A model generated the notes under the pieces. It was not told the origin of the DNA, searched no databases, and was given only the letters and a program-made list of their open reading frames with translations. A DNA stretch of 34,386 bases. It comes from Lachnospiraceae bacterium (GTDB lineage: Bacteria > Bacillota > Clostridia > Lachnospirales > Lachnospiraceae). The stretch lies in assembly GCA_017461865.1 (NCBI GenBank), contig JAFTVQ010000008.1, positions 1-34,386 of the forward strand, written 5' to 3'. The position numbers and the translations under genes were made by a program. Every line of letters begins with the position of its first letter. The first letter of the stretch is position 1. Below are positions 1 through 34,386 of this stretch, in pieces.

Positions 1-2118
1 CGCCCCGTGATGCGCCGCTTTCAGACAACAAATATCTGAAATCCCCATCTCTCTCAGCCGCCGGATTACTTCTGCGTCACATTTTTCTGTGCTGTCACCG
101 GTAAACAACATGGAAAAACCGTGCATACGTGCCAATAAAATCATGGATGCATCATTCTCGTCCGCCGGTATGGGACCTGCTCCCGGATACACGCAGTCAA
201 ACATCATATCCCCGCAGGATATTTGATCTCCCGCACCGACATACACAATTTTTGTTCCGGCTTTTTGCGCAGCCCGGACGATATCCGCATAAGAAGAGTT
301 ATCCATCGCTAACTTTGACACACAAACCGCTTCCACCTTCACACTCTCCGAGCGGCTCATTTCCAAAAGTTCCAGAACGGCGGAATAATGATCTGCATGG
401 GCATGGGACAAAAAGACAAGCGAAATCTTTGAAATCCCGTTGTACTTCAAAAAAGGAAGCAGACGATATGTTCCGGCCTCATTGACATCCGTGCTTCCCC
501 CGTCAAGCAGCACCACCTTCCCCTTCCCATCCCTCATGCAAATGCAATCCCCCTGACCGATGGACAGCATATCAACACGCGGAGTTTGACGGGAAGGAAT
601 CAGAAACAGCAGCATACACAGGAGCGGAAATACAAAGGCCGGAAATCTCCGCTTTGAACGTGCCTGATAGGCTTCGTACAGCCGGTGTCCAAAACAGTTT
701 TTTCTCTTCGGCGAGGCGACATACAACCAGAGAAGGATAAGCACGTAATATACCGCCATCTGCCAGACAGCCGGTCTTCCCGTAACTATGACCGCTCCCG
801 GAAACTGCTGCGCCAACAGGCAAAGCCACTCATAAAAATCAAGCAGGCTGTCCGCCACTGCCAAAAACATCTGACAGCCGGGCAAAGCCCCCAAAAGGCC
901 ACTGATAAGAATAAAAGTCATACATGGAATAATAATCAGATTCAGAAGAAAGGAACCGATAGGAAATTCATAATAGAACCAAAGAGACACCGGCAGGATA
1001 AAAACCTGCACACTGAAGCCGGACAAAAGATTACTTTTCAAATAAACGACAAGACGCCGAATCCCCTCGTTCCGGGACACCGGAGCCTGAAGCACCGGAT
1101 TAACCCAGGCAAGCCCCATAACAGCGAGATAAGACAAAAGAAAGCCTGCCTGCACAACAGTGGCCGGATCTTTCAGGCACAGCAATAGTGCAGAAAAAGC
1201 CATCGCCGACTTAAGATCATAAGTCCTGCCGAGTATATCTGCCAAAAGAAATAATACAAACATACACGTTGCCCGGAATGCGGATGCACTGAACCCTGCA
1301 AATTTTATGTAAACCAATGCGAGCACAATGCCAAAACAGGAGCAAAGCCAAGGATACATGCCGATTCTTCGCAGCAGCTTGTAAAAAAGCATGCCGAGCA
1401 ATGAAATATGAAGTCCGGAAATTGCCAACACATGGGCAATTCCGTTCTTCCGGTACAAATTTTTAATCTCCGCATCCATCGCTGTCTTATCGCCTATCAA
1501 CATTGCACACAAAATCCCTGCATTGTCCGGTTTCATGTTTGTTTCATAAACCATGCGTATTTTTGATTTTATGTCAACCAGCAACTCGTCAAACCGGTGA
1601 AAACCTTCTCCGGCAGCAAGAACTCTGCACCGGAACATCCGAAAGTCATATCCCTGACTTTTATAATAAGCTTTGCCGTCAAATTGTCCTTCATTTTCCG
1701 CTTCTTCAAAACTTGCCGCTGTTCCCCTGAGGATGAGCACGGCACCGACGGACGGCTCTTCGGCCTGAACCTCACGGACAAGAGATCCCGTACCCGGAAA
1801 CTCACCGCCATCAGAAACAGCCCCCGCATTCTCCGCCATATAGCAGATAACGCCGCAGCCCTCTGTAACTTGATTCATTTGTATTGTTTGTGAAAAATTG
1901 TCCGATGAAATGATTTGAACTTCTTTTAGGTAATAGATTTGTTTTTCGTTTTTCTTCTCTTTTTTGCATAGCCGCCCGGCAATGCGGACACTGCTTCCGT
2001 CCGGCGGAGCGTTTTCATTCACAGATGCCGCCCCTTGCGAGGGCGGCACCGAAAACATCTGCATAATAAAACAGAACACTGCAAAAGAGAAGACGAACAG
2101 ACACAGCGGTCTTTTCAT
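1..2118 (-). CDS. comEC: ComEC/Rec2-type DNA internalization channel, 3' end beyond window
   Basis: Membrane channel that carries single-stranded DNA across the cytoplasmic membrane during competence. The reading frame is open from ATG at 2118 to the left edge (706 codons). An N-terminal signal/TM segment and a DUF4131-like domain come first. The competence domain follows, with several TM helices and the motif IAHVLAISGLHISLLG. The C-terminal metallo-beta-lactamase domain has LSHAHADHYSAV, then FTGDS, and the frame runs off the window at LKAAHHGA. The GGAG ribosome binding site overlaps the stop of the upstream GerMN gene, so it is the last visible gene of the comEA-TCS-gerMN-comEC run. No internal stop is seen. 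The extreme C-terminus is missing only because of the window edge. Confidence 0.95.
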   Translation of the reverse strand, partial: MKRPLCLFVFSFAVFCFIMQMFSVPPSQGAASVNENAPPDGSSVRIAGRLCKKEKKNEKQIYYLKEVQIISSDNFSQTIQMNQVTEGCGVICYMAENAGAVSDGGEFPGTGSLVREVQAEEPSVGAVLILRGTAASFEEAENEGQFDGKAYYKSQGYDFRMFRCRVLAAGEGFHRFDELLVDIKSKIRMVYETNMKPDNAGILCAMLIGDKTAMDAEIKNLYRKNGIAHVLAISGLHISLLGMLFYKLLRRIGMYPWLCSCFGIVLALVYIKFAGFSASAFRATCMFVLFLLADILGRTYDLKSAMAFSALLLCLKDPATVVQAGFLLSYLAVMGLAWVNPVLQAPVSRNEGIRRLVVYLKSNLLSGFSVQVFILPVSLWFYYEFPIGSFLLNLIIIPCMTFILISGLLGALPGCQMFLAVADSLLDFYEWLCLLAQQFPGAVIVTGRPAVWQMAVYYVLILLWLYVASPKRKNCFGHRLYEAYQARSKRRFPAFVFPLLCMLLFLIPSRQTPRVDMLSIGQGDCICMRDGKGKVVLLDGGSTDVNEAGTYRLLPFLKYNGISKISLVFLSHAHADHYSAVLELLEMSRSESVKVEAVCVSKLAMDNSSYADIVRAAQKAGTKIVYVGAGDQISCGDMMFDCVYPGAGPIPADENDASMILLARMHGFSMLFTGDSTEKCDAEVIRRLREMGISDICCLKAAHHGA

Positions 2119-2127
2119 ATGCAGCTC

Positions 2128-3054
2128 CTATTCCGCCTCCCCGACGAGCTCCAGATTTCTTCCGTAAACCTCGGAAAGAGGCATTGTTTCTTTAAAGGTC
2201 AGCTCATTTTCTCCGTTCACGGAAAACTGAACCTTATTTACATCACTGAGTTCCACCAGTGAATTTACCATGGAATATATGGTAACCTCAGCACTGACAC
2301 CGGTCGTCTGTGCCAAAAACGTACTGTCAAGATTGACATAGCAGACACCGTCCCTGACAGTTACCGCATTGATCTTAATATTGGGATCCAATACCGGATA
2401 AGCACCTTCCTCGTCTTCACGGACGCCCTTAATCAACTGTTCCACAACCAGTTTCTCCAAAGGAATGTTACTGCTGTATACCACTTCCCGGTTAACAGGA
2501 ACAAGTCCTTTTCCATCTTCATCGGCAAAATACAGAGACAGGGACGCAATCTCTTCTGTATTGATGACATTTCCTGAGTTGTCGAGGAACTGCTCTGCCG
2601 TCATGACACCGACCGGAACGCCGGAACGGTTCAGAAGCGGATTTCCCTCCACGAGTATGGTCACATATTTGACATCCTCAATCTGGGTTAACGTGCGGAC
2701 GATAGCTGCTCTCGCCAGAATCTCACGCATCACCGGCATGGAACTGTATTCCGAAGAAAAATCAATCGTCACGTTTCCCTCAATCATATCAAAACTGAGC
2801 AGCGACTCCGCATTCAAAATCGCCGGTCTGCTTTCTGCGTTATCGGTCACAAAACAAAGCTCATTCATAAACAGTTTTACCAACTCATCCGAATCCGTTT
2901 CTGTCGTATAAATGGTACGCTCCACAACTTTGGTTTCTTCTTTATTCACTTCATAAATGGTATAGGCCTGTCCTTCCCGGGGCTGGTTTTCTTTCCCGCA
3001 ACCTGCGCACAGCATCAGGACAAACATCCATATAAGGATTGCTACTTTTTTCAT
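2128..3054 (-). CDS. GerMN-domain lipoprotein
   Basis: A 308-residue exported lipoprotein. The first 20 residues form a signal peptide ending in the lipobox LCAGC. Two GerMN-type repeats follow, one around residues 60-170 and one around 190-300. GerMN domains occur in the spore germination lipoprotein GerM and in many lipoproteins encoded beside two-component systems. The gene follows the sensor kinase by 31 bp and precedes comEC by 9 bp, so it is probably co-transcribed. A role as an envelope partner or accessory of the adjacent kinase is inference from context; LpqB, a GerMN lipoprotein next to MtrAB in actinobacteria, is a known parallel. Confidence 0.85.
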   Translation of the reverse strand: MKKVAILIWMFVLMLCAGCGKENQPREGQAYTIYEVNKEETKVVERTIYTTETDSDELVKLFMNELCFVTDNAESRPAILNAESLLSFDMIEGNVTIDFSSEYSSMPVMREILARAAIVRTLTQIEDVKYVTILVEGNPLLNRSGVPVGVMTAEQFLDNSGNVINTEEIASLSLYFADEDGKGLVPVNREVVYSSNIPLEKLVVEQLIKGVREDEEGAYPVLDPNIKINAVTVRDGVCYVNLDSTFLAQTTGVSAEVTIYSMVNSLVELSDVNKVQFSVNGENELTFKETMPLSEVYGRNLELVGEAE

Positions 3055-3085
3055 ATTGTTCTGTTTCCTTTACAATAGAAATACA

Positions 3086-4579
3086 TTATTTGCTGACAAA
3101 AATAATCGGTATGCGGACGATAACCGATGTGCCGGCACCTTCCTGACTTTCGATTTTGATTGAGCCCCTGTGCATCAGTATTGCATTTCGTGCAATTGCC
3201 AGTCCCAATCCCGTTCCTCCGATTTCTCTTGAATGCGATTTATCCACCCGGTAAAAACGCTCAAAAATATGCTCCTGCTCCTCCTCCGGAATTCCGATGC
3301 CGTTGTCTTCCACAACAATCGTTGCATACTGGTGATCCGCATCGAGCGAAACTTTCACATAACCGTAGTCACTGTTGTATTTGATGGCATTCTCTACAAA
3401 GTTAGATAACGCTAATGTCAATTTCACCTTATCGACTTCCGCATACACCTCACGTATACTTTCATACAAAACATCGATGTGCCGTTGCTTTGCAATCGGA
3501 CGCAGCCTTTTCAATATCAACTCAATCAATTCATTCAGGCTGATGTTCTCAATATTCATATCCGCCGAAGTCTTATCCATTTTCACAAGGGAAAGAAGAT
3601 CATTGATAATCTCATTCTCTCTTTCAATTTCATCCGCAATGTCCACCATAAACTCCTGATACAGCTCAACCGGAACATTCTCCTGGGCAATCAGGGAATC
3701 TGCCAACACTTTCATGGATGTAAGCGGAGTTTTCAGCTCGTGTGACACGTTGGAAACAAACTCCTGTCTCGAATCATCCAGCACCTTCATACGCCCCAAA
3801 AGTTCATTGAACGCGGTAATGATATGCTCCGTCTCCTCATAATCCATGACACTGATCGGTTCCGTATTAAATCCTTCCTTCGTCTCACGGATTGCCGATG
3901 TGACACGTTCAAACGGTTTTACCAAAATATTGGATAACGCCCAGGCTAATGCAACAAGTACCACCGCGGCCAGCATCTGGAGAATCGTTGCCTGTCCCTG
4001 CAAAATCTCCACATTGGCAGCAATATTATCCGTAGACACACTGGTTAACATAACGCCGCTGGCCAAGGACGCATCCGGATTTGGCGCACCATCATCTTCC
4101 TCCGCATTCTTCTGTAATAATGCATTGTCTATGATCGGTGTCGTAACCTCAATGTACTGGTTTTCCGCATCATAATTGGAAGAAGTCTGCCCTTTCATAC
4201 TGAGCATTACTTCCTCTGAGATAATGGTTTTCCCTTCACTGATACCGTAGGTATCCTTTATGATGTTACAGTTTTGGTCAATAATGATTACACGTCCGTC
4301 ATAAAGAGTTGAAAGCATGGCAAGCTCTGCGTTCACTACCTCCGAGGACGTATCGGTCAGATAATTGTATGTAATCAGATGATCTGCAAGAATCTTGATC
4401 TGATTTTGTACGTCATTAATCCGGACGGTCACAGCCCGATTCTCATAATTTTCGAGAATCGCGTAACGCAGCAACATGGTCGGCAGAATACCGACCAGCA
4501 TTATAATCAAAAAGATACGATATTTTAAACTTCTCAGACCCGGTATTCGATTCAGCAGTTGTACAATTCTGGTCTTCAA
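3086..4579 (-). CDS. Membrane sensor histidine kinase (WalK/VicK-like)
   Basis: A 497-residue OmpR-class sensor kinase. TM1 is at about residues 20-40, an extracytoplasmic domain runs to about 195, TM2 is at about 200-220, and a HAMP domain follows. The HisKA domain has the phosphorylatable histidine in VSHELKTPLTS (about residue 280). The ATPase domain has the N box NFVENAIKYN, G1 box DNGIGIP and G2 box GGTGLGLAIAR, so all catalytic motifs are intact. The start is TTG, chosen because AAAGGG lies about 10 bp upstream and the next ATG falls inside TM1. It starts 7 bp after the response-regulator gene, its presumed cognate partner. The signal sensed cannot be told from the sequence. Confidence 0.93.
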   Translation of the reverse strand: MKTRIVQLLNRIPGLRSLKYRIFLIIMLVGILPTMLLRYAILENYENRAVTVRINDVQNQIKILADHLITYNYLTDTSSEVVNAELAMLSTLYDGRVIIIDQNCNIIKDTYGISEGKTIISEEVMLSMKGQTSSNYDAENQYIEVTTPIIDNALLQKNAEEDDGAPNPDASLASGVMLTSVSTDNIAANVEILQGQATILQMLAAVVLVALAWALSNILVKPFERVTSAIRETKEGFNTEPISVMDYEETEHIITAFNELLGRMKVLDDSRQEFVSNVSHELKTPLTSMKVLADSLIAQENVPVELYQEFMVDIADEIERENEIINDLLSLVKMDKTSADMNIENISLNELIELILKRLRPIAKQRHIDVLYESIREVYAEVDKVKLTLALSNFVENAIKYNSDYGYVKVSLDADHQYATIVVEDNGIGIPEEEQEHIFERFYRVDKSHSREIGGTGLGLAIARNAILMHRGSIKIESQEGAGTSVIVRIPIIFVSK

Positions 4580-4586
4580 TATTTTT

Positions 4587-5276
4587 TCACCCTTTAAAAT
4601 AATATCCTACGCCCCATTTGGTGTGCACGTACTTCGGCTCACTGGAATTGGTTTCGATCTTTTCACGCAGTCTCCGGATATGCACATCCACCGTACGCAC
4701 ATCTCCCGGATAATCCGCTCCCCACACAAGTGTCAACAGCTTTTCCCTGCTGTAAACCTGATTCGGATTGGTCGCCAAAAGATCCAAAACATCGAACTCT
4801 TTGGCTGTCAGGTTGATCTCCCTTCCGCCGATGGAAACTCTCCGGTTTGCGCGCTCAATCACCATATCTCCGGAAACAATCTGCTCCGTCTCCTGTTTCT
4901 TCGGCGCATTTTTTGCGGTTCTGCGGATAATGGCCTTAATTCTGGCTTTCACCTCAAGAATATTGAAAGGCTTGGTAATATAATCATCTGCCCCGTACTC
5001 AAGTCCGAGAATCTTATCCATATCCTCTCCTTTTGCCGTGAGCATAATAATCGGCACATTGGAAAATTCCCTGATCTGCTGACACACCTCAAATCCGGTC
5101 AGTTTCGGAAGCATAACGTCAAGCAGAATCATATCAAACTGCTGCTCTTTTGCGTACTGCAATGCCTCCTCACCGTCATAGGCACAGGTCACTTCCATTC
5201 CGTCCTGTTCCAGACTGAAACGGATTCCCTTCACGATCAATTTTTCATCATCCACTACCAAAATCTTGTTTGCCAT
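4587..5276 (-). CDS. OmpR/PhoB-family response regulator (WalR/VicR-like)
   Basis: A 229-residue response regulator. The receiver domain (1-120) has the acidic pair DD9-10, phosphoacceptor Asp53 in LLDVMLP, Thr80 and Lys102. The C-terminal winged-helix DNA-binding domain (about 130-228) ends with the typical VHTKWGVGYYFKG pattern. The ribosome binding site GGGGAGAAG precedes ATG. It sits 14 bp downstream of comEA and 7 bp upstream of the kinase gene. The overall pattern is closest to WalR/VicR-type regulators, but whether it has that essential cell-wall role or a competence/envelope-stress role cannot be read from the sequence. Confidence 0.95.
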   Translation of the reverse strand: MANKILVVDDEKLIVKGIRFSLEQDGMEVTCAYDGEEALQYAKEQQFDMILLDVMLPKLTGFEVCQQIREFSNVPIIMLTAKGEDMDKILGLEYGADDYITKPFNILEVKARIKAIIRRTAKNAPKKQETEQIVSGDMVIERANRRVSIGGREINLTAKEFDVLDLLATNPNQVYSREKLLTLVWGADYPGDVRTVDVHIRRLREKIETNSSEPKYVHTKWGVGYYFKG

Positions 5277-5290
5277 CTTCTTCTCCCCGA

Positions 5291-5980
5291 TCAGACTTTA
5301 ATCTTATCTTTTATTTTTTGAAAGAGACCGTCTTTGATCCCACTCACTTTCATAATATCTTCCACAGCCTCGAAGGCTCCGTTCTGTTCTCTGTATGTAA
5401 TGATGCTTCGGGCCCTGGTCTCGCCGATTCCCGGTATGGTACAAAGCTGCGTCACATCCGCCGTATTGATGTCAACACGTCCGTCCGCCTGCTGCTGTCC
5501 CTGAATGCTTCCGGAATCTCCTCCGGCCCCGCCGGTCTGCTGTGTGCTCCGCTGCTCCCATTCCTGACGTGTGTAAAGAACAATCATATCGCCGTCCGAA
5601 ACTTCCACCGCCTGATTGACACTTTCCCCTGCTGCATCGTCCGTCATACCGCCGGCCTTCTGAACCGCCTCAAACACTCTCGATCCCGCCGGAAGTTCAT
5701 AAACGCCCGGTGCCCGGACTGCTCCCGTCACCTGGACATAGATTGTGTCCGCAGCCACCGGCAAATCTTCCTGCACTTCCTCCTTTGAAACATCAACCTG
5801 CAAAGAATTGCCGGCCGGCTCCCTGTCAGAAATTTCCGGATCTGAAATTTCCGGCTGGGAAACCTGTGCACCGCTCCCGGTAATCACAATATCGCTTTCC
5901 TTCCGGCATCCGCAAAGCAAGAAGACTGTCAGGATCAGACAGCCCGTAAAACAAACATATTTTTTCTTATCGTAACGCAT
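5291..5980 (-). CDS. comEA: ComEA-type DNA-binding lipoprotein (SLBB plus helix-hairpin-helix)
   Basis: A 229-residue membrane-anchored DNA receptor for transformation. The N-terminal hydrophobic segment ends in a lipobox-like LLCGC. A polar linker follows, then an SLBB domain (IYVQVTGAVRAPGVYELPAG, about residues 75-145), a Gly/Gln-rich linker, and the paired helix-hairpin-helix motif starting VDINTADVTQLCTIPGIGETRA. ATG at 5980 is chosen because AAGGAG lies 8 bp upstream; an in-frame ATG 7 codons earlier lies on the ribosome binding site side. It is first in the run leading to comEC; the intervening two-component genes replace the usual comEB. Confidence 0.9.
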   Translation of the reverse strand: MRYDKKKYVCFTGCLILTVFLLCGCRKESDIVITGSGAQVSQPEISDPEISDREPAGNSLQVDVSKEEVQEDLPVAADTIYVQVTGAVRAPGVYELPAGSRVFEAVQKAGGMTDDAAGESVNQAVEVSDGDMIVLYTRQEWEQRSTQQTGGAGGDSGSIQGQQQADGRVDINTADVTQLCTIPGIGETRARSIITYREQNGAFEAVEDIMKVSGIKDGLFQKIKDKIKV

Positions 5981-6029
5981 AACATAGTCTCCTTTTTTCA
6001 AAAGAGCCCCTCTATGTCACTGCCTTTTT

Positions 6030-6058
6030 ATTGTATTCCAAATACGTCCCGATAGCAA
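6030..6058 (-). promoter_or_regulatory. Candidate sigma-A promoter for comEA-TCS-gerMN-comEC
   Basis: On the minus strand, -35 TTGCTA and -10 TACAAT are separated by exactly 17 bp. The promoter lies 50 bp upstream of the comEA start, just after the end of the DMT gene, so comEA can be transcribed independently of it. Confidence 0.55.
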
Positions 6059-6065
6059 GGTATTT

Positions 6066-6497
6066 TTACTCCCATTTAAAGAGAATTACTCCGAAAATTG
6101 CCACTGCCATGCCGATGATCTTCTGCACGGTAAGGGGCTGTTTTTCCACACCGAACCATCCCAAAACTTCTATAAGGTAAGAACTGATCAGCTGGGCAAC
6201 CACGATAAACATCACTGCCTTCGCCGGCCCCATTTGCGCCATGCTGACAATCACGGTGTACGTGATAAAAGCGCCGATGATTCCGCCTGTGAGAAGATAG
6301 CGCGGACGGACAGAAAAAACTGCCGAAAATCCGGTGCGTTCCGTCACAAGCCATGCGATCAGACAGACAACAAGCGCCGAAAAATGAACAAATGACGACG
6401 ACGACCATATGGATGACTGCTTCGTCACTGCCGTGTTAAACACCCCCTGAAGACTCATTAAAATCCCCGATGCAATTGCAATTAAAAAACCGACCAT
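6066..6497 (-). CDS. DMT-family small membrane protein (DUF606/YdcZ-like)
   Basis: A 143-residue protein of about five hydrophobic helices, matching the short DUF606/YdcZ branch of the drug/metabolite transporter superfamily. It starts with a MVGFLIAIASGILMSLQGVFN pattern and has a conserved N/Q-rich first helix, with further helices at about 35-55, 68-88, 95-115 and 122-140. The second of two ATGs (6497) is taken as the start because GGAGG is only 2 bp from the first and 8 bp from the second. It follows the solute-binding protein gene by about 57 bp, on the same strand. The substrate is unknown; such proteins are often encoded in adjacent pairs, and only one copy is seen here. Confidence 0.8.
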   Translation of the reverse strand: MVGFLIAIASGILMSLQGVFNTAVTKQSSIWSSSSFVHFSALVVCLIAWLVTERTGFSAVFSVRPRYLLTGGIIGAFITYTVIVSMAQMGPAKAVMFIVVAQLISSYLIEVLGWFGVEKQPLTVQKIIGMAVAIFGVILFKWE

Positions 6498-6553
6498 TGG
6501 CATGACCTCCTGTTACTCTCATCATTTCCCAATCGTCGGTTTTTATTCGTTCT

Positions 6554-7933
6554 TTATTTTACTTGTTTTTGCATCTGTTCTTCCAGCTGCTTCATACGGG
6601 CATCTGCATCTTCGCCCTGCCAGATTCCGGTGTAGGCCACCTCAAGCTGTACCCAGAAATTGCTGGCCTCGATTACTTTCGGAAGTCCGGTGCTGCGCAT
6701 ATAGGAATCCATCGCACGGGAAAGCATCGGATTGTCGTACGTCACTTCACTTCTCGCCGACAGTTTACCGGTTCTCTCGTACAGAGAAGCATCCGCTTCG
6801 CATGTCAAATAAGAGGCAAATGCATTGGCATATTCCTTATTTTCTCCGAATCCGTTGACCACAGCCGTGTTTGTCACGGACAGTGCCCTTGTCTGCAGTT
6901 CCGCATTGATATCCGGCATAACCGAAATTCCGTACTCCCAGGTAAACGTGCCGTCCGCCTTTGCCTGCTCCAGCTTTGCAATGGCATCGGTCGTCGCAAC
7001 GGTAAACAATGTTTTTCCCTGCATGAATTCATTCAGCACAAGCTCATAATCGGTCTCGTCCGCCTCGATGGAGAAAAACTGGTTCAAACTCTGATACATC
7101 TGCATACAGGCTACGGACTGTTCGTTGTATATGTCCACAACAGAAGAATCATCTCCCGTCTCTCCTCCGATATCCATATAGTTACCGGCAAAGAAATAAT
7201 TATAAAATATGTCGGAGACATCCCACTTCAGAATAGATTCCACACCTTCCGGTGCGTCGTATTCGTCCGCCAACGTCAAGATATCATCAAAGGTGCGCGG
7301 AATCAAACCGTCCGCTCCGCTGACCGTAGGAAGCACAGCCGTCTCTTCGCTTTCCGTCTCCCCATCGCCCGCTCCGTCCGGCGCCTGTTCCTGGGAGGCA
7401 AGAGCTTCCGCCTTTGTCTGCGCCATCGTATCCAAATACGTACGGTTGTACAAAAAGAGGGATGTATCATAGTAAAACGGGTAAGCTACCGGCTTTCCGT
7501 CATATGTGACCGCATTCAATGCCGCCTGCGGATAGTACTGCGTTGTAACCTTCTGATCCGGGTCTGTGATTTCGGTGGCAAGTCCGGCCAAATACGCTTT
7601 TTCCAGACAATCGTTGGTAATCAGGTACACATCCGGATATACCTCGCCTTCCAGACTGGCATCGCTGATGTTCTCCAAATATTCCACCGCCGAAACCAAA
7701 GTCGGAACCACACGGATCTTTTCATTTTCTTCCATAAAACTAAGCGCACGGCTGTTCATATAGTCCGTCATAGCCTCATCGGTATACCAGACATGAATCG
7801 TCTCCTTGCCGTCAATCATATCGGAAATACTGTCATCACCTGTCTCGGAAGGTCCCACAAGCCCCTGATAGCACGCGAAACAGAGCATGATAAGCACCAA
7901 TATTACCGATGTAAATTTACTTCTAACACTCAT
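6554..7933 (-). CDS. Extracellular solute-binding protein, type 1 (ABC sugar-type)
   Basis: A 459-residue exported protein. It has a basic N-terminus, a hydrophobic segment at residues 8-24, then a family 1 solute-binding fold: ETIHVWYTDEAMTDYMN near the start, and repeats of the substrate-cleft architecture up to SNFWVQLEVAYTGIWQGED near the end. FAC at about residue 20 could be a lipidated cysteine, but the lipobox is poor. An acidic low-complexity insert lies at about residues 170-200. No permease or ATPase gene is adjacent, which is unusual: argD is 40 bp upstream and a DMT protein follows. The ligand is not predictable. Confidence 0.8.
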   Translation of the reverse strand: MSVRSKFTSVILVLIMLCFACYQGLVGPSETGDDSISDMIDGKETIHVWYTDEAMTDYMNSRALSFMEENEKIRVVPTLVSAVEYLENISDASLEGEVYPDVYLITNDCLEKAYLAGLATEITDPDQKVTTQYYPQAALNAVTYDGKPVAYPFYYDTSLFLYNRTYLDTMAQTKAEALASQEQAPDGAGDGETESEETAVLPTVSGADGLIPRTFDDILTLADEYDAPEGVESILKWDVSDIFYNYFFAGNYMDIGGETGDDSSVVDIYNEQSVACMQMYQSLNQFFSIEADETDYELVLNEFMQGKTLFTVATTDAIAKLEQAKADGTFTWEYGISVMPDINAELQTRALSVTNTAVVNGFGENKEYANAFASYLTCEADASLYERTGKLSARSEVTYDNPMLSRAMDSYMRSTGLPKVIEASNFWVQLEVAYTGIWQGEDADARMKQLEEQMQKQVK

Positions 7934-7972
7934 GTTTATTCCCTATCTCTCTCCTGATGCAGTCAGTCGCCG

Positions 7973-9169
7973 CTAACAATGTGCAGCGAGACATCTGTCA
8001 AGAATTTCAATCATCTTATCTACATCCTGCTTTGTAATCACAAGAGGCGGAACAAAACGGATGATGTTCGCTCCCGCGTTAATCAAAACAAGTCCTTCGG
8101 AAAGTGCCGTCTTAATCATGTCACCCACAGGTTTGTTGCAGACAAGTCCCTGCAAAAGACCGACTCCGCGGTGTGTTTCTACAAAATCATACTTTTCGGT
8201 CAAAACATCCAGCTGCTCTGACAAATATGCGCCGACTTCTTTTACATGTTCCGTAATATTCTGCTCTTCAAACAAATCAAGCACCTTACTGATCGCTGCA
8301 CATGCAAACGGATTACCGCCGTAAGTCGTACCGTGATCTCCCGGCACCAAAGAAGCCTGACCGACCTTTTCCGTCATCATGAATGCTCCGACCGGAACAC
8401 CGCAGCCGAGGGCTTTTGCCGATGCCATCACATCCGGTTTGATTCCGTAACGCTGCCATGCAAACATCTCGCCGCAACGTCCCATTCCGCACTGTACTTC
8501 ATCCAGCATAAGAAGAATATCCTTCTCATCACAGAGAGCGCGGACTTTTTGCATAAACTCTTCCGTTGCCGGGTAAATACCGCCTTCTCCCTGCACCGTC
8601 TCAAAAAGAATGGCACACGTCTTGTCGGTCACCTGGGCAAGTACACTGTCGAAATCGTTCAGCTGTGCAAACTTTACATTGCCGATCATCGGCTCGAACG
8701 GTGCACGGTAAGCCGGATTTCCGGTCACGGAAAGTGCACCCATCGTACGTCCGTGGAAAGAATGCTCCATGGCAATGATTTCGTGGTCCGTCGTTCCGTC
8801 TTTCGTGAATGCATATTTACGGGCCGTTTTAATCATGCCCTCCAGTGCCTCCGCACCGCTGTTGGTAAAGAAGACACGATCCATTCCGGACACCTTTTTC
8901 AGCTTTCTTGCCGCCTCAATCGCCGGAACATTGTAATAGTAATTGGATGTGTGAAGAAGCTTGTCAATCTGCTCCTTCAACGCATCGTTGTAAGCCTTGT
9001 TGTTATATCCGAGGGCAAACACCGCAATTCCGGACACAAAATCCAGATATTCTTTGCCTTCGATATCATATAAATGCACACCGTCGCCATGGTCAAACAC
9101 GACCGGATAACGGTTATAGGTATGGAGCAGATCCTGCTCCGCCTGATTGATATATTCCTGCATCATCAT
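7973..9169 (-). CDS. argD: Acetylornithine aminotransferase
   Basis: A PLP-dependent class III aminotransferase of 398 residues. It converts N-acetylglutamate semialdehyde to N-acetylornithine in arginine synthesis. Landmarks are the N-terminal [18 protein letters not shown], the [14 protein letters not shown] motif, [27 protein letters not shown], the PLP lysine in the [14 protein letters not shown] segment, and [14 protein letters not shown]. It overlaps the end of argB by 4 bp (ATGA), which implies translational coupling. The first of three consecutive ATGs is taken because GGAGAG lies 8 bp upstream. Confidence 0.95.
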
Positions 9170-10059
9170 TTTGCCATCTCTCCTTCATCCTTCACGATCG
9201 CCGTTCCGATACCTTCATTGGTAAAGATTTCAAGAAGTAAGCAATGCGCAATTCTTCCGTCCAAAATATGGACACGGCCTACTCCGTTCTTTACCGCATC
9301 GGTACAGTTGTTGAGTTTCGGAAGCATTCCGCCGCCGATGCAACCTTCGCCGATCAATTCATCTGCTGCCGATGCAGTCAGACGGGAAATAAAACTTGAT
9401 TTGTCATTGATATCCCTGTATAGACCTTCAATATCCGTCAGGAACGCAAGCTTTTCCGCACCGACCGCTTTTGCGATGGCACAAGCCGCATCATCCGCGT
9501 TGATATTGTATGTATCATAATTGTCGTCAATTCCGATCGGGGCTACAATCGGGAGATAATCATTTTCCAGTAAATCGAAGAGAATCTTCGGATTGACTGC
9601 TTTCACATCACCCACAAACCCGATATCCTGGCCGTTGGAATACTTCTTATCTACATGGAGAAGATCTCCGTCTTTTCCGCTGATACCGATGGCTTTGACA
9701 CCGAGCTCCTCCACCATGGTTACCAGACGCTTATTTACTTTGGACAACACCATCTCGGCAATCTCCATCGTCTCTGCGTCCGTCACACGGAGTCCGTTAA
9801 TGAACTGAGCCTCTTTTCCCACTTTTTCTACCCAGCTGCTGATTTCCTTACCGCCGCCGTGCACGATAATCGGTTTGAATCCTACCAGTTTCAGAAGGGT
9901 AACATCCTTGATTACGTTTCTCTGCAGTTCCGGGTTAGCCATTGCACTTCCGCCGTATTTCACCACAATGATGCGACGGTTAAACTGCTGTATGTACGGG
10001 AGCGCCTCGATGAGAACCTCCGCCTTTGCCATAATCTGATTCATATCTTTCTTATCCAT
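9166..10059 (-). CDS. argB: Acetylglutamate kinase
   Basis: A 297-residue amino-acid kinase that phosphorylates N-acetylglutamate, the second step of arginine synthesis. Motifs are VVKYGGSAM near residue 32, [28 protein letters not shown], the [12 protein letters not shown] motif and a GGMLPKL motif near the C-terminus. In families inhibited by arginine an extra N-terminal helix is present; the roughly 20 residues before the kinase core here would be consistent with that, which is inference. The gene overlaps argD by 4 bp and lies 55 bp downstream of the GNAT gene. Confidence 0.96.
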
Positions 10060-10114
10060 GTCTCTTCCTCTTTTCTGTTATTTGCTTTGACCGGTCCGTC
10101 CGGTTAGCCGCAGC

Positions 10115-10558
10115 TTACTTATTAAACTGAACAATATTTTCACTGTTCAACGTAAAGTCATAGTAGTTGAGATCTTCGCGCTTTGTCCAGCCAATCTCCT
10201 TCCAGAATGCATTTCCGATGTCGTTGGCCGTGAAGGCAATCAGCGAAACCTTGTTGATGCCCTCCCTGTGTAACGCGTTCATACAATAAACTACCATCTC
10301 TTTTCCGATTCCCTTCAACCGGTAATCCGGATTGACGCACACGTGATACAGACACCCTCTCCGTCCGTCATGTCCGCACAAAATGGCACCGACGATACGG
10401 TCATCCTCCTGCGCCACCACACTGATGCCCGGGTTGCGCTCAAGGAAACGCTCCACGCCCTCTTTGGAATCATCAATGGAACGGATTGCAAATCCTTTGA
10501 TGCTCTTCCAGAGCGCATATACCTGTTCATAATCTTCTATCTGCATTGCACGTATCAT
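10115..10558 (-). CDS. GNAT-family N-acetyltransferase inside the arginine operon
   Basis: A 147-residue single-domain GNAT acetyltransferase. The acetyl-CoA binding core is visible as CLYHVCVNPDYRLKGIGKEM, where R-L-K-G-I-G corresponds to the R/Q-x-x-G-x-G/A loop. The C-terminal part ends AFWKEIGWTKREDLNYYDF. It sits between argC and argB, 23 bp after the one and 55 bp before the other, in the place where many Clostridia carry argJ. No argJ is seen in the window. This position suggests it may make N-acetylglutamate (an ArgA-like short synthase), but a GNAT fold alone does not prove the substrate. Ribosome binding site AGAGGAAG precedes ATG. Confidence 0.85.
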   Translation of the reverse strand: MIRAMQIEDYEQVYALWKSIKGFAIRSIDDSKEGVERFLERNPGISVVAQEDDRIVGAILCGHDGRRGCLYHVCVNPDYRLKGIGKEMVVYCMNALHREGINKVSLIAFTANDIGNAFWKEIGWTKREDLNYYDFTLNSENIVQFNK

Positions 10559-10581
10559 ATTTCTTCCTCTTTTGCCGCCTC

Positions 10582-11637
10582 TTACGGGAACATCGGAACG
10601 AGCTCCAGTCCCTCGCTCTCCTTGAGCCCGAACATCAGGTTCATATTCTGAACCGCCTGTCCGGCTGCACCTTTCACTACATTGTCCAGCGCACCCATCA
10701 TAATAATTCTTCCGGTACGCTCATCGATTTTGAAGTTGACGTCCACATAGTTGCTTCCCTCTACCCATTTTGTTTCAGGAAGAACATCCTTATCAAGGAC
10801 GCGGACAAACTTTTCATTCTTATAATATTTATCATAAACCGCCTTGATCTCTTCATAAGTCGGAAGGGATCCGTCCGGTTTTTTCACCAGCGTTGCATAT
10901 TCGGTCACTAAAATACCGCGGTTCATCGGAACGAGGTGCGGTGTAAAGTTAATCATGATTTCTTTTCCCGCTGCGTAACCGAGTTGCTCCTCGATCTCCG
11001 GTGTATGTCTGTGACTTGCCACACCGTAGGCTTTGATATTTTCATTGACTTCACAATATAAGTTAGCCACCTTAGCGCCGCGTCCTGCACCGGAAGTTCC
11101 GCTCTTGGCATCGACAATCAAAGTGTCCGTGTCAATGAGTCCCTCCTTCACAAGCGGGTACGCTGTCAAAATGGAACAGGTCGTATAACAACCCGGGTTT
11201 GCAATCAGTCTCGCTTTCTTTACATCCTCGCGGTTTATTTCGCAGAGACCGTAAACCGCCTCCTCAATATACTGCGGGGACTTGTGCTCAATGCCGTACC
11301 ATTTTTCATATACAGCCACATCCTTGATCCGGTAGTCCGCAGACAAATCCACAATCTTGGTCTGACTGAGTATTTCATCATTCATCACCGATGCACAAAA
11401 GCCTTGCGGTGTCGCCGTAAAAATGACATCCACCTGCTTTGCCAGTTCTTCCATATTGTCATCGAGACATGCATCCTCCACAATCTCAAACATATTTCCG
11501 TACACACTTGCGTACATTTTATCTATGTAACTTCTGGAACCGTACCATTTAATTTCTACTTCTTTATGCTGTGTCAGAATTCTTACCAGTTCTGCTCCGG
11601 CATATCCTGTGGCTCCGATGATACCTGCTTTAATCAT
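10582..11637 (-). CDS. argC: N-acetyl-gamma-glutamyl-phosphate reductase
   Basis: A 351-residue NADPH-dependent reductase, third step of arginine synthesis. The N-terminal Rossmann motif is GIIGATGYAGAELVRIL. The catalytic cysteine lies in ANPGCYTT, followed by DAKSGTSGAGRG and a C-terminal VKGAAGQAVQNMN motif. ATG at 11637 is used because AGGAGG lies about 7 bp upstream; the frame extends further upstream but that part has no conserved character. It is the first gene of the argC-GNAT-argB-argD run, driven by the candidate promoter at 11800-11828. Confidence 0.96.
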   Translation of the reverse strand: MIKAGIIGATGYAGAELVRILTQHKEVEIKWYGSRSYIDKMYASVYGNMFEIVEDACLDDNMEELAKQVDVIFTATPQGFCASVMNDEILSQTKIVDLSADYRIKDVAVYEKWYGIEHKSPQYIEEAVYGLCEINREDVKKARLIANPGCYTTCSILTAYPLVKEGLIDTDTLIVDAKSGTSGAGRGAKVANLYCEVNENIKAYGVASHRHTPEIEEQLGYAAGKEIMINFTPHLVPMNRGILVTEYATLVKKPDGSLPTYEEIKAVYDKYYKNEKFVRVLDKDVLPETKWVEGSNYVDVNFKIDERTGRIIMMGALDNVVKGAAGQAVQNMNLMFGLKESEGLELVPMFP

Positions 11638-11799
11638 ATCTTTTCCTCCTGTCTGCATGCGCCCGGTTGCGCACATCACGGTTGTATCCGTTTCCTGCAC
11701 GGACAAACCGTTTATATCATACTTTAAAATCCGCTTTCGTTCAAGTTCTTTCCTATATTTTATGTGTTTTCCGTCCGCGGCTTTTCCTTTTGTTGCATA

Positions 11800-11828
11800 A
11801 TTATACGTCTATTTTGCATATTATGCAA
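11800..11828 (-). promoter_or_regulatory. Candidate promoter of argC operon
   Basis: Minus-strand -35 TTGCAT and perfect -10 TATAAT with a 17-bp spacer. The -35 element is one arm of the 15-bp palindrome at 11814-11828, so a bound regulator would block RNA polymerase. Confidence 0.65.
11814..11828. promoter_or_regulatory. Candidate ArgR/AhrC operator 1
   Basis: A perfect palindrome TTGCATATTATGCAA. It covers the -35 of the argC promoter. ATGCAT-type half-sites recur several times between 11790 and 11910. Binding by an ArgR-family repressor is inferred from the flanking arginine genes; no argR gene lies in the window. Confidence 0.55.
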
Positions 11829-11890
11829 TATAATTTTTGTTTTATGCACTTTTTTCGCGAATATTCATTGTTTTATGCATTATTTTATGC

Positions 11891-11903
11891 TTGCATTATG
11901 CAA
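11891..11903. promoter_or_regulatory. Candidate ArgR/AhrC operator 2
   Basis: A perfect palindrome TTGCATTATGCAA that includes the -35 of the argG promoter. It has the same half-site (TTGCAT/ATGCAA) as operator 1 but a spacer 2 bp shorter. More TTATGCA half-sites lie at about 11840 and 11870. Confidence 0.5.
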
Positions 11904-11919
11904 AATTATGATGTATCAT
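11891..11919 (+). promoter_or_regulatory. Candidate promoter of argG
   Basis: Plus-strand -35 TTGCAT (11891-11896) and -10 TATCAT (11914-11919), spacer 17 bp, 53 bp before the argG start. The rest of the 335-bp argC-argG gap is AT-rich and holds only these operator and promoter elements. Confidence 0.55.
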
Positions 11920-11972
11920 AGGATGCAGAGCTTAGAACAACAGTTTAAAAATACATAACGGAGGCAAACATT

Positions 11973-13193
11973 ATGAAAGAAAAAGTTATTTTAGCTTACT
12001 CAGGCGGACTTGACACAACAGCGATCATTCCGTGGCTCAAAGAAAACTTCGACTACGAAGTTATCTGTGTCTGCGTAGACTGCGGACAGGAAAGCGAGCT
12101 GGACGGTCTGGAGGAAAGAGCAAAACTTTCCGGCGCAGAGAAATTATACATCGAAGATATCACAGATGAATTCTGTGATGAGTATGTAGTTCCTTGTGTG
12201 CAGGCTCACGCTGTTTATGAGAACAAATATTTACTCGGAACATCCATGGCACGTCCTGCAATTGCCAAGAGATTGGTTGAAATTGCACGCAAAGAAGGCG
12301 CAACTGCCATCTGCCACGGTGCAACAGGAAAAGGAAATGACCAGATCCGTTTCGAGCTCGGTATCAAAGCACTTGCTCCGGATCTTAAGATCATCGCTGC
12401 ATGGAGAAATGAAAAATGGACTATGAACTCCCGTGAAGAAGAGATCGAATACTGCCGTCAGCACGGCATCGACCTTCCGTTCTCCGCAGACAACTCTTAC
12501 AGCCGTGACCGTAACTTATGGCACATCAGCCACGAAGGTCTTGAACTGGAAGAGCCGGGCAACGAGCCGAACTACGATCACCTTCTTGTTCTCGGTGTTT
12601 CTCCTGAGAAAGCTCCGGACGAAGGCGAATACGTAACTATGACATTCGAAGCAGGCGTTCCTAAGTCTGTCAACGGAAAAGAAATGAAAGTTTCCGACAT
12701 CATCCGTGAATTAAACCGTCTCGGCGGAAAACACGGTGTCGGCATCGTTGATATCGTAGAAAACCGTGTTGTAGGTATGAAGAGCCGCGGCGTTTACGAG
12801 ACACCGGGCGGAACGATCCTCTACGAAGCTCACCAGCAGCTTGAGGAACTCATCCTTGACCGTGACACATACCGTACAAAAGAAGACATGGGTAACCTTT
12901 TTGCCCAGATCGTTTACGAAGGAAAATGGTTCTCACCGCTTCGCGAGGCTACACAGGCTTTCATCGAGAGCACACAGAAATATGTGACAGGTGAAGTTAA
13001 GTTCAAGTTATACAAAGGTAACATTATCAAAGCCGGCACAACTTCTCCGTACACTCTCTACAACGAAAGCATTGCATCCTTCACAACAGGTGATCTCTAT
13101 GACCACCGCGACGCAGAAGGATTCATCAACCTCTTCGGTTTATCAACCAAGGTTCGCGCTATGAAGATGCAGGAAGTGGAAGCTAACAAATAG
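11973..13193 (+). CDS. argG: Argininosuccinate synthase
   Basis: A 406-residue enzyme that condenses citrulline and aspartate with ATP to argininosuccinate. The N-terminal ATP-binding P-loop is AYSGGLDTTAIIPWL. The family signature GATGKGNDQIRFELG is at about residue 115. Other landmarks are the NLWHISHEGLELE segment and a GRVVGMKSRGVYETPGGTIL-like segment. Length and motifs are normal. Ribosome binding site GGAGG precedes ATG. It is divergent from argC; argH is not in the window. Confidence 0.97.
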   Translation: MKEKVILAYSGGLDTTAIIPWLKENFDYEVICVCVDCGQESELDGLEERAKLSGAEKLYIEDITDEFCDEYVVPCVQAHAVYENKYLLGTSMARPAIAKRLVEIARKEGATAICHGATGKGNDQIRFELGIKALAPDLKIIAAWRNEKWTMNSREEEIEYCRQHGIDLPFSADNSYSRDRNLWHISHEGLELEEPGNEPNYDHLLVLGVSPEKAPDEGEYVTMTFEAGVPKSVNGKEMKVSDIIRELNRLGGKHGVGIVDIVENRVVGMKSRGVYETPGGTILYEAHQQLEELILDRDTYRTKEDMGNLFAQIVYEGKWFSPLREATQAFIESTQKYVTGEVKFKLYKGNIIKAGTTSPYTLYNESIASFTTGDLYDHRDAEGFINLFGLSTKVRAMKMQEVEANK

Positions 13194-13205
13194 TCTGAGG
13201 TAATT

Positions 13206-13499
13206 ATGGACGTAGTTTTAATCATTGTTTCATACGTAATCATGATAAATCTTGCCGGGTTCGCCCTCATGGGCCTCGACAAGTATAAAGCAAAAAAGAA
13301 AGCATGGCGGATTCCCGAGGCAACCTTATTTCTGTTTGCCTTCTTCGGCGGAAGCCTCGGAACTACCCTCGGTATGTTCCTCTTCCATCACAAAACCCGT
13401 CATTGGTACTTTCTATACGGAATGCCGTTGATACTGATCATCCAGGTTGTCATTCTCTATCTGTTATGGCAATCACCGATCCAGTTCAGCATTCTGTAA
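13206..13499 (+). CDS. DUF1294 small membrane protein
   Basis: A 97-residue protein with three hydrophobic helices (about 3-22, 37-57 and 70-90). The motif GLDKYKAKKKAWRIPEATL followed by FFGGSLGTTLGMFLFHHKT is diagnostic of the DUF1294 family, of unknown function. It starts 12 bp after argG with a GAGGT ribosome binding site, so it is likely co-transcribed with argG, and is followed by a terminator. Confidence 0.88.
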   Translation: MDVVLIIVSYVIMINLAGFALMGLDKYKAKKKAWRIPEATLFLFAFFGGSLGTTLGMFLFHHKTRHWYFLYGMPLILIIQVVILYLLWQSPIQFSIL

Positions 13500-13514
13500 T
13501 CCATTTCAACAAAA

Positions 13515-13549
13515 AAGTGCTGTCGCACCTGCGACAGCGCTTATTTTTC
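13515..13549 (+). terminator. Rho-independent terminator after argG-DUF1294
   Basis: A 12-bp stem AAGTGCTGTCGC / GCGACAGCGCTT with one G-T pair, loop ACCT, followed by TATTTTT. It ends the argG transcript 17 bp before the ribosome binding site region of the LytTR-type gene. Confidence 0.88.
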
Positions 13550-13565
13550 ACTAAGGAGGGCCTTT

Positions 13566-14267
13566 ATGCATATCGCTATCGTCGCAGACAATATCGCTGA
13601 CCGCAAACAGGCAGAGCGTCTTTTTGACCGGGCCAACACGGCTCTGGCTCCCGAAACAGGAACTTTGTTTATATCTTCCTACGGGGACGAGACTTCTTTT
13701 CTGCATGCGTGCATGAAATACGACCTCTTTGTCCTGGATTTTGACAACGATGTACCGCATTCCCTTGCAGTTGCCGAAAAACTGAAGGAGAAAAACGCGC
13801 CGGGACTGATTGCCGTATGCAAAAATGCGGAGGCACCTTTCCTGTATGAAACTGCCATTCAGGGGCTTTATACACTGGACAAACCGATTCTGACCGCCCC
13901 TCTTCACAAGCTGATCCGGGATGTTCATATGGAGCTGGATAAGATCCACAGTCAATTGGATCTTGTGGAAATCCGCACCGATACGGACACCCATTACATA
14001 TCCCGTTCCACCATTCTGTATGCGAGGGCAGACGAAAAAGAGCACCGTCTCAGCTATCATCTTGCCGACGGCAACGTACTGGAGAGCACCGGAGGCGCAG
14101 ATGATCTTGCACGTTATCTCGGCGACTACGAGGAATTCGTTGCAAAGCCGGGACATCTGCTCATCAACAAAGACCATATCCGTACCGAAAGCAAAAAATC
14201 GATTCTCCTCTCCAACGGTGAAACGATTGAAATTTCACTCTTGGGACGGCTTGGCATACTGCGATAG
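13566..14267 (+). CDS. LytTR-type response regulator-like protein with atypical receiver
   Basis: A 233-residue protein. The N-terminal half (1-120) resembles a receiver domain, with MHIAIVADNIADR at the start and FVLDFDND at about residues 52-60. It lacks the usual DD pair at the N-terminus, so phosphorylation is uncertain. The C-terminal half (about 130-232) resembles a LytTR DNA-binding domain: IRTDTDTHYISRSTILYARADEK, then HLLINKDHI. It follows the terminator after DUF1294 and precedes the next gene by 8 bp. No partner kinase is seen nearby. A strong AGGAGGG ribosome binding site lies 6 bp before ATG. Confidence 0.75.
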   Translation: MHIAIVADNIADRKQAERLFDRANTALAPETGTLFISSYGDETSFLHACMKYDLFVLDFDNDVPHSLAVAEKLKEKNAPGLIAVCKNAEAPFLYETAIQGLYTLDKPILTAPLHKLIRDVHMELDKIHSQLDLVEIRTDTDTHYISRSTILYARADEKEHRLSYHLADGNVLESTGGADDLARYLGDYEEFVAKPGHLLINKDHIRTESKKSILLSNGETIEISLLGRLGILR

Positions 14268-14275
14268 GAGTTTTT

Positions 14276-14782
14276 ATGATTGCACTCACCATTACCGACA
14301 CAAAAAAAATGATGCAGACACTTCTTCACGCTGCATCTTTTGACCAGTTTTCCCTGCAGGAAGTTTCCGCAACCAAGGACATCTCCCTTTTTCTGGAAGG
14401 CCGGGTTCACGGGGAGTTTTATACCGCGGAGGAGCTTGCAGACGATGCTTCCCTCTCTGCGCGTGAGTTCGCACCTTGGGGACAATACCGGGAGCTTATA
14501 GCCTCCTTCATCAAAGGCGACAAAGCACCTCTCTCTTTTAAATTTGTTCTTCAGGCTCCGGATTCCTACATGCAAAAACTTCTGTCCTCACCGGACTTTA
14601 CCGGAGATCCGGGCGCAGTCAAAGCACTGATTCTGACGTTCCGCTATGAGAACATGACACTGACCTGCCTCACGGGAACGGCCATGCGAAGTTTTACTTT
14701 GGACAAATCTTTGGACACACTCTGGGATCAGGCCATCCGCAAATCCCTTGCCAACATGCAGATCGGCTTTGAGGAGATGTGA
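14276..14782 (+). CDS. Conserved small protein, DUF5721-like
   Basis: A soluble 168-residue protein with no signal peptide or TM segment. It begins MIALTITDTKKMMQTLLHAASFDQF and contains HGEFYTAEELAD and FAPWGQYRELIASFIKGDKAPLSFKF. I associate this pattern with the DUF5721 family found in Lachnospiraceae, from memory and not from a search. It is 8 bp after the LytTR-type gene, with AGGAG before ATG, so the two are probably one transcript. Function unknown. Confidence 0.72.
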   Translation: MIALTITDTKKMMQTLLHAASFDQFSLQEVSATKDISLFLEGRVHGEFYTAEELADDASLSAREFAPWGQYRELIASFIKGDKAPLSFKFVLQAPDSYMQKLLSSPDFTGDPGAVKALILTFRYENMTLTCLTGTAMRSFTLDKSLDTLWDQAIRKSLANMQIGFEEM

Positions 14783-14916
14783 GTTTGATAAGATCCGGGG
14801 CGTGGGCCCAATCAGGCTCTTTTTTCAAAAAATACCCATATTTTGACACAAATTTGGAACAAAAATGCTAATTTTTTTGTATATATCCAAAAGCAGGATT
14901 TTCTCTTCTAAAATCT

Positions 14917-14948
14917 CAGTTTTCTTGAAGAAAACTGGGTATTTTTTT
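14917..14948 (+). terminator. Rho-independent terminator
   Basis: A 9-10-bp perfect stem CAGTTTTCT / AGAAAACTG with a tiny loop, then GGTATTTTTTT. It would end the LytTR-DUF5721 transcript. The gap 14783-14997 otherwise holds only AT-rich DNA with a few TACCCA repeats. Confidence 0.72.
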
Positions 14949-14997
14949 ACATTTCTCTCATATATACCCACCAGAACCCACCAAGTCTGCAATATAG

Positions 14998-15363
14998 CTA
15001 TTTCCCAATCTTCGGTTTAAAGATAAGACTTGCGATATAGCCGAAAATAATCGCCGCGCTGCAGCCTACGGCTCCGGCTTTGAAACCGCCCATGAAAATG
15101 CCGAGAAATCCATTCTCATCCACAGCTTCTTTCACACCTTTCATCAGCACATTTCCGAAGCCGATCAGCGGTACCGAAGCTCCCGCCCCGGCAAACTCCG
15201 CAAACGGTTCATACACCCCGACAAAACTTAACAACGCTCCGAGGCAGACAAGCAGGACCATAATCCTGCCGGGCATCAGCTTCGTTTTTTCCATCAATAT
15301 CTGAACGGCGGCGCAGATCAGTCCGCCCACCCAAAAAGCATTCACATAGCTCGCCAAATCCAT
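14998..15363 (-). CDS. spoVAE: Stage V sporulation protein AE (SpoVAEb-type)
   Basis: A 121-residue integral membrane protein of the SpoVAC/SpoVAEb family, part of the forespore inner-membrane channel that moves dipicolinic acid. The pattern FWVGGLICAAVQILMEKTKLMPGRIMVL, GVYEPFAEFAGAGASVPLIGFG and GGFKAGAVGCSAAI with a C-terminal FKPKIGK is typical. The length (about 120) is normal. AAGGAG lies 5 bp before ATG. It is 5 kb from spoVAD and 6 kb from spoVAC, not in its usual operon place, and is separated from ridA by a terminator. I could not find a convincing sigma-G promoter upstream. Confidence 0.92.
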   Translation of the reverse strand: MDLASYVNAFWVGGLICAAVQILMEKTKLMPGRIMVLLVCLGALLSFVGVYEPFAEFAGAGASVPLIGFGNVLMKGVKEAVDENGFLGIFMGGFKAGAVGCSAAIIFGYIASLIFKPKIGK

Positions 15364-15382
15364 GACAACTCCTTTCTTGCAA

Positions 15383-15419
15383 TAAAAAAGCAGAGAAATT
15401 TCTTTCCCTGCTATTTTTT
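15383..15419. terminator. Bidirectional hairpin terminator between ridA and spoVAE
   Basis: Stem AGCAGAGAAA / TTTCCCTGCT (15389-15398 and 15403-15412), with an A-run on the left and a T-run on the right, so it can work on both strands. Its main job is probably to end the ridA transcript. Confidence 0.78.
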
Positions 15420-15451
15420 ACATTTTTCTGAGAATTATTCTTTTGCGAAAA

Positions 15452-15829
15452 TTATTCTCCGAGATATGCGATGACTTCCACTTCGCAAAGCACGTTTTTC
15501 GGAAGGGTTTTCACTGCCACACAGCTTCTTGCCGGTTTTGCCGTAAAGTACTTCGCATAAATTTCATTGAACGTTGCGAAATCACCCATATCTGCCAAAA
15601 AGCAACCTGTTTTCACTACCTTGTCATAAGATACGCCCGCTGCCTCCAGAAGAGCTCCAATGTTTTTCATTACCTGCTCCGTCTGGGCAACAATGTTATC
15701 TTCTGCTAATTCTCCTGTCTCCGGAATGATCGCGATCTGTCCGGAAGCAAAAAAGAAATCTCCTGCGATAATGCCCTGTGAATAAGGTCCGATTGCTGCC
15801 GGCGCCTTTTCTGTACTGATTGTCTTCAT
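15452..15829 (-). CDS. ridA: RidA family reactive imine/enamine deaminase
   Basis: A 125-residue YjgF/RidA protein that hydrolyses reactive enamine/imine intermediates of PLP enzymes. It begins with the usual APAAIGPYSQGIIAGDFFFASGQ pattern and has the active-site arginine in AKPARSCVAVKTLPK with a C-terminal VEVIAYLG. The length is normal. Ribosome binding site AAGAAGG precedes ATG. It lies after the small gene at 15888-16121 on the same strand and is followed by a strong terminator. Confidence 0.95.
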   Translation of the reverse strand: MKTISTEKAPAAIGPYSQGIIAGDFFFASGQIAIIPETGELAEDNIVAQTEQVMKNIGALLEAAGVSYDKVVKTGCFLADMGDFATFNEIYAKYFTAKPARSCVAVKTLPKNVLCEVEVIAYLGE

Positions 15830-15887
15830 ATTTGTCCTTCTTTCTTTTTATATTTCGTTTCTATCGGCTAATTTTTATCGCCGAAAA

Positions 15888-16121
15888 TCAATCTTCCAAA
15901 AAATTGACGGTCACATAAAATCCTCTCGGATTTTCCGCAATGTCAACCACCGTTCCCTCCCGGCTTTTCAAACGCTCGCGAAAAGCGATATTGCCCGACA
16001 TGGCAAGGGACGGATCAATCGTATAGTAGTAGCTGCTCGGAAGCACACCTTCCGTCACGGACACTTTCTGTCCCACTTCCAGAAGCCCCGGCCGTTCCAT
16101 TTTAAATTCCATCTCACGCAT
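15888..16121 (-). CDS. Small conserved-looking protein overlapping the HD-GYP gene
   Basis: A 77-residue soluble protein with no recognised domain. The C-terminal half reads like a small beta-barrel domain (EGTVVDIAENPRGFYVTVNFLED). The start is uncertain: ATG at 16121 overlaps the end of the HD-GYP gene by 8 bp, and ATG at 16112 lies 1 bp after its stop. Either fits translational coupling. The frame stays open upstream but is an Arg/Gln-rich shadow of the HD-GYP tail repeats. Same strand as ridA, 58 bp before it. Confidence 0.6.
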   Translation of the reverse strand: MREMEFKMERPGLLEVGQKVSVTEGVLPSSYYYTIDPSLAMSGNIAFRERLKSREGTVVDIAENPRGFYVTVNFLED

Positions 16122-18249
16122 CGGCTGCACCTGCCTCCGCTGCCGGTTCTTCCACTGCTGCCGGTTCTTCCACTGCTGCCGGTTCTGCTGTCGCCGCCTC
16201 TTTCGGAAGTTCCTCACGCTCCAGAAGCTGTACGAATATTTCTACGACCGTCGGGTCAAACTGGGTACCTGCACAACGTTTCAATTCCGCGATGGCATCC
16301 GCCTCCGGCATCGCCTTGTGGTACGGTCTGTCATTGACCATAACGTCATGGGAATCGACCGCCGAGATAATACGCGCAATCAACGGAATCTCTTCTCCCT
16401 TGAGGCGGTTCGGATAACCGGTACCGTCCCATTTTTCATGGTGGGAAAGAATACCGTCTGCAATGTCTTCCAGCTCTGCCGAACTCTTCGCAATACGATA
16501 ACCTTTGACCGTATGCTGTTCGATGATGGATCTCTCCTCCGGCGTCAACTTGCCCTGTTTTTTTATAATATCCTGCGGAATCGCTACTTTACCGATATCA
16601 TGAAGCACGGCAAGAAGCTCCAGTCTTCCGATATCCGAATCGGAAATGCCCATCTCCCGTCCGAGTCTTGCAGCCATCTCCCTGGTTCTTTCCACATGGG
16701 CCTCTGTCTGGTAATCACTCTCACAGAGCGTCTGCTTGAGAGAATCCACAAGCGAACTGCTGGCCGACTTATCCTTAAGCATTTTCTTTTTCTGCATGCT
16801 GGCACGTGCATCCTGCAATACCTTCTCAATGCTCTTTTCCGTATCTTCCTTGGTAGCCACACCGAACTCAATGGATACCGGCATATTTTCATAGAAGTCC
16901 TGAATGTCATCTTCGATGGCATCTAAAAGTGTCGCCGCATCTGCATTGTACATGCCCTCCAGCACGATGACGATATCTCCGTTGTCAATCTTGGCACAGA
17001 ATACCTTATCGCCCACACGACGGCGGATGTAGCGGGAAATGTTACGCATTACCGCATCACCGAACGCTGTTCCGTACGCCTCGTTGATGGCATTCATACC
17101 GTCGACGTTACACACAGCTACCGATACCGGCCAGTACTCCGGAATGTTCCACTGCGGAATCTGTGTCATGAAACTCTGTTTATTGTAAAATCCCGTTACC
17201 GAATCAAACAACATGGATTTCTCAAATTCAAAGAAGGTCTGACGCACATCGGTCACATCATGGAACATAAACAGCTTACCGACGAGCTTTTGTTCATCAT
17301 CTTTCATGCAGTTGAGCTGGCACTGGTAAATGCGCGTGATTCCTTTTTCCTGATACACCCAGTCGATTTCCTGGTTGAGATTCGTTCCGTTGAGACCGGA
17401 AAAACCGTTCTCCTTCACGAACTGTTCAATCGTCACGTCATCATTAAAACGGAAATCCGGCATGAGCTCGCGCATCTGCTCACTGTGTGCAACCAGTCTT
17501 CCCTCGTAGTCAAATAAAATGATCGGATCCTTCATATACTGAAGAATCATGTTTCGCGTAATCTCCACCGTCACGCTCGGCAAATAGTTAAATGTATAGA
17601 AATACAAAATCAATCCGACCAACACATAAAGCAGCAAAGACGGATCCACAACAAGCGGAATATATCCCGCAATATAGACCGTGTAAATCACTACCGTCAA
17701 CACCATACCGAAAATCGGACCGTAATACCGGTTCAGATAAACCTTCGGCGCTTCTTTACATTTCACAAAAAGAAGAACAATCGTCGCCACGATCATGATA
17801 ATGTCAAATGTAATATGTACATGGAACGGTATCATCGGAACATACGTCAATATATAGCCATCTGCAAACGGTTCCTTACGATACGAAAGCGCAATCTCCT
17901 TAAACGGGTTCGCCAGCAAAAAGATGGCATCCACAAAACAATAGGCCAGGAATATATATTTGAGCACTCTCGCTGCCTTCCTCTTAGATCCGATATACGT
18001 GAGGATGTAGTCATAGTAAAAATAGATCATCAAATCCATCAACACAAAGCTGCAAGAACATCCGATGGACTTCATCAACATCGCTTCCGAACTGATGTTG
18101 AGCGTATATGCAAGAATCATCAGGAAGTTCATCAACATGGCGATACCGAGCTTTTTGCTGATTGCTGTGTCTTTACGATATGATTTTACCAAAAAGAAAG
18201 CTGAAACTAACGCCGCCAGATAATAACCGGCAATTATGAGTTCTTCCAC
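16114..18249 (-). CDS. Membrane HD-GYP phosphodiesterase with degenerate GGDEF domain
   Basis: A 711-residue sensor. The N-terminal histidine-kinase-type 7TM region (about 1-225) is followed by a PAS-like region (about 225-345), a GGDEF domain (about 350-500) whose signature is NGDIV and so is probably not a cyclase, and a C-terminal HD-GYP domain with HDIGKVAIP and HHEKWDGTGYP, which keeps the metal-binding and GYP residues. It probably degrades cyclic di-GMP in response to a membrane signal. The C-terminus is an Ala/Glu/Pro-rich tail built from an 18-bp repeat. GTG at 18249 is chosen as start because AGGGGG lies 7 bp upstream. An extended -10 (TGTTATACT) lies 33 bp upstream. Confidence 0.9.
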   Translation of the reverse strand: MEELIIAGYYLAALVSAFFLVKSYRKDTAISKKLGIAMLMNFLMILAYTLNISSEAMLMKSIGCSCSFVLMDLMIYFYYDYILTYIGSKRKAARVLKYIFLAYCFVDAIFLLANPFKEIALSYRKEPFADGYILTYVPMIPFHVHITFDIIMIVATIVLLFVKCKEAPKVYLNRYYGPIFGMVLTVVIYTVYIAGYIPLVVDPSLLLYVLVGLILYFYTFNYLPSVTVEITRNMILQYMKDPIILFDYEGRLVAHSEQMRELMPDFRFNDDVTIEQFVKENGFSGLNGTNLNQEIDWVYQEKGITRIYQCQLNCMKDDEQKLVGKLFMFHDVTDVRQTFFEFEKSMLFDSVTGFYNKQSFMTQIPQWNIPEYWPVSVAVCNVDGMNAINEAYGTAFGDAVMRNISRYIRRRVGDKVFCAKIDNGDIVIVLEGMYNADAATLLDAIEDDIQDFYENMPVSIEFGVATKEDTEKSIEKVLQDARASMQKKKMLKDKSASSSLVDSLKQTLCESDYQTEAHVERTREMAARLGREMGISDSDIGRLELLAVLHDIGKVAIPQDIIKKQGKLTPEERSIIEQHTVKGYRIAKSSAELEDIADGILSHHEKWDGTGYPNRLKGEEIPLIARIISAVDSHDVMVNDRPYHKAMPEADAIAELKRCAGTQFDPTVVEIFVQLLEREELPKEAATAEPAAVEEPAAVEEPAAEAGAADA
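16140..16190. repeat. 18-bp tandem repeat in the HD-GYP tail
   Basis: The unit CTGCCGGTTCTTCCACTG occurs at 16140-16157 and 16158-16175, with a partial third copy to 16190. It encodes PAAVEE repeats in the HD-GYP gene. It could vary in copy number by slippage. Confidence 0.85.
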
Positions 18250-18281
18250 GTTCACTCCCCCTATAAACCATATATAAGAAA

Positions 18282-18290
18282 AGTATAACA
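18282..18290 (-). promoter_or_regulatory. Candidate extended -10 promoter for HD-GYP gene
   Basis: Minus-strand TGTTATACT, i.e. TG-n-TATACT. A -35 is weak (TAGCAA at 17 bp). It lies 33 bp upstream of the GTG start. Confidence 0.4.
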
Positions 18291-18340
18291 CAAGCCTTTT
18301 TTATTTGCTATTTATATTTGCCACAAAAAACAAGTTTTTA

Positions 18341-18371
18341 TGCATAAGTTTTTCCTGCCCGTGACATACTA
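18341..18371 (+). promoter_or_regulatory. Candidate sigma-G (forespore) promoter of DUF378 gene
   Basis: TGCATA (18341-18346), an 18-bp spacer, then CATACTA (18365-18371). Both elements and the spacing match the sigma-G consensus (GNATR, 17-18 bp, CATNNTA). The ribosome binding site AGGAGGT starts 10 bp downstream. SpoVA genes lie on both sides. Confidence 0.65.
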
Positions 18372-18393
18372 TGCAAAAAAAGGAGGTAACTTC

Positions 18394-18600
18394 ATGAAAA
18401 CTTTAGATTATATTGCACTGACAATTACCATCATCGGTGCCGTCAACTGGGGCCTCATCGGTTTCTTTGACTGGAACCTGGTGGCTACACTCTTCGGCTC
18501 CATGAGCCTGTTCTCCCGCATTATCTATGCGCTTGTAGGACTTTGCGGAATCTACTTACTGACTCTGTATATGAAACTCGGCGCCATTGATGAGGCGTAA
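18394..18600 (+). CDS. DUF378 family small membrane protein (YuzA-like)
   Basis: A 68-residue protein with two TM helices and the family pattern ITIIGAVNWGLIGFFDWNLVATLFG followed by RIIYALVGLCGIYLL. B. subtilis YuzA is the same family, function unknown. ATG at 18394 follows AGGAGGT by 6 bp; the frame opens further upstream but without a ribosome binding site. The upstream sequence carries a near-perfect sigma-G promoter, so expression in the forespore is likely. A hairpin follows at 18623-18653. Confidence 0.9.
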   Translation: MKTLDYIALTITIIGAVNWGLIGFFDWNLVATLFGSMSLFSRIIYALVGLCGIYLLTLYMKLGAIDEA

Positions 18601-18622
18601 AGAACCGGATTATGGTTGCAGC

Positions 18623-18653
18623 GAGCTCCTTTGCTATGCAGGGGAGCTCTTTT
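18623..18653 (+). terminator. Likely terminator after DUF378 gene
   Basis: GAGCTCC / GGAGCTC stem (7 bp) with a 13-base loop and a short TTTT run. It is moderately convincing and sits 23 bp after the stop codon. Confidence 0.5.
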
Positions 18654-18708
18654 GGCGGTGCTTTTTGGGTCGGCGGTACTTTTGATTCGCGCCGCTTTGG
18701 GGCCGGCG

Positions 18709-18940
18709 GTGGGCATATGCGCATCGCATCACTCTTCTATGCCCAAATTCTTCGCAACGAACTTGTGTTATGTAAACCTTTTGGGTATATAGAGCTATTA
18801 ATCTTTCCCATGCCCAATATTTCGAAAAAAATTGGGCATAGGAGAAAATCTTTCTTGTATATGCCCTTTAGGTTTACATAATGCAGATTTCCTATCTTAT
18901 TATTGGGCATAACAACTTACACTCTTCTACATATGCCCAC
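18709..18940. repeat. 232-bp nested palindrome with four arm pairs in exact register
   Basis: Four perfect inverted-repeat pairs share the same centre, 18824.5. They are GTGGGCATATG / CATATGCCCAC (18709-18719, 18930-18940), TATGCCCAA / TTGGGCATA (18738-18746, 18903-18911), TTATGTAAACC / GGTTTACATAA (18768-18778, 18871-18881) and ATGCCCAAT / ATTGGGCAT (18810-18818, 18831-18839). A further GGGTATATA / TATATGCCC pair with one G-T pair lies between the last two. The linkers have diverged but kept equal length. TATGCCCA recurs on both strands. This is either a decayed MITE-like element or a structured RNA/DNA site. No target-site duplication is obvious. Confidence 0.8.
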
Positions 18941-19055
18941 AGACAAACTTACAGACAAACCCACAGGCGAACCCACAAACGAACTCACAGACAAACCCAC
19001 AGGCGAACCCACAAGCGAACTCACAAACGAACCCACGGGCGAACTCACAAACATC
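18936..19055. repeat. 12-bp tandem repeat, about 10 units
   Basis: Units of consensus CYCACARRCRAA follow one another without spacers: nine full units (18936-19043) and a degenerate tenth. Units 3-5 and 6-8 also show a 36-bp higher-order period. The array begins inside the last arm of the 232-bp palindrome. The plus-strand frame gives an unlikely THRQ/THKR repeat with no ribosome binding site, so it is not annotated as a gene. The rest of the 483-bp gap is non-coding. Confidence 0.88.
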
Positions 19056-19083
19056 TAACCACCCATCCTGATTTTTTGCCTCA

Positions 19084-19848
19084 TTACAAGAAATATTCTT
19101 TTACAGTTCTTTGTACTGTGTCATTGCAGAGCGGATGTTCCTTGGTTTCATAAGTGGCAATAAGATTGATAGTGGGAATGATGCCATGCGATGTGTATAA
19201 CTGTAACTTCGAACAAGCTTTTTGACAATATGACGGATGATCCATCAGCCCGAAGTGCTCCCAGTAATAAAGGCTGCCGGTGCGGGGATGAAGAATTGTA
19301 AAATCAGGATAGATTGTTGTATCGCCGAGCCGCAACGCACATTCATAACGAAACGGAAGCTTTTTCTCGGAAAGTACTGCTTCAATCATAGCTTCGGATT
19401 TTGAGCGCACACATAGACCGGACACTGTTTTGTGAATTTTTTGTTCAGGGTAATTTGGATTGGTTTCATAGAAACAATTCATCCAGTTGAAATGTTTTTG
19501 ATCTGACGGTTGAAAATAAGGCGAAAGAAGTCTCCTGACTTCAGGATGTTGTGAAAGGACAGAATCTGCTTCATCGTGAGCAGGATCATAATGCCTGAAA
19601 AAAGAGTCCAAAGCTGCTTTTTCCTTCTTTAAATTTTTAAGCAAGGAAATCAGATATTTTTTCATTGCAAGTTGTCGGGCGAGATGTTGTTGATCTTTCG
19701 GAATGTAAACGGAACTGTGGCCGTCGCTGCAATACCACTTATAATGCTCACCGTTGCGGGAACAGATAAGTTTTCCTTCCGGAAGTGCGGCGAGTTGCGC
19801 CTCGATCGATGTGATTTCTGCCTCGAGCTGTTGACGCCGGGCATACAT
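19084..19848 (-). CDS. PD-(D/E)XK nuclease-like protein of unknown role
   Basis: A soluble protein of about 254 residues from ATG 19848. A coiled-coil-like N-terminal half (RRQQLEAEITSIEAQLAALPEG, then KKYLISLLKNLKKEK) leads to a C-terminal half resembling the PD-(D/E)XK fold: RSKSEAMIEAVL (Glu), TIYPDFTI (Asp) and YYWEHFG (Glu). The start is unclear. A promoter at 19892-19920 would exclude starts upstream of 19885, and the GGGAGG ribosome binding site is 22 bases from the first downstream ATG, with only ATC or ACG in frame at normal spacing. It is divergent from spoVAD. DNA cleavage is inferred from motifs only. Confidence 0.68.
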   Translation of the reverse strand: MYARRQQLEAEITSIEAQLAALPEGKLICSRNGEHYKWYCSDGHSSVYIPKDQQHLARQLAMKKYLISLLKNLKKEKAALDSFFRHYDPAHDEADSVLSQHPEVRRLLSPYFQPSDQKHFNWMNCFYETNPNYPEQKIHKTVSGLCVRSKSEAMIEAVLSEKKLPFRYECALRLGDTTIYPDFTILHPRTGSLYYWEHFGLMDHPSYCQKACSKLQLYTSHGIIPTINLIATYETKEHPLCNDTVQRTVKEYFL

Positions 19849-19891
19849 TTGATTGTAGATCGTAAAATGACCTCCCTTCTGCTTTTCCACC

Positions 19892-19920
19892 ATGATAATT
19901 ACAATTGCAGGCAACGTCAA
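19892..19920 (-). promoter_or_regulatory. Candidate sigma-A promoter of nuclease-like gene
   Basis: Minus-strand -35 TTGACG (plus 19915-19920) and -10 TATCAT (19892-19897) with a 17-bp spacer. Confidence 0.7.
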
Positions 19921-19944
19921 GTAATTTTTTGAGCGGTTTTCACA

Positions 19945-19951
19945 CATACTA
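19945..19951 (+). promoter_or_regulatory. Possible sigma-G -10 element for spoVAD
   Basis: CATACTA exactly as in the sigma-G consensus, 64 bp before the spoVAD start. The matching -35 is poor (GTAATT at 18 bp), so this is only a candidate. Confidence 0.35.
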
Positions 19952-20015
19952 AGAAGGATGAACGAGACACAAACAAAAAACGATACAGTAACATTTTAAA
20001 ACAGGAGTGCATGAT

Positions 20016-21047
20016 ATGAAAAAAGCAATGTTTGAGACGGGCCGGAGCAGCGTAACGCTTCCGATGCCTGCGTATATCTCCGGCTGCGGATGTATCGCCG
20101 GAAAAAAAGAAAGCGAAGGACCGCTGGCCGGGGCAATCGACTTTCTGTCGTCAGACAACACGTTCGAAACGGACAACTGGGATGCGGCCGAAAGCAAGTT
20201 GCAGAAGGAAGCCGTGCGCATCACTTTGGAAAAAAGCGGTGTCGACAAAAGAGAAATCCGATATTTGTTTGCGGGCGATCTGCTTGGACAATCCATCGCC
20301 AGCTCTTTCGGACTGCTGGACTTTGAGATTCCGCATTTCGGGCTGTACGGCGCCTGCTCTACCTGCGGCGAGTCGCTGAGTCTCGGCGCCATGACCGTCG
20401 GAACCGGACTTGCGTCCAAAGTCATGTGCGTGACATCCTCACACTTTGCCAGCGCCGAAAAAGAATTCCGTTTTCCGCTGGAGTACGGGGCGCAGAGACC
20501 GGTTTCTTCCACATGGACCGTAACCGGAAGCGGCGCCTTTTTGCTGACGGGAGATGAGGACGGTAAAACCCTGGCCAAAATTTCGGAAATCACCACGGGC
20601 CGAATCATTGACCTGGGTGTCAAGGACAGCCTGAATATGGGATGTGCCATGGCTCCGGCCGCAGCCGACACCATCCGCCAGCACTTGGAGGACTTCGGGC
20701 GCAAACCGGCCGACTACGACGCCATCATCACCGGAGATTTGGGCCAAATAGGAAGTCAGGCGCTCATCAAACTGCTTCTGGACAAAGACATTGACATCAC
20801 AGACAAACATTTAGACTGCGGATTGATTATTTTTGATATTGAGCAACAGGATGTGGGATCCGGCGGGTCCGGATGCGGTTGCGCGGCGGTAACTTTGGCC
20901 TCCCACATCCTTCCGCGAATTAAGAGCGGCGAGTGGAACCGTGTGCTCTTCCTGCCAACCGGCGCGCTTCTGAGCAAAACAAGTTTCAACGAAGGACAGG
21001 CGGTGCCGGGCATCGCCCACGCCGTGGTGCTGGAACATGTGGGATAA
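20016..21047 (+). CDS. spoVAD: Stage V sporulation protein AD
   Basis: A 343-residue thiolase-fold protein that binds dipicolinic acid in the SpoVA channel complex. It has VTLPMPAYISGCGCIAGKKESEGPLA near the start, YGACSTCGESLSLGAMTV in the middle and a C-terminal LFLPTGALLSKTSFNEGQAVPGIAHAVVLE. Length and motifs are normal for SpoVAD. ATG at 20016 follows AGGAG by 8 bp. It lies on the plus strand, convergent with spoVAC (stops 194 bp apart). In most Firmicutes spoVAC, AD and AE are adjacent and co-directional, so this gene has been moved or inverted. Confidence 0.95.
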   Translation: MKKAMFETGRSSVTLPMPAYISGCGCIAGKKESEGPLAGAIDFLSSDNTFETDNWDAAESKLQKEAVRITLEKSGVDKREIRYLFAGDLLGQSIASSFGLLDFEIPHFGLYGACSTCGESLSLGAMTVGTGLASKVMCVTSSHFASAEKEFRFPLEYGAQRPVSSTWTVTGSGAFLLTGDEDGKTLAKISEITTGRIIDLGVKDSLNMGCAMAPAAADTIRQHLEDFGRKPADYDAIITGDLGQIGSQALIKLLLDKDIDITDKHLDCGLIIFDIEQQDVGSGGSGCGCAAVTLASHILPRIKSGEWNRVLFLPTGALLSKTSFNEGQAVPGIAHAVVLEHVG

Positions 21048-21071
21048 ATAAGCAGTAGAAATGCAAGCAGA

Positions 21072-21110
21072 AACCCGTCCCTAACGAAATGTTAGGGGCG
21101 GGTTATTATA
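21072..21110 (+). terminator. Terminator-like hairpin after spoVAD
   Basis: A 14-bp stem AACCCGTCCCTAAC / GTTAGGGGCGGGTT with one G-T pair and loop GAAAT, followed by TTATTATA. The T-run is weak but the stem is strong. Confidence 0.65.
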
Positions 21111-21178
21111 CCGTTATGCACCGACACAATTTCAAGACAATATAGCTTTACATTTTATCTGTTCAACTCTTCTTGAAT

Positions 21179-21234
21179 CCATATGTTCACACCCTTTTAC
21201 TGCTATATAAAAATACCGGCACCGGAACATATGG
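21179..21234. repeat. Inverted repeat just after spoVAC
   Basis: Perfect 10-bp arms CCATATGTTC and GAACATATGG separated by 36 bp, 7 bp from the spoVAC stop. There is no T-run. It could be a transcript end structure or a scar of the rearrangement that flipped spoVAD. Confidence 0.6.
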
Positions 21235-21241
21235 TTGTCAA

Positions 21242-21820
21242 TCATTGTATCACTTTAAGTAACCAGTACAACAACCCCAGCGCCCAGCTGGTCAGGATTC
21301 CGTAGAGAATGACCGGGCCGGCAATGGTGAAGATTTTGACACCGATACCGAACACCTGCCCTTCCGGTTTATATTCGATGGCGGGCGAAGCAACCGAGTT
21401 GGCAAATCCCGTAATAGGAACAAGCGCTCCCGCCCCGGCCCAGGCAGCAAGATACTGATACAGACTGAGCCCGGTCAGAAGAACACTGAACAGGACAAGA
21501 AGAAGGGAACACCATGAGCCGGACGTCTCCTTATCCAGACCGATGCTCTCACAATAGTTGAGGATCATCTGCCCGAGCACACAGAACAGACCTCCGACAA
21601 AAAAAGCCTTGAGCATCTGCCACCAAAGATTTTTGGTCGGCGTCACCTGTTTGATGTACTCGTTGTATTTCTGCTTCTCCAGGTCCTTTTCGTCCTGCCT
21701 CTGCTGGTCCGCCTGCGCGGAAAGAACCGGGTCCGGGGCCGTTGTCCCGTCCTGCACTCCGCTGTTTTCCTGAATATCTTCCGCCGCCTGCGGACTGATT
21801 CTGATCTGTTCCTCATTCAT
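21242..21820 (-). CDS. spoVAC: Stage V sporulation protein AC
   Basis: A 192-residue integral membrane protein. The family core (about 50-190) begins QVTPTKNLWWQMLKAFFVGGLFCVLGQ and includes AWAGAGALVPITGFANSVASPAIEYK. About 45 polar residues precede the core (Gln/Asp/Glu-rich), longer than usual for SpoVAC. SpoVAC is thought to act as a mechanosensitive part of the dipicolinate channel. AAGGAAGG precedes ATG. It is last in the spoVAA-AB-AC minus-strand run, 22 bp after spoVAB. Confidence 0.93.
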   Translation of the reverse strand: MNEEQIRISPQAAEDIQENSGVQDGTTAPDPVLSAQADQQRQDEKDLEKQKYNEYIKQVTPTKNLWWQMLKAFFVGGLFCVLGQMILNYCESIGLDKETSGSWCSLLLVLFSVLLTGLSLYQYLAAWAGAGALVPITGFANSVASPAIEYKPEGQVFGIGVKIFTIAGPVILYGILTSWALGLLYWLLKVIQ

Positions 21821-21842
21821 GTGTTTTTCCTTCCTTTCTGCG

Positions 21843-22322
21843 TTACCACATAAACACGCCTTCCATGTAATAAAAAAGAGAACCGACTAATTTACCTACT
21901 GCTAACCCTGCAATGACGAGGCCGACACCGCGCTTCAACTTCATCCGGTGCGCCATAATCGGAATCGCATCCAGCAATTCTGCAATAGAAACCGCCAGTG
22001 TTCCGACATAGATACCGACAAACAATCCGATTACGGCAAGCAACCCCTTCTGCCACACAACCGGGATCCCGATGACCGGCAGCGAATAGTTAGCTTCAAG
22101 CAACTTTTCAACAAATAAACTAAACAGGTTTCCGAGAAAGCAACCTGAAATAATCATATTTTCATACGTCATAATGTGATCGGCACTGTCCGTATGCTCG
22201 GCAAAGCGCGGTACAAGTCCCACCGCCGTAAACACCGTAAAAACACCGCTCGCCACGGACATTCCCGCGCACAATCCAAGCACGGTCAAAACCAACTGCT
22301 CCGCCAACTGTTCCACCCACAT
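21843..22322 (-). CDS. spoVAB: Stage V sporulation protein AB
   Basis: A 159-residue membrane protein with about four to five TM segments. The pattern AGMSVASGVFTVFTAVGLVPRFAEHT and the C-terminal RMKLKRGVGLVIAGLAVGKLVGSLFYY are those of SpoVAB. AAAGGAG precedes ATG by 7 bp. It is 14 bp after spoVAA and 22 bp before spoVAC, on the same strand, so the three form one operon. Its exact role in dipicolinic acid transport is not established in general. Confidence 0.92.
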   Translation of the reverse strand: MWVEQLAEQLVLTVLGLCAGMSVASGVFTVFTAVGLVPRFAEHTDSADHIMTYENMIISGCFLGNLFSLFVEKLLEANYSLPVIGIPVVWQKGLLAVIGLFVGIYVGTLAVSIAELLDAIPIMAHRMKLKRGVGLVIAGLAVGKLVGSLFYYMEGVFMW

Positions 22323-22336
22323 AACCTGCTCCTTTG

Positions 22337-22966
22337 CTACTGCACATCCACCTTGGACCCCTCCCGGTCACGGCGCTTAATGATGGCTTCATCCATGTCG
22401 CGTTCATAATTTCGCATAGAAACTTCGATCGGGGTCGGCTCGGACGTAATCTTCTTTTTGCCCACGTGATTGTAAAAGACAAGAATTCCGATCAGCAGCC
22501 CTAAGCTGTAACTAACTTCGAGAAGCGTGAAGCCGCCGGAAGAATTGCCCGTGACAAACTCGTAAAACTGACTGAATATATTGGTAATGGAAATATCATT
22601 GTGAAATGCCATAATCGAAAAGGCGCCGCCGAAGAGACAAATAAGACTTACAACAAGCACCTTCAGCTTTCCGAGCAGCGTGTCAAATCCTTTTTGTGCT
22701 GCGGAATCTTTCCACTCGACGATACAATCGGACTCCCCATGGGGGATGACCAGACAATCCGGAAACTTTGCCTGCACCGACGCGGTAAGCCAAAGCAAAC
22801 TGATGACCTGCTTTTCCTTCTTTTCAAATTTGTACAAAACAATATTTTTGACCCCGGCACATACAGCCGGATCCGCCGCATAGACAGACGCCACATCGCT
22901 GATCCGCACAGATTTTTCCCGGACCTGCACGCTGTCTTCCATTTCTATATACACAAAATTTTTCAA
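22337..22966 (-). CDS. spoVAA: Stage V sporulation protein AA
   Basis: A 209-residue protein with a soluble N-terminal domain (1-90; YIEMEDSVQVREKSVRISDVASVYA) and two C-terminal TM segments (about 100-120 and 150-170), the SpoVAA architecture. The start is TTG, with AAGGAAG 9 bp upstream; no better ATG exists near the conserved N-terminus. It is the first gene of the spoVAA-AB-AC operon. Upstream is a TGCATA/CAATATA pair resembling sigma-G elements, but the 20-bp spacer (22995-23014) is longer than usual, so promoter assignment is weak. Confidence 0.9.
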   Translation of the reverse strand: MKNFVYIEMEDSVQVREKSVRISDVASVYAADPAVCAGVKNIVLYKFEKKEKQVISLLWLTASVQAKFPDCLVIPHGESDCIVEWKDSAAQKGFDTLLGKLKVLVVSLICLFGGAFSIMAFHNDISITNIFSQFYEFVTGNSSGGFTLLEVSYSLGLLIGILVFYNHVGKKKITSEPTPIEVSMRNYERDMDEAIIKRRDREGSKVDVQ

Positions 22967-23028
22967 TCGCTCACACTTCCTTTGGATTATATTGTTTCAT
23001 GGGCACAACTTTTTTATGCAAAAGACAT

Positions 23029-23067
23029 AAAAAGAGAGCCGGATTATTTCAAAAACAATCCGACTCT
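23029..23067 (-). terminator. Terminator after metal-exporter gene
   Basis: An 11-bp stem AGAGTCGGATT / AATCCGGCTCT (minus strand) with one G-T pair, then CTTTTTATG. It separates this gene from the spoVA operon downstream. Confidence 0.78.
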
Positions 23068-23093
23068 GTATCGTCTTTTATAAAATGCAAATC

Positions 23094-23960
23094 CTACATA
23101 AAGGAAATGCCGAGTGCTTTGATGAGACATCCGACTGCGAGTCCGATGACCCAAAGAATCGCAACAATCTTAACATTTTCAAGAAATTTTTTATTTGTGC
23201 GGAACAATGTGAGAAGCGCCACGCCTGCACCGACGAGAAGTCCCGAAATCAGCGCGCCCTCGCCGAGCATACCCCATGCATACAGTTCCGTCAACGCAAC
23301 AGAAACCGCACAGTTCGGAATCAAACCGATGATGGATGCCAAAACTATGACTCCGTAAGATTCGCCGATGGTAACATACTGAATACCTTCCACACCGATT
23401 CTCTTCATGAGATATGTAATAATAAGCGAAATAATAAATACAAACAAGAGAACTTTCAGACTGTGACGGAGTGCCGATTTAAAAATCCCGTCCTCACAGT
23501 GACAATGTTCGCTCTCGCACATTTCGTGAATGTGATATTCCTGCTTTTTTCCTTTGTTTGTCAGGCGGCAAATACCGTCAATGACAAAACCTGCTGCCAT
23601 ACCGGTAATCAACTTCACCGCCAGGATCGAAACAATCACCTTGCCCGGCACCTGATTCGAAATCAAAACCGGTATCATCTCATCGGAAGTCGAAAGATAA
23701 ACTGCAAGCAACGTACCGAGTGATACGATTCTTCCGGCGTAAAGACCGGTCGCAGCCGTCGAGAAGCCACACTGGGGAACAAGTCCTGCCAGCGCACCTA
23801 CCGCCGGTCCGAAAGGACCTGCCTTTTCCACGAACTTCACAACCTTGCTTCCTGTATGATGCTCCAAATACTCCATCAGCAAATAGGTCAAAAACAGAAA
23901 TGGAAATATCTTGAGCGAATCTATGCACGTCTCAATTAATACATCTAAGAAAAACTCCAT
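23094..23960 (-). CDS. Putative 10-TM metal exporter (ArsP_2-like)
   Basis: A 288-residue membrane protein made of two similar halves, each with a helix breaker: GLVPQCGFSTAATGLYAGRI near residue 58 and GLIPNCAVSVALTELYAWGM near 215. A His/Cys-rich loop, EYHIHEMCESEHCHCED, lies between the halves. This arrangement fits the putative heavy-metal (arsenic/manganese) exporter family often labelled ArsP_2. The metal is not proved; the loop suggests metal sensing or delivery. An 11-bp palindrome GGACAATGTCC lies at 23975-23985, just upstream, and could be an operator. Confidence 0.72.
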   Translation of the reverse strand: MEFFLDVLIETCIDSLKIFPFLFLTYLLMEYLEHHTGSKVVKFVEKAGPFGPAVGALAGLVPQCGFSTAATGLYAGRIVSLGTLLAVYLSTSDEMIPVLISNQVPGKVIVSILAVKLITGMAAGFVIDGICRLTNKGKKQEYHIHEMCESEHCHCEDGIFKSALRHSLKVLLFVFIISLIITYLMKRIGVEGIQYVTIGESYGVIVLASIIGLIPNCAVSVALTELYAWGMLGEGALISGLLVGAGVALLTLFRTNKKFLENVKIVAILWVIGLAVGCLIKALGISFM

Positions 23961-24070
23961 TATAACTCCATTCCGGACAATGTCCTAAACACACGACGTT
24001 ATAATAGCACACTTTTTTCTTTTTGTGTATAGGAAATTTGTAATAAATTCTTAATATTCCGTGAATGTTT

Positions 24071-24538
24071 TTAGTGCAACATTCCCTCCGCACGCAAATG
24101 TTCCAGAAAGGCTTCGCAACCTGTTATAACATCGCGGTAGGTCGCATCAAAATCACCCGTGTACCAAGGATCCGCCACATCCCGTCCGCTGTCTGCAAAC
24201 GTCAGCAGCTTGTGGATCTTGCCGTCCGGATCGCCGCCCGCAATGCGGTTCATGTTGCGGATGTTCATCGTGTCCATCCCGATCAGGTAATCATAATAAT
24301 CGTAATCCGCCTGCGTCATCTGCACCGCCCGGTGAGGAATGACCGGAATTCCAACCTGCCGGAGCTTATTTACCGTCCCATAGTGGGGACCGTTTCCAAT
24401 CTCCTCGCGACTGGTCGCCGCGGAGCTAATTTCGAAGAGGTGGGAAAGATGGTTTTGGTTTACTATATGTGTCATTACTGATTCTGCCATGGTGGAACGG
24501 CAGATGTTGCCGTGGCAGATGAATAATATTTTTATCAT
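24071..24538 (-). CDS. Low-molecular-weight protein-tyrosine phosphatase
   Basis: A 155-residue enzyme with the P-loop CHGNICRS (Cys8, Arg14) and the general-acid Asp123 in DPWYTGDF. The length is normal for the family. AAAGGAG lies about 10 bp before ATG. It is the last core-chromosome gene before the integrated element, whose integrase transcript points towards it and ends in a terminator, so the phosphatase probably needs its own promoter in the short gap. Substrate unknown. Confidence 0.94.
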   Translation of the reverse strand: MIKILFICHGNICRSTMAESVMTHIVNQNHLSHLFEISSAATSREEIGNGPHYGTVNKLRQVGIPVIPHRAVQMTQADYDYYDYLIGMDTMNIRNMNRIAGGDPDGKIHKLLTFADSGRDVADPWYTGDFDATYRDVITGCEAFLEHLRAEGMLH

Positions 24539-24613
24539 TCTATAAAAACTCCTTTAAATGCGCTATTTTCCAGTGTTTTCAAGCATTTTCAGATTCCTGA
24601 TTTTACACCCTAA

Positions 24614-24643
24614 CTTGGCATATCTTGGCATATCTTGGCATAT
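24614..24643. repeat. Three direct repeats near element end
   Basis: CTTGGCATAT occurs three times in tandem (24614-24623, 24624-24633, 24634-24643), 60-90 bp from the integrase stop. Tyrosine integrases with N-terminal arm-binding domains bind direct repeats near element ends, so these are candidate arm sites. Confidence 0.75.
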
Positions 24644-24662
24644 CTTTCCCTGCAAAAGTGGT

Positions 24663-24695
24663 AAAAAAAGTGGTAAACTGTTTGCGTTTACCACT
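24663..24695 (-). terminator. Terminator of integrase gene
   Basis: A 10-bp perfect stem AGTGGTAAAC / GTTTACCACT with loop TGTTTGC on the plus strand; on the minus strand the stem is followed by seven T's. Confidence 0.9.
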
Positions 24696-24703
24696 CGACT
24701 TTT

Positions 24704-25903
24704 TCAGGCTCCCGCAACTCTTCGCATTTCATCTTTCGCATCCTCAAAGTTCACATGGGTATATGTGTTCAAAGTAACACTTATATCTGAGTGCCCCATA
24801 ATATACTGTAGAGTCTTGGGATTCATGCCGGATTTTGCCATATTCGAACAAAACGTATGACGACACACATGCGGTGTTATCTTAGGCATCTGAATCTTAT
24901 ATATACTATTATATTTATCTCTGATGTGCTGCATATACTTTTCCCAATGCAAAGCCACCATTGGTCTGTCATTTTTATCCAAGAACAAAAATCCTGTATA
25001 TCCTTGAATCATAGGTTCTACTGTAGGTCGTGGACGATTAGCAATTATTCTTCTAAAACATGCTGCCACTTCTTCAGTCATTGGAACAAACCGCACACCA
25101 CTTTCTGTTTTCGGTTCTTCAATAGAATATTCCATATTACGCTTTCTCTGTAACTGATGATCCACCCTAATCTTCATATCATTAAATTGAATATCAGAAA
25201 TAGTAAGTCCACAAAACTCCGAAATACGAAGCCCCGTATTGAACAGAATATAAATACCATCATAGTATTTGCAAAAATGCTTATCTTCCTTTATGAATTT
25301 TAAGAAATCCCGCTCCTGCTTTTTTGTAACAGCTTCTCTTGTTACACTGTCATTTACAACTACTGAAGCGAGTTCAAATCCAAACGGATTCTTACGAATC
25401 AAATCATCGTCTACCGCCATCTGAAAAGCCGGACGTACAACACCTCTGATTGAATGAATTGAGCTATAGCCTCTGCCATCGACTTTTTGCAATTTAATCA
25501 ACCATGCCTTGGCATCGCTAAGTTTAACCTTATCAATTCTTTTTCTTCCAAACTCTTCTTTCTTAATAATATTGACAACAAATTTGTAATTTGCCGCTGT
25601 ATTATGTCTCACGCCGGTTTTCAATGAAATATACTTTTTAACCAATTCCAGTACAGTCATATTCCCACCGTTTGGAGTAATCTCATCAAACAAATCTCTT
25701 TCAATTTGTTTTTCTTTCTCTCTCAGCGATAAATCTCTTAACTTTCCTTTTGGGGTTGGATCATTTTTTTCTAATCTCCAACTGTAAACATCTCTACTAA
25801 CACCATCTTTGTCAATATATTTATAACGATATCTTCCGTCTGGTCGTTGGGACTCTCCATTACGAAGAATACGATTTTTATTATCTCTACGCTTCTCGCT
25901 CAT
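24704..25903 (-). CDS. Tyrosine recombinase (Tn916-type integrase)
   Basis: A 399-residue site-specific integrase. The N-terminal arm-binding domain (about 1-60; RRDNKNRILRNGESQRPDGRYRYKY) is followed by a core-binding domain (about 80-180) and the catalytic domain with Arg226 (NTGLRISEF), His345-Arg348 (PHVCRH), His371 (MGHSD) and nucleophile Tyr381 (NTYTHV). All catalytic residues are present. ATG at 25903 is chosen because AAAGGAG lies just upstream; the frame extends 20 codons further without a ribosome binding site. Its terminator and tandem repeats lie next to the element end. Xis is 105 bp upstream. Confidence 0.95.
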   Translation of the reverse strand: MSEKRRDNKNRILRNGESQRPDGRYRYKYIDKDGVSRDVYSWRLEKNDPTPKGKLRDLSLREKEKQIERDLFDEITPNGGNMTVLELVKKYISLKTGVRHNTAANYKFVVNIIKKEEFGRKRIDKVKLSDAKAWLIKLQKVDGRGYSSIHSIRGVVRPAFQMAVDDDLIRKNPFGFELASVVVNDSVTREAVTKKQERDFLKFIKEDKHFCKYYDGIYILFNTGLRISEFCGLTISDIQFNDMKIRVDHQLQRKRNMEYSIEEPKTESGVRFVPMTEEVAACFRRIIANRPRPTVEPMIQGYTGFLFLDKNDRPMVALHWEKYMQHIRDKYNSIYKIQMPKITPHVCRHTFCSNMAKSGMNPKTLQYIMGHSDISVTLNTYTHVNFEDAKDEMRRVAGA

Positions 25904-26008
25904 ATTATTCTCTCCTTTCATCAAATAGAAAGAGAGCCCAAACTCATGGTTACATTGTACCACAAATGTGACCCTCTTTCCATATAGTTTTTGAAATTAT
26001 TAAAAATT

Positions 26009-26230
26009 TTATATTGTGGATGCGTTATCCAAAAATTCCTCAAACTGTCTTCGCTTAATAAGTGCTTTATTTCCCACATAAAGTATAAATTCGGCATCCG
26101 GATATCTATCAATTAATGCACGAATTTTCTTTTCACCAATGTGATAGTACGCTGCCGCTTCATAAATACTAAGCAAAAACCTGTTCCACACCGGAATATC
26201 TGATGGTAGTTCTAACAATTCCTCTTCCAT
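26009..26230 (-). CDS. xis: Excisionase (Tn916 Xis family)
   Basis: A 73-residue MerR-like winged-helix DNA-bending protein. The pattern VWNRFLLSIYEAAAYYHIGEKKIRALIDRYPDAEFILYVGNKALIKR is that of Tn916-family excisionases. It directs the integrase towards excision. It begins 3 bp after the MazF-like gene and lies 105 bp upstream of int. The ribosome binding site is GGGGG. Confidence 0.93.
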   Translation of the reverse strand: MEEELLELPSDIPVWNRFLLSIYEAAAYYHIGEKKIRALIDRYPDAEFILYVGNKALIKRRQFEEFLDNASTI

Positions 26231-26233
26231 AAA

Positions 26234-26608
26234 CTACGCCCCCAGTTCCAGTTGCCTCTTCAATATCACATCCACAATATTGATGGCTTCCCTACTAGTA
26301 ATATTCCCTGCAACAGAAAGTACTTGTTCAGCATCAATCGTACAGATTTGTTCTGCCAAAAACACTGTATTTTTCTTCAAATACCCCTCAACATCATCAG
26401 GCTTTAACATAAAATGTACCGGAAAATCTGCCTTTTCATATTGAGTGGTTCCTGGAATAACTGTATATACAGGAGCATGCTTATTTGCTTTATTGCAACT
26501 CACGACAATACACGGTCTGCATCCTGACTGTATATGTCCTTTTCTGGCTCCTAAGTCAACCCAAATAATACTATTTCTTCTTATATTATTACCCTGTGCT
26601 TTTCTCAT
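26234..26608 (-). CDS. MazF/PemK-like type II toxin without adjacent antitoxin
   Basis: A 124-residue protein with the MazF/PemK fold pattern: RRNSIIWVDLGARKGHIQSGCRPCIVVSCN, then a DFPVHF strand and FLAEQICTIDAEQVL near the end. MazF homologues are mRNA endoribonucleases. No typical MazE-like antitoxin lies next to it; the upstream neighbour (overlapping by 4 bp) is a resolvase-like protein and the downstream one is xis. It may serve in element control or maintenance. That it is active is inference from the fold. Confidence 0.85.
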   Translation of the reverse strand: MRKAQGNNIRRNSIIWVDLGARKGHIQSGCRPCIVVSCNKANKHAPVYTVIPGTTQYEKADFPVHFMLKPDDVEGYLKKNTVFLAEQICTIDAEQVLSVAGNITSREAINIVDVILKRQLELGA

Positions 26609-27030
26609 GCTTCCACCTCCTGCTTTTTCTTGGGCGGTTCATACAGATAAAGATACTGCTCCTTTTCATCCACAGTAATCATTCTGAATCCATGTTCCCT
26701 AACCAACCCAACTTTGAAATATGCGTCTGCCATCCCCGATGAAATTGCATCCATGTTTACTGCCACGATCGCATCAGCCTTTCCTGCCTTCATGTATGCA
26801 ATAGCATTATAGAACAACCTGTTTCTTACTCCGGTTCCCATAATTCCTCTTCTGAAAATTCTCACCGGAAGCAAATTATTACGTTTGGTAAATTCATTTA
26901 TTCGATTTAACTGCTTATCCTCTTTCTTTTTTGCCATATATTCATCTTGTTCTTCGTCTGAAGACAAGAAAACAATACACTTTAAAGGCTTATTTGAAAT
27001 TGGTTTATAATCTCTATTTCCTCTTCTCAC
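26605..27030 (-). CDS. Stand-alone resolvase-like domain protein A
   Basis: A 141-residue protein with the alternating pattern of the serine resolvase/invertase N-terminal domain: CIVFLSSDEEQ at the place of the usual Y-R-V-S-T-x-x-Q (Ser kept, the Arg before it replaced), and GKADAIVAVNMDAISSGMADAYFKVGLVREHGFRMITVDE at the place of the D-R-x-S-R helix region. It has no C-terminal DNA-binding domain and the conserved arginines are poor, so it is probably not a normal recombinase. It starts at GTG directly after the XRE gene stop and overlaps the MazF-like gene by 4 bp. It could be the antitoxin-like or regulatory partner of that toxin (inference). Confidence 0.65.
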   Translation of the reverse strand: MRRGNRDYKPISNKPLKCIVFLSSDEEQDEYMAKKKEDKQLNRINEFTKRNNLLPVRIFRRGIMGTGVRNRLFYNAIAYMKAGKADAIVAVNMDAISSGMADAYFKVGLVREHGFRMITVDEKEQYLYLYEPPKKKQEVEA

Positions 27031-27378
27031 TTAACACGCCATCCTTTCCTTCTTCATCAACATACCGTCTACTAATAAAAGACAGGTGTTTTTGACATAC
27101 TCCTGCTCTTCCTTTGAAAGACAGGCTAACTTTTGATTGAAAGTATCTGTTTGAGACATTCTGGGCTCAATAGCTAACACCCTGTCTGCATTCACCCCGA
27201 AGACTTCCATAATCTTAAATAAAACTTCAAGACTAAATTTTCTCTGTCCCTGTTCAATTAACGAATAGTGAATAACACTTAAATCCAACTTCTCAGCAAT
27301 CTGTGACTGTGTCAGATGTCTTTCGCTTCTTAACTCTCTCAAAACATCACCCACAGCATACTTATCATACTTATACAT
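27031..27378 (-). CDS. XRE-family transcriptional regulator 1
   Basis: A 115-residue protein with an N-terminal helix-turn-helix (VGDVLRELRSERHLTQSQIAEKLDLSVIHYSLIEQGQRKFSLEVLFKIMEVFGV) and a helical C-terminal tail. ATG at 27378 is used because AAAGAGG lies 7 bp upstream; the frame opens 15 codons earlier. It directly precedes resolvase-like protein A (adjacent stop and start), and follows the small gene at 27420-27608. It probably controls the Int/Xis module, as in many integrative elements. Confidence 0.85.
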   Translation of the reverse strand: MYKYDKYAVGDVLRELRSERHLTQSQIAEKLDLSVIHYSLIEQGQRKFSLEVLFKIMEVFGVNADRVLAIEPRMSQTDTFNQKLACLSKEEQEYVKNTCLLLVDGMLMKKERMAC

Positions 27379-27419
27379 AACATTGCCTCTTTCCGATTCT
27401 GTTCCAACTTTCTGCAACA

Positions 27420-27608
27420 TCAACAGCCACCTTCTTTCTTTGCCATATCAAGTGCTGCTATCGCCTCTTCTTCTGTTGGATAGTGACCATAAAAATTCTC
27501 ATACTGGTCATATACATTCACACCGTCAAAATCTATGGCGAGATACTTTTTGTGTTCCGGGAGGAAGAGTAAATTCTCTTCCTCGCCATTGTGAAATGCA
27601 CTTAACAT
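27420..27608 (-). CDS. Small hypothetical protein
   Basis: A 62-residue acidic soluble protein with no recognised domain; it has DFDGVNVYDQYENFYGHYPTEEEAIAALDMAKKE and a terminal cysteine. ATG at 27608 overlaps the end of resolvase-like protein B by 7 bp, so translation is probably coupled. An alternative start 6 codons earlier has no ribosome binding site. Function unknown. Confidence 0.6.
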   Translation of the reverse strand: MLSAFHNGEEENLLFLPEHKKYLAIDFDGVNVYDQYENFYGHYPTEEEAIAALDMAKKEGGC

Positions 27609-28003
27609 CCGGCACCTCCGTCCCAAGGTTCTGTGACATCAGTATTCTTACTTTCCTGCTCCACATCCACCACATGAATCAGCACCATATTGTCACTGGC
27701 GAACTGCATAAACGCAACCAAGTCTTCTGTGTCCTCGGAAATATCATCAAAGCTACGAATAAAAAGATGATTGATGATTGACATCTCCATCGCCCTGTAA
27801 ATCTCATCAAGCTGTGGTCTGTCAATATCCCTGCTGCCACCTCTGTCTACATCAACACAAAGGATTTCACAACCTTCCTTATCTCCGGCAGCAATCATTT
27901 TCTCGCAGAAATCCATCACCTTATGCTCCGCTTTTCTGGATTTAATGAACCCAACTGCCAAATTACCGTTTACCTGTCTCATAAAACTGTTATTACTCTT
28001 CAT
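27602..28003 (-). CDS. Stand-alone resolvase-like domain protein B
   Basis: A 133-residue protein. AVGFIKSRKAEHKVMDFCEKMIAAGDKEGCEILCVDVDRGGSRDIDRPQLDEIYRAM and LFIRSFDDISEDTEDLVAFMQF match the layout of the serine recombinase N-terminal domain (the D-x-G-x-S/G-x-x-x-x-R-P and D-R-x-S-R-D segments), but the catalytic serine position is out of register and arginines in the D-R-x-S-R motif are lost. There is no DNA-binding domain. ATG 28003 follows AAAGGTGAT. It is similar in kind to protein A at 26605-27030, so the element carries two degenerate resolvase-like proteins. Likely structural or regulatory, not a recombinase. Confidence 0.65.
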   Translation of the reverse strand: MKSNNSFMRQVNGNLAVGFIKSRKAEHKVMDFCEKMIAAGDKEGCEILCVDVDRGGSRDIDRPQLDEIYRAMEMSIINHLFIRSFDDISEDTEDLVAFMQFASDNMVLIHVVDVEQESKNTDVTEPWDGGAGC

Positions 28004-28147
28004 TTTCGTATCACCTTTCGTTTGCAAGATTAATAGTGATACAAGCGCTTATATCATTCCTCAAGCAGCGTCCTGCTTGATATGTATAAATGATAACTCA
28101 TCCCAAATATTTCATCTCACGCTCAGAAGGCTATCTTTTTTCATAAA

Positions 28148-28166
28148 TTAGTCCTCTGAGGACTAA
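28148..28166. promoter_or_regulatory. 19-bp perfect palindrome
   Basis: TTAGTCCTCTGAGGACTAA, overlapping the stop codon of XRE regulator 2. It could be an operator for that regulator or a weak transcript-end hairpin; it lacks a good T-run. The gap 28028-28147 also holds a hairpin CAAGCAG/CTGCTTG at about 28064-28081, within 80 bp of the next gene. Confidence 0.5.
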
Positions 28167-28474
28167 ATTGCTATACTCTGATGTAATTGTTCAATCAAAT
28201 CCATCTGCATCTGAGTCAGTACCGGCATTTGCTTTTTGCCAAAAAGAAGGTAGTCGGCAGAGCAATTTAAAACCTGCGAAATTACAAACAAATGTTCCAA
28301 CGAACATTTTGCTTTACCGGTCTCAATACGGGAAACCTGATTCTGATTAATTCCAAGATATGCCCCCAGCATTGCTCCCGACATCCCGCACTTAATACGC
28401 TGCTCCTGAATGCGCATTCCAATATTCATTCTCTGGATTTCGTCCAAAGCCATAACGTCATTTTCAGCAATCAC
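28163..28474 (-). CDS. XRE-family transcriptional regulator 2
   Basis: A 103-residue helix-turn-helix protein: IGMRIQEQRIKCGMSGAMLGAYLGINQNQVSRIETGKAKCSLEHLFVISQVLNCSADYLLFG. The GTG at 28474 is chosen because GGAGG lies 7 bp upstream; ATG seven codons later is possible. It is in the same strand and module as regulator 1 and is separated from the zinc-ribbon gene by a terminator-like structure. Probably a control gene of the element. Confidence 0.85.
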   Translation of the reverse strand: MIAENDVMALDEIQRMNIGMRIQEQRIKCGMSGAMLGAYLGINQNQVSRIETGKAKCSLEHLFVISQVLNCSADYLLFGKKQMPVLTQMQMDLIEQLHQSIAI

Positions 28475-28505
28475 TCTGCCACCTCCTTCCTTCTTTATTG
28501 ACAAA

Positions 28506-28567
28506 CAAAAACGCCTAACAAAAATACACTTGTAACTTGCATTACAAACATATTCTCGTCAGGCGTT
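28506..28567 (-). terminator. Terminator/attenuator-like hairpin with nested stem
   Basis: Outer 7-bp stem AACGCCT / AGGCGTT (plus 28510-28516, 28561-28567) enclosing an inner stem TTGTAA / TTACAA (28530-28547). On the minus strand a T-rich run (TTTTGTTTG) follows. It lies between the zinc-ribbon gene and XRE regulator 2. Confidence 0.6.
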
Positions 28568-28582
28568 GGTAGCTATAGTAAC

Positions 28583-28774
28583 CTATGCTCCGATTTGCTC
28601 AGTACGATCCGTTCTATTGTTATTACTAGCTTTACCATCATGGAGGGAAACTGCCACAACAGCTCTGCATATCGGACATTTTATCGAAACGATGCCCTTT
28701 GAACCTCGCATTAAATCAAACAAGCGCTTGTTTTTGCAGCAAGGGCAGGCAACGTGTATGTATTCATCTTCCAC
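28583..28774 (-). CDS. Small zinc-ribbon protein (KTR-like)
   Basis: A 63-residue protein with two CxxC pairs, CPCCKNKRLFDL and CPICR, typical of a zinc ribbon. It resembles the cysteine-rich KTR-type proteins of Tn916-like elements, although the KTR triplet reads NKR. GTG at 28774 is chosen because AGGAGG lies 8 bp upstream. A strong promoter at 28843-28871 drives it. Function unknown; a nucleic-acid-binding role is inference. Confidence 0.7.
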   Translation of the reverse strand: MEDEYIHVACPCCKNKRLFDLMRGSKGIVSIKCPICRAVVAVSLHDGKASNNNRTDRTEQIGA

Positions 28775-28842
28775 ACTTTGCACCTCCTAATTTCTGCGTA
28801 AGGCAACTGTTGTAATTTAACCTGCTAAGGTAGCGTAGATTA

Positions 28843-28871
28843 ATTATAGAACATATGTTTGTATTTTTCAA
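28843..28871 (-). promoter_or_regulatory. Candidate promoter of zinc-ribbon gene
   Basis: Minus-strand -35 TTGAAA (plus 28866-28871), 17-bp spacer, perfect -10 TATAAT (28843-28848). It is about 70 bp upstream of the start. Confidence 0.78.
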
Positions 28872-29032
28872 GTGAAAAAGCAACATTTGAATAATTTTAT
28901 TTAATTAACAACAAAAACCGTGTTAATGCTCTTCATTGTAGCTTTCCACTATAAAATACCTCCAATATGTTTTCTTGTAATCAATGTCGAATATACCTCA
29001 AATACAGTTCGAATATAGTTCGGTACAATTAT

Positions 29033-29064
29033 AAAAAGAGTCACCCGATTTTACGAATGACTCT
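29033..29064 (-). terminator. Terminator of the ABC-3C operon
   Basis: A 7-bp stem AGAGTCA / TGACTCT with a 14-base loop, followed on the minus strand by TTTTTATAA. It lies just after the ATPase stop. Confidence 0.8.
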
Positions 29065-29076
29065 CAGTTCAAACAA

Positions 29077-30873
29077 TTACTCTCTATAATTCTTTATCAG
29101 TCCATACCTACCACGTTTTTCGTCCTTAGTAAACTCTTCGAGATGTACATTACTATAATCCAGCGGTGGCAATATATTTTCGATAATAATCGTTTGTCTA
29201 TTATTTTGATGCGATATTAAATAGCTAAACAAGCCAGCCTTCATGCTTTCCGAAGCATTTCCATTTATGTCATGGTCTTCTTTCTCCTTTAAGGAAAGTA
29301 TTGGTGAATCTACTACTAATAATTGGGGAACGATTTCACCTTTTTTCTCCAGACAGTTTTGAATCGCAATCGCAACTATGGTATTTAAAAAAGCACGAAA
29401 ACCTTTTCCTTGGCTTCTTTTCACATGACCATTAACCTTTATATCATAAGAATCCATATCAAAAACCACTTCATCCAAATCGTGATAATTGCAATCAGAT
29501 AATATCTGAAATAATTCCTTTTCCAATTCAGATTTAAAAACTTTTTCTACAGTTCGTTTCAATTCAAAGTGAAAATCTTCTGAATTTTCCATAACAACAT
29601 CATCTAACTCATTTATTAATACATCAGAAAAAGCATCTATCATCTCCTTAGCTTTATACTGACCTAATGCAATTGTATAATCTGATAGCAAGCCTTTTAA
29701 CTTAGCTATTTGTGGTCTTAACTCTCCACGAATACGTTCATCTATCAACTTTCTTTCTTCAACAACTTTTTTTCGTTCTTCAATAAACATGCTAATCTCT
29801 TGTGTTATAGATAGCTGTACAGATTTCAGATCTCCTACCTGTAGCTCTATTTTTTCAACTTCTGCAATAGCCGCCTCTAAACAAGATTCATTTTTCTCCT
29901 TTGATAACTCCCCATTACAGAATGGACATTTATCAAGTTTCGGTATATCCTCTGCATGAATATCTCCCTCAACAATAAAAGTCAGACGTCTAATATCTGC
30001 CTCGTACTGAGATAATAAATAGTTATTTCTATTCTTTAAAACTCTACAGTTTGTCATCTCTTCATCTATTTCTGTTATACGTTCGGCACATTCAGCGGTT
30101 CTTTTTAATGCTTCGTCTAATGCTCCTTCTGCAGCTCCAATTTCATTAATTAAATCATCTATTTTTCTTTGCAATTGTGCCGGTGTTTCTTGAGAAAAAG
30201 AATTTAATTCAGATATTCTCTTGTTTTTAAGTGCCCCCATACTTCTATCAACAAACGATTTAACTGCTTCGGATTTTGCCTTCCTAATAGTCGGGTCCAA
30301 ACATGATTTATCCGGCAAATAATTTTTCTTCGTTGCAAAATATAGCAAAGCAGTAAGAACCGGCGTATCTACTCGAGGATTTACACCTTTACCAGATGAC
30401 AAAATACTGGATGTACCTTGTAGCCTTGTTTCATCCAATAGCATCATATGAGAGAATGTTCTCAAAGTTAACTTCTGAGTTTTGCCATATACCGTCCTTA
30501 ATATATCTGTTTGCTTTGTGATGCCCATCAACTTTAACCAGATTCCACCGATGCTTTTATCGCCACTCCCCTTTTTGTATGTACCACTTTCAATGTCCTC
30601 TAATTCGCTGACCACATCAAAATTCTTGGCATCAATAGCACGTTGCATTATTAGCTTTTTACCATCCACATCAAGCTCCAATAATATTCTGGTGAGATTA
30701 ATTTTTGAATCAAAGCGATGTTCACTTGCACCAAACATATAATCTATACCATCCAAAATCATACTTTTTCCGGTATTTGATTCACCATATATGATATTCA
30801 ATCCCGGTTCAAACCCAACTTCCGAAACTGTGTTTACATCAGTAAAAAAAGCCATCCGTTTTATATAATACAT
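29077..30873 (-). CDS. ABC-3C system ATPase (Rad50/RecN-like)
   Basis: A 598-residue SMC-like ABC ATPase. Walker A is GESNTGKS (30-37). A coiled coil (about 205-400) is interrupted near its middle by CPFC (316-319), a Rad50-like zinc-hook candidate. The signature-like motif RSQGKGFRAF is at about 486-495, and Walker B LLVVDSP at 518-524, with Ser-Pro after the Asp instead of the usual Asp-Glu. ATG at 30873 follows AGGGGG with 7-8 bp spacing; an overlapping GTG at 30882 is possible. It is last in the three-gene ABC-3C run and begins 5 bp after the middle-component stop. In such systems the ATPase is thought to sense invading nucleic acid; this role is from family knowledge. Confidence 0.85.
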   Translation of the reverse strand: MYYIKRMAFFTDVNTVSEVGFEPGLNIIYGESNTGKSMILDGIDYMFGASEHRFDSKINLTRILLELDVDGKKLIMQRAIDAKNFDVVSELEDIESGTYKKGSGDKSIGGIWLKLMGITKQTDILRTVYGKTQKLTLRTFSHMMLLDETRLQGTSSILSSGKGVNPRVDTPVLTALLYFATKKNYLPDKSCLDPTIRKAKSEAVKSFVDRSMGALKNKRISELNSFSQETPAQLQRKIDDLINEIGAAEGALDEALKRTAECAERITEIDEEMTNCRVLKNRNNYLLSQYEADIRRLTFIVEGDIHAEDIPKLDKCPFCNGELSKEKNESCLEAAIAEVEKIELQVGDLKSVQLSITQEISMFIEERKKVVEERKLIDERIRGELRPQIAKLKGLLSDYTIALGQYKAKEMIDAFSDVLINELDDVVMENSEDFHFELKRTVEKVFKSELEKELFQILSDCNYHDLDEVVFDMDSYDIKVNGHVKRSQGKGFRAFLNTIVAIAIQNCLEKKGEIVPQLLVVDSPILSLKEKEDHDINGNASESMKAGLFSYLISHQNNRQTIIIENILPPLDYSNVHLEEFTKDEKRGRYGLIKNYRE

Positions 30874-30878
30874 CCTTG

Positions 30879-31325
30879 TCACCCCCTAATAGATTGTAAG
30901 GAATATGATTGTATGATTTCCATCAATTCCTCATCACTTTTATCTTTGTATTTTGTTACCGCTTCTTTTGACACCTTCAAATAATCTTCGGAATATTCGC
31001 ATTCAAATTTATCTACATATTTTTTCCCAACATCAGATATTGAAAACAAATATCCCCTATCAACTGTAACATCAACCATTCCTTTTACCACAAGTGTCTT
31101 TATAGCTTCTTTCAACAAACTCCTTCTATTTGAAATTTCTCCAAATTTTACTCGGTTATTTCCATGAAGATTAATTGCCGCAAGTTCAAAATCAGCACCA
31201 TAACAAGATATAAAATCTAATATAACTACTCTATCAATTGAAATGGGACTTTCCCCTGATACAGCTAACAATAAAAGTGAACGTAATTCCATTTCAAATG
31301 GTGTATTAAATAAGTTTTTACTCAT
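30879..31325 (-). CDS. ABC-3C system middle component 2-like protein
   Basis: A 148-residue protein with the pattern NLFNTPFEMELRSLLLLAVSGESPISIDRVVILDFISCYGADFE, then NRRSLLKEAIKTLVVKGMVDV and a short helical tail. This is the pattern I recognise as ABC-3C middle component 2: a winged-helix-like module between the ATPase and the third component. ATG 31325 overlaps the stop of the upstream gene by 8 bp (ATGAGTAA), so translation is coupled. It is known mainly by its genomic association with the ATPase and a third gene. A profile search would confirm it. Confidence 0.75.
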   Translation of the reverse strand: MSKNLFNTPFEMELRSLLLLAVSGESPISIDRVVILDFISCYGADFELAAINLHGNNRVKFGEISNRRSLLKEAIKTLVVKGMVDVTVDRGYLFSISDVGKKYVDKFECEYSEDYLKVSKEAVTKYKDKSDEELMEIIQSYSLQSIRG

Positions 31326-32310
31326 CTTCCTCATCCTCCACCCAAGACAGTCGCTTATCATTTACCAACATATGACATACACCCTTTTTTTCTCCCGGTC
31401 CCACCCAATTTAGCAGATCATTGTCTAAATTGTGTGAAATTGGCAATATTGAAGCATGTTCGATTACCGCAGTCAACCTATCAAACCCTTTTGGATATTG
31501 TTTATCGTGCGTTGTTATCACACCATCATACACCTCATCTTTTAGCAATTTGAAACCTTCAATTTCTTCTTCATGTATTGTATCGCGAAGTTCCCTATGT
31601 ATTGTTTCCGCAGTATAATAATCCTTGCGTTGACGATCAAAATCTCTTCTCAATCGAGGATATGCGTCCAAGTCAGATGGTCTAACATATTCTTCACCCG
31701 TAAGTTCATGATAAACTTTATACAATTCTTTTACATATTCCATTTCATGGGTTTCAATATCTTCTGGCGGTTCTAAACGTTTAGGCTTTTTCTTTTTAAT
31801 TATTTCATTGAAATAACTGATATCCTGCTCAATCTTTTCCACCTCACCAGAATCATCTTTTAGTAAATTATTACGTACTACCGCATACAAAAATGCCCTG
31901 CCTAAAAACTCTGCGCAGTCGTTATCATTATGCAATTGAAGCAATTCATCTATTTGAACTTGTTCCAAATCCGATTCTTTAATTAGGCTTATCATCTTAG
32001 GGTACATACGTGCCTCTAACATTTGATTTAAATAATCATCAATAATATTAGTAGAAAAATAATCTCCAATCGTATTAACAACATCTGCTCTACCTGCCGC
32101 ATTCTTGATGTTCTCCGGAATATCTGTTGCTTGTTCATAGCAGTTTTTTGCTAATGTGGGTGTAATATGATACGGATTTCCCACTCGATTAACTACTCCT
32201 TCTTGAACAATAATAGGTTCAAAAAGCCTTCTTGCCATTTCTGTCATATTCGACTTGGGTACAGCCAATTCTAACACTCTTACAAACGAAGCATAATTAT
32301 ATACTGACAT
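31318..32310 (-). CDS. Probable third component of the ABC-3C system
   Basis: A 330-residue soluble, charged protein. The N-terminal half (about 1-150) is helical, with HITPTLAKNCYEQATDIPENIKNA and FLGRAFLYAVVRNNLL. A Lys-rich linker (IIKKKKPKRLEPPEDIE) is near residue 190. The C-terminal half has HEEEIEGFKLLKDEVYDGVIT and ends EDEEDE. In ABC-3C systems this gene carries the effector or sensor domain; I cannot name its enzyme class and see no catalytic motif. It is 51 bp downstream of the AbiEii-like gene. Ribosome binding site AAGGGGTG. Confidence 0.65.
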   Translation of the reverse strand: MSVYNYASFVRVLELAVPKSNMTEMARRLFEPIIVQEGVVNRVGNPYHITPTLAKNCYEQATDIPENIKNAAGRADVVNTIGDYFSTNIIDDYLNQMLEARMYPKMISLIKESDLEQVQIDELLQLHNDNDCAEFLGRAFLYAVVRNNLLKDDSGEVEKIEQDISYFNEIIKKKKPKRLEPPEDIETHEMEYVKELYKVYHELTGEEYVRPSDLDAYPRLRRDFDRQRKDYYTAETIHRELRDTIHEEEIEGFKLLKDEVYDGVITTHDKQYPKGFDRLTAVIEHASILPISHNLDNDLLNWVGPGEKKGVCHMLVNDKRLSWVEDEEDE

Positions 32311-32361
32311 ATCTTATGTACACCCCTTCCTTTATTACTTGTATATTACTAATTCATCCCG

Positions 32362-33363
32362 CTATTCCAACCCATGAATCTCTTCCTGTAACTTTTCAAG
32401 AAACTCAAGAATCTCTTCAAACTCCGGTATATTCCCATATATCATATTCCTCATTGCCTGATAATCTTCTTGCAGTGCACTTAAAACAGCTTCTCTTGGT
32501 AGCAGTTCTATACTACTCAAAGTTGCTGTTTCATAATGAGCCCCCTTGGCATAATAAAATTTTTGCTTAAATGCAACATCCTTTTCCAATAATTCTTTTC
32601 TATCAAATGCACTTTCTTTCACCCATGAATTACCAAGATTATAAACATCATATAAATGTCTTGCATATCTGGCAGGCAATGCTTTTCCTTCCGGGAAGTT
32701 TGCAATTTTATGTAATATGGTAAGTTTTTCCCAAAAAGTTCTCTCAACATCAATAGTCAGAACCGCTGTCTCTTTTTGCGAAAATATATCCGGATATTTT
32801 ACAGCTGCAAATGGAGTTACCGTAGTCTCATGAGATGGCATCCATTCTGCCAATGGTCCGATTTCCAATCTTACACAGGAACGCAGATACTCTGCTTCAA
32901 ATATCTGCGGATAATAAAAATTAACCACCATCTCATCTTCTGTATCAACAGAAATCCATTCTCCGGTCCCCAGTTTTTCTTTTATTTCTAAATTCAACTG
33001 AGGAACCAATTCCTCTTTATAAAACTTTGCAGCTTCAGCGTTGATCTTTTTATTAAATATATCCTGCTTTGTTTTTGACCTTTCTTCCCAAGGATTTATC
33101 TCGTCATTAATAATTTTTCTCCAATCCAGAATCAAATCTATATCCTCGGAAAATCTTTCGATAACATGGTACGATTTAGATAAACTTGTACCACCTTTGA
33201 AAACAAAAGCATTCTTGTACTTACAATCATGAAACAGATGGTCCAACATAAAACACACCCAAAAGTCTTTCTCAATTACATTTGGCTGCATTCCCATGGA
33301 AATTGCAGTTGCTTGAAATAATTCTGTTCTCTCTTTTATCTGTAATTTGGCAACTTCCCTCAT
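32362..33363 (-). CDS. AbiEii/AbiGii-type nucleotidyltransferase toxin
   Basis: A 333-residue DNA polymerase beta-fold nucleotidyltransferase. The N-terminal IEKDFWVCFMLDHLF is followed by the catalytic motif FKGGTSLSKSYHVIERFSEDIDL (Gly57-Gly58-Thr-Ser and the Asp pair Asp74/Asp76), and a later ERTFWEKLTILHKIA helix typical of the family. Known relatives transfer nucleotides to RNA and block growth when not neutralised; abortive-infection activity against phage is known for AbiE. It starts 1 bp overlapping the antitoxin stop (TAATG). Confidence 0.9.
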   Translation of the reverse strand: MREVAKLQIKERTELFQATAISMGMQPNVIEKDFWVCFMLDHLFHDCKYKNAFVFKGGTSLSKSYHVIERFSEDIDLILDWRKIINDEINPWEERSKTKQDIFNKKINAEAAKFYKEELVPQLNLEIKEKLGTGEWISVDTEDEMVVNFYYPQIFEAEYLRSCVRLEIGPLAEWMPSHETTVTPFAAVKYPDIFSQKETAVLTIDVERTFWEKLTILHKIANFPEGKALPARYARHLYDVYNLGNSWVKESAFDRKELLEKDVAFKQKFYYAKGAHYETATLSSIELLPREAVLSALQEDYQAMRNMIYGNIPEFEEILEFLEKLQEEIHGLE

Positions 33364-33968
33364 TATTCAGCACACACCTTTCTGATTACTGCATATATCC
33401 ATTCACTTACACCCGTTGCTTCCTCTAACATCTTTTTCTTCTCCGCTTCAGGCAGTCTGTTTTTCAAACTTATGATAATATTGTCATCAATCCGCTCTTT
33501 TCCCAATGTCTTTAAAGCCTCAATAACCAAAGTGGTTGTTTCAGACATAAATGAAATCTCTCTATTCGCACGATGTTTAAAAGACAATGTAATATTATCC
33601 CACGAAAATTTTCTATAAGGTCCGTCACTAATATAGGACCAAACAACAGGAACCTGTGTAGATAGTCCCAGCTTATTTAATGCTACGTCTCCGCATGGTG
33701 CAATGGTCCAACGAAAACTTCTGGCAATCGCATATGCTATCGCATCTGGATTTGCAGGAATATACTCTTTAAGCAACTTACTATATACCGGCTTTTCATA
33801 CACTCCGTCCATAATTCTTCTTATATTCTTTTCTTCAACTTGTCTTCCGAGACATTTTCTTACAGTTGTTGTTGTCGCAATATCCGTAAAATCCGATGTC
33901 AAAAAAACTGTTCCCGGTTCAGCCAACTCTATTCTCTTCTTTATTTCTGTGTAAATACCGCTTGCCAT
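33363..33968 (-). CDS. AbiEi-like antitoxin / transcriptional repressor (DUF6088-like)
   Basis: A 201-residue protein starting ASGIYTEIKKRIELAEPGTVFLTSDFTDIATTTTVRKCLGRQVEEKNIRRIMDGVYEKP, the winged-helix N-terminus of AbiEi/DUF6088-type antitoxins, with a longer C-terminal domain to about 200. It would neutralise the downstream toxin and repress its own promoter. A perfect promoter and an 8-bp-arm operator lie directly upstream. GGAGAG is 7 bp before ATG. It is coupled to the toxin by TAATG. Confidence 0.88.
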   Translation of the reverse strand: MASGIYTEIKKRIELAEPGTVFLTSDFTDIATTTTVRKCLGRQVEEKNIRRIMDGVYEKPVYSKLLKEYIPANPDAIAYAIARSFRWTIAPCGDVALNKLGLSTQVPVVWSYISDGPYRKFSWDNITLSFKHRANREISFMSETTTLVIEALKTLGKERIDDNIIISLKNRLPEAEKKKMLEEATGVSEWIYAVIRKVCAE

Positions 33969-33987
33969 AAAACCACTCTCCTTGTTT

Positions 33988-34017
33988 TGTCACGATTATT
34001 ATATAATTTTCGTGACA
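33988..34017. promoter_or_regulatory. Candidate autoregulatory operator of the AbiE-type pair
   Basis: Perfect arms TGTCACGA and TCGTGACA (33988-33995 and 34010-34017) flank the -10 box. AbiEi homologues are known to bind inverted repeats and repress their promoter. Confidence 0.7.
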
Positions 34018-34026
34018 TTTTTTCAA
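33998..34026 (-). promoter_or_regulatory. Promoter of AbiE-type pair (and possibly ABC-3C)
   Basis: Minus-strand -35 TTGAAA (plus 34021-34026), 17-bp spacer, -10 TATAAT (33998-34003), 30 bp upstream of the antitoxin start. No separate strong promoter was seen before the ABC-3C genes, so this may drive all five. Confidence 0.8.
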
Positions 34027-34095
34027 TAATATTTTATATATTATCTCAAAAATTATTTGATTTTATTTAGCAATCTAATCTTTTCAAAATAAACA

Positions 34096-34125
34096 GGCGA
34101 AGGGTATCACAAACAACCCTTCGCC
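34096..34125 (-). terminator. Terminator after the partial right-edge gene
   Basis: A 10-bp perfect stem GGCGAAGGGT / ACCCTTCGCC with a 10-base loop; minus-strand downstream bases are T-rich. Confidence 0.78.
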
Positions 34126-34139
34126 CAATATAGACGTTC

Positions 34140-34386
34140 TCAATTTTCTTTTGAAGCATAATAATCATCAAATAACTTATTGGTTGCATCAAAGGTATCT
34201 TTACAGATACTCGGTAATTCTCGTCCCCAAGCTCCGGTTGCCTGCTTGAAGCCTTTTTCAACCGCCGCCTGCATTTCCTTCATCTTGTCTACATCATCGC
34301 CGGCTAGCGCACAAGCAAAATCAAACAATCTCTGCGAGGTCTGCTTTACACCCCAATATCCATCTTCTGAAATATCCTTCTGTGCC
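34140..34386 (-). CDS. C-terminal part of an unrecognised protein, cut by right edge
   Basis: 82 codons are visible, with the 5' end beyond the window; the codon phase is fixed by the stop at 34140. The visible part has ISEDGYWGVKQTSQRLFDFA, AVEKGFKQATGAWGRELP and a terminal FDDYYASKEN. I have seen similar C-termini in Lachnospiraceae hypothetical proteins, but I have no name for the family. Its neighbour is the AbiE-type operon downstream, separated by a terminator. Confidence 0.75.
   Translation of the reverse strand, partial: AQKDISEDGYWGVKQTSQRLFDFACALAGDDVDKMKEMQAAVEKGFKQATGAWGRELPSICKDTFDATNKLFDDYYASKEN

Follow-up and report, generated by a model that had tools for sequence, protein, structure and literature searches.

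The window, a 34,386-nt stretch of contig JAFTVQ010000008.1 from a Lachnospiraceae bacterium, carries a short gene of the DUF378 family that is preceded by a forespore-type promoter and a Shine-Dalgarno motif and is flanked on both sides by spoVA genes (Table 1). The −35 and −10 elements are 18 bp apart, and 9 bp separate the −10 element from the AGGAGGT motif. A search for this exact two-part pattern gave a single site in the window and no site in 100 dinucleotide shuffles. The gene begins with the ATG at 18394 and ends with the stop codon at 18598–18600. A longer in-frame reading frame opens at ATG 18340, inside the promoter; ATG 18394 is the preferred start because a ribosome-binding site precedes this codon only. 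No match to a sigma-70-type promoter was found in the region. The arrangement described in the original prediction, TGCATA-18-CATACTA ahead of AGGAGGT and a DUF378 gene, was thus confirmed: it is unique in the window and, with the sigma-G matrix described below, scores above every shuffled control.

Table 1. Features of the DUF378 locus and the surrounding spoVA region (positions in the window)
Feature	Position	Strand	Basis
spoVAE	14998..15363	−	TIGR02839 (E 2e-37), PF03862
Divergent 7TM + GGDEF + HD-GYP gene, start codon at about 18251	16114..18251	−	Pfam
−35 element TGCATA of the forespore (sigma-G-type) promoter	18341..18346	+	Sequence; kept in genus; family consensus TGNATA
−10 element CATACTA	18365..18371	+	3′-terminal A is the sigma-G mark; T at the sigma-F position, 18362
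Shine-Dalgarno motif AGGAGGT	18381..18387	+	Sequence
DUF378 (PF04070, YuzA-like) gene, 68 aa, two predicted transmembrane helices	18394..18600	+	Pfam (E 6e-27), AlphaFold2
spoVAD	20007..21047	+	Pfam PF07451 (E 2e-134)
spoVAC, spoVAB, spoVAA	21242..22966	−	Profile matches

The motif alone is no proof of a promoter; the weight of the argument rests on its conservation and on matrices that were trained independently. The degenerate pattern TGHATA-17/18-CATAHTA has 4 sites in the 2.2-Mb genome, compared with 3 for the reversed control pattern; since this is the chance level, conservation was tested, and the use of the exact pattern as a genome-wide scan for the sigma-G regulon was rejected, also at chance level. 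Two of the four matches are overlapping inverted sites that resemble an arginine operator and precede argG. These elements, TGCATAAT..GCATA(A/T)TA at 11794–11848, lie between argG and the semialdehyde dehydrogenase gene; on either strand they could be mistaken for sigma-G sites, but they look like an arginine-repressor operator.

Loci containing DUF378, taken from 82 of 116 relatives and supplemented by a scan of GTDB genomes, yielded 148 non-redundant upstream regions. Promoters were detected by four-fold cross-validation, with the 95% threshold of shuffled sequence and of the upstream regions of neighbouring genes. A forespore-type promoter was found in 106 of the 148 regions, a fraction that overstates the number of independent events because the loci are mutually related, compared with 7.4 expected from shuffles; the same was found against the upstream regions of neighbouring genes. 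The cross-validated motif is TGNATA, 16–17 bp, NNATACTA. In the alignment of three members of the genus, in which the −35 reads TGCATA, TGCATA and TGAATA, the −35 and −10 elements are kept and the spacer has diverged, the tolerated changes being TGCATA to TGAATA and GTGACATACTA to GTGGAATACTA. With the independent matrices, the promoter was detected in 35 of 47 members of the family of the window, but in only 8 of 35 members of the other families of the order. Conservation upstream of the DUF378 genes of relatives, which the original prediction named as a check, is therefore found mainly within the family, and the promoter is mostly lost in the other families of the order.

To distinguish sigma-F from sigma-G, reference matrices were built from the same genomes with spoIIR (sigma-F), spoVT (taken here as sigma-G, although spoVT of C. 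difficile has been proposed to be dual) and the SASP genes (sigma-G). The SASP promoters were dropped as the sole sigma-G reference in favour of spoVT and spoIIR, which are better references; SASP promoters share extra features (a −35 AGTGTA and an extended CATATACTA), and for this reason the SASP matrix scored the DUF378 promoters only moderately. With the sigma-G matrix, trained only on the spoVT promoters of relatives, the window promoter scored 17.4, above all 2,960 shuffles, compared with 7.7 (p = 0.07) with the sigma-F (spoIIR) matrix. In C. difficile, promoters of sigma-F are distinguished by a G 5′ of the −10 element and those of sigma-G by an A at the 3′ end of this element, and dual promoters have both (PMC3789822). 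The window promoter has the sigma-G features described there (TGNATA and CATACTA, 17–18 bp apart, with the 3′ A; PMC3789822) and carries the sigma-G mark only: where sigma-F promoters have a G, usually GG, 5′ of the −10, it reads TGACATACTA, with T at the discriminating position. Within a range that extends from sigma-F to sigma-G, the window promoter thus likely belongs at the sigma-G end.

The proposal of a sigma-G promoter is, accordingly, the best reading for the window copy, but does not extend to most of its relatives, which are marked as dual. Among 110 DUF378 promoters, 62 are of the dual type, 42, like that of the window, carry the sigma-G mark only, and 5 the sigma-F mark only, so that the sigma-F mark is present in 67 of the 110. 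The layout of −35 and −10 is similar to that of the sigma-G and dual promoters of Clostridia such as C. difficile spoVT (PMC3789822), and the two discriminating positions are the same. In the family matrix, G reaches 67% at both of the two positions 5′ of the −10, a feature shared with spoIIR and absent from spoVT, and the GG-type sequence is GGCAATACTA. It is possible, if somewhat unlikely, that sigma-F, the factor of the early forespore, is the main one for this gene, or that the gene is truly dual, and that the window copy resembles a sigma-G promoter only through the loss of one G. Besides the prevalence of both marks and the G-rich family matrix, this alternative can draw on the one of the two Gs that is still present in the window and on the precedent of C. 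difficile spoVT, which bears both marks and has been proposed as a direct target of both sigma factors (PMC3789822). However, the window promoter fits the sigma-G matrix far better than the sigma-F matrix, and the two nearest members of the genus also lack G at the sigma-F position. Sigma-G is therefore the preferred assignment.

The distribution of the gene follows sporulation closely. DUF378 is present in 82 of the 94 relatives with full-length SigG and in none of the 22 without SigG (116 relatives; Fisher p 2e-15; SigG grouping as read from tables, with one borderline genome, G045, in which the SigG match is interrupted, counted as positive). For SpoIVA, the corresponding numbers are 78 of 90 positive and 4 of 26 negative relatives, and the latter four genomes have SigG matches. 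In a sample of 299 genomes of the phylum, DUF378 occurs in 87 of 257 genomes with SpoIVA, but in 1 of 42 without it. The usual neighbour of DUF378, a gene for a P-loop protein, served as a control: 16 of the 22 genomes without SigG retain it, and because this neighbour persists, the loss of DUF378 in this order is specific to the loss of sporulation. Outside the family of the window, the promoter mostly goes undetected, yet DUF378 still tracks SigG. The gene is absent from 12 SigG-positive relatives, some of which are incomplete genomes, and is therefore not essential for sporulation. Expression in the forespore, as predicted originally, is well supported by the conservation of the promoter together with the phyletic coupling to SigG, two lines of evidence drawn from genome sequences.

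The conserved P-loop protein (139 aa) lies beside DUF378 in 54 loci, for example L050, and is present in 86 of the 116 relatives regardless of sporulation; it matches no Pfam family, and none of NCBIfam significantly. It was rejected as a partner of DUF378 on account of its retention in the genomes without SigG. As a separate observation, Spore_II_R (PF09551) had no match in any of the four genomes of the genus (G000–G003), all of which have SigG, SpoIVA and SpoVT, and several other members of the family also lack a match; in the incomplete genomes of the genus, divergence or gaps are possible reasons.

The encoded protein matches PF04070 with 93.8 bits (cut-off 25) over profile positions 1–59 of 60 and has in helix 1 the conserved GAxNWGLIG of the family. 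An AlphaFold2 model based on 31 sequences (mean pLDDT 83, pTM 0.59) contains two helices, 2–25 and 39–67, with a short helix (29–34) between them, and a membrane hairpin is thus well supported by prediction. The conserved positions hold small or aromatic residues (G15, N18, W19, G20, G23, R42, Y45, G49 and G52), and six of them, G15, W19, G20, Y45, G49 and G52, are invariant in the 31 sequences; such residues would suit tight packing of helices. No solved relative was found by sequence in the PDB, and none that was convincing by fold (best E 6). A role in the inner membrane of the spore appears plausible given the two predicted transmembrane helices.

A link between this family and sporulation is already on record and is therefore not new: a published table of homologues of known sporulation genes includes the yuzA homologue of C. 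perfringens, CPR_1626, which belongs to a set induced 3–5 log2 during sporulation (PMC4433262). YuzA of B. subtilis and CPR_1626 belong, by name, to the same DUF378/YuzA family as the window gene and are listed among sporulation genes. B. subtilis yuzA differs, in a comparison by name and report, in that it has been reported in the SigB general-stress regulon (PMC10948285). Furthermore, the archaeon Methanosarcina acetivorans, which does not sporulate, has a DUF378 protein. Spore specificity is therefore not a property of the whole family, and the restriction to spore formers holds within the order only. These homologues raise an alternative, namely that DUF378 is a general membrane-stress protein that is also made in vegetative cells, with sporulation as only one occasion for its synthesis. 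We consider this unlikely for the window gene: in the order, DUF378, unlike its neighbour, never occurs without SigG, and the region has no sigma-70-type promoter match. What appears new here is the family-wide range of sigma-F/sigma-G promoters, the control for co-loss and the relocation described below, for which a limited literature search revealed no earlier report.

The position between spoVA genes had been taken as a clue to function, and this argument did not survive. The spoVA genes do lie on both sides of DUF378 in the window, but they are found beside it in only 3 loci, all from the genus, among 82, in a test limited by the roughly 30 of these loci that hold only 3 kb. The recurrent context of DUF378 is instead a block on the opposite strand, in which DUF378 lies between minD-minE-rodA-mgsA-dacF-like-P-loop and hlyD-like-yggS-sepF; 53 of the 148 loci have both parts. 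In the genome of the window, this division/cell-wall block is intact on another contig (C203), with a gap of 187 bp between the P-loop and hlyD genes and no DUF378. The simplest reading would be that, in this genus, DUF378 was relocated from the block to the neighbourhood of spoVA, or disappeared from the one and was gained in the other. Because the spoVA linkage is confined to the genus and the common context is another, the positional argument falls; the place beside spoVA is a local accident that carries little meaning.

It is accordingly quite improbable that DUF378 works with the SpoVA dipicolinate channel. The spoVA genes lie within 5 kb on either side and have weaker forespore-type sites of their own: a sigma-G-like site, ACACATACTA, upstream of spoVAD (11.3 with the spoVT-trained matrix; 99th percentile of the null 11.4) and a site before spoVAA (10.8 with the sigma-G and 9.6 with the sigma-F matrix). 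Against such a partnership stand the linkage in a single genus, the usual position of DUF378 in a block that is intact without it here, and the unrelated genes that intervene, that is, the HD-GYP/GGDEF gene, the upstream region of which is separately conserved in the genus alignment, and a 287-aa reading frame. The reading least able to stand, that the promoter match is an effect of chance or of A+T composition, could appeal to the genome-wide count of the degenerate pattern, but is very improbable indeed given the cross-validated enrichment over both backgrounds, the scores of the independent matrices and the −35 and −10 footprint in the genus.

The region has several other features. The spoVA genes (14998–22966) are scattered and partly convergent, with spoVAD opposing spoVAA-AB-AC and spoVAE 5 kb away, and in a genus mate (L031) the segment comprising spoVAD and the 287-aa reading frame is inverted. 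The 287-aa protein (19084–19947, minus strand) has no Pfam or NCBIfam match; by eye, its C-terminal half (YPDFTILHP..YYWEHFG) resembles a PD-(D/E)XK nuclease core. Downstream of DUF378, a tandem array with a 12-bp unit (36-bp higher-order), CCCACAGGCGAA, occupies 18936–19052 within a 90-aa reading frame (18881–19153). Several inverted copies of ATGCCCAA/TTGGGCAT lie at 18706–18940, among them 55-nt arms (18768–18822 and 18827–18881, 73% complementary), and may represent a small mobile or regulatory element. A Tn916-type integrase gene (24704–25963, minus strand) suggests that an element has integrated beside the spoVA region.

Taken together, the computed evidence supports three points: the promoter itself, conservation within the family and co-loss with sporulation. 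In the mechanism that we propose, DUF378 would be a single-gene transcription unit that RNA polymerase with sigma-G begins to transcribe in the forespore after engulfment; sigma-F may already give some transcription before that. The 68-residue helical hairpin would insert into the forespore membrane, the future inner membrane of the spore, would pack there against further copies of itself or other proteins of that membrane, and may contribute to a property of the spore, for example, membrane state, dormancy or germination; this last, biochemical step is speculative. We assign this model a probability of roughly 0.78. Comparable small proteins of the forespore inner membrane, likewise of unknown role, are encoded in the vicinity of spoVA, for example the 2Duf proteins. 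Like these, the DUF378 product is small, integral to the membrane and expected in that of the forespore; it differs in belonging to another Pfam family (PF04070) and in having no general linkage to spoVA.

More tentatively, and short of an even chance, DUF378 may be a dedicated component of the forespore inner membrane in Lachnospiraceae spores, the promoter of which slides between sigma-F and sigma-G by lineage and which kept its control upon relocation. If so, the same small hairpin would be made before engulfment in some species and after it in others. With the promoter set assembled here, which comprises 148 loci and, as references, spoIIR and spoVT of the same genomes, the choice between sigma-F and sigma-G can be followed across gut spore formers. 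The locus also illustrates that a suggestive neighbourhood, such as that of spoVA, can be a recent accident, and a domain of unknown function becomes a testable forespore membrane protein.
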